Part shown: piece by piece, positions 1-64,000 of the stretch
Numbering within the stretch: the first letter of the stretch is position 1
Layout: every line of letters begins with the position of its first letter
Origin: Cryobacterium ruanii
Lineage (GTDB): Bacteria > Actinomycetota > Actinomycetes > Actinomycetales > Microbacteriaceae
Reading direction: 5' to 3'
Assembly: GCF_004404055.1 (NCBI RefSeq)
Contig: NZ_SOHK01000007.1
Span: 413,588 to 477,587, forward strand
DNA: 64,000 bases
Notes under the pieces: model-generated
The model's database searches: none
What the model was told of the DNA's origin: nothing
The model's input: only the letters and a program-made list of their open reading frames with translations
Position numbers and translations under genes: made by a program

Positions 1-513
1 ATCGCGCGCTTCGTGGTGGCCGGTTTGCGGCTGTACCCGGTGCTCAACTCCTCAGTTGATACCGCGAGCCAGGAGATTCTGCAGCACGGGGCCGTAAACC
101 TCGGCATTGCCGCGCAAACCTCGCGCGGTCTGATGGTGCCCGTCATCCACGGCGCGCACACGATGAGCACTCGCCAATTGCGTGATGCCCTCGCGGCCCT
201 GGTGGCGCAGTCCCCCGACGGAACGTTCGCGCCGAGCGTGCTCACCGGCGGAACCTTCACCCTGAACAACTTCGGATCGCTCGGCGTCGACGGTTCGGCA
301 GCGATCATCAACCACCCGGAGGTAGCGATCCTCGGCATCGGACGCATGATCGAACGGCCCTGGGTGGTCGATCACGAACTCGCGGTGCGCACCGTCGTGG
401 AGCTGTCGATGGTGTTTGATCACCGCGTCTGCGACGGCGGAACCGCCGCCGGGTTCCTCACCTATGTGGCCCGCTGCATTGAAAACCCGGTCACCCTCCT
501 GGCCGACCTCTAA
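1..513 (+). CDS. 2-oxo acid dehydrogenase E2 acyltransferase, 3' part
   Basis: These are the last 170 codons of the acyltransferase (E2) core of a 2-oxo acid dehydrogenase complex (pyruvate, branched-chain or 2-oxoglutarate type). The core moves the acyl group from the lipoyl arm to CoA. The frame is open to the window edge, so the lipoyl and subunit-binding domains lie upstream. The catalytic loop DHRVCDG is present (His141, Asp145, Gly146 of the visible part), followed by the usual short tail. The substrate cannot be told from the core alone. No further complex subunit follows on this strand, so the gene probably ends its operon. An imperfect stem at about 536-563 may terminate it. Confidence 0.93.
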   Translation: MARFVVAGLRLYPVLNSSVDTASQEILQHGAVNLGIAAQTSRGLMVPVIHGAHTMSTRQLRDALAALVAQSPDGTFAPSVLTGGTFTLNNFGSLGVDGSAAIINHPEVAILGIGRMIERPWVVDHELAVRTVVELSMVFDHRVCDGGTAAGFLTYVARCIENPVTLLADL

Positions 514-619
514 GAGGCAGCGCAGAAAGCAAAACACCCTCGCCCTGGGCGGGATAGGAGGGTATTCAGCCCTCGCTGACATGGTTCGTGAAGATGATGG
601 GACTGGTTGTGAGGTGCCG

Positions 620-775
620 TCAGACGCCAGCGGCGGCGCCCGAGCCGACGCGCACACTGGTGTGGTCGCATCCGGAGCATTTGAGCAGGTAGACGGGAAG
701 CGAGTTGCGCTCGGCGTGGGCCGGATTAGGGGTGAGTCGGGCTTGCGAACGGCAGAACGGGCAAGTGAGTGTCAT
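620..775 (-). CDS. 51-residue zinc-ribbon protein
   Basis: This small frame is preceded by a GGAG Shine-Dalgarno seven bases from its ATG. It encodes two CxxC knuckles (TCPFC, Cys5/Cys8; KCSGC, Cys33/Cys36) separated by 24 residues, the layout of a single zinc ribbon. The tail is Gly/Ala-rich. Such mini-proteins are common and mostly unassigned; binding of nucleic acid or of a protein partner is possible, but nothing here shows which. It stands alone on the minus strand between two plus-strand genes. The four cysteines and the good ribosome site argue that it is real rather than a chance frame. Confidence 0.7.
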   Translation of the reverse strand: MTLTCPFCRSQARLTPNPAHAERNSLPVYLLKCSGCDHTSVRVGSGAAAGV

Positions 776-900
776 GGGATCTCCGAGCGTGCAATTGTCA
801 GTGGCATATATGTAGAGTGCACCGCTGCCAGTCGGCGAAACAGGGCCAAAGGTCCTGTACTGCTGCAGGATGAAGGCACCCCGTGCGTTAGCGTGGTCGC

Positions 901-2283
901 ATGTGGGGATATGGCGGCGGGCAGCTACGGCCTCTCCTGCTGCCGGCCGGGGTCGGACTCCTCACGACCACTCTGTACACCGTTTTCTCTGCGCTGCAGT
1001 GGCGCAGTTTCGCCGCACCCTCGTGGGACCTCGGCATCTTCACCCAGCTCGCCCGGCAGTACGCGGCGCTCGAGGCGCCGATCGTCACGATCAAGGGCGA
1101 GGGGTTCAACCTGCTCGGTGACCACTTTCATCCGCTTCTGGTGGTGCTCGGGCCGGTTTTCATGGGGTTTCCGCACGCTTTCACCCTGCTCTCGGTACAG
1201 AACGCACTGTTCGGGCTCGCCGCGGCGGCCCTGACCTACGGTGCCATTCGGCTGCTCGGCCCGCTCACCGGCACGCTGTTCGGGCTTGCGTTCGCGTTCA
1301 GTTGGGGACTGCAGGGCGCGGTGGAGGCGCAGTTCCATGAGATCGCCTTCGCCGTGCCGCTGCTGGCTCTGTCGCTGACCGCTTTTCTGCTGCGCAAGTG
1401 GGTGGCCTGCCTGCTGTGGGCGATACCGCTCGTGTTCGTGAAGGAAGACCTCGGACTCACGGTGGCCGCCCTCGGCATCGTGCTGGCCGTGCGCAGCCGG
1501 CAGCCGCTCGGAGTGTGGCTGGCCGTCTGGGGCGTCGGCTGGTTCGCGCTGGCCAGCCTGATGATTCTGCCGCTGCTCAACCCGAACGGGGCCTGGGCCT
1601 ATTCGAGCAGTATCGACCTTCTGGGTATTCTCACTGACCCGGTCGCGCTGCTGAAGCCGCAGAAGGGCATGACGCTGGCCCTGCTCCTCGTCGCCACCGG
1701 CGTCATCGCGGTGCGGTCGCCGCTCGCGCTCGTGCTGCTGCCGACGCTGGCCTGGCGGTTCCTGTCCGACAATTCCGGCTATTGGGGTCCCACCTGGCAG
1801 TACAGCGCCGTGCTCATGCCAATCGCTTTCGCCGCAGCCCTCGACGGCATCGCTCTCGTGCGCAGCAGTCAGCGGCGCTGGCTTCGCGACTACGGGCGGC
1901 AGGCGGCATCCGGTTCGATTGTCGCCGCGCTCGTGCTCGCCACGACGCTGCCGCTGTTCAAGCTGACGGATGTCCCGGCCAATTTTTCGACGGATCGCGC
2001 CGCTGCGGCGACCGCCGCCCTCGGGGTTGTGCCGGATGGTGCTTTAGTCGAGTCGGATATCGGGCTCATGAATTATCTCGTGGAACGAACGGATGTTTAC
2101 TGGCTCGGCAACCAGAATCCACTCCCGGACTATCTGGTGATCGACCTAATGGCCGGCGGCCTGCCCAGCGAGTGGACCTCGGCCACGATCGTGGCGGAGG
2201 CGCTGCATCCCGGAGCCTCGTTCACGACGATCTACGCCGCCGGCGGCTACGAGGTGACTCGTCTGACCTCCTCGACTCGCTGA
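901..2283 (+). CDS. DUF2079 family polytopic membrane protein
   Basis: The product is a 460-residue protein with about ten hydrophobic segments. It carries the DUF2079 signatures near the N-terminus: SWDLGIFTQ (about residues 42-50), GDHFHP in the following loop and QFHEIAFAVP further on. The family resembles the membrane part of GT-C glycosyltransferases, but no reaction is established. The ATG has no Shine-Dalgarno sequence. A -10-like TAGCGT ends exactly six bases before it (889-894), so the mRNA may be leaderless. The gene has no obvious operon partner; the next plus-strand gene is about 245 bases downstream. Confidence 0.85.
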   Translation: MWGYGGGQLRPLLLPAGVGLLTTTLYTVFSALQWRSFAAPSWDLGIFTQLARQYAALEAPIVTIKGEGFNLLGDHFHPLLVVLGPVFMGFPHAFTLLSVQNALFGLAAAALTYGAIRLLGPLTGTLFGLAFAFSWGLQGAVEAQFHEIAFAVPLLALSLTAFLLRKWVACLLWAIPLVFVKEDLGLTVAALGIVLAVRSRQPLGVWLAVWGVGWFALASLMILPLLNPNGAWAYSSSIDLLGILTDPVALLKPQKGMTLALLLVATGVIAVRSPLALVLLPTLAWRFLSDNSGYWGPTWQYSAVLMPIAFAAALDGIALVRSSQRRWLRDYGRQAASGSIVAALVLATTLPLFKLTDVPANFSTDRAAAATAALGVVPDGALVESDIGLMNYLVERTDVYWLGNQNPLPDYLVIDLMAGGLPSEWTSATIVAEALHPGASFTTIYAAGGYEVTRLTSSTR

Positions 2284-2469
2284 CCCATTGCCCGTGCGTT
2301 CCAGGCCCGGAACGTGGGCCCATGATAGAAACCAGGCCCGCCTTCGTCAGGGGGGTCAGGGGGTCGCCGATTAGGACTCGTCGGTGGCTGGCTGTTCGAC
2401 CTCGGTTGTCGGCGCTCGCGCAACCACTGGCTCCGCCTCGACGATCCATTTCTGGGCGAGCGAAAACGG

Positions 2470-2520
2470 CCCCACGTAGCACCGAGTCCCGGCGTCTGCG
2501 AGACTGGGCGCAACGTGGGG
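2470..2520 (+). promoter_or_regulatory. Inverted repeat covering the ribosome site of the PLDc_N gene
   Basis: CCCCACGT at 2470-2477 is perfectly complementary to ACGTGGGG at 2513-2520, with a 35-base loop containing a weaker inner pairing. The GGGG of the 3' arm is the only Shine-Dalgarno candidate for the ATG at 2529. In RNA the helix would hide it. This may be a translational switch, or simply a structured leader. Confidence 0.4.
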
Positions 2521-2528
2521 AAAAAATC

Positions 2529-2738
2529 ATGGACTGGGCTTCAGTAGTCATTGGCGGCTTGATACTCGTACTCGTAGTGATCGTGGCCCTCTGGGTTCTG
2601 ATGTCACTGTTCAGAGCACCACTCGAGGGCACCGAACGCGCCATCTGGCTGCTCATCATCCTGGCGTTCCCGGTGGTCGGCGCGTTCATCTGGTTGTCCT
2701 GGGGTCAGGACTCCGTGGCGCGACGCCCCCGGAGCTAA
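2529..2738 (+). CDS. Small PLDc_N-type membrane protein
   Basis: The product has 69 residues in two transmembrane helices (about 5-27 and 38-58) joined by a short loop with the sequence RAPLEGTERAIW. This is the architecture of the N-terminal segment of cardiolipin synthases (PLDc_N) found as a stand-alone gene; the short positively charged tail ends RRPRS. No catalytic HKD domain is present, so a regulatory or scaffold role in the membrane is the only reasonable guess. The start is fixed by GGGG eight bases upstream. The gene is convergent with the enoyl-CoA hydratase gene, only six bases away. Confidence 0.75.
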   Translation: MDWASVVIGGLILVLVVIVALWVLMSLFRAPLEGTERAIWLLIILAFPVVGAFIWLSWGQDSVARRPRS

Positions 2739-2744
2739 GCCGGC

Positions 2745-3491
2745 TCAGCGCTTGCGACGGGCGAGGAAGGCATCCATTCGGGTGAACTTGGCCTCGGATT
2801 CGAACAAAATCGACTGGGCCGTGTTGTCGACGAGCGGATGCGACGCGCGCGGCGCGTGGAACACTTCCTTGGCGAGACGGGTCGCGAGCGGGTCCTGCGC
2901 GGCGATGCGGTCGGCCAGGGCGTGCGCGGCGGCGAGCAGGTCGTCGGGGTCGTGTACCTCGGTGACCAGGTGCACGGCCAGGCACTCCGGGGCGCTCAGA
3001 ATACGCCCGGCGAGGATGATCTCCTTGGCCACCGGCTCGCCGACGAGCTCGGCCAGGCGCCAGAGCGCGCCGGCGGCGGGCAGGATACCGAGCGCCGTCT
3101 CGGGATTTCCGAGCCGCGCGCTCGTCGACGCGATGCGAAAGTCGGCCGCGTAGGCGAGCTCGGCGCCGCCACCGAGCGCCCAGCCGTCGATTGCAGCGAT
3201 GACCGGCATTGGCAGCTTCGCGATGCGGGAGAACAGCCCGGAGTTGATGCCGAGCAGTGCGTCATCGCGCCGACGTTCCCGCAACTGGGCGATGTCGGCA
3301 CCCGAGGCGAAGACCCCGTTCGCGCCGCTGATGATGAGGATGCGCGGCTGCTGCTCGAGTTCGGCGCACACCGCGTGGAGCTCGTCGATCATGATCTGGT
3401 CGATCGCATTGCGCACGTCGGCTCGGTTGAGCTCAACGTGTACCCGGTCGGCGCGACGTTCGATCGTCAGGGTGGTGGGGGTCGTGGTCAT
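2745..3491 (-). CDS. Enoyl-CoA hydratase/isomerase family protein
   Basis: This 248-residue crotonase-fold protein probably hydrates trans-2-enoyl-CoA in fatty-acid or amino-acid degradation. The oxyanion-hole segments FASGADI (61-67) and ALGGGAEL (105-112) are present. Glu131 (GNPETALGI) and Glu157 (AKEII) fall where the two catalytic glutamates of crotonase lie, so hydratase activity is plausible. The family also contains isomerases and hydrolases, so the substrate is open. It overlaps the upstream HTH-like gene by four bases and is the last gene of the minus-strand run that begins with the trehalose genes. Confidence 0.88.
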   Translation of the reverse strand: MTTTPTTLTIERRADRVHVELNRADVRNAIDQIMIDELHAVCAELEQQPRILIISGANGVFASGADIAQLRERRRDDALLGINSGLFSRIAKLPMPVIAAIDGWALGGGAELAYAADFRIASTSARLGNPETALGILPAAGALWRLAELVGEPVAKEIILAGRILSAPECLAVHLVTEVHDPDDLLAAAHALADRIAAQDPLATRLAKEVFHAPRASHPLVDNTAQSILFESEAKFTRMDAFLARRKR

Positions 3492-4003
3492 TCTGGGCCG
3501 TCTCCGTTGAGGTCGAGGTCGGGTGGCGATCCGGGTATCCCCGCCGGGAACACTCGCTTGTAGCTGCGGCCATCAGGCAGGGTCACCGTTCGGCTGATCA
3601 GGTTACCGCGTCGTACCTGCAGGTAGATGGCCTGGGCGCTCACACCACGTGCGGCGGCCGCCTCAACAACCGACAATCCGGGAAGGTCGGTGGGCACGCT
3701 GCTCGGCCGCACCGATCGCTTGCGGCCCGCTTCCAGGCGGGCACTGATCTCCCCGTCGGTGCCACCCCAGCGCCATTTGGCCGCCGGCGCCTTGAGACCG
3801 GTGGCAGCGGCGATCTCGTCCCACGAATTCTTCGCTGCGACAGCGTCGCGCACGGCAGCGAGCGTGGCCGGATCCTGCTCGAGGGCCGCCTGCAGTGAGC
3901 GGATGCCGCGCAGCCGTTCCAGGGGCGGGCCGCCGGCATCCGCTTGCAGCGTAAGAAGCAGTTGGAGCGCGGCGATCGTCGTCGGCGACAGAAACGATTG
4001 CAT
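3488..4003 (-). CDS. Hypothetical protein with two helix-turn-helix-like segments
   Basis: The product is 171 residues, soluble, with no signal or membrane segment. Residues about 45-80 (AVAAKNSWDEIAAATGL) and 108-132 (LSVVEAAAARGVSAQAIYLQ) both read like helix-turn-helix cores, the second followed by a basic beta-hairpin (VRRGNL, GRSYKRVFP) such as a wing. I do not recognise a named family. It starts five bases after treZ stops and overlaps the next gene by four bases, so it is probably co-transcribed with trehalose synthesis. It could be a regulator or simply a DNA-binding house protein. Confidence 0.65.
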   Translation of the reverse strand: MQSFLSPTTIAALQLLLTLQADAGGPPLERLRGIRSLQAALEQDPATLAAVRDAVAAKNSWDEIAAATGLKAPAAKWRWGGTDGEISARLEAGRKRSVRPSSVPTDLPGLSVVEAAAARGVSAQAIYLQVRRGNLISRTVTLPDGRSYKRVFPAGIPGSPPDLDLNGDGPE

Positions 4004-4008
4004 GCGTG

Positions 4009-5793
4009 CTATCTTGCCAGACGCGATCCGGCGAGCACGACGACGGAATGCGGTGCCAACAGCACAGCATTCGGCAGCCGACCCTGCACGGCGTCGCCGC
4101 TGGCCGCGAAGGACAGCACGATCTCTCCACCGCCGGCCGGAATACGGGCCGACTGGGTACCCAGATTGATCAGGACCTGGGAGCTTCCTCGGTGCAACCG
4201 CAACCAGCCCTCGCCCGCGTCGAATTCCACGGCGATCTCGTCGAACCGGGGGTCGGTGAAGTCTGGATGACGTCGGCGCAACGCGGTCAAGTCGCGGTAG
4301 AACGCTAGCAGTCGGGCAGGGCCGGGCTCGGCCAGTTCACTCCAATCGAGTTTGGAGCGGGTGAACGTCTGCTCGTCCTGTGGGTCGGGAACCTGCGCCG
4401 GATCCCAGCCCATCCTGGCGAACTCGTTGATGCGGCCAATGGCAGTGGCAGCGCCGAGCTCAGGCTCCGGATGCGAGGTGAAGAACTGCCACGGCGTGTT
4501 GGCTCCCCACTCTTCGCCCATGAACAGCATCGGAGTGTATGGACCGAGCAGGGTCAACGCGGCAGCAATCGCCAGCTGGCCGATGTCGAGCTGGGCACTG
4601 AGCCGATCACCGACGGCGCGATTACCGATCTGGTCGTGATTCTGGGAGGCCACGACCAGCCGCCAGGTCGGCATCCGCTCGAGGTCGATTCGTCGCCCGT
4701 GGGTGCGTTCACGAAAGCTCGAATAGGTGCCGTCGTGGAAGAACCCGTGGGTGAGAACCTTGGCGAGGGCGTCAAGGGGCTCGAAATCGGCGTAGTAGCC
4801 GGTGGTTTCGCCGGTGAGCGCGACGTGCACGGCGTGGTGGAAGTCGTCACTCCACTGCGCGTCGAGGCCGTAGCCGTTGGCCTCGCGCGGCGTCACGAGC
4901 CGGGGGTCGTTAAGATCGGACTCGGCGATCAACGTGCGGTGCCGCCCGGTTTCCGCACTGAGCGCGGCGACCTCGGCGGCGAGCTGCTCGAGCAGGTGGG
5001 TGGCGCTCGTATCGCGCAGGGCGTGCACGGCGTCGAGGCGCAAGCCGTCGACATGATAGTCGCCGAGCCACATCAGCGCGTTGTCGAGGATATAACGCCG
5101 AACCGGGTCGGAGTGCGGACCGTCGAGATTGAGGGAGGAACCCCAGGTGTTTCCGACGGCCTCACTCAGGTAGGGGCCGAACTGTGGCAGGTAGTTGCCG
5201 CTCGGCCCCAAGTGGTTGTAGACCACGTCCTGAATAACACCAATGCCCCGCTCGTGGCAGGCATCGACGAAATCCTGGTAGGCGGCCGGGCCGCCATAGC
5301 CTTCGTGCACGGCATACCAGAGCACGCCGTCGTAGCCCCAGTTGTGCGTGCCGTTGAACGCGTTCACCGGCAGCAGTTCGACAAAATCGACGCCAATCGA
5401 CTGCAGGTGGTCGAGCCGGCTGGCGGCCGCTTCGAGGGTACCCTCGGGCGTGAAGGTTCCCAAGTGCAGCTCGTAGATGATGGCGCCGGCCAGCTGGCGG
5501 CCGGTGAAGCCGCCGTCGCGCCAGACGTGAGCGGAGGCGTCGAAGGTACGTGAGAGAGCGTGCACCCCGGCCGGTTGACGGCGCGACCGGGGGTCGGCAA
5601 ACGGCCCACGCCCGTCAACGATGAACCCGTAATCGACATCGGCGGTCCACCCGCCCGTACCGGCGGGGCGAGCGGATGCCGGCAGCTCCCACCACCCGTC
5701 ATCTCGCGCCGCGAGGTCGAGCCGATCGTGGCCCAGCTGCAGCTGCACCTCGTGCGCGTCCGGCGCCCAGACGGCAAATTTCTGATCGTTCAT
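4009..5793 (-). CDS. treZ: Malto-oligosyltrehalose trehalohydrolase
   Basis: This cytoplasmic GH13 enzyme cuts trehalose from the reducing-side maltooligosyl-trehalose made by TreY. The 594 residues match the family length. An N-terminal carbohydrate-binding domain ([16 protein letters not shown]) is followed by the barrel. The nucleophile is Asp254 (DGLRLDAVH), the acid/base Glu291 (LIAESDLND), and the third acid Asp387 ([10 protein letters not shown]). The ATG overlaps the treY stop as ATGA, indicating translational coupling. Together with TreX and TreY it forms the full glucan-to-trehalose route, which serves stress protection and carbon storage in actinobacteria. Confidence 0.96.
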
Positions 5794-8222
5794 GCGTGTC
5801 GTCCTCTGGGAGTCGAAAACGTGCGAATGGAATGTCGATCTTCGTCGTCAACAGCAACCAGCAGCGCCACCGGGTAGCGTGCCAGCACGTCGGCGACCCG
5901 CAGGCTCGGACCATCGAAACGATTCCGGGTGAGCACGTCGACATAGCCACGACCTGCAACACCGATCGTGGCGTCGCCCCAGCCGCTGCCGGCCAGCAGC
6001 CCGATTGGCAACCGGGTGGCCAGAGTGATCGCACCCCCGCGATCGAACGCCACCACGTGGCCCGCCGCGCCCCCAAAGGCGGGCACCGGTGCATACCGGG
6101 TGAAGAGGCCTGGCCGGTCGCGCCGCAGCCGCAGGGCCCGGGCGGTGACCAGCAGCTTGGCGGCGCCGGTCTCGTCGATGGGCGGGAGCCATCCGCTGTC
6201 AATGCGGGCGAGCAGGTCGCGGCGCTGCTCGTAGTCGACCGGACGACGGTTGTCCGGGTCGACGAGCGAGGTCTCCCACAGTTCGCTGCCCTGGTAGACG
6301 TCGGGAATACCCGGCATGGTCAGCTGCAATAGTTTCAGCGATAGTGAGTTGCTCCACCCGGCTTGCTGCACCCGGCGGATGAACCCGGTGATCAGGTCGT
6401 GGGTCGGCCCGGCTTCGACGGCGGCCGTGGCCAGCTGCTCGAGTCTGTACTCAAAATCGGCGTTCTGCTGGGTCCAGGTGGTGGAGGTGCCAGCCTCTCG
6501 GGCCGCCTTGAGCGCGTAGGCCGCGACCCTCTCTCGGCTGGCGGGCCCGGTGCCCACGATCGCCTGCCAGAGCAAGTTCTCGAACGGCGCATCGTCGAGC
6601 GGATGCCGTGCCCGCAGCTGCTCCAGCGTGCTCTCCCACTCGGCGGGGACCTCGGCCAGCACCGAGATGCGCGCGCGCACGTCTTCGCCACGCTTGGTGT
6701 CGTGGGTCGACAGGGTCGTCATGGACTGCGGAAACCCCGCCAGCCGAATGCGTTGTCGATCATGGAACTCGGCAACCGTCACCGCGAACTCGGCGGGATC
6801 GGCACCAACCTCGTTGAGCGAGGTCAGCCGGCTATACCGGTAGTAGGCGCGGTCCTCGACGCCCTTGGCCATGACCATGCCCGAGGTCTGTTGAAAGCGC
6901 ACTGCGGCCGGATGCCCCGGGTCGCTCAGCAGGGGCAGCAGCCGGTCGATCTCAGCCGCAAGCTTCGGGCGGTTGGCGGCCGATCGGCGCGCCGCCTCCT
7001 GCAGCTGGTCGAGCCCCAACGGCAGGTAGGAGCGGTAGACCGGAAACCAGGCCAGCAGGTCGGAGAGGGCATCGACAGTGGCCTCTCCAATGGACTCGGA
7101 GCTCGTGGCGTTCTCCCCCGCACTATTCGGCACGAGCCGCGCGATGCGCCGTACCTCGGATTGCAGGATGCCTTCGGTCACGTCGCGTTTATTGCGATAG
7201 ACCAGATTCGCCCAGGTGATTGCCGGGTCGCCGTGCAGCCGAGCCTCGAGGGCATCGAGGGCCCTCTGGCCGGACGGATCGACGAGAACCCTGTCGACGT
7301 CGCCGAGAGCGTCATAGCCGGTCGTGCCGGCGGTCGCCCAACTCGTCGGCAGCTGCTCCGGCCCCTCGAGAATCTTCTCGACCAGCACGTAAGCCCCGTT
7401 GGTGGCCCGGCGCAACGCGTCGAGGTAGCCGGCCGGGTCGGAGAGCCCGTCAGGATGGTCGACCCTCAGACCCTGCACGAGGCCGTCCTGCACCCAGCGC
7501 ACGATTTCGCGGTGCGACTCATCGAACACCCAGGGCACCTCAACGCGAATGCCGGCGAGGCTGTTCACCGCGAAGAATCGGCGATAGTTCAACTCCGCGT
7601 CGGCCCGCCGCCAGTTGACGAGTTGATAGTACTGCCGCTCGTGCACCTCGGCTGGGCTTGCGCCGTCGTCGGCGGAGCCGGCGGCGATCGGAAACCGGTT
7701 GGAAAAGTAGCGCAACTCGCCGTCGATGAGTTTCAACCGGTCGAGCTCGCCGGGCCCGTCGCCGCCTTCATCGTCACCGAGTACGGGAATGCGAACCTTC
7801 CCCTGACCGAACGCCCAGTCCACGTCGAAGGCTTCGGCGTAGCGCGACTGCTGGCCGTTCTGCAGCAGGTCCCACCACCACGAGTTGTGCTGCGGTGTCG
7901 CTATACCCACGTGATTGGGCACGATGTCGACGAGCACACCGCGGCTGGCCCGGTGCGCCGCCGCGGCGAGCCGATCCAGGGCCTTTGCCCCGCCCCGTGC
8001 AGGGTCGACGAGGGAGTGGTCGACGACGTCGTACCCGTGATCCGATCCGGGTTCAGCCTTCAATAACGGCGACAGATAGACCCAGTCGGCACCGAGATCG
8101 CTAACGTAGCCGACGATGCCCGCGGCCGCATCGAGGTCGAAGCCTGCCGTGATCTGCAGGCGGTAGGTGGAAAGCGGCACGGCCACGGGCCCCGTCGCCG
8201 GTAGATCAATATCGAGAGTCAC
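5790..8222 (-). CDS. treY: Malto-oligosyltrehalose synthase
   Basis: This 810-residue GH13 enzyme converts the terminal alpha-1,4 bond of a maltodextrin into an alpha,alpha-1,1 bond by intramolecular transglycosylation. It opens with the typical [16 protein letters not shown]. The active-site segments are [12 protein letters not shown] (nucleophile Asp), [10 protein letters not shown] (Glu) and [12 protein letters not shown] (Asp). The long insertions between barrel strands that distinguish TreY from other GH13 enzymes explain the size. It lies ten bases behind glgX and overlaps treZ by four bases. Confidence 0.96.
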
Positions 8223-8232
8223 CGGCCGGGCC

Positions 8233-10419
<2,187 letters not shown>

Positions 10420-10625
10420 GAGACTCCTCGAGAAGAAGATGGGACACGGTCAGATGCGACGACAAGAGCACGCTGGGACGTATGACCGAATCGCGCTTGA
10501 GAATACGCTACAGGCATCCACCGCCAGTTCCGGTCACCGGGCATCCGCCCGGCCCGGCGAGATCGCCCGGCCCTGTAAGAATGGACCGAGGTGCCATCGG
10601 TGGTACCACGATGACAGGAGTCACC

Positions 10626-11024
10626 ATGACAGAATCTGAGCTCATTGGCCACTGGGTCAAGGCGCGCGCACACATCATCGCGTCCCAGGCCGCCCCGACC
10701 TTTCTGCTGACCGCCATCGTTGGCTTCCTCGCTCTCGGCCTTCCCACCGCCGACCTGACCGTGCGCATCGCGGCGGCGGGGATCTTGCTGGCGTCGGGAA
10801 TCTTCGGCGCGCTCGCACAAATTGCCGCCGCAAACGAGGGGCTCGCCGTCATCGCCGACCTGCACGCTCTGGAGGCACCCGGGTCACTCACCCGGTGCAT
10901 CGTTGCCATGGCCCCGTGGGTGAACGTCGTACGCTACGTCACCCCCGCCATTTTCGTCATCGTCTACGTCGCCCTGCTGGCTTCGCTCTTCTTCAGCGCC
11001 CCGGCACCGCACTTCGGCCGCTGA
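10626..11024 (+). CDS. Small multi-span membrane protein, unknown
   Basis: The product has 132 residues with three clear hydrophobic segments (about 19-37, 44-65 and 101-126) and a short amphipathic loop between the second and third. I do not recognise the family. The ATG at 10626 has AGGAG five bases upstream; an in-frame ATG at 10611 is less well placed because it precedes that site. The gene is divergent from glgX with about 200 bases between starts. The C-terminus PAPHFGR is hydrophilic. Confidence 0.72.
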   Translation: MTESELIGHWVKARAHIIASQAAPTFLLTAIVGFLALGLPTADLTVRIAAAGILLASGIFGALAQIAAANEGLAVIADLHALEAPGSLTRCIVAMAPWVNVVRYVTPAIFVIVYVALLASLFFSAPAPHFGR

Positions 11025-11394
11025 GGCGGGCCTGACGGAAACGGGTCGCAACGGCGTCAGGCAGAGCTGGATACCCGGCCGTCGCGGCGAGCACGCCACC
11101 AGGCCCAGGCCCGCGTCACGATGCGCTTGAGGAATGCTCCCAGCCGCCGGGCAGACCGACACCCAGGTGGTAGGCGAAGAGCAGATATGGATGCCCGTCG
11201 ACCCAAGTACGAGCACGACGGAGAACACGACGCACCGGATGCCGCGGGTCGCTGCCGCTGGCCATATCTCGGGACAGGTGCTCAGACCTGTCCCAGCATG
11301 TTTTCGGAGAGCTCGCCTCCCAGCGACACTGCTTACGACGGCATTGGTGGCGACTGACTCGGCCTAACCGGCCGCTGAGCAATACGCCCGAACC
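11025..11394. other. Region without a convincing gene, possible gene relic
   Basis: No frame here has a plausible start, ribosome site and family match. On the minus strand two overlapping short frames read like pieces of one protein: WVDGHPYLLFAYHLGVGL at about 11165-11220 and, one frame over, FLKRIVTRAWAWWRARRDG at about 11080-11140. This could be a frameshifted remnant with a basic C-terminus. The evidence is only that the composition looks protein-like. Confidence 0.25.
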
Positions 11395-11793
11395 CTAAGC
11401 CGCCGAAGTATCCGGTGCAGCATCGAGGTAATACCACCGACGGTCGGCCTTGAGAAAGCGGCTGACTTCATGCTGCCATCCCGCGATACCGTCTTCACGA
11501 TAATGCGCAATGAATTCCACGACGCCTTCCTTATCGAGTAAACCGCCGTGTTCGGTGCGCACGATATCGAGCCGGCGCCACATTATAGTCGTGTCCAGTT
11601 CGAGAGCCTTCGGCCTGGTGAGCGGATGCCACGTATTCAGCAGATACTGCCCGTCACCGCGGGCAAAAGCGCTATACCGAGACCGCATAAGCCACTCGGC
11701 CGTTGGCGGTAGGGCACTTCCGCTATGAAAGCGTCCGCAGCACGCAGAATAGGTGTCCCCGCCTAGGCAGGGACACCGTTGATCCTGATTCAT
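11395..11793 (-). CDS. YchJ-like (UPF0225) SEC-C motif protein
   Basis: This 132-residue protein begins with a compact metal-binding SEC-C-type segment (CPCLGGDTYSACCGRFH, Cys8/Cys10/Cys19/Cys20 region) and continues into the NTF2-like domain of the YchJ/UPF0225 family (LMRSRYSAFARGD, NTWHPLTRP, VEFIAHYREDG, HEVSRF). The biochemical role of YchJ is not established. It stands alone, 45 bases beyond the stop of lsr2 on the same strand, so it may be read through from lsr2. Confidence 0.88.
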   Translation of the reverse strand: MNQDQRCPCLGGDTYSACCGRFHSGSALPPTAEWLMRSRYSAFARGDGQYLLNTWHPLTRPKALELDTTIMWRRLDIVRTEHGGLLDKEGVVEFIAHYREDGIAGWQHEVSRFLKADRRWYYLDAAPDTSAA

Positions 11794-11838
11794 CGTGCTA
11801 AGTGGCGCAGTGCGTGGAAGGCTGGAACGCGAAGGGCT

Positions 11839-12183
11839 CTACTTGGCCTGGGCGTTGGCATACGCTTCACGCACGGTGCCCGCGATGCGCCCGCGATCGG
11901 ACACCTGGACGCCGTTGGCAGCGGCCCAAGCCCGGATAGCCTGCAGTTCGGCCCGGTCTGAACCGGCGGAACTGGCGGCACGCGGTTTAGTGGGGACATA
12001 ACCCACTCGCCGGGAAACAGTTGTATACGGCTTCATTGCGGCCCGAAATTCAGCGAGATTCTCGGCCGACAGGTCAATCTCGTACGAGTCTCCCTCAAAA
12101 GCGTAGGAAACGGTTGCTCCTGACCCATTCTCGATAACGGCGCCGTCCAGGTCGTCCAGTAGTTGAACCGTGGTTTTCTTCAT
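11839..12183 (-). CDS. lsr2: Lsr2 nucleoid-associated protein
   Basis: This 114-residue protein is a histone-like silencer, the actinobacterial functional counterpart of H-NS. The N-terminal dimerisation half starts KKTTVQLLDDLDG and contains the typical acidic beta segment. The C-terminal DNA-binding domain carries the AT-hook-like RGR core (VSDRGRIAGTVREAY). The start is set at the ATG with GGAG nine bases upstream; an in-frame ATG twenty codons earlier gives an extension unlike Lsr2. The 280 bases upstream are notably AT-richer than the rest of the window, fitting an autoregulated lsr2 promoter, although I see no clear -35/-10 pair. Confidence 0.93.
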   Translation of the reverse strand: MKKTTVQLLDDLDGAVIENGSGATVSYAFEGDSYEIDLSAENLAEFRAAMKPYTTVSRRVGYVPTKPRAASSAGSDRAELQAIRAWAAANGVQVSDRGRIAGTVREAYANAQAK

Positions 12184-12423
12184 TCTGAGATTCTCCAATG
12201 AGGTGTCGAATACATTCGGGATGGATACATTCGCTGGTGGCATTAGCCACTAACGAATTATCGCTGGCCAAACCGCTTTCCGATACCCGCCACGCGGTAT
12301 TTATTCTGCATTTACCCTCCGGCGCCGCTGGAGGCCGTGCCACGGCTCGTGCGCGGAACTCACCGATGTTTCTAAGGAAAGAACCGACGACCGATAAAAA
12401 TACCTGGGAAACAGGTCGAGCAC

Positions 12424-12456
12424 AAAAAAAATAACCCCGACATCGTCGGGGTTATT
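12424..12456 (-). terminator. Intrinsic terminator after tRNA-Ala
   Basis: A perfect 12-bp stem (12430-12441 with 12445-12456, loop of three) is followed on the minus strand by an uninterrupted run of T. It lies ten bases beyond the tRNA 3' end, so it terminates the tRNA transcript. Confidence 0.92.
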
Positions 12457-12466
12457 CTAGTTCTAG

Positions 12467-12539
12467 TGGATCCGAGGGGATTCGAACCCCTGACCCCCTG
12501 CATGCCATGCAGGTGCGCTACCAGCTGCGCCACGGACCC
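12467..12539 (-). tRNA. tRNA-Ala (GGC)
   Basis: The 73-base cloverleaf has a 7-bp acceptor stem (GGGTCCG with CGGATCC, one G-T pair), D-arm GCGC/GCGC, anticodon loop ATGGCAT (anticodon GGC), and a T-arm with TTCGAAT. The discriminator is A. No CCA is encoded. An intrinsic terminator follows directly. Confidence 0.97.
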
Positions 12540-12612
12540 AGATTGTTGTTCCGAATCTCCCCGAAACAACTTTGTTAGCTTACAACACAGAATGTGATCT
12601 GCGAAACCGAAG

Positions 12613-13026
12613 CTACTCCGCTGCCTCGTCTGAGACGTCTTTCGGCGCAACTTCGGCCGTCACTTTGGACGGGATGCCGGTCGGGATCACCGGGCAGTCC
12701 TTCCACAAACGCTCGAGGGAGTAGTACTGACGCTCTTCCTCGTGGAAAACGTGTACGACGAGGTCACCGAAGTCCACGAGCACCCATCGGCCGGCAGCGC
12801 GTCCCTCACGGCGCAGCGGCTTGTAACCGGCCTCGATCAGCTTGTCTTCGATCTCACCAGCGATCGCGACGACGTTGCGCTCGGAGCGTCCCGTGACGAT
12901 GAAAAAGATATCGGCCAGGGGAAGCGGGTTCGAGACGTCGAGGGCGACCAGGTCTTCTCCTCCCTTCGAGTCGGCGGCGGCGACGGCGATGGCGAGCAGA
13001 TCGAGGGCGTGAGGCGAAGTGGTCAT
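12613..13026 (-). CDS. rsfS: Ribosome silencing factor RsfS
   Basis: The product has 137 residues of the RsfS/Iojap family. It binds ribosomal protein L14 and blocks subunit joining during slow growth. Family signatures are present: EDLVALDVSNPLPLADIFFI, then VTGRSERNVVAIAGEI, GRWVLVDFGDLVVHVF and the EERQYYSLERLW segment. The ATG is preceded by AAGGA; a longer in-frame extension upstream is arginine-rich and not family-like. It sits at the end of the rplU-rpmA-obgE-proB-proA-nadD cluster, where rsfS is usual in actinobacteria. Confidence 0.95.
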   Translation of the reverse strand: MTTSPHALDLLAIAVAAADSKGGEDLVALDVSNPLPLADIFFIVTGRSERNVVAIAGEIEDKLIEAGYKPLRREGRAAGRWVLVDFGDLVVHVFHEEERQYYSLERLWKDCPVIPTGIPSKVTAEVAPKDVSDEAAE

Positions 13027-13150
13027 GAATGAATCCTTGAGATTGTGCCGTGGGGCGCTAGCGCACGTGCGGAGATGATCGGGGGAACAAGGGTAGGCGA
13101 GCCAAACGGGCCCGCGAAGTGAAAGTGCGTGGGGCAGATACCGGAAGCCA

Positions 13151-14248
13151 CTAGTAAGCGCCCGACAGGTAGCCAATGACGAACAGCGCCAGAACGCTGA
13201 CGGCCAGAGCAGCCGTTGCGATGACCAGGATCATCGGAAGCGACGCGCGTTGTTTCTTCGGCGGAGTCAACATGCCCCGCGTCGAAGCGTGGGTGCTCAC
13301 CGCACGACTGGCGCTGACCGGAGCCGAGTCCCCGCCTAGCTGATCGGCGTCGAGCTGGTCCATCATGTGGTCCATTTCCGACGAATCAAACAGATTCGGG
13401 TGGGCACCGGTGGAACCTAGACTGCGCGGCAAGTCGAATGACCCGGTGATCATGATCTCGCCGGTGTTGGAGATGGGACTCGCGCTGCTGAGCTGGTGCG
13501 GGATGGATGGCAAAATCAGCGCGTTCGTGGTGGTGGGGATGCCACCGGCACCGATACCGCGATTGATCAGTTCATCGAGTGATTGGTCGGGCTGCGGTGC
13601 TTCGGCCCGAGGGGAATCCGAGTCGACCGACCAGTGCCCGATGGGCGGTGTCCAGGCGGCATTCCCACCGGTCGGCGCCGCGTCGGAGCGGGTCGGTTCG
13701 GCCGGGATCGGTTCGGCCGCGATCGGTTCGGCATACATCTGCTCGGATTCGACGATCGGAGCAGCGGCGGGCGTGCTGGGTTCGGGCTCGATCAGCTCCG
13801 CCTCGATCAGCTCGGCATCAGCAGTTGCGGCAGGTTCAATATCGGCGGGTTCAATATCAGCGGATCCAATATCAGCAGGTGCAGCCTCAGGCTCCGTTGA
13901 TGGCTCGCGCGCTTGCAGGGCGCGCAGTTCCCGGCGGCTCAGGGTGTGGGGCGTCGACACGGACCCCGGCGAGGCAGGCTCCGCGGGCTCCGCCGCTTCG
14001 GGAGCCACGGACTCGGTCCGCTTCAGGGATGCGTCCGGCTCCGGAATCGTGTGGTGGCTGCTCGATCGTCGTGATGACGGGGTGTGTGCCGAGGTACCCA
14101 GGGATGCCGGACGCAGCGCTGCGGGCGCGAGCACCGGAACATCCAGGGTGGGAATTGCCTCGTGGGCGTCGGAAGCGTGTACGCCCTGGTCGCGGGCGAG
14201 TTCGCGCGCTTGACGTCGGCTGAGCGGCTGAGGGTCTCCCAACGTCAT
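13151..14248 (-). CDS. Tail-anchored protein with Pro/Glu/Ala-rich domain
   Basis: The product has 365 residues. The N-terminus is [14 protein letters not shown]; the motif [13 protein letters not shown] recurs near residue 106. A long low-complexity region (about 120-215) rich in [12 protein letters not shown] and DIEPADIEP repeats follows. A single transmembrane segment (about 337-360) lies next to the C-terminus after a KKQR stop-transfer patch. Such proteins recur between nadD and rsfS in Microbacteriaceae; the function is unknown. It overlaps nadD by four bases. The disordered repeat domain would be cytoplasmic if the tail inserts as a C-tail anchor. Confidence 0.7.
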
Positions 14249-14838
14249 GCCACACTCCGATACAGATGGTGCTTTGAGATGTACTGGACGACCCCGTCGG
14301 GGACCAGATACCAGACCGGGAATCCCCGATTGACCCGTGCCCGGCAGTCAGTGGACGAAATGGCCAGTGCCGGGACTTCCAGTAAGCTTACGTCCTGGTT
14401 CGGCAAACCCGAAACGCTCAGCTCATGGCCCGGACGACTCACAGCGACGAAGTGCGCCAGCTGCCAGAGCTCGTGCACGTCTTTCCAGCCGAGAATCTGG
14501 GTGATCGCATCCGCTCCGGTGATGAAAAAGAGCTCAGCGTCCGGACGTTCCTCGTGCAGGTCACGCAGCGTATCGATCGTGTAGGTCGGACCGACCCGGT
14601 CGATATCAACCCGACTCACGGTGAACCGGGGATTGGACGCGGTCGCGATGACGGCCATCAGATAGCGATGTTCACCACGGGTCACGCCGCTCTTCTGCCA
14701 CGGCTGCCCGGTCGGCACGAAGATGACCTCGTCGAGGTCAAAACTCTGGGCCACCTCACTGGCGGCGACGAGGTGCCCGTGATGAATGGGGTCGAACGTT
14801 CCACCCATCACGCCGATGCGAGGACGCCGAACTGTCAC
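14245..14838 (-). CDS. nadD: Nicotinate-nucleotide adenylyltransferase
   Basis: This 197-residue NadD enzyme transfers AMP from ATP to nicotinate mononucleotide in NAD synthesis. The nucleotide-binding motif [15 protein letters not shown] is near the N-terminus with the H-x-G-H core, and the C-terminal [10 protein letters not shown] matches the ISSTxIR phosphate-binding motif. The start codon is GTG. It lies 15 bases downstream of a small membrane-protein gene and overlaps the following gene by four bases. Confidence 0.95.
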
Positions 14839-14853
14839 GTTGAGATCAGTTTT

Positions 14854-15060
14854 CTAGTGGCCACCGGTAGTGGAAGTGCCACCGTGCGCGGCGGCGTAGG
14901 CGTCGGCCTTGCCGCTGTGGCGGTTGGCGACGTCGCGAAAGCTCCACAGCACGGCACCGAGCGCGAGGAACAGCACGGCCGCGACCATCGGGTAGACGAT
15001 GAGCGGCAATGGCAGGGCGATGTGCTCGACCTCGGTCAGCACGGCACTCAGAAAAGACAT
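14854..15060 (-). CDS. Small single-span membrane protein
   Basis: The product has 68 residues with one transmembrane helix (about 19-40, LPLIVYPMVAAVLFLALGAV) followed by WSFRDVANRH and a Gly/Ser/Thr tail. The start at the MSFLSAV methionine has GGAG upstream; an earlier in-frame ATG would add eight unconvincing residues. I recognise no function. It lies between proA and nadD on the same strand and is probably co-transcribed with nadD. Confidence 0.65.
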   Translation of the reverse strand: MSFLSAVLTEVEHIALPLPLIVYPMVAAVLFLALGAVLWSFRDVANRHSGKADAYAAAHGGTSTTGGH

Positions 15061-15179
15061 CGGTTCTCCATTCACGGGCCGCACCGGTCAGGGGCGGCTT
15101 GAGGTGGCTGCGACGGCTCGCGGGCCTAACGACTCACGCCGTAGCCTCAGTCTAGTCGGAGCCCGGCCGTTGACCGGAC

Positions 15180-16448
15180 CTAGATCCGCACCTGTCCGGT
15201 GCCGCGCACGATCCATTTTGTGCTGGTCAGCTCTGGCAAACCCATCGGTCCGCGGGCGTGCAGCTTTTGGGTGGAGATACCCACTTCGGCGCCGAAACCG
15301 AATTCGCCGCCGTCGGTGAACCGGGTCGACGCATTGACCATGACCGCGGCCGAGTCAACCTCGTTCAAGAAACGCTCGGCGTTCTGCAGGTCGTTGGTGA
15401 TGATCGACTCGGTGTGCCCGGTGGAATAGCGCCGAATATGGGCGATGGCCTCGTCGAGCGAATCCACGATCGCCACCGAGATGTCGAGGCTCATGTATTC
15501 CGTGCCCCAGTCTTCATCGGTCGCCGGGACAGCGGCCGGATAGAGCGCCCGCGTGCGAGCATCCGCATGAATCGTGACACCGGATGCCGCGAGCCGCGCC
15601 AGTACGTCGGGAAGCAGCCGTTCGGCGGCGCTCCGGTGCACGAGCAGGGTTTCGAGGGCGTTACAGACGCTCGGCCGGTGGGTCTTGGAGTTGTGCACGA
15701 TATCGATCGCCCACTGTTTTGTCGCCGACTGATCGAGGAAGACATGCACGACGCCGGCACCGGTTTCGATGACCGGCACCGCAGACTCGGTTACGACGGT
15801 CTGGATGAGGTTGGCGCTTCCCCTGGGAATGAGCACGTCGACGTAGCCGCGAGCCTTCATGAGCTCGGTGGCTCCGGCACGGCCAAAGGGATCGATGGTC
15901 TGCACACAGTCGGGGTTGAGTCCGGCGTCGACGAGGGACGCCTGCACGAGATCGATGAGCACACGGTTGCTGTTCTCAGCAGCGGAGCCGCCGCGAAGCA
16001 CAACGGCGTTGCCGCTCTTGAGCGCGAGCGCAGCGAGGTCGACGGTGACGTTAGGACGAGCCTCATAGATGACGCCGATGACACCGAAAGGAACACGCAC
16101 CTGGCTGATCTTGATGCCATTGGGCAGGCTGCTGCCGCGCACGACCTGGCCCACCGGGTCGGTGAGCAGGGCGACCTGATCGACGGAGTCGGCGAGGGCG
16201 ATAATGCGGGGCGCATCGAGCTTCAGACGGTCGAGCAGGCCGGCGGTGAGACCGTTGGTGGCGCCCGAAGTGAGGTCGACCTGGTTGGCCGCGACGATCT
16301 TGTCGATGTGGTCGCGCAGCGACTGGGCGATCAGTTTGAGTGCCTTGTTCTTCACCACGGTCGGTGCCGAGGCGAGCGACAGGGAGGCAGTACGAGCGGC
16401 CTCGAGGGTGGGTGTGAGCTGGGCGACATCGTTCAATGACTGCAACAT
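15180..16448 (-). CDS. proA: Gamma-glutamyl phosphate reductase
   Basis: This 422-residue enzyme of the aldehyde-dehydrogenase fold reduces gamma-glutamyl phosphate to glutamate semialdehyde with NADPH (second step of proline synthesis). The catalytic cysteine lies in HRPSVCNALETLLVH. Family segments VPFGVIGVIYEARPNVT and VVLRGGSAAENSNR are intact, as is the C-terminal GPMGLPELTSTKWIV. The start is uncertain: the ATG chosen has GGAGG only two bases away, a TTG one codon later is better spaced, and an ATG eight codons upstream is also possible. It follows the two proB genes. Confidence 0.95.
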   Translation of the reverse strand: MLQSLNDVAQLTPTLEAARTASLSLASAPTVVKNKALKLIAQSLRDHIDKIVAANQVDLTSGATNGLTAGLLDRLKLDAPRIIALADSVDQVALLTDPVGQVVRGSSLPNGIKISQVRVPFGVIGVIYEARPNVTVDLAALALKSGNAVVLRGGSAAENSNRVLIDLVQASLVDAGLNPDCVQTIDPFGRAGATELMKARGYVDVLIPRGSANLIQTVVTESAVPVIETGAGVVHVFLDQSATKQWAIDIVHNSKTHRPSVCNALETLLVHRSAAERLLPDVLARLAASGVTIHADARTRALYPAAVPATDEDWGTEYMSLDISVAIVDSLDEAIAHIRRYSTGHTESIITNDLQNAERFLNEVDSAAVMVNASTRFTDGGEFGFGAEVGISTQKLHARGPMGLPELTSTKWIVRGTGQVRI

Positions 16449-16495
16449 GCCCTCCAGTTTACCGGAGAGCATGTCGCAGGACTATTTCGGCTTAT

Positions 16496-17302
16496 TCAAG
16501 GCAGGCGAGGGGCCGATGGTGCGGTCGATGGTTCGAACCAGGTTCCGACCGGTTCGCCGCGTAGGGCTTCGGCGACCAATCCGGTGGCGGTCACGAGTAC
16601 GGCCGTGCCGGCCTGGGCGGCGATCCGGGCAGCCGAAATCTTGGTGCTCGCTCCCCCGGTGCCGACACCATTGACCTTGGTCGCGCCGAACTCCATGCCG
16701 ACCAGCGGATCACCTGAGACGACAAGGCTGATGCGCTCGGCGCCGGGCAGGTGCGGCGGGCGGGTGTAGAGGGCGTCGACGTCGCTCAGCAGCACGAGCA
16801 GGTCGGCGCCGATCAGGATGGCGACGAGCGCGGCCAACCGGTCGTTGTCACCGAAGCGAATCTCGTGCGTTGCCACCGTGTCGTTCTCGTTCACGATCGG
16901 CAGGATACGAAGCGCCATCAGGCGTTCCATTGCCCGTTGGGCGTTTCCGCGGTGGGTGGCGTTGTCGAGGTCACTCGCGGTGAGCAGCACCTGGCCGGCG
17001 ACGATGTCATACCGGTCGAGGCTGTCCTGGTAGCGAAAGATCAGCAGATTCTGGCCGACGGATGCCGCCGCCTGCTGGGTGGCCAGGTCGGTCGGTCGTT
17101 CCTGCAGCTGCAGGTACGGCATGCCGATCGCGATCGCGCCCGATGACACCAGGATGACTTCGGTTCCGCGACCATGCGCTTGGGCGAGGGCGTCGACGAG
17201 CGGTGCGATCTGCCCGGCGTTCTCCCCGCTGATCGACGAGGAACCCACCTTGACGACGATGCGCGCCGCCGTCCGAACGACGTGCTGTGATTGCGCCCTC
17301 AT
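16496..17302 (-). CDS. proB: Glutamate 5-kinase, downstream copy
   Basis: This 268-residue amino-acid kinase phosphorylates glutamate on the gamma-carboxyl. Conserved parts are VVKVGSSSISGENAG (lysine and phosphate loop), VSSGAIAIGMP, the glutamate-site NENDTVATHEIRFGDNDRL, LLSDVDALYT and GTGGASTK. The C-terminal PUA domain of the E. coli enzyme (about 367 residues) is absent. It is colinear with the next gene upstream over its whole length and the two are equally long, so they are tandem paralogues. An ATG fourteen codons upstream is an alternative start. It lies directly ahead of proA. Confidence 0.92.
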   Translation of the reverse strand: MRAQSQHVVRTAARIVVKVGSSSISGENAGQIAPLVDALAQAHGRGTEVILVSSGAIAIGMPYLQLQERPTDLATQQAAASVGQNLLIFRYQDSLDRYDIVAGQVLLTASDLDNATHRGNAQRAMERLMALRILPIVNENDTVATHEIRFGDNDRLAALVAILIGADLLVLLSDVDALYTRPPHLPGAERISLVVSGDPLVGMEFGATKVNGVGTGGASTKISAARIAAQAGTAVLVTATGLVAEALRGEPVGTWFEPSTAPSAPRLP

Positions 17303-17444
17303 CGGCGGATGCTTCTTCGGCTGACGACACTCATGCGAAAACAATTGACGACGTACAACCCCACAAGCAACTGGCCCTCCGGCACGAATTCTGGACGCTT
17401 ACTGCGACCACCGGCAGTTTAGCGCAGCCCACCCGCACCGCCGA

Positions 17445-19906
<2,462 letters not shown>

Positions 19907-20000
19907 TCAGGTGGCGCAAAAAATGCTTCAAAACACGGTGCTATGAAACGAATGCGATAAAACAACTGGATCGTGCAGAAAACTTTCGACGGACAAACAC

Positions 20001-20028
20001 GTCAGGGCGGACCGAAGCCCGCCCTGAC
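20001..20028 (-). terminator. Stem-loop after rpmA
   Basis: GTCAGGGCGG (20001-20010) pairs perfectly with CCGCCCTGAC (20019-20028) around an eight-base loop, 28 bases beyond the rpmA stop. The following minus-strand sequence GTGTTTGT has only a weak T-tract, so it may attenuate rather than fully stop transcription toward obgE. Confidence 0.65.
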
Positions 20029-20056
20029 GCTGCACGAAGTGCTGTGCTGTGGAAAC

Positions 20057-20314
20057 CTACTCGGCAGCCACCACGATGTTGATGACCTTGCGGCCACCCT
20101 TGGCACCGAACTGCACTGAGCCGGCTTCGAGGGCGAAGAGCGTGTCGTCGCCGCCACGGCCGACGTTGACGCCGGGGTGGAAGTGCGTGCCGCGCTGACG
20201 AACGATGATCTCGCCCGCGCCGACAACCTGACCGCCGAAGCGCTTTACGCCGAGGCGCTGAGCGTTGGAGTCACGACCGTTGCGAGTGGAACTCGCACCT
20301 TTTTTGTGTGCCAT
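20057..20314 (-). CDS. rpmA: 50S ribosomal protein L27
   Basis: This 85-residue protein of the large subunit reaches the peptidyl-transferase centre. It starts [15 protein letters not shown] with no N-terminal cleavage extension, and contains the typical [23 protein letters not shown] and [16 protein letters not shown] segments. AGGAGA stands before the ATG. It follows rplU by 18 bases, as in most bacteria. Confidence 0.98.
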
Positions 20315-20332
20315 CTGTCTATCTCCTCAGGC

Positions 20333-20641
20333 CTAGGCGATGCCGGTAACCTGAACGCGAGTGAGCTCCTGACGGTGCCCCTGACGCTTCTTGTACCCGG
20401 TCTTGTTCTTGAATTTCTGGATGACGATCTTCGGACCGCGAAGGTTGTTCAAAACCTCGGCCGTGACCTTGATCTTGGCCAGCGACGCACCGTCAGAGGT
20501 GATCTTGTCGCCGTCGACGAGAAGCACGGCGGCCAGCTCGACGTTGCCGTCCTTGTCAGCCTTGATTCGGTCCATCGTCACGATGGTACCGACCTCTACC
20601 TTCTCCTGCCGCCCTCCGGCGCGCACAACTGCGTAAACCAC
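20333..20641 (-). CDS. rplU: 50S ribosomal protein L21
   Basis: This 102-residue large-subunit protein opens [14 protein letters not shown] and ends with the RNA-binding [15 protein letters not shown] and a VTGI tail. The GTG at 20641 is chosen because it yields the family N-terminus exactly; the longer open frame upstream lies in the mRNA leader. The ribosome site is weak (AGAG). A strong promoter and a stem-loop in the leader lie upstream. Confidence 0.97.
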
Positions 20642-20660
20642 TTTACGTACCAATCTCTGG

Positions 20661-20677
20661 GGAGCCCCAAAGGCTCC
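20661..20677 (-). promoter_or_regulatory. Stem-loop in the rplU 5' leader
   Basis: GGAGCC pairs with GGCTCC around a five-base loop, about 20 bases upstream of the rplU start and inside a leader of about 130 bases. A ribosomal-protein leader used for autoregulation is plausible by position, but no specific L21-leader consensus could be checked. Confidence 0.35.
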
Positions 20678-20776
20678 GAATCTGGAAATTTGCTGCATGG
20701 CACGAACCGGTTGGTTCAGCGCACTCAGAAAATCATGGCATTTGCGTTGATTTTGCCTAACGCACACCAAGGGTTG

Positions 20777-20805
20777 ACTTTACCTGATCTGCTACCCCCG
20801 GTCAA
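20777..20805 (-). promoter_or_regulatory. Housekeeping promoter of rplU-rpmA
   Basis: The minus strand has TTGACC (20805-20800), a 17-base spacer and TAAAGT (20782-20777). This is a near-consensus primary-sigma promoter about 130 bases upstream of rplU, consistent with a highly expressed ribosomal operon. Confidence 0.75.
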
Positions 20806-20901
20806 ACCAACGGCACGGCGTGTCTGAACCGCTTATGGATGAATCACAGGGGAAAAAAGTCACCTGCGACTCAGCCACGGTGCGGCTCGTAGACTTCGAT
20901 C

Positions 20902-21174
20902 ATGGCGATACTTATCGATCAGCCTAGCTGGCTGGCGCACGGAACGGTGTGGTCCCACCTCGTGAGCGACTCAAATCTGGACGAATTGCACGCTTTCGCA
21001 ATCGCCGCCGACATTCCTCGACGCGGTTTCGACCTCGACCACTACGACGTGCCTGAAGCCCGCTACGCCGACCTCGTCGCCGCCGGTGCCCTGCCAGTGA
21101 GCTTTCGCGAGATGATCGTGCGGCTACGCTCCAGCGGCCTGCGCGTGAGTGCTCGTGAACGGCGTGGGCGGTAG
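20902..21174 (+). CDS. DUF4031 domain protein
   Basis: This 90-residue protein matches the DUF4031 layout: ILIDQPSWLAHGTVWSHLVSD at the N-terminus, LHAFAIAADIPRRGFDLDHYD in the centre, and VSFREMIVRLRSSGLR at the end. The function is unknown. No Shine-Dalgarno precedes the ATG; TAGACT (20890-20895) ends six bases before it, suggesting a leaderless message. It is divergent from the rplU promoter. Confidence 0.85.
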   Translation: MAILIDQPSWLAHGTVWSHLVSDSNLDELHAFAIAADIPRRGFDLDHYDVPEARYADLVAAGALPVSFREMIVRLRSSGLRVSARERRGR

Positions 21175-21193
21175 CGCTCCTGCGGGAACAGAT

Positions 21194-22687
21194 TCATTGC
21201 CAGGTGGCGTTGAAACCGACCACACTGCGGCGCACCTCGCCGGTCGCCATGTTGACGAACAGCGTGGTGGCATCCGTTGACTGGGTATTGACGGGATAGC
21301 CATCGGAGCGTTCGGTCTCGCGGTTGGGCACGATCTGCACGGCCAGGAACTGGTTGTTCGGCGAGAGTTCGAAACCGACGATCGTTTCCACAGCGGATGC
21401 CGGCGCGTAGACGGTGCGCGCCGCACCGCCCTGCACGAGCGAGAGATACTGGCGCACGGTACCGGTGGCCGCGTCGAACTCGGCGACGCGCTGCACGTAG
21501 CTGTCGGTGTCCGTGCTGTCTGCTCCCCCGGCGAGGAATCGCAGTTCTGCGGTGTATCGGGTGGTGCCGGGCACACTCTGCGGCACAATGATGGACTCGG
21601 CACCCTGCGAGAGGTCGAGCACGTACTGACGGTCGCGGTCGGAGACGGCGACGCGAACCCCGTCGGGCGCGAACGCGGTGAGGTTGGCGAATTGCCCGAG
21701 CGGGACCAACGGATCGAACTGCGGTTCGTTTTCGAGCGGGTTGCCGCCGGACTGGTCGAGTGGATTGATCAGCACCAGGGTCGAGTCGTACTGCTGCGCG
21801 ACAATGTCGGCGCCGCCGGCCAGAAAGCCCCAGGTCGTGACGCTGAGCGGATCGCCCTCGCGCGAGCGGACCGCCGTGGACACATTGGTACGCAGGTCGA
21901 GCACGAACAGTACGTTGTCATAGTGCGGGCCGGCGGCATCCGCTGCGCTGTCGAAGCGAAAGCCGAGCAGGGACTGGCCGGGCGCGGCCTGCAGGTCGTG
22001 CACGAGGCCGACGCCGGGCAGGTTGAGGGCTTCGGCGCTGCCGTCGGAGTCGACGCGGTAGAGCCCATTGGTGGGATCGGAGCTGCCCGGATCGGAGGTG
22101 ACCGTGACGACGGCGAGTTCGCTGCCGATCGGCACGAAATCCTGAATGTTCGGGGTGGTGAACACCACGTCGGTTTCGGTGGAACCGGTTGTGGTGCGCA
22201 GAATGCGGTCGGCGGCGCGTGCACCGGCGTCCGTGGACGGTGCTGCCCGGCTGACGTAGTACAGCGAGGGCTCGCTCGTGCTGAATTTTGCGCTGAGGGT
22301 CGATTCTCGGTCGATGGCCGACCCGGTGATGCCCCGCACGGAGACGGAATAGTCGGTGTTGTAGGCGAGCGGCTGGGGAAAGACGATCACGACCGAGTTT
22401 GCGCTCGTTGTGACATGGAAGCTCGCGGCGGGCTCGATGCTGACCTGCTCGGGCGTGACATCCACGAGTTGACGGTTCGTCGCGAGCACCAGGCGCGCGT
22501 TGGCTGACGAGACCACGGCGGTCGTGTCGACGTCGACGGCGGTGAGCCGCGGGCCGCTGCCCAGGTTCACGGCGACGAGGGCGAGACACGCTGCGACCAG
22601 GGCGCCGATGAGGACCCACAGAGATCGGCGGAACGGTCGCAGGCCTGCCGGATCCTCCGCAACCCGCTCAGTAGACATACGGGTCAT
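21194..22687 (-). CDS. Membrane-anchored extracytoplasmic beta-rich protein
   Basis: The product has 497 residues with one N-terminal transmembrane helix (about 23-41) and a large outside domain. Residues about 50-130 resemble a bacterial Ig-like fold (AVVSSANARLVLATNR, NTDYSVSVRGITGSAIDRES). The rest shows recurrent strand-turn blocks (VPIGSELAVVTV, LLGFRFDS, VLFVLDLRTN, VAVSDRDRQYVLDLS) typical of a beta-propeller. I recognise no enzyme motif. It overlaps the UPF0703 gene by 20 bases, so it may serve the neighbouring permease system. An ATG three codons in is an alternative start. Confidence 0.75.
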   Translation of the reverse strand: MTRMSTERVAEDPAGLRPFRRSLWVLIGALVAACLALVAVNLGSGPRLTAVDVDTTAVVSSANARLVLATNRQLVDVTPEQVSIEPAASFHVTTSANSVVIVFPQPLAYNTDYSVSVRGITGSAIDRESTLSAKFSTSEPSLYYVSRAAPSTDAGARAADRILRTTTGSTETDVVFTTPNIQDFVPIGSELAVVTVTSDPGSSDPTNGLYRVDSDGSAEALNLPGVGLVHDLQAAPGQSLLGFRFDSAADAAGPHYDNVLFVLDLRTNVSTAVRSREGDPLSVTTWGFLAGGADIVAQQYDSTLVLINPLDQSGGNPLENEPQFDPLVPLGQFANLTAFAPDGVRVAVSDRDRQYVLDLSQGAESIIVPQSVPGTTRYTAELRFLAGGADSTDTDSYVQRVAEFDAATGTVRQYLSLVQGGAARTVYAPASAVETIVGFELSPNNQFLAVQIVPNRETERSDGYPVNTQSTDATTLFVNMATGEVRRSVVGFNATWQ

Positions 22688-23447
22688 TCGGCTGGTCGAC
22701 CGGAAGGATCTCGACCGGGGTGATCGCGAGCGGGTCGCTTGCCATGGCGCTCGCGCTCACATCGAACCGGCCGGTGACCTGCACCCAGTCGTCGACCTCA
22801 TACTCGGATTGCCAGCCCGGCAGATAGACGGGAACGCCGATCGGCTGGGCGTCGACGGCGCAGCAGGTCACCACGAAGCGGGCGACGTAGAACACGTTCT
22901 CCGGGTCCTGGGCATCGGGCGTCACAAATCCGATCACCTGAGCGGTCTTGTCAGAGTAGAACGCGGGATCGGAGGATCGCTCGAGCAGGGATACCCACTC
23001 CCGCACGGTGAGCTGCTCGAAATCTCCCGTGCCGATGAGCGCCGCAGCCTGGTCGGCGTCATCGTCGGTGCCGAGTCCGCCGGAGTTTACCTCGCGCTGG
23101 GTGGCGGTCGCGCTGGTCAGAGTGGTAGGCGGAACGACGACCATGGCAACGCCCATGACCAGCAGCAGCAGCACGCCCACCCCCGTCAGAGTCGTCTCGA
23201 CGGGTCCGGTGTGCTCGACCTCGAAATCGCGTCGACGGGCGAACCCTGCGCTCACGAGCACGAGCCCGATGACGGCCATGATGCTCGTGAAGACGAAGTA
23301 ACGTGGGTGAATGTACAGGCCAAGCTGGCCGCTCAGGCCCAGCCAGAGGGTCGCCACGACGACCACGAGGCTGAGTACGACCCCCTGCCAGCGTTCGGCC
23401 CAATAGCGCAGGGCTACGGCCGGCCGCCCCTTTCGACTAAGCGACAT
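22668..23447 (-). CDS. TIGR03943/UPF0703 family membrane protein (YcgQ-like)
   Basis: This 259-residue protein has three transmembrane helices in its N-terminal half (about 22-40, 50-69, 88-108) and a soluble OB-like C-terminal domain containing CCAVDAQPIGVPVYL and VQVTGRFDV. The family is the usual partner of UPF0718 permeases, here encoded just upstream with an 11-base overlap. The transported substrate is not known. The two adjacent cysteines are typical of the family and could bind metal or a cofactor. Confidence 0.82.
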   Translation of the reverse strand: MSLSRKGRPAVALRYWAERWQGVVLSLVVVVATLWLGLSGQLGLYIHPRYFVFTSIMAVIGLVLVSAGFARRRDFEVEHTGPVETTLTGVGVLLLLVMGVAMVVVPPTTLTSATATQREVNSGGLGTDDDADQAAALIGTGDFEQLTVREWVSLLERSSDPAFYSDKTAQVIGFVTPDAQDPENVFYVARFVVTCCAVDAQPIGVPVYLPGWQSEYEVDDWVQVTGRFDVSASAMASDPLAITPVEILPVDQPNDPYVY

Positions 23448-24516
23448 AGTTCACCAGCAAACCGAGCGCCGCACTCATCAGGCCCACCACGACGGTGATC
23501 TGCAGGAGGGTGCGGCTCGTGAAGGTCGTGCGCATGAGGGCGAGCATCTTGACGTCGATCAGGGCGCCGAACACCAGGAACGCCACGATGCCGCCGGGCA
23601 GGAACGTGCTGCCGAAGGACAGCACGAAGAACGCGTCGACGTTGGAGCAGATCGCCACGATGAAGGCGAGGGCCATCATGGCGAGCACCGACCAGACCGG
23701 GTTGCTGCCGAGGGCGAGCAGCACCGACCGCGGTACGAACACCTGGGTGAGTGCGGCGACGGCGGAACCGATGAACAGGGCCGGCATGATGACGGACGTT
23801 TCGCGAATGAAGATCTCGGTGGTGCGGCTGGACCGGCTCTCGCCACCGTGCTGGTGGCTGTGCCCCTGCCCATCGTGGCCGCTCGTCGAACCTGTCGCGC
23901 AAGCCGCCGCGAACCTGGTCGCCAGCAGGTTCTGCGGGTCTGGGTGCTTGCTGAACAACCAGCCCACCACGTTGGCGATGAGGAAACCGCCGAGCAGGCG
24001 GGCCACCAGGATGTGGCCGTCCCATCCGAAGGCCTGGTGCGTGGTGATGATGGTGATCGGGTTCAGGATGGGCGCGGCGAGCAGGAAAGTGATCGATTCG
24101 GAGACGGTGAAGCCGCCGACCATGAATCCGCGAGCGAGCGGCACGTTGCCGCATTCACAAACCGGAAAGAACATGCCGAGTAGCGAGATCGAGGCGCGCC
24201 GCAGTAGCGGGTTGCGCGGTAGATGCCGGGCGAGCACGCCGTGTGGCAGCCAGACCTGTACGACCGCTGAGAGCAGGATGCCAAGAAAGACGAAGGGCAC
24301 CGATTCGATGATGACGCTGATCGCGAGGGTGAGGGTGTCCTGCACGCGGTCCGGCAGCTGGAAATCGCCCAGCTGGTCGTCGACGAAAGCCGGCGAGAGG
24401 GCCCGCACGACGAAAACGCCGAGCACCACCGACACCCCTGCGGTGAGGCCGAGGGGCCACCGCCAAAGGAGAGGGTGCTGCCCGCCGATTGCGCTACCGT
24501 CTAACTTGCTTCTCAC
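23437..24516 (-). CDS. UPF0718 family permease (YcgR-like)
   Basis: This 359-residue polytopic protein (about eight to ten spans) of the COG0701 permease family has the conserved FFPVCECGNVPLARG segment, whose cysteines lie at a membrane boundary. A cytoplasmic or periplasmic loop around residues 210-230 is histidine-rich (GHDGQGHSHQHGGE), which suggests metal contact. It forms an overlapping gene pair with the TIGR03943 protein. Substrate and energetics are unknown. The start codon is ATG and there is no upstream gene on the strand until rne. Confidence 0.85.
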   Translation of the reverse strand: MRSKLDGSAIGGQHPLLWRWPLGLTAGVSVVLGVFVVRALSPAFVDDQLGDFQLPDRVQDTLTLAISVIIESVPFVFLGILLSAVVQVWLPHGVLARHLPRNPLLRRASISLLGMFFPVCECGNVPLARGFMVGGFTVSESITFLLAAPILNPITIITTHQAFGWDGHILVARLLGGFLIANVVGWLFSKHPDPQNLLATRFAAACATGSTSGHDGQGHSHQHGGESRSSRTTEIFIRETSVIMPALFIGSAVAALTQVFVPRSVLLALGSNPVWSVLAMMALAFIVAICSNVDAFFVLSFGSTFLPGGIVAFLVFGALIDVKMLALMRTTFTSRTLLQITVVVGLMSAALGLLVNYVA

Positions 24517-24531
24517 GCCTGGTCCGGAGCC

Positions 24532-27500
24532 CTAGTCGCCGTGCGGCGCCTGACTGGTTCCGGACGTGGCCGGCGCAGCTGATGACGTGCCGGTCGCGGT
24601 CAGGATGGGCTGGCCCGTGGACCCGCCGGCCGTCGTGACGCGGCGGCTGCGCGCGCGTCCCTGGCCGGGAAGTTTCGGTTCGGGCAGCGCGTCGAGCACG
24701 GAGTCCAACAGCTGGTCGGTCACCTGCTTGCTGGGGCGCCGTGCGGTGCGCGTCGACTTCTTCACCGGAATATCGAGGATATCGACGGACTCCGAGTTCC
24801 CGGTGGCCGGCACCGGTGTTATCTGTGTCGTCGGCGCCGCCTGCACTGCAGGCGCGCCCGCCGCGAGGGTGCTGCGCCCGCCGCGGGTGCGGGGCGCGGC
24901 ATTCGCTTCTGCGCGGGCGAGGTGCTCGCCAGCCTGTTGGCTGCTGACAGCAGCGGATGCCGCTGGCGCGGCTTGTTCGGCGCTGGCCTGTTCCGTGCTG
25001 GCCTGTTCCGTGCTGGCCTGGCGGGCGCGCGCCTGTTCGGAACGCGACTGCTGGCCGCGACCGTTCTGGCCGCGTGAACGCGTCTGGCGGCCGCGAGAAC
25101 GCTCGGTGCCGACCCGATCGATACTGACCGGCTCAGGACTGCCCTGATCGGTACTGCCCTGATTGGTACTGCCCAGATCGGGACTGACCGGATCGGTACT
25201 GACCGGTTCGATACTGACCGGATCGATACTGACCGGATCGGTACTGACCGGTTCGATGCTGCCCTGACCGGTACTGCCCAGATCGGTACTGTCGGGCTCA
25301 GGACTACCCTGATCGGCACTGACCGGCTCGGTGTTCGTGGGTGCGGCGGCAAACGGCGGGACCGGCGCGGCGTCGGAATCCGCTGCCCGGGTATCAGCAG
25401 CCGGAACGATTGCGATGGAACCGGTGCGGGTGATCGTGCGGGCGGCGATCAGTGCGAGGGCCTGCTTGGCGTCCTCGGTGATTCCGTGGGTGCCCTGGCC
25501 GGTTTTTGGTGCGTCGGACCCGCCGTTGCCGCCAAAGTGGGCGTCACGGTTGCCAGCATCACGCTGACCCGAGTTGTCGCGGGTATTGCCGAATCCGTTG
25601 CTGCCGGACCCGTTGCTACCGCTCTTGACGCGCGGGCGACGTTCCTGCGGCGGCTGCGCGGTCTGGCGGTGCTTCACGACCGGGTCGTGGTGCACGATGA
25701 TGCCGCGGCCGGCGCAGGCCTCACAGTTCTCGCTGAACGATTCCAGCAGGCCCAGGCCGAGCTTCTTGCGGGTCATCTGCACGAGTCCGAGCGAGGTGAC
25801 CTCCGCCACCTGGTGCTTGGTGCGATCGCGGCTGAGGCACTCGATCAGGCGCCGTGACACGAGGTCGCGGTTGCTCTCGAGCACCATGTCGATGAAGTCG
25901 ACCACGATGATGCCGCCGATATCGCGCAGGCGTAGCTGGCGCACGATCTCTTCGGCCGCTTCAAGGTTGTTCTTGGTGACGGTCTCTTCGAGGTTTCCGC
26001 CGCTGCCGACGAATTTGCCCGTGTTGACGTCGACGACGGTCATGGCCTCGGTGCGGTCGATCACGAGGGATCCGCCGGACGGCAGCCAGACCTTGCGGTC
26101 GAGGGCCTTTTCGATCTGTTCCGAGATGCGGAACTCGTCGAAGGCATCGACCTCGCCCTCGTAGGTTTCCACCCGCTCCAGCAGGTCGGGAGCGACCTGG
26201 CTGAGATAGTTCTCAATGGTGGAGCGCACGTCGGGGCCGGCCACGACCATCCGCTGGAAATCTTCGTTGAAGACGTCGCGCACGATTTTGACCAGCAGGT
26301 CGGGCTCGCTGTGCACTTCGGCCGGCGCTTGGGCCGACTCGACCTGCTCGGCGATGTTCGCCCACTGCAGGCGCAGCCGGTTGACGTCGACGGCGAGTTG
26401 CTCGTCGGTGGCGCCCTCGGCGGCGGTGCGCACGATGACTCCCACGTTGTCGGGCAGAACCTCCTTGAGGATCTTCTTCAGGCGAGCACGCTCGGTGTCG
26501 GGGAGCTTGCGGCTGATGCCGTTCATCGATCCGTTGGGCACGTAGACCAGGTAGCGGCCGGGCAGGGAGACCTGGCTGGTGAGGCGGGCACCCTTGTGAC
26601 CGATCGGGTCCTTGGTCACCTGCACGAGCACCTTGTCGCCGGGCTTGAGCGCGAGCTCGATGCGACGGGCCTGGTTGCTGCTGCCGGAGTTCTCGGCGGC
26701 GGCGTCCCAGTCGACCTCACCGGAGTAAAGCACAGCATTGCGGCCGCGTCCGATGTCGACGAAAGCGGCTTCCATGCTTGGGAGCACGTTCTGTACCCGG
26801 CCGAGGTAGACGTTGCCGATGAGCGAAGCGTCCTGGTTCTTGGCTACGTAGTGCTCGACCAGCACGCCGTCTTCGAGCACACCGATCTGGATCTTGTTGT
26901 GCTTGGCGCGCACGACCATGAGCCGGTCAACGGACTCACGGCGGGCGAGGAACTCGGCCTCCGTGATGACCGGGCGGCGGCGACCGGCGTCACGCCCGTC
27001 GCGGCGACGCTGCTTCTTCGCTTCGAGCCTCGTGGATCCCTTGATGCGCTGGGGTTCAGTGATCAGTTCGGGTTCACGCGGGGCGCGCACCTTGACGACC
27101 GTGTTGGCTGGGTCGTCGGTTCCCGATCGGTTCTCGTCGCCGGTGCGACGACGGGCGCGGCGACGAACGGTCGTCGCCTCCACGTCGTCGTCGTCGTCGA
27201 GAGGGTGCTGCTGCAACGAGCGGATGGCGGTGCGCGCCGGCATGGGCAGAATCTCCGGAGCCTGGAACAGCAGGGAGAACGACGGGCGCATCGGTGCTTC
27301 GGCCGGGTCAGTTCTCTGACCGCCGGGAGTGGCGTCGATCATCTGCTGGGCTCCGGTGACGTTGTTGTATTCCGCGATGGTCACCTTCGCGGGTGCCGAC
27401 GGAGCATCGGCCACCGGCACAGCGGGCGCCTCGATCGCCGGTTGCACGGTCGGTACCGTGACCGGCGTCTTCCGAGTTGATTTGCGAGTGCCGAACAGGC

Positions 27501-27534
27501 TCTTGCGTTTCTTGTTTTCGTTGTCTTCCACCAT
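24532..27534 (-). CDS. rne: Ribonuclease E/G
   Basis: This 1000-residue endoribonuclease processes rRNA and degrades mRNA. The start is at the ATG with AAGGAG ten bases upstream. About 200 disordered residues precede the S1 domain ([36 protein letters not shown]). The catalytic DNase-I-like part holds [10 protein letters not shown] with the metal-binding aspartates, followed by the zinc-link CEACAGRG. About 350 more residues form an Asn/Gly-, then Ser/Asp/Pro-, then Arg/Gln-rich tail, which includes a 5-residue tandem repeat and could be a degradosome scaffold. Confidence 0.95.
25113..25335 (+). repeat. Degenerate 15-bp minisatellite inside rne
   Basis: About fourteen units related to GATCGGTACTGACCG follow one another. 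They encode five-residue blocks such as [15 protein letters not shown] and STGQG. The period is a multiple of three, so copy-number change keeps the frame. Units differ by one to four bases, showing age or selection on the amino acids. Confidence 0.88.
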
Positions 27535-27864
27535 CACTGGTGCGCTCCTTGACCGCTGTGGGTGACCGCGCCACCCACCGGTTACTCTCTCGTGCGAGGA
27601 CTTCACCTTCGTGACAACCCCGCGAATTTTTTACTGCGGCAACCGGCTTTGTCCCCCGGCATCAGTCGAAACTGGTGCCAGTCGAAACTGTGCTCGGGGA
27701 CTGTGCTCTGGCTGCAAATACTTCGGGTCGTGGGACCCTAATTCCGGGCGACTGTTGCCCGGGCAAGCTTGTTTGGCGTCTGCTTGAGCGCGGCTCAACG
27801 ACTACGAATGATTATCGCATGTAATCGCACAGAGCCACGCCGACCGCGTGGCATAATCGCAAGA
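27535..27864. other. Long intergenic leader between rne and the VKOR gene
   Basis: This divergent spacer holds a 12-bp direct repeat CAGTCGAAACTG (27663-27674 and 27679-27690), itself nearly palindromic, which may be an operator. It also holds a GC stem-loop (CCGGGC 27744-27749 with GCCCGG 27757-27762). A long structured rne leader would fit the known autoregulation of RNase E, but no promoter could be fixed. No gene was found. Confidence 0.35.
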
Positions 27865-28464
27865 GTGCCACAGACAGAGCGTTCTCAGCGTATAACCGGC
27901 CTAGCTGTTTTTCTGATCGTCGCCGGAATTATCGCATTCGCAGCGGCCTTCGCCCTCACGCTGGACAAGATCCACCTGTTGGAAGACCCGAAGGCGCAAT
28001 TGAGTTGCAGCTTCAGCGTACTGATCGGCTGCGCGACCAATCTCTCCTCCCCGCAGGGCGCCGTCTTCGGTTTTCCAAACCCGCTGATCGGCCTCGCCGC
28101 CTGGAGCGTGGTCATCACGATCGGCGTCGCCATACTGGCCGGGGCCCGATTCGCCCGCTGGTTCTGGGTCGGCCTCAACGTCGGCATGCTCGGCGCCATC
28201 GTCTTCGTGATCTGGCTCATCGGCCAGAGCATTTTCGTGCTCGACGTGCTCTGCCCATGGTGCATGGTGACCTGGGCGGTGACCATTCCGGCCTTTTTAG
28301 CGGTGACCTTCTTCAACTTCAAGGTCGGCAATCTGCCGGGTGGGGCATCCGTTCGCCGCCTGGCCGCTGGAGCCTATTCGTGGACGTTCGTCATCACGAT
28401 CGTTTGCTACATCGTGTTCTTCATCGTGGCCCAGGTGAACATGGACGTACTGAACCGTCTCTAG
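27865..28464 (+). CDS. Vitamin K epoxide reductase family protein
   Basis: This 199-residue integral membrane thiol oxidoreductase has about five helices. It carries the cysteine pair Cys48/Cys56 (LSCSFSVLIGC) and the active-site CPWC (Cys130/Cys133) in front of the fourth helix. In actinobacteria VKOR replaces DsbB, re-oxidising a periplasmic DsbA-like protein with menaquinone. GTG at 27865 is the start; CATAAT ends seven bases upstream and no Shine-Dalgarno is present, so the transcript may be leaderless. The gene is convergent with ndk. Confidence 0.88.
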   Translation: MPQTERSQRITGLAVFLIVAGIIAFAAAFALTLDKIHLLEDPKAQLSCSFSVLIGCATNLSSPQGAVFGFPNPLIGLAAWSVVITIGVAILAGARFARWFWVGLNVGMLGAIVFVIWLIGQSIFVLDVLCPWCMVTWAVTIPAFLAVTFFNFKVGNLPGGASVRRLAAGAYSWTFVITIVCYIVFFIVAQVNMDVLNRL

Positions 28465-28489
28465 CGCGTCGCGCAGGATTTGCGCCCAT

Positions 28490-28537
28490 GCGCGGGAGTT
28501 GTGCGCCTCCCGCGCAGCGACGCGCCTCCCGCGCAGC
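28490..28537. repeat. Intergenic inverted and direct repeat between convergent genes
   Basis: GCGCGGGAG (28490-28498) is the perfect complement of CTCCCGCGC (28507-28515). The 16-bp block GCGCCTCCCGCGCAGC occurs at 28503-28518 and again at 28522-28537. It probably serves as a bidirectional transcription stop for the VKOR gene and ndk; there is no T-run. Confidence 0.6.
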
Positions 28538-28547
28538 CCAAAAACGC

Positions 28548-28970
28548 TCAGTCGAACCAGAGGGCAAGCTCTCGCGCGGCGGATTCGGGTGAGTCCGAGC
28601 CGTGCACGAGGTTCTGCTGCACCTTGGAACCCCAATCGCGACCGAGGTCGCCGCGGATGGTGCCGGGCGCGGCGGTCGTAGGGTCGGTGGTGCCGGCCAG
28701 GGCACGGAAGCCCTCGATGACCCGGTTGCCCGCAACGCGGAACGCGACGATGGGACCGCTCTCCATGAATTCGACGAGGGGCTCATAGAACGGCTTGCCC
28801 TCGTGCTCTGCGTAATGCGCTGCGAGCAACGAGCGGTCAGGTTCGACGAGCTTCACATCGACGAGGGAAAAGCCCTTGGCCTCGATGCGGCGCAGAATCT
28901 CACCGGTCAGGTTGCGGGCAACCCCGTCGGGCTTGACCAAGACGAGGGTTTCTTCGATCGGGGTGTTCAT
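28548..28970 (-). CDS. ndk: Nucleoside diphosphate kinase
   Basis: This 140-residue enzyme moves the terminal phosphate between nucleoside triphosphates and diphosphates through a phospho-histidine. The active His123 lies in NLVHGSDS; KPDGVARN (13-20) and the GxxxP turn are intact. It overlaps the DUF4233 gene by four bases, the standard folC-DUF4233-ndk arrangement of actinobacteria. Confidence 0.97.
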   Translation of the reverse strand: MNTPIEETLVLVKPDGVARNLTGEILRRIEAKGFSLVDVKLVEPDRSLLAAHYAEHEGKPFYEPLVEFMESGPIVAFRVAGNRVIEGFRALAGTTDPTTAAPGTIRGDLGRDWGSKVQQNLVHGSDSPESAARELALWFD

Positions 28971-29329
28971 TCAATCTCCTTTTGATGATCTATTCGGGAG
29001 CCGGTGATCATGCAGTAGGTCCACATGGCGGCAAACAGGGCGCCGACAAAGAACATGGCCGGGGTGATGAACCCGGTAGCGATGATGACCGCCTGCAGCA
29101 GCCAGCCGATCGCATACGACCAGCGATAGCGGAGCAGGGGGATCAGGGCGACCATGGCGAGGCAGAGCAGCACGCCGCCGATGACCACGGCAAGCCGTGA
29201 GACCGGGCCGGGCTCGGTCGCCACGGACACGAGGCCCAGGGTGACGACGGCCCCTAGGAACACGACGATGGTCTCGAAGCCGAGCAGGATGGTGGCGAGG
29301 CTGCGTTTGACCGAGCGCGGGCCCCTCAC
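28967..29329 (-). CDS. DUF4233 family membrane protein
   Basis: This 120-residue protein has four hydrophobic helices (about 10-31, 42-60, 67-85, 88-107) and a basic N-terminus (RGPRSVKRS). GTG is taken as the start because it overlaps the folC stop as GTGA and yields the family N-terminus. The function is unknown; the family is nearly always encoded between folC and ndk. Confidence 0.85.
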   Translation of the reverse strand: MRGPRSVKRSLATILLGFETIVVFLGAVVTLGLVSVATEPGPVSRLAVVIGGVLLCLAMVALIPLLRYRWSYAIGWLLQAVIIATGFITPAMFFVGALFAAMWTYCMITGSRIDHQKEIE

Positions 29330-30789
29330 TTTTCCATCCACTCGCCGGCGGCGGCAAGCGTGATCGCTTCGCCGACGAGCACGATGGACCCGGTGACCAG
29401 CACGGCACGCTTGGGTGCCTCGGCGGCCCACTCACGGGCGCTGTCGAGGGCGCCCGCCGTATCGTCGAAGCGGAAGGTGACCTGGTCGCTGGTCCACTCG
29501 GCGATATTGTCGGCGAGGTCGTCCATGCGCACGGCACGCTCGGAGTGGGGCTCGGTAACGTAGAACCGATCTACCTGGGGGGCGAGAGCGGCGATGATGC
29601 CCTGGGCGTCCTTATCGGCCAGGATTCCGACGACCACGGCGACTTCATCGAAATCGAAGTACGCTTCGAGCGCGGCGGCGAGGGCTGCGGCACCGTGCGG
29701 ATTGTGCGCGGCGTCCACGAGCACCGTCGGCTCGATGCCGACGAGCTGCAGGCGACCGGGTGAGGTCGCCGTGCCGAGGCCCTCGGCAAGCAGGTCGCCG
29801 ACCAGGGCCTGACTGCCCGCGCCGAGGAATGACTCGACGACGGCGATGGCCAGTGCTGCATTCTGGGCCTGGTGGGTACCGTACAGCGGCAGGAACAACT
29901 CGTTGTAGGTGCCGGCGAGGCCGCGCACCGAGATGACCTGGCCGCCGACCGCGACGGTGCTCGAGAGCAATTCGAAGCCCTCGTTCTCGCGGACGAGCGT
30001 CGACTCGCTCAGTTCGGCTGCACGGTCGAGTTCCGCCTGCACCTCCGGGCTCTGGGCTGCGGAGACCACGGATGCCGCCGGCTTGATGATGCCGCTCTTG
30101 GTGCGGGCGATCTCGGCGACGGTGTTGCCGAGGCGCAGAGTATGGTCGAGGGCGATCGGTGTGAACACGGCGACCTGCCCGTCAGCGACGTTGGTGGAAT
30201 CCCACTCACCGCCCATGCCGACCTCGATCACGGCCACATCCACCGGCGCATCGGCGAAACACGCGAAGGCGAGCACGGTGAGGGCTTCGAAAAAGGTCAG
30301 GGGCACCTCGCCGGCGGCTTTGAGTTCTTCGTCGACGAGCCCCAGGTACGGTTGGATATCGGCCCAGTTGGCGGCCAAGATCTGGTCGCTGATCGGTTCG
30401 CCGTCAATGACGATGCGTTCGTTCAACCGCACGAGGTGCGGGCTGGTCAGCAGGCCGGTGCGCAGACCGTAGGCCCGCACGATGCTCTCAACCAGGCGGC
30501 TCGTGCTGGTCTTGCCGTTGGTGCCGGCCACGTGAATGATCGGGTACGAGCTCTGCGGGTCGCCGAGAAAGTCCAGCGCCCGGCGGGTGGGCGCGAGGCG
30601 TGGCTGCGGTTGGGCCTCCCCCACCCGCTGCAGCAGTTCGGCGAAGACGGCGTCCCCGGCCTCGCGAAATGCGTCGAGCGGGGCCGGCTGGTTCATCGGC
30701 TCCTCGTCGTCGCCGCGCCCGGTGATGTTCTTCCAGTCCGCCGTGTCGTCGGCGGAATTATCGTTCGTGGGGGTGTTGTTTTCAGACAA
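29326..30789 (-). CDS. folC: Folylpolyglutamate/dihydrofolate synthase
   Basis: This 487-residue Mur-ligase-fold enzyme adds glutamate to dihydropteroate or folates using ATP. The P-loop is [17 protein letters not shown]; other signatures are [26 protein letters not shown] and DAAHNPHGA. About 30 acidic residues precede the usual family start. The gene overlaps ileS by eight bases and its successor by four bases, so translation is probably coupled along the operon. Confidence 0.95.
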
Positions 30790-33700
30790 GGATGGCTCCG
30801 TTCACGCGTGCGACGGCCACGATGACGGCGCCCAGATTGACATAGTGGTCGGCTTCGAATCGGACGTAGTGTTCGACGGGGGCTCCGACGCGCGCTTCCA
30901 GCCACTCCGACGGCAATGCGGCGGCGAATTCGCCGGTCGACGGGCGGTGCGTGGTGAAACTCGTGGCGAGGGTCTCGGCCGCTACATCGACCCCTCGCGC
31001 GAGGTCGAAGGAATCGGCATCCGCTTCGCTTTGGAAGACCAGATCCAAGCGGATGCGGTCGCTCACCTGAAAGCCCGCCGATTTGCGGGTGTCCTGCACT
31101 GCTCGAATGAGGTCGCGGGCGAAGCCCTCGGCCTCGAGCTTGGGCGTGGTGTTCGTGGCGAGCAGCGCGAAACCGCCGGCGGGCAGCAGCGCGAGGGCGG
31201 CTGCCCCGCCGCCGGCGTCGCTGTTGGCTTCTAGGGTCAGCTCGAATTCACTCGGTTCGAGGGCGATACCCCCGGCCGTGACGATTCCGTCAATCTCACT
31301 CCAGTCGCCGGCGCGAGCGGCCATGATGACCTGCTGCACCTGCTTGCCGAGGCGAGGTCCGGCCGCTCGGGCGTTCACGACGAGCTTGCTCGTGACGCCG
31401 TAGGCCGACGCGCTGTCATCTTCGAGCTCGATCAGGGTCACCGTTTTCACGTTGAGCTCATCGCTGAGAATGCCAACGAACGATGCCAGAGTTGAGCTCT
31501 TGCCGGTGACGACGGTGAGGTTGGTCAGCGGCAGGCGCACACGCAGGCCGGCCTGCTTGCGGAGCGAGAGCACGGTGCTGCTGATCAGGCGCACCTGGTC
31601 CATCGCGGTGACGAGCTCGTCGTCGGCCGGGAAGAGGGTTGCATCTGGCCAGTCTTCGAGGTGCACACTGCGGCCGCCGGTGAGGCCTTGCCAGATGCGC
31701 TCTGTAACGAGTGGCAGCAGCGGAGCGGTGACCCGGCAGACGGTTTCGAGAACGGTGTAAAGGGTGTCGAACGCTTCGTGGGCGGTCGCCCCCTCGGCGG
31801 CGCCGCCCCAGAACCGGTCGCGTGACCGGCGCACGTACCAGTTGGTGAGTACGTCGGCGAAGTCACGCAGGCGCGCGGCGGCGACGGTACTGTCGAGGAC
31901 TTCGAGGTCGTTCGTGACGCCGACGATGAGGTCGCGGGTCTTAGCGAGCAGGTAGCGGTCGAGTACGTCGGTGGAATCGGTGCGCCAAGTGGCGTCGTAG
32001 CCCGTCCCGCCGGTGGTGGAACCCGAGGCGTTGGCATAGAGCGAGAAGAAGTAGTACGTGCTCCATAGCGGCAGCATGACCTGCCGGGCGCTCTCGCGGA
32101 TGCCCTCCTCCGTTACGACGAGGTTTCCGCCGCGCAGCACCGGAGAGCTCATCAGGAACCAGCGCATGGCATCGGCACCGTCGCGGTCGAACACCTCGTT
32201 GACGTCGGGGTAGTTGCGCAGCGATTTGCTCATCTTCTGGCCGTCATTGCCGAGCACGATGCCGTGGCTGACCACGTTCTTGAACGCCGGTCGGTCGAAC
32301 AGGGCGGTGGAGAGCACGTGCAGCAGGTAGAACCAGCCGCGCGTCTGCCCGATATATTCCACGATGAAATCGGCCGGGTTGTGTGCTTCGAACCACTCCC
32401 GGTTCTCAAACGGATAATGCACCTGTGCGAACGGCATCGAGCCGGAGTCGAACCAGACGTCCAGCACGTCGGTGATGCGACGCATTGTGGACTGGCCGGT
32501 GGGGTCGTCAGGGTTCGGGCGGGTGAGTTCGTCGATGTACGGGCGGTGCAGATCGGTCGGGCGCACTCCGAAGTCGGCGGCCAACTCGTCGAGCGAGCCG
32601 TAGACATCGGTTCGAGGATAATCGGGGTTGTCGCTCTTCCAGACCGGGATGGGGGAACCCCAGTAGCGGTTGCGGCTGATGGACCAGTCGCGGGCATTGC
32701 CGATCCACTTGCCGAACTGGCCGTCTTTCACGTTCTCCGGAACCCAGTTCACCTCCTGGTTGAGTTCGACCATGCGCGGGCGAAAGTCGGTGACTCGCAC
32801 GAACCAGCTCGATACGGCCTTGTAGATGAGCGGGTTGCGGCAGCGCCAGCAGTGCGGATAGGAGTGCTCGTAACTGGCCTGGCGAATGAGGCGACCGTTG
32901 GCCTTGAGCAGCGCGGTGAGCGGCTTGTTGGCATCACTCCAGAGTTGGCCGGCCACTTCGGGAATGTCGCTGAGAAACTTTCCGCCGTCGTCGAGCGAGA
33001 GGATGACCGGGATTCCGGCGGCCTCACACACCTTCTGGTCCTCCTCGCCGTAGGCGGGAGCCTGGTGCACGATGCCGGTACCGTCGCTCGTGGTGACGTA
33101 GTCGGCCACAAGGATGCGCCAGGCGTTCTGGGTGCCCCAGACCGCTTCGTCGGCGTAGTGGTCGAACAGGCGGTCGTAGCTGACTCCCTCGAGTTCGCTG
33201 CCGAGAATGGTGCGCGACACGGCAGCGGATGCCTCGGCTGCGCTCTCGTAACCCAGGTCCTTGGCGTAGTTGCCGACCAGGTCGATTGCGAGGAGGTATT
33301 CGGCTCCGAGTACTTCAGCAGACGCCGAGGTTCCCTCGCGCAGTACTTCGGCGTCCGGGGTGCCGTTCGGGCCGGCCGGCACGACGGCGTAAACGATCTC
33401 GGGGCCCACGGCGAGCGCGAAGTTCGTCGGAAGGGTCCACGGGGTCGTGGTCCAGGCGAGGGCGCGCACGGCGGTGAGTCCGAGCGCTTCGGCCCTGGTG
33501 CCGATCAGCGGAAAGGTGACCGTGACGGTCTGGTCCTGGCGCATCTTGTAGACGTCGTCGTCCATGCGCAGTTCGTGGTTGGAGAGCGGGGTCTGGTCGC
33601 GCCAGCAGTAGGGCAGCACCCGGTAGCCCTCATAGGCGAGGCCCTTGGTGTGCAACTGCTTGAACGCCCAGATCACCGACTCCATGAAGGTGATGTCGAG

Positions 33701-34189
33701 GGTCTTGTAATCGTCCTCGAAGTCGACCCAGCGGGCTTGGCGGGTGACGTACTCTTCCCAGTCCTTGGTGTATTCGAGCACCGACTCGCGGGCGACCGCG
33801 TTGAACGCCGCGAGGCCCATCTCTTCGATCTGGCTCTTATCGGTGATACCGAGCTTGCGTTCGGCTTCGAGCTCAGCCGGCAGGCCGTGAGTGTCCCAGC
33901 CGAACCTGCGGTGCACCTGCTTGCCGCGCATGGTCTGAAACCTCGGGAACAGGTCTTTGGCGTAGCCGGTGAGCAGGTGGCCGTAGTGCGGGAGTCCGTT
34001 GGCGAACGGCGGCCCGTCGTAGAAGGTCCATTCCTCGGCGCCGTCACGCTGGTCGATCGACGCCTGAAAGGTGTCGTCGTTCTTCCAGAACTCGAGTACC
34101 TCGGATTCGAGGGCGGGAAAGTTCGGGGACGGAACGATGGCCGCGTCGGGCGCGCCGTGGGGGGTCGTGTTGCGGCTCTTGGGGTACAA
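30782..34189 (-). CDS. ileS: Isoleucyl-tRNA synthetase
   Basis: This 1135-residue class I synthetase charges tRNA-Ile. Its HIGH motif appears as HYGH ([15 protein letters not shown]) and the KMSKS loop is [12 protein letters not shown]. This HYGH form and the length are those of the type 2, eukaryote-like IleS, often less sensitive to mupirocin. The start is TTG at 34189 with AGGAG seven bases upstream; the longer open frame upstream is the T-box leader. It is followed by folC with an eight-base overlap. Confidence 0.96.
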
Positions 34190-34410
34190 AATGCTTCTCC
34201 TGCCGGGACGGGTCACTGGGGCCCTGCTCCACGAGGACGAACGATTCTGTGGAAATCGCCGCGGTACCACCTCGCTTGCCGCCCGAAACCGCCAGGCGAC
34301 CGCTTGTTCAAAGGCTGTGACGGGCCCGACCCGTTCGGTTCTACTGGAATGTCCACCCGAGGACAGACATTCGTTCTTCCGAAGACTTCCCGGTGATGGC
34401 CGGGTCACTG
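34190..34410 (-). promoter_or_regulatory. T-box riboswitch of ileS (ultrashort Stem I, translational)
   Basis: On the minus strand the conserved T-box core GAGGTGGTACCGCGG is at 34273-34259, and CCTCG (34236-34232) can pair with CGAGG (34274-34270) to form the antisequestrator/sequestrator helix. Upstream a short hairpin CCCGG/CCGGG (34404-34400 with 34393-34389) exposes the loop CCATCA, which contains the isoleucine codon ATC (34397-34395). The leader ends at the AGGAG of ileS and has no terminator. It thus resembles the actinobacterial ileS class in which uncharged tRNA-Ile opens the ribosome site. Confidence 0.9.
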
Positions 34411-34463
34411 TCATTCCATCTAATCGTACCGGATGAATGCGCGCCGTAGCCTAACGTTGAGGG

Positions 34464-36128
34464 GTGAAGAATCAACTGCCGCTCCCACACCCTGTCCGCC
34501 GCGTGCTCGCCGCCACGACCGGAATCATCGCCGTCGGCCTGCTCGTGGCCGGCTGCACCCAGGCCGGTCCGAACGAACCAGTCGGCGAGCCCCGGAGCGG
34601 CGGCACGCTCACCTACGCCTCGGGCGACGCCGAACCGAGCTGCCTCGACCCGCACGTCGGCGGAAACTTTCCTCAGGCGCTGGTCAGTGCCCAGTACCTC
34701 GAATCACTCGTCTCCCGCGACTCCGGCGGCCGGATCATTCCCTGGCTGGCCGAGTCCTGGACCCCGAGCGATGATGGCCTGACCTGGGACTTCACCCTGC
34801 GGGACGACGTGACCTTTACCGACGGCACCGTGTTCGACGCCGAAGCCGTGCGGGCCAACATCGCGCACCTGCAGGACCCGACGACGCTTTCGTCGACCGG
34901 ATACCTCGCGCTAGGCAAGGTCGCCGGCGTCGAGGCGGTCTCCTCCACCGTCGTGCGCTTCACCCTGAGCGAACCGGACAGCGCGCTGCTCGAGTCGCTG
35001 TCCCAGCCCTGGCTCGCGATGGAATCACCGACGGCCCTTCTACGCAGTCAGGACGAGAACTGCGCGAGCCCCGTTGGCACCGGCCCCTTCATCGTGGAGA
35101 GCTGGGTGAAGCAGAACGCCGTCACCCTGGTGCGGAACGACGACTACGTGTCCCCGCCGGCGGATGCCGGGCACTCCGGCCCCGCCTACCTCGACGAGGT
35201 CATTTGGCGGTTCATCCCCGACTCGGCGTCCCGCTATGCGGCCCTGCAGGCCGGTGAGGTCGACGTGATCGACAATGCCCAGCCCGACACGATCATGCAG
35301 GCCGAGCAGAGCGATGCTATCGAACAGCTCGACTCGCCTCGGCCTGGCGCCGCCAACCGTATCGAACTGAACTCGGGGCAGGCCCCCTTCGACGATGTGC
35401 GCGTTCGGGAAGCGTTCATCCGCTCGGCGAACGTCGACGACGCCGTGTCGAGCCTGTTCCAGGGCACGGCCACCCGGTCGTACTCGGCGCTGTCGAGCGT
35501 TGAGGCCACCGCCGTCTCGAACGCCGCACTGTTCGACTATGACCCAGCTGCCGCCGCAACACTGCTCGACGAAGCCGGCTGGACTGAATCGGATGCCGAC
35601 GGTTACCGTGTCAAGAACGGCGTGCGGCTGTCAGTGGAGTTTCCGGTGAGCACCAACCAGTCCATCCCGGCCGAGCAGAGCGTGTTCGAACAGATCCAGG
35701 CCACCGCGAAGGAGACCGGGTTCGAGGTGAAGCTGGCTCCGCTGGACCTCTCGAGCTGGTATGCCGCCCTCGCCGCCAACGACTACGACGCGGTAAGCGC
35801 GCCGTATACCAAGGTCGGCCCCGACGTGCTGCGCATCCTCTACCACTCCGACAGCATCGTGCCGGCTCCGAGCGGATACTTCGCCAATCTCGCCCAGGTC
35901 AGTGACCCCGACATCGATGAGTTGCTCACGACGGCGGCGCGCACGACGGATGCCGACGAGCGTCGCGACCTCTATTCCGACGCCCAGGACCGCATCCTGG
36001 AAGGCTTCTACGTTTTGCCGCTCTACGACCAGCAGAATCATTTTCTGCTGCGCAGCGACGTGGTGGGTCTCCGCACCCTGCCGACCGTGGCCGTGCCCAC
36101 GCTGTACGACGCGTGGCTGAATCGGTAG
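34464..36128 (+). CDS. ABC transporter substrate-binding lipoprotein, family 5
   Basis: This 554-residue solute-binding protein of the oligopeptide/nickel (family 5) class has a signal peptide ending in the lipobox LLVAGC (Cys31), followed by GGTLTYASGDAEPSCLDPHV. The central WTPSDDGLTWDFTLRDDV segment is typical. It captures short peptides or related compounds at the membrane surface. GTG is the start; TAACGT (34452-34457) ends six bases before it. It is the first gene of a four-gene import operon and overlaps the first permease by 16 bases. Confidence 0.93.
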   Translation: MKNQLPLPHPVRRVLAATTGIIAVGLLVAGCTQAGPNEPVGEPRSGGTLTYASGDAEPSCLDPHVGGNFPQALVSAQYLESLVSRDSGGRIIPWLAESWTPSDDGLTWDFTLRDDVTFTDGTVFDAEAVRANIAHLQDPTTLSSTGYLALGKVAGVEAVSSTVVRFTLSEPDSALLESLSQPWLAMESPTALLRSQDENCASPVGTGPFIVESWVKQNAVTLVRNDDYVSPPADAGHSGPAYLDEVIWRFIPDSASRYAALQAGEVDVIDNAQPDTIMQAEQSDAIEQLDSPRPGAANRIELNSGQAPFDDVRVREAFIRSANVDDAVSSLFQGTATRSYSALSSVEATAVSNAALFDYDPAAAATLLDEAGWTESDADGYRVKNGVRLSVEFPVSTNQSIPAEQSVFEQIQATAKETGFEVKLAPLDLSSWYAALAANDYDAVSAPYTKVGPDVLRILYHSDSIVPAPSGYFANLAQVSDPDIDELLTTAARTTDADERRDLYSDAQDRILEGFYVLPLYDQQNHFLLRSDVVGLRTLPTVAVPTLYDAWLNR

Positions 36129-37078
36129 TCCGACGCCGGGCCGCGCTGCGCGTGCTCGGACGTCTGGCGGGCCGCCTTGGCGGAGCGCTCTTCGTGTTGT
36201 GGGCGGTGGCTTCGATCACCTTCTTCGCGGTACGCCTCATACCGGGAGACCCCGCCCAAGCTGTACTCGGCGGCCCCGGATCGCAGGCCTCACCTGAAGC
36301 CCTCGCAGCGGTCACGGCAGAGTACGGCTTCGATCAGCCCGTCATCGTGCAGTATTTCGCCCAGCTCGGTCGGCTCGCCACAGGCGACCTCGGCCGGTCG
36401 TATGCACTCAACATGGACGTCGGCCCGCTCGTGCTCAGCCAACTCGGCGGCACCCTGGTGCTGGCCGTTCTCTCCCTCGCCCTGGCCTGGCTGCTCGCGC
36501 TCGCCCTGGCCACCTGGTCGACCCGTGGCGGCCTGGTCGCCGCCCGGGTGGCGACGAGCCTGGAGATCGTCGCGGCCGCACTGCCGCATTTCTGGCTCGC
36601 GACCTCGTTGATCGTCGTGCTCAGCATCTGGCTCGGTCTGCTGCCGCCGATCAGCACCGGCGGCGTCGCCGGACTAGTGCTGCCCGTGCTCACCCTGGCC
36701 ATTCCCCTGGCGGGTTTTCTCGGCCAGATCATGCGCGAATCCCTGCTCACTGCTTTGGAGAGCCCGTTCGTGCTTTCGGCTCGCGCGCGCGGCGAAAGCG
36801 AACGAGGGGCACTTTGGATCCACGCGCTGCGCCACGCCTCGCTGCCCGCGATCAGCCTCTCCGGGTGGGCGTTCGGCTCGCTGATCAGCGGCGCAGTCGT
36901 CGTCGAGACCATTTTCGCTCGCCCCGGCCTCGGCCGCACCCTCCTCGGCGCTGTCACCCTCCGGGACGTTCCCGTCGTCATCGGCGTGGTCATGATCGTC
37001 GCGGTCGCCTACATTCTGATGACCCTGCTGACGGATGCCGCCAGCCGCCTGGTCGATCCCCGATTGCGGCTGTCATGA
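36113..37078 (+). CDS. ABC transporter permease, DppB type
   Basis: This 321-residue inner-membrane subunit has about six helices. The N-terminal segment contains ITFFAVRLIPGDPAQAVLG as in DppB/OppB, and the EAA loop that docks the ATPase is ARGESERGALWIHALRHA. GTG start, overlapping the binding-protein gene. It forms the translocation channel with the following DppC-type protein. Confidence 0.93.
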   Translation: MAESVVRRRAALRVLGRLAGRLGGALFVLWAVASITFFAVRLIPGDPAQAVLGGPGSQASPEALAAVTAEYGFDQPVIVQYFAQLGRLATGDLGRSYALNMDVGPLVLSQLGGTLVLAVLSLALAWLLALALATWSTRGGLVAARVATSLEIVAAALPHFWLATSLIVVLSIWLGLLPPISTGGVAGLVLPVLTLAIPLAGFLGQIMRESLLTALESPFVLSARARGESERGALWIHALRHASLPAISLSGWAFGSLISGAVVVETIFARPGLGRTLLGAVTLRDVPVVIGVVMIVAVAYILMTLLTDAASRLVDPRLRLS

Positions 37079-37935
37079 GCGACCTGGAGGTGCGGGCAAG
37101 GCTCGCGACTCGCGCCGACCGGTTGGGTCAGCCGCGGCGCCTCGGTGTCGCCGAAAGTGTCGCAGGCATGCTTGCGCTGCTCCTGCTGGTCTCGGCTCTA
37201 GCGCCACAGCTTCTCGCTCCCGGAGACCCGCTCGGCATCGACCCGCTCTCGGCGTTTGAGCCGCCGAACCTCGCGCACGGTTTCGGCACCGACGAATCGG
37301 GCCGGGACATCTACACCCGGGTCGTGCACGGCACACAGTCCTCGCTCCTGATCGGTGCGGCCGCGACGGCGATCGGTTTGGGGCTCGGCATCGTACTGGG
37401 CACCCTCGCCGGAATGCTCGGCCGTGTCGTGGACTTCACCGTGAACCGGTTTCTTGAAGTGTTGTTCGCTTTTCCCGGGCTGCTGTTGGCGCTGCTGTTC
37501 ATCGTTATCTTCGGCCCCGGTGTGGCGACCGCCACGATCGCCGTGGGGCTGTCGACCGCGCCCGGGTATGCCCGCATCATTCGAGCGCAGCTGATCTCGG
37601 TACGATCGACGGCGTTCGTCGAAGCAGCGACCGTGCTCGGCCGCACCCGCTGGCAGATCCTGCGACGCCACATCCTGCCGAACACCCTCGCGCCGCTGTT
37701 CGTGCTCGCGACCCTCGGCATCGGTCAGGCCATCGTCTGGGCCGCAACCCTCAGCTACCTCGGCCTCGGTGCCGAACCGCCGACCGCGGAGTGGGGCGCC
37801 ATGCTCTCGGCCGGGCGCACCTACATCACCTCGGCCTGGTGGATGAGCTTCTTTCCCGGCCTGTTCATCGTGCTGACCGCTGTGACCGCCACGGTGCTCG
37901 GCCGCGGCATCGACCGGCGAATGAGGCATCTGTGA
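37075..37935 (+). CDS. ABC transporter permease, DppC type
   Basis: This 286-residue partner permease overlaps its predecessor as ATGA. The HGFGTDESGRDIYTRVVHG segment before the second helix is the hallmark of DppC/OppC, and the EAA loop reads ATVLGRTRWQILRRHILPN. It overlaps the ATPase gene by four bases, so all four subunits are translationally coupled. Confidence 0.94.
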   Translation: MSDLEVRARLATRADRLGQPRRLGVAESVAGMLALLLLVSALAPQLLAPGDPLGIDPLSAFEPPNLAHGFGTDESGRDIYTRVVHGTQSSLLIGAAATAIGLGLGIVLGTLAGMLGRVVDFTVNRFLEVLFAFPGLLLALLFIVIFGPGVATATIAVGLSTAPGYARIIRAQLISVRSTAFVEAATVLGRTRWQILRRHILPNTLAPLFVLATLGIGQAIVWAATLSYLGLGAEPPTAEWGAMLSAGRTYITSAWWMSFFPGLFIVLTAVTATVLGRGIDRRMRHL

Positions 37936-39593
37936 GTACCGGGGCACCCAAGAATTCACCAACGGCCGCCCTCATCGTGCGCAACCTGCGGGTCGGCTTC
38001 GGCGCGGTTGACCCGGTCGTTCGCGGGGTGTCATTCGAGATCGCCAGGGGTGAGTGCCTCGCCATCGTCGGCGAATCCGGCTCGGGCAAGAGCGTGACCG
38101 CGCGCAGCCTGCTCGGGCTCGCCGGGGCCAACGCGCGGGTCAGCGCTGACCGGCTCGAACTCGACGGGCAGAACGTGCTCGGCCTGACCGACCGTGCCTG
38201 GCGGGCACGCCGGGGCAAAACCGTTGGCCTGGTGCTGCAGGACGCTCTGGTCTCGCTCGACCCGTTGCGGCCGATCGGTCGGGAGATCGCCGACTCGCTG
38301 CGCCTGCACACCACCCTCGGCGCCGCAGCCCGCGCACGTAGGGTGCTTGAACTTCTCGACGCCGTCGGGCTGCCCGACCCCGCCCGGCAGGTGCAGAAAC
38401 TCTCCGGGCAGCTCTCCGGCGGGGAACGCCAGCGGGCGCTCATCGCCGCGGCGATCGCGCTGGACCCGCCGCTGCTCATCGCCGACGAGCCGACGACGGC
38501 GCTCGACGTGACCGTGCAGGCCCAGATTTTGGCGCTGCTGGAGCAGATCACCCTGGCCGGCACCGCCGTGCTGCTGATCAGTCACGACCTGGCCGTGGTG
38601 AGCCACGTCGCGCACCGCGTCGCCGTGATGCACGATGGCCTGCTCGTGGAAACCGGCAGCACCGCGCAGGTGCTGGGCTCACCCGCGCATGTGCAGACCC
38701 GGCGCATGGTCGCGGCGATCCCGGCCGACAAGCCACGCGGCACCCGGCTGTCGCTAAACCTTCGTGCAGCGGATGCCCCGCCGCGCATAGCTACCACCGA
38801 CAGCACGGTTGCCTGCGACAGCACCGTCGTGCTCGAGGCAAGCGGCCTGTCGAAGAGCTTTCGCCGACCGGACGGCAGCCGATTTCTCGCCGTCGACGAC
38901 GTGTCGTTCGTGCTGCATCGCGGAAGCACGCTTGGAATCGTGGGTGAGTCGGGTTCCGGCAAAACCACGACCGCGCGCCTGCTGCTCGCGCTGCTGCAAC
39001 CCGATCAGGGCGAGGTGCGGGTGTTTGGCGAACCGTGGAGCGCGGCGAGCGAGAAAACCCGCCGCGGTCTGCGTGTCGGCGTTGGGGCCATCTACCAGGA
39101 TTCCCTCGGTTCATTCGATCCGCGCTGGAGCGTCGCCGAGATCCTCCGGGACGCACTGGGCCACCGCCAACAGCGCCGCGCACCGCAGACGACGGCTCGG
39201 CTGCGCTCCCTGCTCGACGAGGTCGGCCTCGCCGCCACCGTTCTGCCCCGCCGCCCGCTCGAACTCTCCGGCGGGCAACGCCAGCGGATCGGAATTGCCC
39301 GGGCTTTGGCCGCGAGGCCCGAAATTCTCATCTGCGACGAACCGGTGTCGTCACTCGATGTGAGCGTGCAGGCCCAGGTGCTCGACCTCCTCGACGACGT
39401 GCAGCGGGACCGCGGGCTCAGCCTGATCTTCATCTCGCACGACCTCGGTGTCGTGCAGCACGTCAGCGACCAGATCGCGGTCATGCGGGCCGGGCGCATC
39501 ATGGAGAGCGGGCCGGCGGCGCGCGTATTCACCGCGCCACAGCATCCGTACTCGGTGCAGTTGCTCGCCGCCGTACCCCGACTGTCGATCTGA
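37932..39593 (+). CDS. Fused dual ATPase (DppD-DppF type) of the peptide importer
   Basis: This 553-residue protein holds two ABC modules in tandem. Module one has GESGSGKS (47-54), LSGGERQR and LLIADEPTTALD; module two has GESGSGKTTTAR, LSGGQRQRIGIARAL and LICDEPVSSLD. Both have the H-loop (ISHDL). Each powers import by the preceding permeases, and the fusion replaces two separate OppD/OppF genes. The GTG start overlaps the permease stop as GTGA. A linker of about 50 residues joins the modules; the C-terminal oligopeptide-ATPase extension (PQHPYSVQLLAAVP) is present. Confidence 0.94.
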   Translation: MSTGAPKNSPTAALIVRNLRVGFGAVDPVVRGVSFEIARGECLAIVGESGSGKSVTARSLLGLAGANARVSADRLELDGQNVLGLTDRAWRARRGKTVGLVLQDALVSLDPLRPIGREIADSLRLHTTLGAAARARRVLELLDAVGLPDPARQVQKLSGQLSGGERQRALIAAAIALDPPLLIADEPTTALDVTVQAQILALLEQITLAGTAVLLISHDLAVVSHVAHRVAVMHDGLLVETGSTAQVLGSPAHVQTRRMVAAIPADKPRGTRLSLNLRAADAPPRIATTDSTVACDSTVVLEASGLSKSFRRPDGSRFLAVDDVSFVLHRGSTLGIVGESGSGKTTTARLLLALLQPDQGEVRVFGEPWSAASEKTRRGLRVGVGAIYQDSLGSFDPRWSVAEILRDALGHRQQRRAPQTTARLRSLLDEVGLAATVLPRRPLELSGGQRQRIGIARALAARPEILICDEPVSSLDVSVQAQVLDLLDDVQRDRGLSLIFISHDLGVVQHVSDQIAVMRAGRIMESGPAARVFTAPQHPYSVQLLAAVPRLSI

Positions 39594-39719
39594 AAAAACA
39601 CGCCAAGAAGCGTTGGGGAAGCCCCCGTTCGGGGAAAAAGAGCCGATCGGGTAGATTGGACGGGCACACTCAGGCACCTCACCATCGACACGGTGCCGAA
39701 TATACCGAACCGGAGAATG

Positions 39720-42314
39720 ATGACCCACGCTGACCGCGTCCCTGAAAAGCCCGCCCTCGAAGGGCTCGAAGCCAAATGGGAGACCCGCTGGGAGAGCGAC
39801 GGCACCTACCGTTTCGCACGGGAGAACGCCACCCGGGAGACGATCTACTCGATCGACACTCCCCCGCCGACCGCGTCGGGCTCGCTGCATATCGGGCATG
39901 TTTTTTCGTATACCCACACAGACGTCATCGCTCGTTTTCAGCGGATGCGCGGCAAGAACGTGTTCTATCCGATGGGGTGGGACGACAACGGCCTGCCGAC
40001 CGAGCGTCGGGTGCAGAACTACTACGGGGTGCGCTGCGACCCCTCGCTCGGCTACACCGAGAACTTTGTTCCACCGTTCGAGGGCGGCGACGGCAAGAGC
40101 TCAAAGGCCGCCGACCAGCTGCCGATCAGCCGGCGCAACTTCATCGAATTGTGCGAAACCCTCACCAAAGAAGATGAGAAGCAGTTCGAAGCGCTCTGGC
40201 GCACCCTCGGCTTGAGCGTCGACTGGAACCAGACCTACCGCACCATCGGCCAGGAAGCCCTGTTCACCTCCCAGCTCGCCTTTCTCGGCAACGTCGAACG
40301 CGGCGAGGCCTACCAGGCCATGGCGCCCACACTGTGGGACGTCACCTTCCGCACCGCCGTTGCCCAGGCCGAGCTCGAAGACAAGGACATGCCGGCCGCG
40401 TACCACCGGGTGTCGTTCCTGAAGCCCGACGGCAGCACGATCGAGATCGAGACGACCCGGCCCGAACTGCTGCCGGCCTGCGTGGCCCTCGTCGCGCATC
40501 CCGAGGACGAACGCTACAAGCACCTCTTCGGCACCACGGTGACGACCCCGGTCTTCGGCGTCGAGGTTCCCGTTCTCGCCCACCACCTCGCCCAGAAAGA
40601 CAAGGGCTCCGGAATCGCCATGATCTGCACCTTCGGCGATGTGACCGACGTGGTCTGGTGGCGCGAACTCGACCTGCCCAACCGCGCCATAATGGGTTTC
40701 GACGGCCGCATCATCGCCGAAGTTCCTGACGCCATCACCTCCGAATTTGGCCGGGCCGCCTACGCGCAGCTCGCCGGCAAAACCGTCTTTTCCGCCAAGC
40801 AGGCCGTGGTGGAGCTACTCACGGCCAGCGGCGACCTGATCGGCGACCCGAAGCCGATCGTGCACGCCGTCAAATTCTTCGAAAAGGGCGACAAACCGCT
40901 TGAAATCGTCTCCACCCGGCAGTGGTACATCCGCAACGGCGCGCGCGACGAGAAGCTACGTGCCCGACTGCTCGAGCACGGCACCGAGCTGGCCTGGCAC
41001 CCCGAATTCATGAAGGTTCGCTACGAGAACTGGGTCAACGGGCTCACCGGCGACTGGCTCGTCTCCCGCCAGCGTTTCTTCGGTGTGCCGCTGCCGGTCT
41101 GGTACCCGCTCGACGCCGATGCCAATCCGGTCTTCGACCAGCCGATCCTGGCCACCCGCGACCTGCTGCCGGTCGACCCTTCGTCGGATACCGCGCCCGG
41201 CTACACCGAAAACCAGCGTGGCCAGGTCGACGGCTTCATCGGTGAGGTCGACGTCATGGACACCTGGGCGACGTCCTCGCTCACCCCGCAGCTCGCCGGC
41301 GGCTGGGAGCGCGACCCGGAGCTGTTCAACCTGGTCTTCCCGTACTCGCTGCGCCCTCAGGGCCAGGACATCATTCGCACCTGGCTGTTCTCGACGCTGC
41401 TGCGTGCAGAGCAGCAGCACGGCACGTCGCCGTGGCAGCACGCCGCGCTGAGCGGCTTCATCGTGGACCCCGACCGCAAGAAGATGTCAAAGTCCAAGGG
41501 CAACGTGGTCACCCCTGCCGACATGCTCGAGCTGCACGGTTCCGACGCTGTGCGCTACTGGGCGGCATCCTCTCGCCTCGGCACCGACGCGGCCTTCGAC
41601 CCGAAGAACCCGACCCAGATCAAAATCGGCCGTCGCCTCGCCATCAAAATCCTCAACGCGAGCAAGTTCGTCTCCATGTCGCAGGGCAGCAGTACAGCCC
41701 CGATCACCGAGCCGGTCGACCAGAGCATGCTGGCCGGCCTCACCGCGGTGGTCGCACAGGCCACGACCGCGTTCGAGAACTACGACCACGCTCGTGCGCT
41801 GGAATCCACCGAAAGCTTCTTCTGGACCTTCTGCGACGACTACCTCGAATTGGTGAAGGAACGCGCCTACGGCGAGCCGGGCCCGGAGCAGGCCTCGGCC
41901 GTTGCCGCGCTGCGCACCGCGCTGGCCACCCTGCTGCGCCTGTTCGCACCGTTTGTTCCGTTCGCGACCGAGGAGGCCTGGTCCTGGTCGAACGACGGCT
42001 CGGTGCACACCGCGCCGTGGCCGGTCGCGGCCGACCTGCTCGGCAGCGACGAGGTGGCCACCGGCAACATCGCCCTGCTCGACCTGGCCAGTCGCGCGCT
42101 CACCGGCATCCGTCGTGCCAAGACGGACGCGAAGGCGTCGCAAAAATCCGAGGTGGTTTCCGCAGTAATATGCGGTGCACCCGCCGAGATCGCACTACTC
42201 ACCCTGGCCGCCGCCGATCTCAAAGCGGTCGGTCGGATTCACGAATTGACCTTTGTCGACGGCAGCGAACTCGCTGTGACCGACATCGTGTTTGCCACCG
42301 TGTTGGAAAGTTAG
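39720..42314 (+). CDS. valS: Valyl-tRNA synthetase
   Basis: This 864-residue class I synthetase has HIGH as GSLHIGHVFSYTHTD and KMSKS as DRKKMSKSKGN. The editing domain (ETTRPELLPACVALVAHP) and the anticodon-binding helical domain follow. The ATG at 39720 is preferred because GGAG stands four bases away; a GTG nine codons upstream has none. The long C-terminal coiled coil of many ValS proteins is short here. It is followed closely by a GNAT gene. Confidence 0.96.
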   Translation: MTHADRVPEKPALEGLEAKWETRWESDGTYRFARENATRETIYSIDTPPPTASGSLHIGHVFSYTHTDVIARFQRMRGKNVFYPMGWDDNGLPTERRVQNYYGVRCDPSLGYTENFVPPFEGGDGKSSKAADQLPISRRNFIELCETLTKEDEKQFEALWRTLGLSVDWNQTYRTIGQEALFTSQLAFLGNVERGEAYQAMAPTLWDVTFRTAVAQAELEDKDMPAAYHRVSFLKPDGSTIEIETTRPELLPACVALVAHPEDERYKHLFGTTVTTPVFGVEVPVLAHHLAQKDKGSGIAMICTFGDVTDVVWWRELDLPNRAIMGFDGRIIAEVPDAITSEFGRAAYAQLAGKTVFSAKQAVVELLTASGDLIGDPKPIVHAVKFFEKGDKPLEIVSTRQWYIRNGARDEKLRARLLEHGTELAWHPEFMKVRYENWVNGLTGDWLVSRQRFFGVPLPVWYPLDADANPVFDQPILATRDLLPVDPSSDTAPGYTENQRGQVDGFIGEVDVMDTWATSSLTPQLAGGWERDPELFNLVFPYSLRPQGQDIIRTWLFSTLLRAEQQHGTSPWQHAALSGFIVDPDRKKMSKSKGNVVTPADMLELHGSDAVRYWAASSRLGTDAAFDPKNPTQIKIGRRLAIKILNASKFVSMSQGSSTAPITEPVDQSMLAGLTAVVAQATTAFENYDHARALESTESFFWTFCDDYLELVKERAYGEPGPEQASAVAALRTALATLLRLFAPFVPFATEEAWSWSNDGSVHTAPWPVAADLLGSDEVATGNIALLDLASRALTGIRRAKTDAKASQKSEVVSAVICGAPAEIALLTLAAADLKAVGRIHELTFVDGSELAVTDIVFATVLES

Positions 42315-42322
42315 GAGACCAG

Positions 42323-42769
42323 ATGTCAGTAACCGTGCGCCCGCTGGGCGACAAGGACTTTTTCGCCTGGCTGGGCCTGTTCGAGGGCTACAGCGCGTTC
42401 TACGAGAGCGAACTGACCGACCAGAAAGCCCTGCAGGTCTGGAGCTGGATCATCGACGCGAACAACTCTCTCAATGGTGCCGTCGCGGTCGACGAAGCGG
42501 GTGATTTCGTTGGCTTCGCGCACTACCGCACCGTACCGCGCACCCTCAGCGGCGACCTCGCCCTGTTCCTCGACGACCTGTACGTCGCTGAGGACTCCCG
42601 CGGTAGGGGCGTCGGCGCGCTGTTGATGGAATTTACCAAGGCCTACGCGCGTCAGCACAAGCTGACCCAGGTGCAGCTCGTGACCGCGGCCGACAACGCG
42701 ACCGCGCAGGTACTCTACGACCAGCTCGGCACCCGCACCGACTGGGTCACCTACGAGATCGACGCCTAG
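42323..42769 (+). CDS. GNAT family N-acetyltransferase
   Basis: This 148-residue acetyl-CoA-dependent acetyltransferase has the binding motif EDSRGRGVGALLMEF and the following VTAADNATAQVLYDQLG helix-strand typical of small-molecule GNATs. The substrate is not evident. AGGAG lies seven bases before the ATG. It is eight bases downstream of valS and three bases upstream of a small gene, so the three are probably one transcript. Confidence 0.9.
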   Translation: MSVTVRPLGDKDFFAWLGLFEGYSAFYESELTDQKALQVWSWIIDANNSLNGAVAVDEAGDFVGFAHYRTVPRTLSGDLALFLDDLYVAEDSRGRGVGALLMEFTKAYARQHKLTQVQLVTAADNATAQVLYDQLGTRTDWVTYEIDA

Positions 42770-42772
42770 ACC

Positions 42773-43042
42773 ATGCAGCTGGGAACCCGATGGCCCATTG
42801 GCGGCACCCTGCCGACCGGACTTCCGCACGTCGTCGAAATCGCCGTGCGGGCCGTTGAAGAAGACCTCACGGCCATTGCCGTCGACACCAGCACCTGGCG
42901 CTGGACTCTGACCTGGCTGGAGTCCAAGCCGGTGATCGAGCTCGACGACGGCACCGTCATCCGCTTCAACCCGGTGGACGATAGTGCGACTATCACGCAG
43001 CCGTCCACCAGCACGGATGATGACGACGAGGACTGGATTTGA
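42773..43042 (+). CDS. Small hypothetical protein with acidic tail
   Basis: The product has 89 residues, soluble, with no motif that I recognise. The first 70 residues alternate strands (LPHVVEIAVRAVEED, TAIAVDTSTWRWTLTW) and end in DDGTVIRFNP; the tail TDDDDEDWI is strongly acidic. The start directly follows the GNAT stop. Its coding composition matches the neighbours. Confidence 0.7.
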   Translation: MQLGTRWPIGGTLPTGLPHVVEIAVRAVEEDLTAIAVDTSTWRWTLTWLESKPVIELDDGTVIRFNPVDDSATITQPSTSTDDDDEDWI

Positions 43043-43081
43043 GCCGTATCGGCGGTCGCGCGGCCTGACCGCCCCGCATGC

Positions 43082-43915
43082 TCAGGCGCGGGCCAGAATC
43101 TCACCGTGTGGCATGCCAAACCAGCCGTTGGGGTCACGCAGCCACTCTCGCCAGGCTGCGGCCATCCGCTTGAGGTCGGCCAGGTCGGCCACGCCGGACT
43201 CGATAGCGTGGGCCGCGAAGCTGGATTCGGTCACCCGCACCGCCCAGGATTCCCCCCACCACTCGCGCTCCGCGTCTGACGCGAAACACCAGACGGATGC
43301 GCTGCTGGTCACCTCGGTGAACCCTGCCCGCCGGGCCCAAGTCTTGAGCGAACGGCCGGCATCGGGGTCACCGCCGTTCCAGTAGTGCACCTCGCGGTAG
43401 ACCCGCATCCAGTCGACCAGGCCGTCGATGGTGGGTGCGATCATGACGCCCCCGTAGTCCACGTCGCGGGCGCCAAACACACCGCCCGGGCGCAATACCC
43501 GGCGAATCTCGGCCATCGCCGCGACCGGATCAGCCAGGTGCTGCAGCACCTGATGGGCGTGCACGATGTCAAAGGTCGCGTCGGCGAAGTCGAGCGCATA
43601 GACGTCACCGACCTGAAAACTCGCATTGTGTACCCCCTCGTCGGCGGCCAGGCCGGCCGCCCGCTCAATGATCTCGGTCGACGCGTCGAGGCCGACGACC
43701 CGTCCGGGCGTGAGCCGTCGGGCCAGGTCGACCGTGATCGTGCCGGGGCCGCAGCCGACATCGAGCAGAACACCCCCGGTGCGCAACTCCGCAATCAAGT
43801 AGGCGGCCGAATTCGCGACCGTGCGCCAGGTGTGGGAGCGGAGCACACTCTCGTGGTGACCGTGGATGTATTCGTCGCGTGGCGCGGACTCAGAATTGCC
43901 GGTCAGGTCTGTCAT
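43082..43915 (-). CDS. Class I SAM-dependent methyltransferase
   Basis: This 277-residue protein has the SAM-binding motif LLDVGCGPGTITVDLARR, the acidic residue VVGLDAST at the end of strand two, VGDVYALDFADATFDIV, and the post-motif VLQHLADPVAAMAEIRRVLRPGG of the UbiE/Methyltransf_11 group. The acceptor is unknown. It stands alone on the minus strand, convergent with the valS group. Confidence 0.92.
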   Translation of the reverse strand: MTDLTGNSESAPRDEYIHGHHESVLRSHTWRTVANSAAYLIAELRTGGVLLDVGCGPGTITVDLARRLTPGRVVGLDASTEIIERAAGLAADEGVHNASFQVGDVYALDFADATFDIVHAHQVLQHLADPVAAMAEIRRVLRPGGVFGARDVDYGGVMIAPTIDGLVDWMRVYREVHYWNGGDPDAGRSLKTWARRAGFTEVTSSASVWCFASDAEREWWGESWAVRVTESSFAAHAIESGVADLADLKRMAAAWREWLRDPNGWFGMPHGEILARA

Positions 43916-43974
43916 GGTGCGATCCTACGCGCCGCCGAAGTAGTCGCGTCGGTGGTCTTGGCTAGTGTGGAGGT

Positions 43975-46038
43975 ATGGATTTTACCGCGACCAATCCGTT
44001 TTTCGCCCGCAGCACTCTGCCGTACCAGCTACCGCCCTTCGCTGTCATTGTCGACGAGCACTACCGGCCCGCCTTTCTTCAGGGCATGACCGAACAGCTC
44101 GCCGAGGTCGACGCCATCACCGCCACAGCGGATGCCCCAACCTTCGACAACACGCTCGTCGCCCTTGAGCGCAGCGGGCAGACGCTCGCCAGAGTCGCAG
44201 AGGTCTTCTTCAACAAGAGCTCCTCCGACTCGGGTGATTTCACCACCGACCTCGAAGAAGAACTCGCGCCCCTGCTCGCCGCCCACGCCGACGCCATCCG
44301 GCTCGATCCCCGTCTCTACGCGCGCATCGAAGCCCTGCACGAGCAACGCTCGAGCCTCGCACTCGACGCGGAATCGCTCTACCTGCTCGACCGGTACTTC
44401 ACCGAGTTCACGCTGGCCGGGGCCGGCCTGAGCGACGACGACAAGCAGGCGCTGCGTGAGTTCAACGCGCGGCTGTCGACGCTAACCACGCGGTTCGAAA
44501 AGAATCTGCTGGCCGATACGAATGAACTCGCGCTCGTCCTTGACGACGTGGCCGAGCTCGACGGCCTGACCGGCGGCGAGATATCCGCTGCGGCCGAGGC
44601 GGCCCGGGAACACGGCTTCGCCGGGAGGTACTTGATCAGTCTCGTCCTTCCCACCTCGCACCCCTACCTCGCGAGCCTGACCAACCGGGGGGTGCGCGAG
44701 CGGTTGCTTGCGGCAAGCAGGGCCCGCGGCATCCGCTCGGATGCGGCCGGCGCGGCCAACGACAACCGGCCGCTCGTAATCGAAATCACGCATCTGCGCG
44801 CCCAGCGGGCACGCCTACTCGGGTTCGACAATCATGCCGCCTTTGTGACCGCCGACGAAACCGCGAAAACGCCCGACGCCGTGTGGGATCTGCTCGGCCG
44901 CCTCGCGCCGGCCGCTGCCCGCAATGCCCGGGTGGAGCAGGCCGATCTGCAGGCCGTGATCGACGCCGAGGGCGGCGGCTTCGAGCTGGCCGCGTGGGAC
45001 TGGGCCTTCTACACCGAGAAGGTACGCCGGGCCAAATATGACGTCGACACCGCCGCCATGCGCCCCTACTTCGAGCTTGAAAGTGTGCTGCAGAACGGAG
45101 TGTTCTTTGCAGCCAACCGGCTGTACGGCCTCACCTTCACTGCCCGGCCCGACCTGGTCGGCTGGCACCCTGAAGCGCGCGTCTTCGAGGTCACCGCCGA
45201 GGACGGCGCTGCCCTCGGGCTGTATATCGGCGACTACTACACCCGTGATTCCAAGCGCGGCGGAGCCTGGATGAACGCCCTCGTCTCACAGTCCGAGCTG
45301 CTCGGCACCGACACAACCGTGGTCTGCAACAACCTCAACGTGTCTAAACCGGCCACCGGCCAGCCGACGCTGCTCACCTACGACGAGGTCACCACCCTGT
45401 TCCACGAGTTCGGTCACGCCCTGCACGGTTTGCTCGCCCGCGCCACCTATCCCAAGTTCTCCGGCACCAACGTGTACCGCGACTTCGTGGAGTTCCCCAG
45501 CCAGGTCAACGAGATGTGGATGCTTTGGCCCGACGTTCTCGCCAATTATGCCCGCCACTACGAGACGGGCGAGGCGATGCCAAAGCCGCTCGTCGACCGC
45601 ATCCAGGCTTCGTCTGCCTTCAATGAGGGCTTCCTGACCAGCGAATACCTCGCCGCCGCGCTCCTCGACCAGGCCTGGCACCGCATCGACGCCGACACGA
45701 CGGTCACCGACGTGGCCCAGTTCGAAGCGGATGCCCTCGCTTCCGTCGACCTCGCCAACACGTCCGTTCCCACCCGCTACGCGAGCACCTACTTCGCGCA
45801 CACGTTTTCGGGCGGATACGACGCCGGCTACTACTCCTACATCTGGAGCGAGGTTCTCGACGCCGACACCGTCGAATGGTTCAAGGAGAACGGCGGCCTG
45901 ACCCGTGCCAACGGCGATTGTTTTCGCGACCGCCTGCTCGGAGTCGGCGGCACCAGGGATCCGCTGGAGGCTTACCGCCAATGGCGAGGCCGCGACGCTG
46001 ATCTGCAGCCACTGCTCGATCGACGCGGCCTCAACTAG
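43975..46038 (+). CDS. M3 family oligopeptidase (Dcp/OpdA type)
   Basis: This 687-residue cytosolic zinc metallopeptidase cleaves short peptides. The zinc motif HEFGH is at 477-481 (TTLFHEFGHALHGLL), with the third ligand expected about 28 residues on in the FVEFPSQVNE segment. The C-terminal FAHTFSGGYDAGYYSYIWSEV is typical of M3. The N-terminal helical half is complete. TAGTGT (43963-43968) ends six bases before the ATG; GGAGG is only one base away and thus badly spaced, so the start may be leaderless. Confidence 0.95.
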   Translation: MDFTATNPFFARSTLPYQLPPFAVIVDEHYRPAFLQGMTEQLAEVDAITATADAPTFDNTLVALERSGQTLARVAEVFFNKSSSDSGDFTTDLEEELAPLLAAHADAIRLDPRLYARIEALHEQRSSLALDAESLYLLDRYFTEFTLAGAGLSDDDKQALREFNARLSTLTTRFEKNLLADTNELALVLDDVAELDGLTGGEISAAAEAAREHGFAGRYLISLVLPTSHPYLASLTNRGVRERLLAASRARGIRSDAAGAANDNRPLVIEITHLRAQRARLLGFDNHAAFVTADETAKTPDAVWDLLGRLAPAAARNARVEQADLQAVIDAEGGGFELAAWDWAFYTEKVRRAKYDVDTAAMRPYFELESVLQNGVFFAANRLYGLTFTARPDLVGWHPEARVFEVTAEDGAALGLYIGDYYTRDSKRGGAWMNALVSQSELLGTDTTVVCNNLNVSKPATGQPTLLTYDEVTTLFHEFGHALHGLLARATYPKFSGTNVYRDFVEFPSQVNEMWMLWPDVLANYARHYETGEAMPKPLVDRIQASSAFNEGFLTSEYLAAALLDQAWHRIDADTTVTDVAQFEADALASVDLANTSVPTRYASTYFAHTFSGGYDAGYYSYIWSEVLDADTVEWFKENGGLTRANGDCFRDRLLGVGGTRDPLEAYRQWRGRDADLQPLLDRRGLN

Positions 46039-46077
46039 ACCTCCCGCCTACTGCGTCGCACTGGAACTGCGCCAACG

Positions 46078-46129
46078 CGCGGGTTCCGCCTGCAGCGCAG
46101 CGGCGCGGGTTCCGCCTGCAGCGCAGCGG
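46078..46129. repeat. 26-bp tandem duplication between genes
   Basis: The 26-base unit beginning CGCGGGTTCCGCCTGC and ending GCAGCGCAGCGG occurs twice head-to-tail without mismatch, 40 bases after the M3 peptidase stop. Its inner CTGCAG is palindromic. It is similar in style to the repeat at 28490-28537. Confidence 0.8.
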
Positions 46130-46216
46130 CGTGACTCCCGCGCACCGTGACGGGCTCGCCCGCACCCTCAGCATTGAGGATGCGCGGACGATGTGCCCGT
46201 CGTAGGATACTAGGTC

Positions 46217-46987
46217 ATGGACATTCCGACGGGTCTCTCACAGGGCACGGTGCGGCGGCGGCTTCTCTGGATCGCCGCAGGCATTCTTGCCGTCATGCTG
46301 CTGGGCGGTCTCGTCTCGCACTACCTGCGCGAGAACATCGCCATCACGACCCCGGGCTGGCCCGGCCTCAGCGCACTGGCGAGCCTGCTCTACGCCGACG
46401 GCGAAGCGAACCTGTGGGCCTGGGCGTCGGGGCTCCTCCTGGCCAGCATCGCGCTGTGCCTGGCCGCCGTCGGTTTCGCTGCTCGAAATGAGGGAGAGAT
46501 CAGTGCACCCTACTTCGTGCTCGCCGTCGTGGCCGTCGAGTTGTCGGCCGATGAGATCGCCCAGTTGCACGAGAAACTCGCGCGCTTTGATCTCGGCAAC
46601 CGCTTCACATTCGCCTGGCTCACCGTCGGCGTGCCCCTGGCGGTTCTGGTCGGCCTGATCGTTCTGTGGATCGCTCGCCGACTTGAACGAAGGCTCCGGC
46701 TCCGCCTCATCTTCGCCGGGGCCATCTATCTGTTCGGCGCCGTCGGTTTCGAGGCCATCGGCGGAATGGTCGTCGGAGGGCGTCTTGACGACCTCTCCCG
46801 GGCTAGTTGGCCATACCATCTGCTGGTCGGTATCGAAGAGGGGCTCGAGGTGACGGGTGCGCTGCTGGCTTTGGCTGCTGTGCTGTCAGCGCTGATCATC
46901 GAGCGCACGGCGGCTGGAGTACTCGTGCGAACGAGGTTCGGTCGGGCGGGCAACGACGCCACCAACCGTGCGATTGCGGCGCCGTGA
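46217..46987 (+). CDS. Polytopic membrane protein with buried acidic/His residues, unknown
   Basis: The product has 256 residues with about six or seven helices. Charged groups lie in or beside hydrophobic segments: SADEIAQLHEKL, GFEAIGGMVV and GIEEGLEVTG. That pattern could form a metal or heme site, but I know no family for it. A -10-like TAGGAT ends eight bases upstream and there is no ribosome site. The Arg-rich stretch RRLERRLRLR separates the two halves of the protein. Confidence 0.75.
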   Translation: MDIPTGLSQGTVRRRLLWIAAGILAVMLLGGLVSHYLRENIAITTPGWPGLSALASLLYADGEANLWAWASGLLLASIALCLAAVGFAARNEGEISAPYFVLAVVAVELSADEIAQLHEKLARFDLGNRFTFAWLTVGVPLAVLVGLIVLWIARRLERRLRLRLIFAGAIYLFGAVGFEAIGGMVVGGRLDDLSRASWPYHLLVGIEEGLEVTGALLALAAVLSALIIERTAAGVLVRTRFGRAGNDATNRAIAAP

Positions 46988-46989
46988 GC

Positions 46990-47423
46990 ACAGCTCAACC
47001 CAGTCGTGACGGAGCCTGCGCCAACCCAGCCAGAGCATAAACACTCCCCCGACGACCAGGCCCCAGAACGCGGACCCGCACCCCACGATGATAATGCCGG
47101 AGGCCGTGACCAGAATGCCACGGCAGTGCAGTGCACACTACGGCGACGAGAAGGCACAGCGGCAGCAGTCCCGGATGAGACTAGCGCTTCTGACGCGCCA
47201 ACGGCCCGCAGCCCGGCGATGACCAGCACGAACGAACTCGCGAACCCCGTGATCGCAGCGATGATGCCGGTAGAAAATGGTGTACGACACCCGGGGCTGC
47301 CCTGTGCCGCTCGTCACTCCTGGTCGCACCCCCGCGAATCTGACCTGACACCTGCTCTGGCGTGACAGCGCAGGAAATCACGTCAAACGGATCCGACTGC
47401 CACGCACCCGGTGGAATGCGCAC
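46990..47423 (-). pseudogene. Degraded BenE-like transporter N-terminus
   Basis: No intact frame exists, but translating two frames in turn on the minus strand gives a continuous transporter-like start. One frame holds the phrase SYTIF, another GIIAAITGFASSFV and FVLVIAGLRAVGAS, and a third CLLVAVVCTALPW, resembling the first two helices of BenE/YdcO-type benzoate symporters. Further on VGCGSAFWGLVVGG continues in yet another frame. At least two frameshifts and loss of the remaining two thirds of the gene are implied. The assignment to BenE is by eye. Confidence 0.5.
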
Positions 47424-47442
47424 GCGCGAGGGTGTGCACGAC

Positions 47443-48720
47443 TCAGGCTGACTTCACCTGTCGGGACTTCTGGAGCACCATCTCGGCCGGCGCATTGTTC
47501 AGTACGGTCTCCCGGGTGATGATGACGCGCTCCACGTCAGTGCTCGAAGGAACCTCGAACATGACCGGGCCAAGAACTTCTTCGAGGATGGCTCGCAGCC
47601 CGCGGGCTCCGGTCTTGCGCAGCACGGCGAGGTCGGCGATCGCTTCGAGCGCCGGCTGCTCGAACTCAAGTTCTACGCCGTCGAGCTCGAACATGCGCTG
47701 GTACTGACGCACCAGTGCATTCTTGGGAACGGTCAGAATCTGCATGAGGGCTACCTGATCGAGCTGGGTGACCGTCGTGACCACGGGAAGACGACCGATG
47801 AACTCGGGTATCAACCCGAATTTGTGCAGGTCTTCGGGCAGAACCTCGCTGAACAGGTTGATGTCATCGCCCTTGATATGCAGGGGTGCCCCGAAGCCGA
47901 TGCCCTTCTTGCCGGCGCGGGACGAGATGATGTCTTCGAGCCCGGCGAAGGCGCCGGCCACGATGAACAGCACGTTCGTGGTGTCGATCTGAATGAATTC
48001 CTGGTGCGGATGCTTGCGCCCGCCCTGCGGCGGTACCGATGCGATGGTGCCCTCGAGAATTTTCAACAGCGCTTGCTGCACGCCCTCGCCGGAGACATCG
48101 CGGGTGATTGACGGGTTCTCGGCCTTGCGGGCGATCTTGTCGATCTCGTCGATGTAGATGATGCCGGTCTCGGCCCGCTTCACGTCGTAGTCTGCAGCCT
48201 GAATAAGCTTGAGTAGAATGTTTTCGACGTCTTCGCCGACGTAACCCGCTTCGGTGAGGGCCGTCGCATCCGCTACGGCGAAGGGAACGTTGAGACGCTT
48301 CGCGAGCGTTTGGGCCAGATAGGTCTTGCCGCAGCCGGTGGGGCCGATGAGCAGAATGTTGGACTTGGCGATCTCGACATCGTCGTGGATGGCCTCGGCT
48401 GCGGTGAGGGTGGCCCGCGACCGCACACGCTTGTAGTGGTTGTACACCGCTACGGCCAGGGCACGCTTGGCGGGTTCCTGGCCAATGACGTATTCTTCGA
48501 GGAAGCCGAAGATTTCTTTGGGCTTGGGGAGGTCGAATTCACCGGCGGTGGCTTCAGAGCCGGCTTCCGCCAAGCGCTCTTCGATGATTTCGTTGCACAG
48601 CTCTACGCATTCGTCGCAGATATACACGCCGGGGCCGGCGATGAGCTGTTGTACCTGCTTTTGGCTCTTTCCGCAGAAGGAACACTTGAGCAGGTCGGCA
48701 CTTTCACCGATTCGGGCCAT
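47443..48720 (-). CDS. clpX: ATP-dependent Clp protease ATPase ClpX
   Basis: This 425-residue AAA+ unfoldase has the N-terminal zinc-binding domain (CSFCGK and CDEC), Walker [15 protein letters not shown], Walker [11 protein letters not shown] and the IGF loop region [10 protein letters not shown] used to dock ClpP. GGAGG lies before the ATG chosen. It feeds tagged substrates to the ClpP1P2 barrel encoded upstream. A strong stem-loop separates it from clpP2, so it may have its own promoter. Confidence 0.98.
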
Positions 48721-48802
48721 GTCAGCCTCCTCCATTGGTCTCGCTGCAATTGAGCCTAGCCTGTGCGTGTGACAGTTACGTGCAGCGCGCCATAAACCGA
48801 AA

Positions 48803-48830
48803 CGGCGCGCCGCCCACAGGCGACGCGCCG
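48803..48830 (-). terminator. Stem-loop between clpP2 and clpX
   Basis: CGGCGCG (48803-48809) pairs with CGCGCCG (48824-48830) and an inner CGCC/GGCG extends the stem after one mismatch, loop CACA. The minus strand continues TTTCGGTTTATG. It would stop or attenuate transcription leaving clpP2. Confidence 0.6.
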
Positions 48831-48853
48831 GTGCGACCGGTTCAGGTCACAAG

Positions 48854-49537
48854 CTATTTGACCAGCATCGGAAGGTTCTTGCGGCTGGTCAGAACCTGGT
48901 CGATGAGGCCGTATTCGAGGGCATCGGCGGCGCTCATTATCTTGTCGCGGTCGATGTCCTTGTTGACCTGCTCGACGCTGCGGTTGGAGTGGTGCGCGAG
49001 GGTCTCTTCGAGCCAGACCCGCATACGCAGAATCTCGGCAGCCTGAATCTCGATGTCCGAAGCCTGGCCGCCGCCCTGGCCGCCAACCGAAGGCTGGTGA
49101 ATCAGGATGCGCGCGTTCGGCAGAGCAAGACGCTTGCCCGCGGTGCCACCGGCCAGCAGCACGGCAGCAGCGGATGCCGCCTGCCCGAGGCAAACCGTCA
49201 TCACGTGCGGGCGGATGTACTGCATGGTGTCGTAGATCGCCGTCATGGCGGTGAACGATCCGCCGGGCGAGTTGATATACATCGTGATATCGCGGTCGGG
49301 ATCCTGGCTTTCGAGCACGAGAAGCTGGGCCATCACGTCATCGGCCGAGGCGTCGTCGACCTGCACGCCGAGAAAAATGATGCGGTCTTCGAACAGCTTG
49401 GCGTAAGGGTCCTGGCGCTTGTAGCCGTATGCGGTGCGCTCTTCGAAGGTGGGGAGGATGTAGCGAGATTCAGGCGAGTTCGTGGTCGAGCCGCCCATCG
49501 AGCTGTAGGCCGTTCCACCGAATGTGGGGATAGTCAT
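48854..49537 (-). CDS. clpP2: ClpP protease subunit 2
   Basis: This 227-residue serine peptidase has catalytic Ser122 (LGQAASAAA) and His147 (ILIHQPS), with the Asp in the C-terminal third. In actinobacteria ClpP1 and ClpP2 form a mixed tetradecamer that is active only together. The glycine-rich [10 protein letters not shown] after the histidine is typical of ClpP2. It starts 27 bases after the clpP1 stop. Confidence 0.97.
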
Positions 49538-49564
49538 GTTTTCTTCCTGTTCAGTTTCGGCGGG

Positions 49565-50167
49565 CTACTTGGTGACGTCGGCGTCGGGATCGGTACCGCC
49601 GCCGCCGATGACATCCGAAGCGGATGCGCGAAGGTGGTCGACGAAGCCGTATTCGAGGGCTTCCTGCGCGCTGAACCAGTTGTCACGATCACCGTCGGCG
49701 TTGATCTGCTCCGGGGTCTTGCCGGTCTGCGCGGCCGTGATCTCGGAGAGACGCTGCTTCATATCGAGGATGAGTCGGGCCTGGGTCTGGATGTCAGCGG
49801 ACGTGCCACCGAACCCGCCCGACGGCTGGTGCAGGAGCACGCGCGCGTTAGGGGTGATGTACCGCTTGCCCTTGGTGCCCGAGGTGAGCAGGAACTGGCC
49901 CATCGAGGCCGCCATGCCGATGCCGACGGTGACGATGTCGTTGGGTACGAACTGCATCGTGTCGTAGATCGCCATGCCGGCGGTGATCGATCCGCCGGGA
50001 GAGTTGATATAGAGGTAGATGTCGCGTTTGGAGTCTTCCGCTGCCAGCAAGAGGATCTTCGCGCAGATCTCGTTCGCGTTTTCGTCACGGACCTCTGAGC
50101 CGAGCCAGATGATTCGGTCCTTCAGCAGTCGGTCAAATACACCGTTGGTGGGTGTCGGGTCCGCCAT
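49565..50167 (-). CDS. clpP1: ClpP protease subunit 1
   Basis: This 200-residue subunit has Ser88 ([10 protein letters not shown]) and His113 ([11 protein letters not shown]); the N-terminus and handle helix are complete. It is transcribed downstream of tig, from which a strong terminator separates it, and is coupled to clpP2. Confidence 0.97.
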
Positions 50168-50287
50168 GTCGTGCTCCGTTTCAGTTGTCGCTTCTCAATG
50201 AATCTATCGGAGCGCGTGAGCGAAAACGGCTCTGTTCGCCCTCGGCAGATTACCGGGCTCCACACACATCCTCTGCAGCATGCCAAA

Positions 50288-50313
50288 GGCCGGCTGGAAG
50301 GATCCAGCCGGCC
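50288..50313 (-). terminator. Intrinsic terminator after tig
   Basis: A perfect 11-bp stem (GGCCGGCTGGA 50288-50298 with its complement 50303-50313) has a four-base loop, and TTT follows on the minus strand. It begins 18 bases after the tig stop. Confidence 0.75.
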
Positions 50314-50331
50314 CGTACACGCACAGAGGCG

Positions 50332-51738
50332 CTACTTCTTGGCAGCAGCCTTCTTCTTCTTCTTGGGCTTGTCGTCGGCGTCAACCTCGGCGGCCGGATC
50401 GGCCGGGACGTCGCTGGGGGCGGTATCCGCTTCGGCAGCGATGTCAGCGTCGACGTCAGCGTCGACCGGGCCGGTGAACTCGCTTAGGTCGACCGACTTG
50501 CCGTTGGAGTCAACGACCTCAGCCTTGCCCAGGGCAATGGCAAGGGCCTTGTTGCGGGCAACTTCGGCGACCATCGAGGGAATCTGGCCGTTGGAGTTGA
50601 GCGTCTGCACGAACTCGCTCGGGTCCATTCCGTACTGGCTGGCACCCTGGATGAGGTACTGGGTGAGCTCATCTTGGCTGACCTTCACCCGCTCGGCTTC
50701 GGCGATCGTATCGAGCAGAATCTGCTGACGGAACGTCTTCTCGCTGGCTTCGGTGACCTCGGCGCGGTGCGTATCGTCTTCGAGGCGGCTTTCGCCTTCG
50801 AGGTGACGGTTGACCTCGTCGAGAATGATCGCGGCGGGAATCGGAACCTCGACCGAGCCGAGGAGCGTCTCGATGAGGCGCTCGCGGGCCTGGCTGCCCT
50901 GGCCGAAGGCCTTGGACTTCTCCACCTGAACCTTGAGGCTCTCGGTCAGCTCGGCGATGGTGTCGAACTCGCTCGAGATCTGGGCGAAGTCGTCGTCGGC
51001 GGCGGGAAGCTCGCGCTCCTTGACAGCGATGACCGTGATCGTGATCTCGGCCGTCTCACCCTCGTGGTCGCCACCCATGAGGTTGGAGTTGAAGGTGGTG
51101 GTCTCGCCGGCGCTGAGTGAATCGAGCGCCTCGTCGATGCCCTCGATGAGGTCGCCGGAGCCCACCTCATAGGAGATTCCACTCGCGGTGTCGACCTCTT
51201 CGCCGGCGATCGCGGCGTTCAGGTCGATCTGGGCGAAGTCGCCGGTCTTGGCCGGGCGATCGACGGTGATGAGCGTGCCGAAACGGCTGCGCAGCTTGTC
51301 GAGTTCTTCAGCGACTTCTTCGTCGGACACCTCGACGGCGTCGACGGTGAGCTTGACGCCGGCATAGTCGGGCAGGTCGATCTCGGGGCGCACGTCAACC
51401 TCGATAGCGAGGAGGAGGTCACCGGAGAAGTCGGTGTTGCTCGGCCATTCCACGATGTCAGCCTCGGGGCGACCCAGCGGGCGCAGCTTGTTCTCTTCGA
51501 CGGCCGCACGGTAGAACCCGTCGAGACCCTCGTTGACGGCGTGTTCCAGAACGGCAGCCTTGCCGACGCGCTGGTCAATGATCGCCGGCGGGATCTTTCC
51601 CTTACGGAAACCGGGGATGTTGATGTCTTCGGCAATGTGGCCGTAGGCGTGGGTGATGGCTGGCTTCAGCTCGTCGGGGCTCACCGTGATGGTGAGCTTG
51701 GCGCGCGTGGGGCTCAGTTTTTCGACCGTGGACTTCAC
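50332..51738 (-). CDS. tig: Trigger factor
   Basis: This 468-residue ribosome-bound chaperone and prolyl isomerase has the ribosome-docking signature GFRKGKIP in the N-terminal domain, a FKBP-like PPIase domain in the middle ([12 protein letters not shown]) and the C-terminal helical arms. About 50 extra residues form an acidic tail ending in a lysine run ([12 protein letters not shown]). The GTG start is set by GGAG upstream. It is the first gene of the tig-clpP1-clpP2-clpX block. Confidence 0.96.
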
Positions 51739-51781
51739 TCGGGACTCTCCTGTGTATTGAAACGGTGTGCTGCGGGTAATG

Positions 51782-51855
51782 TCGGGGCGACAGGAATTGA
51801 ACCTGCGACTTCTCGCCCCCAAAACGAGCGCTCTACCAAGCTGAGCTACGCCCCG
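51782..51855 (-). tRNA. tRNA-Pro (TGG)
   Basis: The 74-base cloverleaf has a 7-bp acceptor stem CGGGGCG/CGCCCCG, D-arm GCTC/GAGC, anticodon loop TTTGGGG (anticodon TGG), and T-loop TTCAATT. The discriminator is A; CCA is not encoded. It lies 43 bases ahead of the tig start on the same strand. Confidence 0.96.
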
Positions 51856-52008
51856 GATCTACTTCGACCCGTTGGTACTACTTTGTTGGGGAACCAATCC
51901 GGTGGCGCAGGCGAGAGCTCACGTCAGGCGGATTGACCTCCGCCAGTCTAATGCACGGCTTTCGAACGGATGCGCCCGCCCTGGCAAACGCCCCCCGGTT
52001 TGCTGTAC

Positions 52009-52014
52009 TAAGAT
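52009..52014 (+). promoter_or_regulatory. Probable -10 box of tRNA-Gly
   Basis: TAAGAT lies 26 bases before the tRNA 5' end, which would give a short leader of about 19 bases. No -35 with normal spacing was recognised. Confidence 0.45.
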
Positions 52015-52039
52015 GTTTGAGTGCCCGAATGTTGGGCCT

Positions 52040-52110
52040 GGGGACGTAGCTCAATGGTAGAGCCTGAGTTTTCCAAACTTATGACGCGGGTTCGATTCCC
52101 GTCGTCCCCT
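52040..52110 (+). tRNA. tRNA-Gly (TCC)
   Basis: The 71-base cloverleaf has acceptor stem GGGGACG/CGTCCCC, D-arm GCTC/GAGC, anticodon loop TTTCCAA (anticodon TCC) with one G-T pair in the anticodon stem, and T-loop TTCGATT. The discriminator is T and no CCA is encoded. A secreted-protein operon follows immediately. Confidence 0.96.
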
Positions 52111-52119
52111 CCCTTGCCA

Positions 52120-52136
52120 GGCCGGTTCGTCCGGCC
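52120..52136 (+). terminator. Stem-loop after tRNA-Gly
   Basis: GGCCGG pairs with CCGGCC around TTCGT, ten bases after the tRNA. There is no T-run. A second small hairpin, GGGGG/CCCCC around TTTAGA, lies at 52176-52191. Either could end the tRNA transcript before the exported-protein operon. Confidence 0.5.
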
Positions 52137-52282
52137 ACGATCACTGCGCTCCACCGCGCTGTCTTCCCCTGCCTTGGGGGTTTAGACCCCCTGTTGCTGG
52201 CGTGCGCCACCTGTCAGTGTCCTCGTTAAGGGGGACCGACCAATTCGGTTTTGCGTGTCTCCCGCTACGAGAGGCGCAACCC

Positions 52283-52876
52283 GTGATAAAGCACCTTAGT
52301 TTTCTGCCTGCCAGGTCACCCGTGCGGGTGCGAGCCGTTCTTGCGGCCGGCGCCGCGCTGGGGCTGAGCACCGTGATGACATTCGCGTTGTTCACCGATG
52401 ACGGCCACGTGGAATCGACGTTCAGCACCGGTACGGTCAATCTGACTTTCGACAGCAACCAGCAGGGAGCGCTGGCGGCGCCGTACGCGCTGACCAGTCT
52501 CGCCATCGCGAACGGCAAGATCGGCTCGACCACCATCTCGCCGCTGACGGTCCATAACGCGGGCTCCCTGGCGTTCAACTATTCGACGACCACCACCTCG
52601 ACCGGCAGCGCCGCACTGTCATCCGCCCTACTGGTGAGCATCGTCTCGCTCGGCTCCTCGGGCACCTGCGATGCGACGACCTCGTTCACCGGCTCCCTCT
52701 CTACCGGTTCCGGCCTGAACGCCGCGAGCATCCCCGCTCGCTCGCTCGCGGCCGGAGCGTCAGAGGTGCTCTGCTTCAAAGTGACTCTGCCGACCACCGG
52801 CAGCGACGCCACGGACAACGCGCTGCAGGCAGCGACGACCACGGCGAAGTTCGCGTTCGCCGCCGTCCAGTCGTAG
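52283..52876 (+). CDS. Exported protein with SipW-type signal peptide, first
   Basis: The product has 197 residues. A basic n-region (RSPVRVR) is followed by a hydrophobic stretch and ALFTD (35-39), the signature of signal peptides cleaved by SipW-type peptidases. The mature part is rich in Thr, Ser, Gly and Ala and begins with FSTGTVNLTF, as in TasA/camelysin-like fibre proteins. Two cysteines (SGTCDAT, EVLCFKV) may form a disulfide. GTG at 52283 has GAGAGG seven bases upstream. Its two downstream neighbours are a homologous protein and the peptidase. Confidence 0.82.
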   Translation: MIKHLSFLPARSPVRVRAVLAAGAALGLSTVMTFALFTDDGHVESTFSTGTVNLTFDSNQQGALAAPYALTSLAIANGKIGSTTISPLTVHNAGSLAFNYSTTTTSTGSAALSSALLVSIVSLGSSGTCDATTSFTGSLSTGSGLNAASIPARSLAAGASEVLCFKVTLPTTGSDATDNALQAATTTAKFAFAAVQS

Positions 52877-52910
52877 TCATCTCGTGACCCGCCACGCTTC
52901 AGGAGTCGCC

Positions 52911-53549
52911 GTGCCCCGCGTGAATTACCCCACCGCGCGGCACCCGGCGGCCCTGGTGCGTGTGTGGGTGCGGCTTATCCTGGCTTTCGGCGCTCTCGTC
53001 GGCATCGGCGCGTACGGCACGAGCGCGTCGTTCACCGATGCGTCCTACGTCGCGGCGTCCTTCGCAACGGGCACCATCGACCTGACCGTCGCCGGCTCGT
53101 CCGGTGTTTTTGCGCAGGGCCGTCCCGCCGAGCTCGGCCTCACCCAGCTGACCGCAGTGGGGATGTATCCCGGCGGTCCGGCAGGCATCGCCGAACTGAG
53201 GCTGCACAACAACGGCCAGATCGCCATGAACCTGTCCACGATCGTATTCACGACGACCAATTCCGGCGGTGTCGCCAACGATGCCGGCACGACCGCGCTC
53301 GGCCAGATAGCTCGACTGAAAGTCGTACAGTATTCCGGCGCGCAGGTGTGCGATGACGCACTCGTGGCCGGGGACGGCACGCTTCCCCTGAGCGCCACCA
53401 TCTCAACGGGTCTTCCCACCCTTGCCGCCGGTACCACGGTGACGTATTGCCTGAAGGTAAACATTCCCGGCACGGTCACCGATGCCCCCCGCGCAGCACT
53501 CAACGTCGACATGCGGCTCCACGTTCTCGTGACGTCAGTACAGGTTTGA
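52911..53549 (+). CDS. Exported protein with SipW-type signal peptide, second
   Basis: The product has 212 residues, homologous in plan to the preceding protein: a hydrophobic stretch, ASFTD (39-43), FATGTIDLTV, a beta-rich body and two cysteines in matching places (GAQVCDD, VTYCLKV). The GTG at 52911 has AGGAG five bases upstream and is better supported than a GTG nine codons earlier. Both proteins probably reach the cell surface and may assemble together. The peptidase gene begins four bases after the stop. Confidence 0.83.
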   Translation: MPRVNYPTARHPAALVRVWVRLILAFGALVGIGAYGTSASFTDASYVAASFATGTIDLTVAGSSGVFAQGRPAELGLTQLTAVGMYPGGPAGIAELRLHNNGQIAMNLSTIVFTTTNSGGVANDAGTTALGQIARLKVVQYSGAQVCDDALVAGDGTLPLSATISTGLPTLAAGTTVTYCLKVNIPGTVTDAPRAALNVDMRLHVLVTSVQV

Positions 53550-53553
53550 GGCC

Positions 53554-54612
53554 ATGATCAAAATTACCCGAATCTCCCAGGAGATCGTTCTCACCCTCGG
53601 CGCCATTCTCGGCGTCATCTGCATCCTCGCGGCCCTGGCCGCCGTGTTCTTTGGGGTGACTCCCCTGATCTTTCGATCGGGGTCGATGTCCCCCGAAATT
53701 CACACCGGTGCCCTCGCCCTGGCCCTGAAGGTACCAGCGAGTGAGATTCGCGTTTCCGATGTCGTCAGCGCGGTCAACCCACAGGGCACCAGGGTCACGC
53801 ACCGCGTGACCGCCGTCTCCCCCGAGGCCAACGGCACGGTCGCCCTCACCATGCAGGGCGACGCAAACGAAGTCGTTGATCCGGAACCGTATCTGGTCGC
53901 TCAGGCCGATCGCGTCATCTGGCACCTCGATGGCCTGGGATTCGTCGTGCAGGAGGTTCAGAAGCCGCCCTACGTGTTCGCGATAGGCCTGCTGGCCGGC
54001 GCCCTGCTGGTCATGTCGGTGCGCAGCAGCCGCGTTGCGCGGCCGGCTGCTGATCAGGATACCGAGACCGACAGAGCGGATGCCGGCGTTCGCGTCATCG
54101 ACGAACCGCCCGCTAATTCACTGGATGACACCGAGACCGATACTGCACCCGGTCGCCGGCGCAAGCGTGCGGTGGTGGCGTCGACGGCGCTCGTCCTGGC
54201 CGCGGCGGTCGCGGCGGGAACACTCGTCGGTGGGCATCCGCTCGACACGATGGCGTTGTTCACCGACCAGACCGGAGCGGTATCGGCGAGCCTGGCGTCG
54301 TCACTCGGCGTTCCGTTCCAACCGACGAACGTGACGTGCTCCGGTACCGGTACCGGCGGCAAGGACATGACTATCTCGTGGACGGTCGCTGCCACGACTC
54401 CCAACGCGGGGTATTCGATCGAGGGCGGCCCGACTGCCAACCCGACTCAAACCACGAGTGCCGGCGTCGTGACCGTCGTGTTTCCATCCTCAGCGATGAC
54501 GGCTACCACCTATACGTTGATCGTTTCAGCCATTCACTTCACGAACTGGCCAGCGTCGGCCAGTTCCAAGACCGTGAGCGTGACCCAGCCCAAAGGCAAG
54601 GTGCACTGCTGA
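53554..54612 (+). CDS. sipW: SipW-type signal peptidase I fused to an exported substrate-like domain
   Basis: This 352-residue protein has helix one (about 11-35) and the eukaryotic/archaeal-type peptidase domain with Ser44 (RSGSMSP), His83 (VTHRV) and Asp103 (QGDAN), where His replaces the Lys of ordinary signal peptidase I. Helix two (139-156) ends a normal SipW. Here a 50-residue acidic linker, RRRKR (201-205), a third helix (206-224), ALFTD (234-238) and a fibronectin-like Thr-rich domain with Cys262 and Cys352 follow. The added part looks like a full SipW substrate in the right topology. GAGG lies before the ATG. Confidence 0.85.
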   Translation: MIKITRISQEIVLTLGAILGVICILAALAAVFFGVTPLIFRSGSMSPEIHTGALALALKVPASEIRVSDVVSAVNPQGTRVTHRVTAVSPEANGTVALTMQGDANEVVDPEPYLVAQADRVIWHLDGLGFVVQEVQKPPYVFAIGLLAGALLVMSVRSSRVARPAADQDTETDRADAGVRVIDEPPANSLDDTETDTAPGRRRKRAVVASTALVLAAAVAAGTLVGGHPLDTMALFTDQTGAVSASLASSLGVPFQPTNVTCSGTGTGGKDMTISWTVAATTPNAGYSIEGGPTANPTQTTSAGVVTVVFPSSAMTATTYTLIVSAIHFTNWPASASSKTVSVTQPKGKVHC

Positions 54613-54619
54613 TCCACTG

Positions 54620-55894
54620 GCGCACCGGAACCGACGGAGGCTCAGAACCGACCCGCAGCACCTGGAACTGCATGGCGTGCACGTGAAAGTTGTGTGGCAA
54701 CGGCATGGCGTTGTCGATGGTCCACACCCCGGTGGCGCCCGCCTCGACGGTCTCGTCGATGCGAGTCATGTCCATCAGCCGGTTGTTGATCGTGTACCCG
54801 TTGAGGGTGAAGGAGCGGTCGGTGGAGGCATCCGCTTTCTGCAGCGGCTCAATGGAGGCGAGGGCGGTCGGCGTCGAGCCGATGCTGCTGAGCGTTGCGG
54901 CGGCGCGCAGCTCGAGCAGGTCGAGCAGGTCGAGCAGGTCGAGCAGGTCGAGCAGGTCGAGCAGGTCGAGCAGGTCGAGCAGGTCGAGCGTGTCGAGCGT
55001 GTCGTCGCCGGCGTTGCGGCTTGCGGCGCTGGCCGAGGTGCCGCCTCCGCCAGTAGTCCCCCGTCGGTCGCGATGAGGTCGAAGTGCCGGCCGTCGCTGA
55101 ACCCGAAGTCGTACAGGCGGGACGTGGAGCCGTTGACGATGCGCAGGCGCACCACCTCGGAAATGACGTCAAGGTAGGGCGCGAGGGCACCGTTGACGAG
55201 CAGCTGGTCGCCTACGGGTCCGATGTAGCCGCGTACGTCGGTGACGAACTGGCCGTTCTCGTCGAAACGACGGTCCTGCACCACCACCGGAATATCGTCG
55301 ACCCCGTAGCTGCGCGGCAGATTGAGGGCCGCTTCCTCGTCGTCCTGCACGAGAAAGAGACCGGCCAGGCCCATTTAAACCTGGTGTTCGGTGGTGCCGT
55401 CGGGGTGCGGGTGGTACCACAGGGTCGCTGCGGGCTGGTCGATCGTGAAGTTCGGGCTCCACGTGGCACCCGGCTCGACCATCTGGTGCGGGCCGCCGTC
55501 CATTTCGGCGGGCAGGCTCAATCCGTGCCAGTGCACGGTCGAGGCTTCGTCGAGCTCATTGCCGACGTTGATGCGCACGTCTTCGCCACGCCCGGCGACG
55601 ATGGTCGGGCCGAGAAAACTGCCGTTGTAGCCCCAGGTGTCGGTCGCAACGCCGGTACGAACTCGGCCGTGAGATCGAAGACCCGTTCCCCGGCGGCAAT
55701 CACGGTCGACTCAGCCAGCGGCAAAATAGCCAGCGGGTTCACGAATCGATCGTGCCGACGGTGTCGATGACGCCGGCACCGGCGTCGCTCGAGCAGGCGG
55801 TCAGGCCCACGGCCAGCACGACCGAGCCAATTACCGCGCCGCTGACAATGGTGGCAATGCCACGACGGGGGCGGGCAAATCGAGACGGGAGCAT
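54620..55894 (-). pseudogene. Multicopper oxidase pseudogene, 3'-truncated
   Basis: The intact reading would be a lipoprotein-type or exported multicopper oxidase (CueO-like). Pieces recognised are a signal with LTAC, VHWHGLSLPAEMDGG, LWYHPHPDGTTEHQV, GLAGLFLV, FDLIATDGG and HNFHVHAMQFQVL. The reading frame breaks at about 55741 and about 55650. TAA at 55377-55375 stands where the family has a Tyr after EQV. A 9-bp repeat array replaces the stretch after DGG, and the C-terminal copper ligands are missing because the gene stops at the sipW 3' end. Confidence 0.85.
54912..55001 (+). repeat. 9-bp tandem repeat in the oxidase pseudogene
   Basis: Eight identical units TCGAGCAGG (54912-54983) are followed by two variants TCGAGCGTG (54984-55001). 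On the oxidase strand they encode Leu-Leu-Asp in one frame. The perfection of the copies suggests recent expansion. Confidence 0.92.
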
Positions 55895-55955
55895 GATTCT
55901 ATTTTGCAGCCTGCCCGACGCTCTCACACCACGAGCATGCCGCACGGGGAGCCGT

Positions 55956-56951
55956 TCAGGCCTGGCAGCGCGGGCACCAGTACAGCTTGCGAGCGGCCAT
56001 CTCTTCGAGCACGATATGGGTGCCGCACACCCGACACGGCAGGCCTTCGCGTTTGTAGACCCAGTGCCGGTCGGCACGATTCTTCATGGCACGTCGGTAT
56101 CCGGCACCCTCGAGCTTGTCCATGGTCATCATCTGGCCAGTGGCGATTCCTACGTGCAGAAGGCGGGCCCAGTCCTGCCAGAGCGCGCGCACCGTCTCGT
56201 CGCCCAGCGATTTGCCGGGAGCGTGCGGGTTGAGGCCGGCGCGAAAGAGCAGCTCGGCCCGGTAGACGTTGCCGATGCCACTGACCACGCTCTGGTCCAT
56301 CAGCAGCCGGCCGATCGGCGTGGGCTTCTTGCGCACAACGCTCACAAAGCGTTCCTCGGCCTCTGGCGTGTTGTCGAGCTCCGGGTCTGGCCCGAGCCTG
56401 GCGATAACGGCGTCAACCTGGGCCGCGTCCAGCACCTCACACGCGGTCGGGCCGCGGAGGTCGGCGCACACCGTGTCGCTGAGCAGGCGCACCCGAACCT
56501 GGCCGATCGGCTCCGGCGGAAAAGTCTCCGCGAGGTCGATCTCCTTCTCCTGCTCCGACATGCGCACGCGGGTGCGGCGCGGCGCCCCGATACTCAAAAT
56601 CGAGTTCTCCCCCGCCTCGTCGAACGTCGGGGCACCGGCGGGCAGGTCAGTACCGTGCTGGTTGGTCTGGCCCATCCGACCGTTGGCCGACGCCATCGTG
56701 GCATCCATCTGAATCCCTCCGCTGAAATCCCAGGCGCCGTACAGTCCCAAGTGGACGCGTAACCACAGTCCGTGGTCGAACTCCAGGAACATCTGCTTAC
56801 CGACGGCGCGGGCATCCGTCACGGTGTGCCCGCTGAGCTGCGCGGCACCGGTCACGAACCGGCCCTGCGGCGACGAGACGGTGACGCGGTGGCCGACGAG
56901 GTTGCGTCGGAATTGCCGGGTGATGCGGTGAACGGAATGGCCTTCGGGCAC
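55956..56951 (-). CDS. nei: Fpg/Nei family DNA glycosylase
   Basis: This 331-residue base-excision-repair enzyme begins PEGHSVHRITRQF with the catalytic Pro2-Glu3 after the initiator Met. It contains the H2TH region (RLLMDQSVVSGIGNVYRAELL) and the zinc finger CRVCGTHIV/WCPRC. The PEGHxxHR start and the insertion of about 30 residues near 85-115 fit actinobacterial Nei-type rather than Fpg (MutM). It follows rpiB by six bases. Confidence 0.92.
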   Translation of the reverse strand: MPEGHSVHRITRQFRRNLVGHRVTVSSPQGRFVTGAAQLSGHTVTDARAVGKQMFLEFDHGLWLRVHLGLYGAWDFSGGIQMDATMASANGRMGQTNQHGTDLPAGAPTFDEAGENSILSIGAPRRTRVRMSEQEKEIDLAETFPPEPIGQVRVRLLSDTVCADLRGPTACEVLDAAQVDAVIARLGPDPELDNTPEAEERFVSVVRKKPTPIGRLLMDQSVVSGIGNVYRAELLFRAGLNPHAPGKSLGDETVRALWQDWARLLHVGIATGQMMTMDKLEGAGYRRAMKNRADRHWVYKREGLPCRVCGTHIVLEEMAARKLYWCPRCQA

Positions 56952-56957
56952 GAATGC

Positions 56958-57455
56958 TCACTTACCGTCGGTGTCGACGTTTTTGCCGGCGATTGTTCCG
57001 GTGCGCTCGTACTCGCCGAGCTGACGAATGCGCCGCACGTGCCGCTCCTCGTCGCTGAACGGCTCGGCGATGAACGCGTCGATGAAGCCGGTGGCCTCTG
57101 CGATGGTGTGCTCACGGGCGCCAATTGAGATGACGTTGGCATCGTTGTGCTCGCGGGCGAGCCGTGCGGTGCTCAGGTTCCAAACCAGGGCCGCACGGGC
57201 GCCGGACACCTTGTTGGCGGCCATCTGCTCGCCGTTCCCCGACCCGCCGAACACGATGCCGAGCGCTTCGATGCCACCTTCCCGGTCGTCGACGGTAGCC
57301 TGCGCGGCGTTGATGCAGAACGCCGGGTAGTCGTCGAGCGCGTCGTACGCCTGGGGCCCGTGGTCGATGACCTCGTGGCCGGCGGCACGCAGGTGCGTGA
57401 TCAGGTGGTGGCTGAGGTCGAGACCGGCATGGTCCGTGGCGATGTGGATGCGCAT
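56958..57455 (-). CDS. rpiB: Ribose-5-phosphate isomerase B
   Basis: This 165-residue RpiB/LacA-family enzyme interconverts ribose 5-phosphate and ribulose 5-phosphate. IATDHAGLDLSHHL binds the phosphate side. The catalytic segment is FGGSGNGEQMAANKV, the actinobacterial form in which Glu takes the role of the cysteine of the E. coli protein. NDANVISIGARE is also intact. It is transcribed toward nei with a six-base gap, 13 bases after the reductase gene. Confidence 0.95.
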   Translation of the reverse strand: MRIHIATDHAGLDLSHHLITHLRAAGHEVIDHGPQAYDALDDYPAFCINAAQATVDDREGGIEALGIVFGGSGNGEQMAANKVSGARAALVWNLSTARLAREHNDANVISIGAREHTIAEATGFIDAFIAEPFSDEERHVRRIRQLGEYERTGTIAGKNVDTDGK

Positions 57456-57468
57456 GTGAGCAGTCTAT

Positions 57469-58098
57469 TTAATGCTGACCGACGGACTGGCCGATTGGCG
57501 CGAAAATCGGCTCGCGGGTGCGGCTGCGCTTGAGCTCGAAGAACCCGTCGTAGCTGGCCAGGGCCACGACACCGTCCCACAGCGCGAGGGCGGCATCGCC
57601 CATGGGGGCTGGAGAGATCACGGGGCCGAAGAAGGCGACGCCGTTGACCGCGATCACCGGGGTGCCGACGTTCTGGCCGACGCGGTTGATGCCGTCGAAG
57701 TGGCTCGCGCGCATTTGCCGGTCGTACTCGTCACTGTCGGCGAAGAAGGCGAAGCTCGCGGGCAAGCCGACCTCGGCGAGCGCGGCAGGGATGACCTCGT
57801 CGGGATTGCTGTTACCGCCCGGGTGAATCTGGGTGCCGAGGGCGTCGTAGAGCGCCTTGACCATCGACTGGCCATGCATCTCGCCGGCGGCCGTCACTAA
57901 CCGGGTGTACTTGAGCGCCCGCGGAAAGAACGCCGCGTACTTCTCGCTCACGTCTTGATCTTCGTTGAGAACGGCGAGGCTCATCACGTGCCAGGTGACC
58001 TCGAAATCACGCAGGCGAGCCACTTCGTCGACCCAGCGCGACGTCATCCAGGCCCAGGGGCACGAGGGGTCAAACCAGAAATCAACGGACTCAGTCAT
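57469..58098 (-). CDS. DsbA-like mycothiol-dependent reductase (Rv2466c family)
   Basis: This 209-residue thioredoxin-fold protein with a helical insertion matches the Rv2466c family (DFWFDPSCPWAWMTSRW). The active site is C13-P-W-A16: the second cysteine is Ala, so it would act as a monothiol enzyme using mycothiol. The family reduces nitro compounds and helps against oxidative stress. It is divergent from the MHS transporter, with a palindromic operator in the shared spacer. Confidence 0.87.
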   Translation of the reverse strand: MTESVDFWFDPSCPWAWMTSRWVDEVARLRDFEVTWHVMSLAVLNEDQDVSEKYAAFFPRALKYTRLVTAAGEMHGQSMVKALYDALGTQIHPGGNSNPDEVIPAALAEVGLPASFAFFADSDEYDRQMRASHFDGINRVGQNVGTPVIAVNGVAFFGPVISPAPMGDAALALWDGVVALASYDGFFELKRSRTREPIFAPIGQSVGQH

Positions 58099-58159
58099 AC
58101 CCCCAGCCTAGGCAGAACTCGCTGGGTCCTCCCCGAACCCGAGAGTCGCCATTTGGGAG

Positions 58160-58180
58160 ATACCCCCCGTGAGGGGGTAT
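58160..58180. promoter_or_regulatory. CsoR/RcnR-type palindromic operator
   Basis: ATACCCCC (58160-58167) and GGGGGTAT (58173-58180) form a perfect inverted repeat around CGTGA, matching the ATAC-G/C-tract-GTAT form bound by CsoR-family repressors (copper, nickel, persulfide or formaldehyde sensors). TATTCT (58178-58183) overlaps its right arm as a possible -10 for the transporter. No CsoR-family gene is in the window, so the regulator would act from elsewhere. Confidence 0.6.
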
Positions 58181-58259
58181 TCTAGAGGGGTTGAAAAAAT
58201 CTGCACCACGCAGTACAGCTTTGTCTTCGCAGCACAATATCTCCCCGGGAGAAATTAAC

Positions 58260-59834
58260 ATGCCCACTGACCGAAGCACGTCCAACCCTAATTTCGCAGC
58301 CACGAGCGCCGCGGCTGCACGCGCCAAGCCCGCGAAAGCCCTTCGGCGCCGCCGCATCGCGGTTTCCGACGTCAACGTCGTCGACAAACCCATCATGAAG
58401 CGTGCCCTCGGCGGCACCATCGTGGGAAACACCATGGAATGGTACGACGTCGGTATCTTCGGCTACCTCATCACCACCATGGGTCCCGTCTTCCTGCCGG
58501 AAGCGGATGCATCCGTTCAAACGCTGTTTCTGCTCGGTACCTTCGCCGCGACCTTCTTCGCCCGCCCGCTCGGCGGGGTGTTCTTCGGTTGGCTGGGCGA
58601 CCGCATCGGCCGCCAGAAGGTGCTCGCCACCACCCTGATCCTTATGGCGGCCTCGACGTTTGCGGTCGGAGTGTTGCCCGGCTACGCGCAGATCGGTGTC
58701 TGGGCCGCGGTGTTGCTCGTATTCGTCAAACTGGTACAGGGTTTCTCCACCGGTGGTGAGTACGCCGGCGCGACGACCTTCGTGAGCGAGCACGCGCCCG
58801 ACAACCAGCGCGGTTACTTCGCGAGCTTTCTCGACATGGGCAGCTACCTCGGTTTCGCCATCGGCGCCTCGCTCGTGTCGGTCCTGCAGCTCACGCTCGG
58901 GCAGGAGATCATGGAGGCCTGGGGTTGGCGCGTCCCGTTCCTCATCGCCGGTCCCCTTGGCCTGATCGCCATCTACTTCCGCATGAAGATAGACGAGTCA
59001 CCCGCCTTCCAAGCCACCCTCGACGCGCAGGAGGACGCTCAGAAGAACCCCGTCGGCGCCACTGCTGACACGCCCAAGGGCCCGATTGCCATTTTCAAGG
59101 CGTATTGGCGCAACATCATCATTGCGATGATCCTGGTCGCCGCCGCGAACACGGTCGGCTACGCACTGACCTCGTACATGCCGACGTACCTCACCGAGAA
59201 CAAGGGGTACGACGAGCTGCATGGTACAGCGTTGACGATTCCGATTCTCGTGGTCATGGCACTGTGCATCCCGCTGGCCGGCCGCCTGTCTGACCGCATC
59301 GGGCGACGCCCGGTCCTGTGGATCGGCGCAGTCAGCACGGTCGTGTTGTCGTACCCGGCGTTCCTGCTGATCGGGATCGGTGAGATCTGGTCGACGCTGC
59401 TCGGCCTGGCACTCATCGCGTTCCCGGTCACGTTCTACGTCTCGAACCTAGCGTCCGCCCTGCCGGCCCTGTTCCCGACGGCGAGCCGTTACGGCGCAAT
59501 GGGTATCTCGTACAACTTCGCCGTGGCCATCTTCGGTGGAACTACGCCGTTCATCATCGCGGCGCTCATCGTAGGCACCGGGAACGACCTGATGCCGGCG
59601 TTCTACCTGATGGGCACCTCGTTCATCGGGGCGATCGCCATCTTCTTCCTCAAGGAGTCGGCCAACCGCCCGCTGCCCGGTTCGATGCCGAGCGTGAACA
59701 CCCACGAAGAAGCACACGAACTGGTCAAGACGCAGGACGACAACCCCCTGCTCGACACCGACGAAATGCCGTTCGACCACACCTTCGATCCGCCAACGAG
59801 CGCCTTCCCCATTCAGGAACCGGCCAAGCTGTAA
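58260..59834 (+). CDS. MHS family (ProP-like) MFS transporter
   Basis: This 524-residue permease has twelve helices with the metabolite:H+ symporter signatures GNTMEWYDVGIFGYL, RPLGGVFFGWLGDRIGRQKVL and FSTGGEYAGATTFVSEHAP. Likely cargo is proline, betaine or an organic acid; it cannot be decided here. GGGAGA eight bases upstream supports the ATG; a TTG 23 codons earlier lies right after the putative -10 but adds an unlikely N-terminus. The C-terminal 50 residues are acidic and cytoplasmic. Confidence 0.9.
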   Translation: MPTDRSTSNPNFAATSAAAARAKPAKALRRRRIAVSDVNVVDKPIMKRALGGTIVGNTMEWYDVGIFGYLITTMGPVFLPEADASVQTLFLLGTFAATFFARPLGGVFFGWLGDRIGRQKVLATTLILMAASTFAVGVLPGYAQIGVWAAVLLVFVKLVQGFSTGGEYAGATTFVSEHAPDNQRGYFASFLDMGSYLGFAIGASLVSVLQLTLGQEIMEAWGWRVPFLIAGPLGLIAIYFRMKIDESPAFQATLDAQEDAQKNPVGATADTPKGPIAIFKAYWRNIIIAMILVAAANTVGYALTSYMPTYLTENKGYDELHGTALTIPILVVMALCIPLAGRLSDRIGRRPVLWIGAVSTVVLSYPAFLLIGIGEIWSTLLGLALIAFPVTFYVSNLASALPALFPTASRYGAMGISYNFAVAIFGGTTPFIIAALIVGTGNDLMPAFYLMGTSFIGAIAIFFLKESANRPLPGSMPSVNTHEEAHELVKTQDDNPLLDTDEMPFDHTFDPPTSAFPIQEPAKL

Positions 59835-59933
59835 TTCAGCAAATCGATGCGGGTGTGTTCGACTTCGGTCGTGCACACCCGCACGTCGGCAGCGACAGGA
59901 ACTCGGAGAACGGATGCTCACAGTCGCCCCGCG

Positions 59934-59939
59934 TAGAAT
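59934..59939 (+). promoter_or_regulatory. -10 box six bases before a start codon
   Basis: TAGAAT is near-consensus and is followed by six bases and the ATG at 59946. It suggests transcription starting at the A of ATG (leaderless). No -35 was seen. Confidence 0.5.
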
Positions 59940-59945
59940 TCTCGG

Positions 59946-61508
59946 ATGATCACCGCGCCCGCCACCACTGCGCCCACCAGCACCAGGACCGCCAGCACCG
60001 ATCCCGGCGCAGCAGAATCCAGCGAGCCGGCCACCGAGCCGCCTTTCACCGAGTGCATCGGAATCGACCCGCACGACCTCGAGGTCACTCTGCGGGTGCT
60101 CGCCTCGCTCAGCGACATCGACCCGGACAGCGCCGACTTCGTCACCGTGCGCCAGGCCACCGCCAAGATGTTCAAGTCGGTCAAGATGTCGCGGCGATTG
60201 GAGAAACGCGCGCTCATCGCCGATGCCGACCGCAGCGTCATCGCCGCCACGGCGACCGGAGCGCCGACCCGCATCGACGACGAAACCCGCGGCGCCCAGC
60301 TCTCGCTCGGCACGAGTGCGGCCTCGGCCGGCGAACTGCTCGTTCCCCGCGCCTGCTACATCTGCAAGCAGAAGTACACCGTCGTCGACGCGTTCTACCA
60401 CCAGCTCTGCCCGAGCTGCGCCCTGTCGAGCCACGCCAAACGCGATGCCCGCACCGACCTCACCGGCAAGCGCGCCCTGCTCACCGGCGGCCGTGCCAAG
60501 ATCGGCATGTACATCGCCCTGCGCCTGCTGCGCGACGGAGCCCACACGACCGTCACTACCCGATTCCCCCGCGACGCGGTACGCCGCTTTGCCGCGATGC
60601 CCGACTCGAAGTACTGGCTGCACCGCCTGCGCATCGTCGGCATCGACCTGCGCGACCCGGCCCAGGTGATCGCGCTGGCCGATTCCGTCGCTGCTCAGGG
60701 CCCGCTCGATATCCTGATCAACAACGCCGCGCAGACCGTGCGCCGCTCACGCGGCTCGTACTCTCCGCTGGTCGAGGCCGAGGACTCTCCCCTGCCGGAC
60801 GGTCCGCTGCCCGAGATCGTGTCGTTCGGGCATACCAACGATGCGCATCCGCTCGCCCTCGCCGCGTCGGTCTCCGGTCATCCGCTGCTCGCGGCTGCGT
60901 CCGGTGCCGGTGCCCTGACAGCGGATGACCTCACTCGCCTCGCCCTCGCCGCCGGGTCGTCGTCGCTCGAACGCCTCGCTGCCGGCACCGCGATCGACGC
61001 CGGCGGGCTCGTGCCCGACCTGCACGGAGTAAACAGCTGGACCGCGAACGTCGAAGACGTCGACCCCCTCGAGATGCTCGAGGTTCAGCTGTGCAACACG
61101 ACGGCACCATTTCTGCTGGTGAGCCGTCTGCGGGCCTCGCTCACGGCATCCGCTGCCCGTCGCACCTACATCGTCAACGTGTCGGCAATGGAGGGCGTCT
61201 TCGGTCGCGGTTACAAGGGGCCTGGCCACCCGCACACCAATATGGCCAAGGCCGCCCTCAATATGCTCACCCGCACGAGCGCGAAGGAAATGCTCGACGA
61301 TGGCATTCTCATGACGAGCGTTGACACCGGCTGGATCACCGACGAACGCCCGCACCCCACCAAGGTGCGTCTGGCCGAGGAGGGCTTTCACGCCCCACTC
61401 GACCTCGTCGACGGCGCCGCCCGGGTGTACGACCCGATCGTGCGCGGCGAGGCCGGCGAGGACCTGTACGGGGTCTTCCTCAAGGACTATCAGCCCGGCG
61501 CCTGGTAA
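59946..61508 (+). CDS. Zinc-ribbon/SDR fusion oxidoreductase-like protein
   Basis: The product has 520 residues. The first 170 contain a disordered start, a helical part and a zinc ribbon with Cys137/Cys140 (CYIC) and Cys155/Cys158 (CPSC). From about 173 a short-chain dehydrogenase fold follows: LLTGGRAKIGMY, ILINNAAQT and NVSAMEG. Where the catalytic YxxxK should be, the sequence is HTNMAK, so Lys is kept but Tyr is Thr. Either a nearby Tyr serves or the enzyme is not a normal dehydrogenase. An alternative role is protein or RNA binding. Confidence 0.8.
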   Translation: MITAPATTAPTSTRTASTDPGAAESSEPATEPPFTECIGIDPHDLEVTLRVLASLSDIDPDSADFVTVRQATAKMFKSVKMSRRLEKRALIADADRSVIAATATGAPTRIDDETRGAQLSLGTSAASAGELLVPRACYICKQKYTVVDAFYHQLCPSCALSSHAKRDARTDLTGKRALLTGGRAKIGMYIALRLLRDGAHTTVTTRFPRDAVRRFAAMPDSKYWLHRLRIVGIDLRDPAQVIALADSVAAQGPLDILINNAAQTVRRSRGSYSPLVEAEDSPLPDGPLPEIVSFGHTNDAHPLALAASVSGHPLLAAASGAGALTADDLTRLALAAGSSSLERLAAGTAIDAGGLVPDLHGVNSWTANVEDVDPLEMLEVQLCNTTAPFLLVSRLRASLTASAARRTYIVNVSAMEGVFGRGYKGPGHPHTNMAKAALNMLTRTSAKEMLDDGILMTSVDTGWITDERPHPTKVRLAEEGFHAPLDLVDGAARVYDPIVRGEAGEDLYGVFLKDYQPGAW

Positions 61509-61616
61509 CTCCCAGTCGAGATCGAACGCGTCAGGCGAGGTTCGACGGCATGATCGCGGCGCAGCGAGCGAGCGAGTTCGTCCAGGTCGTCAGCTGCCGT
61601 GGGTTGCTCGGTCGGG

Positions 61617-62179
61617 ATGCGCACATCGCGCACCGCGATCTCGCGACTGCCGGTCGTCTCCGAGACCCTCGCCGATCATCGTCTCGTCGACGCCGACATC
61701 GCCCTGACCACCCTGGCCGCCCCCGATCGGGCCAACCTCCACGGCGTCTCTGGCGGACAACAGCGGTTTCATTCGACCCTGTCCGGGCTGGTCGCCAACC
61801 CATTCCTCATCTTCGGTTCCGGACCGGTGGACTATTCGGTGAGGGTTACCGGACCGACATCGACCTGCTCGCAATGCAGCGCAACGCGACTCCGCAGCCG
61901 CTCTTGTGCGAGGTGCTGGACGCCCTCGACGACCTGTTGTCGGCGGGTGAGGCCCTGACCCGGCGGCTCCTCGGCACCAGCAGCGGCGAATCTCCGCGCT
62001 GGCAGCCCGACGAGGAACCGACCGATGGACCGAACGGTGGCAGCTACCATCCGATGCACGATCCGGCGGCCGTGGTGATTCGCCAATGCGCCTCCTTCGG
62101 ATGGGCGACCGACGGCGCTGCGCCATTGTCAGCGCAGCCGGCGCCCGAGCCCTCCGCAGATTCACCCGAGCCAGTGTAA
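61617..62179 (+). pseudogene. Probable frameshifted gene of unknown family
   Basis: Two plus-strand frames join into one protein-like reading. Frame one (61617 to about 61835) gives ISRLPVVSETLADHRLVD and LSGLVANPFLIFGSGPVDY. Frame two (about 61835 to 62179) gives GYRTDIDLLAMQRNATPQPL and LLCEVLDALDDLLSAGEAL. The first frame has no recognisable ribosome site. I know no homologue. It runs 18 bases into the DUF2332 gene on the opposite strand. A sequencing error at about 61835 could equally explain it. Confidence 0.4.
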
Positions 62180-63181
62180 TGACCGGCCGTGCGGCTGAGT
62201 CAATGCGATCGGCTCGCCGTCGAGCGCCAGAATGAAAGCGGATGCCGGAAGTGAATGTGATGGTGCCGGCGTCTCCGCAAGCCGCTCCAGTACCCCGGGC
62301 ACCACACTCTGACCCTCGTTCGACAGCCAGCGCACCGGCAACTCGGCCATCTGCGCGGCGAATCGGTGGCGATCCGGCTCGTTCAGGTAGGCGAGCACTG
62401 CGGTGTGGAACACGACGACGGTCGCCCCGGCCGGTGCCCGGGCCACGAGCGCCGCGATCTCGTCGTTGAGATCGCCCCGCACGATCTCGACCGGCTGCTC
62501 CCGTGCCACCGCCACCGCGGCCTGCAGCCGGGAGCGCCGGTCGTCGTGCTCCGGCCAGATCAGTGCGTCGAGCCAGGCCATGTTTTCATCGCTCTGCACG
62601 TCGAGCGGGCCCAGGTCGATGCCGGCGCGCCAGACGATCTCGGGCATCCGCTCGGGGAGAGACACCGGACCACTTACGGTGCACTCGAGCACCACCGGGC
62701 TGGGCCCATCGAATGGGTGCAGCATCCGCTCGCCATCACTGTCTGCGATCCGATACCGGTAGCTGTACCGGTCGGGGTGCAGGCAGAGACCAGCGGATGC
62801 CCCCACCTCGATAAGAGCGAGCGGCCCGGCGAGCGCCGCCAGGGCAGGCAGCAGCACGGCGCACCGCCCAGGCTCGTTGGTTTGGGTCGCATGGGTCAGG
62901 CAGGTCGCCGCTACCGCGGCCCAGTGCTCCCGCAACCAGTCCGCGAACACCGGATACTCCCCCACCGCTGCACCGTGCAACCGGGCCGCGCTGAACACCA
63001 GGTTCGGTTGTCGCTTCACTGCCGGCAGCCGATCGATCAACGCCACGATCCCGGGATCGTCCGCGACACCGGCCGCCCATCCTTCGTAGCAGGCGCTCAT
63101 GCCGCGGGCTTCGACCTCGGCGAAGGCTCGGTAGCGCGCGCTCGTAGCGACCAGCGGATCGGTGCTTGCTCCCATGAGCAC
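62162..63181 (-). CDS. DUF2332 family protein
   Basis: This 339-residue protein fits DUF2332: RYRAFAEVEARGMSACYEGWA at the N-terminus, LIEVGASAGLCLHPDRYSYRY in the centre (a SAM-methyltransferase-like GxSAG loop) and VVFHTAVLAYLNEPDRHRF toward the end. No activity is known. GTG at 63181 or ATG two codons later may be the start. It is divergent from pepN. Confidence 0.88.
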   Translation of the reverse strand: MLMGASTDPLVATSARYRAFAEVEARGMSACYEGWAAGVADDPGIVALIDRLPAVKRQPNLVFSAARLHGAAVGEYPVFADWLREHWAAVAATCLTHATQTNEPGRCAVLLPALAALAGPLALIEVGASAGLCLHPDRYSYRYRIADSDGERMLHPFDGPSPVVLECTVSGPVSLPERMPEIVWRAGIDLGPLDVQSDENMAWLDALIWPEHDDRRSRLQAAVAVAREQPVEIVRGDLNDEIAALVARAPAGATVVVFHTAVLAYLNEPDRHRFAAQMAELPVRWLSNEGQSVVPGVLERLAETPAPSHSLPASAFILALDGEPIALTQPHGRSLHWLG

Positions 63182-63250
63182 ATCGTAATCATGGTTAGGC
63201 TTGCGGGGTGCGATGGCGCCACGAGTGCCAAAGTCTCACCGTCCCAAATG

Positions 63251-63300
63251 GAATCCGTCGCGAATCGAATCCGTCGCGAATCGAATCGTGAATCGAATTG
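63251..63300 (+). repeat. Direct repeats just upstream of pepN
   Basis: The 16-base unit GAATCCGTCGCGAATC occurs twice in tandem (63251-63266, 63267-63282) and continues with shortened copies GAATCGTGAATC and GAATTG up to 11 bases before the pepN start. It lies across the expected promoter and leader. Confidence 0.8.
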
Positions 63301-63310
63301 GAGAACTAAG

Positions 63311-64000
63311 TTGCCTGGAGAAAACCTCACCCGCATCGAAGCGACGGAGCGCGCAGCGCTTGTCACGGTCGCGAGCTACAACGTCGTGCTCGACCTCACC
63401 ACCGGCCCCACCACGTTCGGCAGCACCACGACTGTTCGTTTCACCGCCACCCCCGGCGCCTCGACCTTCATCGACGCCATCACCGCCAAGGTGTTCTCGG
63501 TGACGCTCAACGGTGCCGCGCTCGACCCGGCCGGGGTGAGCGACGGCATCCGCATTCAGCTCGACGGCCTGCAGGCCGAGAACGAGCTCGTCGTCGTCGC
63601 CGACGCGCTCTACACCAACACCGGTGAGGGCCTGCACCGCTTCGTCGACCCGGTCGACGACGAGGTCTACCTGTACAGCCAGTTCGAGGTCCCCGACTCC
63701 CGGCGCGTGTTTGCGGTGTTCGAGCAGCCCGACCTCAAAGCGAAGTTCTCCTTCACCGTCACCGCGCCGAGCGAGTGGCAGGTCGTCTCCAACTCCACCA
63801 CCCCCGAACCCATCCTCGCCGGCGATGGTGCCAGCACCTGGGCGTTCGAACCCACCCACACGATTTCGAGCTACATCACCGCCCTCATAGCCGGTCCGTA
63901 CGCCGTCGTGCGCAGTGAACTCACCTCGAGCGACGGACGCACCATTCCGCTCGGTGTGTTCAGCCGCAAGAGCCTCAGTGAATACCTCGACGCCGACTAC
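63311..64000 (+). CDS. pepN: Aminopeptidase N (M1), 5' part
   Basis: The first 230 codons of an M1 zinc aminopeptidase are visible; the gene runs out of the window before the GAMEN and HExxH motifs. The saddle-shaped N-terminal domain is clear: VASYNVVLDLTTG, DDEVYLYSQFEVPDSRRVF and FEQPDLKAKFSFTVTAP are diagnostic of actinobacterial PepN. TTG at 63311 with GGAG upstream is the start and gives the family N-terminus (PGENLTRIEATERA). It removes N-terminal residues from peptides in the cytosol. Confidence 0.95.
   Translation, partial: MPGENLTRIEATERAALVTVASYNVVLDLTTGPTTFGSTTTVRFTATPGASTFIDAITAKVFSVTLNGAALDPAGVSDGIRIQLDGLQAENELVVVADALYTNTGEGLHRFVDPVDDEVYLYSQFEVPDSRRVFAVFEQPDLKAKFSFTVTAPSEWQVVSNSTTPEPILAGDGASTWAFEPTHTISSYITALIAGPYAVVRSELTSSDGRTIPLGVFSRKSLSEYLDADY

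Follow-up and report, generated by a model that had tools for sequence, protein, structure and literature searches.

A SipW-type signal peptidase of Cryobacterium ruanii fused to a predicted SipW-type substrate, a candidate fibre initiator, and its relatives in other actinobacteria

In a 64-kb window of the Cryobacterium ruanii genome (the whole stretch of 64,000 nucleotides analysed here), one gene encodes a SipW-type signal peptidase that continues in frame into what has the features of a SipW-type substrate. We read it as a natural sipW::tapA-like fusion, clustered with the genes of two TasA-like fibre proteins (the second one probably TasA-like), whose enzyme would release its own tail as a fibre initiator. 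Our rough probability for this reading is 0.57. The features are collected in Table 1.

Table 1. Features of the three-gene cluster, in window coordinates
Feature	Position	Strand	Basis
TasA-like (camelysin) exported protein 1, 197 aa, predicted cut TFA/LFTDD	52283..52876	+	ORF open from 52202; start by homologues
Probable TasA-like exported protein 2, 221 aa, predicted cut TSA/SFTDA	52884..53549	+	Weak TIGR04088, identity to protein 1
SipW-type signal peptidase fused to predicted SipW-type substrate, 352 aa	53554..54612	+	ORF, profile, motif positions, AlphaFold2
Helix 1, residues 2-33	53557..53652	+	AlphaFold2
Catalytic Ser44 codon (His83 codon 53800-53802, Asp103 codon 53860-53862)	53683..53685	+	
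Helix 2, residues 138-161	53965..54036	+	AlphaFold2
Predicted cytoplasmic linker, residues 162-200	54037..54153	+	Low model confidence; least conserved segment
RRRKR and helix 3, predicted internal signal peptide, residues 201-225	54154..54228	+	Model, charge, split relatives
Predicted cleavage bond A234/L235	54253..54258	+	-1 Ala in 70/70 distinct tails
Donor-strand-like segment, +1 to +17, residues 235-251	54256..54306	+	Family-level similarity; window match beyond LFTD not above shuffles
FN3/Ig-like beta-sandwich, residues 258-352, with Cys262 and Cys352	54325..54609	+	Fold matches, alignment, AlphaFold2

The fused gene reads through 352 codons from its ATG to its stop with 0 internal stops. 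Within this one frame, a SipW/Sec11-type signal peptidase comes first; basic residues, helix 3 and a TMA/LFTD site come after it, and a disordered strand leads into an FN3-like domain that contains two cysteines. The motifs start at residues 42 (SGSMSP, containing Ser44), 82 (THRV, His83), 102 (GDAN, Asp103), 201 (RRRKR) and 234 (ALFTD, which straddles the predicted cut). Cysteines lie at residues 23, 262 and 352, two of them within the tail. Hydrophobic peaks were found at residues 17, 138 and 207, and the AlphaFold2 model (mean pLDDT 80.8) has the first two helices of Table 1 and a third at residues 202-225, no regular structure at 226-252 (pLDDT <50 at 232-247), and sandwich strands from 258 to 351. 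ORF, motif positions and model thus agree with the sequence-only reading of this DNA, which had described a complete Ser/His/Asp signal peptidase continued without a stop by RRRKR, a third helix, ALFTD and a two-cysteine domain.

Signal peptidases I of the SipW/ER type have an active site of Ser, His (not Lys) and Asp, and the protein carries all three as Ser44, His83 and Asp103. It matches the corresponding profile TIGR02228 at 53.3 bits (cut-off 51.85), the only enzyme of the genome to exceed that cut-off, and scores 41.4 bits against the Bacillus SipW equivalog NF046067, below the cut-off of 190. All 67 or 68 of the 69 aligned homologues whose sequence extends to the three catalytic residues keep them unchanged, a figure that is biased because the 69 were picked from 121 listed proteins by length and, in most cases, because a tail was visible. 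Along the same alignment, conservation is lowest in the linker and next lowest in helix 3. To our knowledge, Sec11A and Sec11C of the human signal peptidase complex have no substrate tail.

Two exported proteins are encoded just upstream. The first exceeds the cut-offs of TIGR04088 and PF12389, and its model shows the TasA fold, by which it is TasA-like; judged from its homologues, it probably starts at the GTG at 52283, not at 52202. The second is probably TasA-like too: it is 32% identical to the first in the alignment, and it scores 14.7 bits against TIGR04088, below the cut-off (18.7 in another run, 19.4 with its neighbours in the frame). These two proteins are the only TIGR04088 matches in the genome. 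Run over both strands of the window, a detector for K/R, a hydrophobic stretch and xxA.[FWY].[DN] found three sites in all, one in each of the two neighbours and one in the tail, which bears out the claim that the tail shares their layout. A tRNA-Pro (minus strand) and a tRNA-Gly (plus strand) stand at 51781-52112, just upstream of the cluster. Downstream, a 9-base tandem array (54907-54998, 10.2 copies, 96% match) lies inside a minus-strand ORF (54775-55374) that by eye is reminiscent of a multicopper oxidase and has no match in Pfam.

The case that the tail is a SipW-type substrate, as had first been proposed from the letters, is strong: its charge topology fits, its -3/-1 site is conserved, and in split relatives the corresponding part is a protein of its own with an N-terminal signal peptide. 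Across 66 homologues, K+R averages 5.24 ahead of helix 3 and 0.41 behind it, an asymmetry that would place the cut site outside, alongside the catalytic domain, and so supports the proposal that the third helix exposes ALFTD there. At the predicted cut, -1 is Ala in 70/70 distinct tails, -3 is Thr in 57/70 (T/A/S/G in 68/70) and +4 is Asp in 61/70; these counts come from 76 tails (70 distinct) selected by helix 3 alone, with its position set by hand in L032 and L051, and are fairer than those of the 69-protein alignment, though MAFFT may itself align the Ala. Helix 3 of the window's tail has the charge, the -3/-1 residues and the AxFxD pattern; it gives no listed match to TIGR04088, the profile of SipW-type signal peptides, which picks up 4 of the 69 homologues weakly (E up to 1, best 0.0095). 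A Pfam search of the window's tail alone gave no match, and the homologues are mostly named signal peptidase I where a name is given, with a few hypothetical or other names. The tail is therefore largely unannotated. Among the matches listed for it are FN3-like ones. Two Cys and two Trp are conserved in the domain (both Cys in 68/68 rows reaching them, in the same biased alignment), and Cys262 and Cys352 probably form a disulfide. In one metagenomic relative (P0005, 87% identical over the aligned 45%), linker and helix 3 are missing and LDTMALFTD and the domain are kept, through either a real deletion or an assembly error.

To estimate how widespread the fusion is, we searched proteins with it, which gave 120 proteins including the query itself, and classed enzymes from the best 80 of 106 loci of a genome scan (for a pattern close to this enzyme), 48 further loci and the window. 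By the third helix alone, the 198 enzymes comprised 76 tailed, 8 with an LPxTG-like tail end, 111 tail-less and 3 cut by contig ends; some loci are the same gene twice (189 different of 195 tree rows), and many members of the tail-less class come from other clades, at least one of its rows (L068_4385) being odd. By their record titles, tailed forms occur in Cryobacterium, Frigoribacterium, Psychromicrobium, Rhodococcus, Prescottella, Gordonia, Nocardia, Nocardioides, Aeromicrobium and Phytoactinopolyspora, among others. A gene unique to one genome is thereby ruled out; the architecture first described stands and is widespread. Within the genus Cryobacterium, 33 of 57 genomes gave any match, and the 19 loci fetched besides the window's own held 3 tailed, 2 LPxTG-like and 14 tail-less enzymes. 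The tailed form is therefore patchy in the genus, and because of this spread the tRNA pair is a possible place of insertion. The tree was made with FastTree only, from short columns and with long branches, and is compatible with gain as with loss. In a literature search of titles and beginnings of abstracts, with many subscription journals outside its coverage, no description of such fusions was found.

Some relatives carry enzyme and tail as separate genes. A protein search with the tail alone gave 2 matches (the short P0121 and the partial P0006) and missed the split tails of Mycobacteriales, which a tblastn search of the fetched loci recovered. The fused tails were used as queries against twenty loci whose enzyme belongs to the tailed clade and is tail-less or doubtful; L069, L081, L089 and L102, where a tail-less enzyme stands before a tailed one, were set aside. 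A tail matched at 1e-4 in 18 of the 20 (none in L077 and L007), and 18 were read in detail, leaving out L086 and L007 and keeping L077 as a negative. A separate tail ORF with a usable start lies within 14 nt of the enzyme stop in 15 of these 18 (14 genomes), its start codon chosen by hand among several. Enzyme and tail overlap by exactly 8 nt in 12 loci (L056, L063, L072, L079, L084, L085, L088, L092, L100, L101, L108 and L121; 11 genomes, several closely related). In L059 the overlap is 4 nt, in L106 it is 14 nt or a short gap depending on the start, and in L107 the tail begins 10 nt after the enzyme. The tail ORF is about 880 nt further on in L120 and on the other strand in L109, and no separate tail ORF was seen in the L077 locus as read. 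The split tails have a helix near the N terminus of their own protein, like a signal peptide. The split L059 (Prescottella agglutinans) and the fused L055 (P. equi) form a pair on a starred branch of the tree. Since homologues share the order of parts and split relatives keep enzyme and tail adjacent, with the identical overlap in 12 loci, we ruled out a sequencing error or a chance fusion. In L086 (Frondihabitans sucicola, 5843-6217) the tail is in a different frame from the enzyme, as a split gene or a frameshift. By eye, many of the loci L053-L129 are two-peptidase clusters, with tail-less enzymes near LW-type substrates and tailed or split ones near AW-type substrates.

Tails of another kind are fused to eight enzymes with an FKTGSM-like motif (FQTGSM in one): L015, L019, L022, L024, L026, L028, L034 and L036. 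By eye, these tails have an AxA-like site after helix 3, an extracellular domain and an LPxTG- or LAxTG-like end, which we take to have its sortase meaning. The enzymes fall in a starred 12-row clade of the FastTree tree, outside the main tailed clade. In 4 of 13 tail-less loci searched (L013, L016, L018 and L029) an LPxTG-like tail is the next gene, overlapping the enzyme by 4 nt in three and following after 1 nt in one. From these fused and separate forms, it seems that a peptidase and an adjacent exported protein have been fused at least twice.

We compared the start of the tails with that of the neighbouring substrates in 42 tailed enzymes, the window included, that have an upstream substrate within 1500 nt, both sides being picked by the site motif. 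From +5 to +20, own pairs scored 21.2, shuffled residues 2.8 (0/200 as high) and permuted partners 14.3 (0/300). Resolved by position, similarity stays positive through +17 and turns negative over +18 to +29; of the 42 pairs, 27 individually score above 95% of their own shuffles. Permuting partners within hand-made clades gave 0/2000 as high overall (Propionibacteriales and others 0/2000, Micrococcales 18/2000); in the Rhodococcus group the locus-specific match fails, with 1745/2000 as high. In the three genomes with two loci, own pairs outscored swapped ones twice and failed to do so once. Given these permutations and swaps, a start segment shared by tails and neighbours is solid across the family, and co-evolution at single loci is borne out only partly, with descent as a confounder. 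The window's own tail starts LFTDQ and its neighbour 1 LFTDD, and nothing beyond LFTD is above chance (1303 and 1418 of 5000 shuffles as high against the two neighbours). The suggestion that the tail serves as a nucleator thus gains from its TapA-like anatomy and from the family-wide segment, which may act as a donor strand, and gains nothing from the window's own residues beyond LFTD.

Helix 3 could instead be a signal anchor that is never cut, so that the peptidase would form a membrane base handing each cut TasA-like subunit to its own donor strand. From the last K/R to -1, fused tails measure 18-30 residues (n=41; 29 in the window; 4 more without K/R within the 30 searched) and free substrates 16-24 (n=162; 3 more without K/R within the 25 searched). 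A helix 3 and c-region of this length favour a stable anchor over self-release; the family-level similarity of the strand would suit such a base as well, and a linker of roughly 6-65 residues (76 tails) would hold the tail close. On the other hand, cutting best accounts for the strict Ala at -1 and the mostly small residues at -3, positions that lie outside the mature strand; split forms carry their signal peptide at the N terminus, and the LPxTG-like tails of the other lineage would presumably need a free N terminus. We consider the uncut anchor unlikely, and the enzyme likely cleaves its own tail. The longer helix region, the weak strand match in the window and P0005, which has no helix 3, count in part against the sipW::tapA reading.

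It is rather improbable that the tail is a surface adhesin or another accessory unrelated to fibres, with the fusion merely tying its production to its peptidase. Tails do vary (a Laminin_G_3 domain in P0062 and P0109, two of the 10 long tails that were scanned; a larger, by eye propeller-like tail in L023; LPxTG-like ones in the other lineage), which such a role would accommodate, as it would the chance-level strand match of the window. However, across the family the first 17 residues match the start of the neighbouring substrate though the parts behind them differ, and a substrate-like ORF stands just upstream of the enzyme in 73 of the best 80 loci (at least one, L109, looks spurious by eye). 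Very improbable is autoinhibition, in which the tail site, strictly kept and similar to the sites of both neighbouring substrates, would act as a pseudo-substrate, filling the active site in cis and regulating the enzyme, the domain being secondary, since the tail exists as an independent exported protein in split forms and its domain keeps its Cys and Trp pairs.

Three papers allow a comparison with known systems. In TasA fibres the subunits are joined by residues 28-38, with which the mature protein begins (PMC9674648). TapA starts AFHDI, like the AFNDI of TasA, is disordered up to its Ig domain and has a C92-C188 disulfide; the tapA and sipW genes of B. subtilis overlap, and TapA conservation is lacking even within Bacillus (PMC10151520). 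The cluster resembles the tapA-sipW-tasA operon in combining a SipW-type peptidase, a TasA-like substrate and an accessory substrate with a disordered strand, an Ig-like domain and a Cys pair, and the genes of enzyme and tail likewise overlap in most split relatives. Unlike in B. subtilis, enzyme and accessory part form one chain, with the accessory part second, and the sandwich of the latter is FN3-like; TapA is absent among the matches listed for the protein or the tail in sequence and fold searches. The sipW-tasA/calY region of Bacillus cereus also has SipW with two TasA-like proteins (the second one here probably so), without tapA, and the accessible part of its description mentions no tail on SipW (PMC4292775).

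On the sipW::tapA-like reading, helix 1 would run in-to-out, the catalytic domain would lie outside and helix 2 would run out-to-in. Beyond the cytoplasmic linker, helix 3 would act as a signal peptide and export the tail. The enzyme would cut A234/L235, in cis or on another copy, as it would cut both neighbours, and free a 118-residue protein beginning LFTD, an exposed strand with a complete, probably disulfide-bonded sandwich. Strand donation by the freed tail, a putative initiator, to the first TasA-like subunit would start the fibre beside the enzyme that matures the other subunits. Going further, one may tentatively picture the peptidase as a fibre-assembly platform, which would cut its own tail and its neighbours at one membrane site and pass subunits from the active site to the donor strand, as a Gram-positive counterpart of chaperone-usher initiation made of a single protein; peptidase-substrate fusion would then be a recurrent coupling of maturation and assembly, taken at least two times (FN3-like and LPxTG-like). 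We hold this extension to be doubtful.

If our reading is right, the covalent sipW::initiator fusion would name, for TasA-like fibres at the cell surface outside Bacillus, a candidate initiator in many actinobacteria. With the natural split versions as controls, the connection of signal cleavage to fibre assembly could be tested directly. The protein itself would be a membrane protease with its own substrate attached, released by its own cut.
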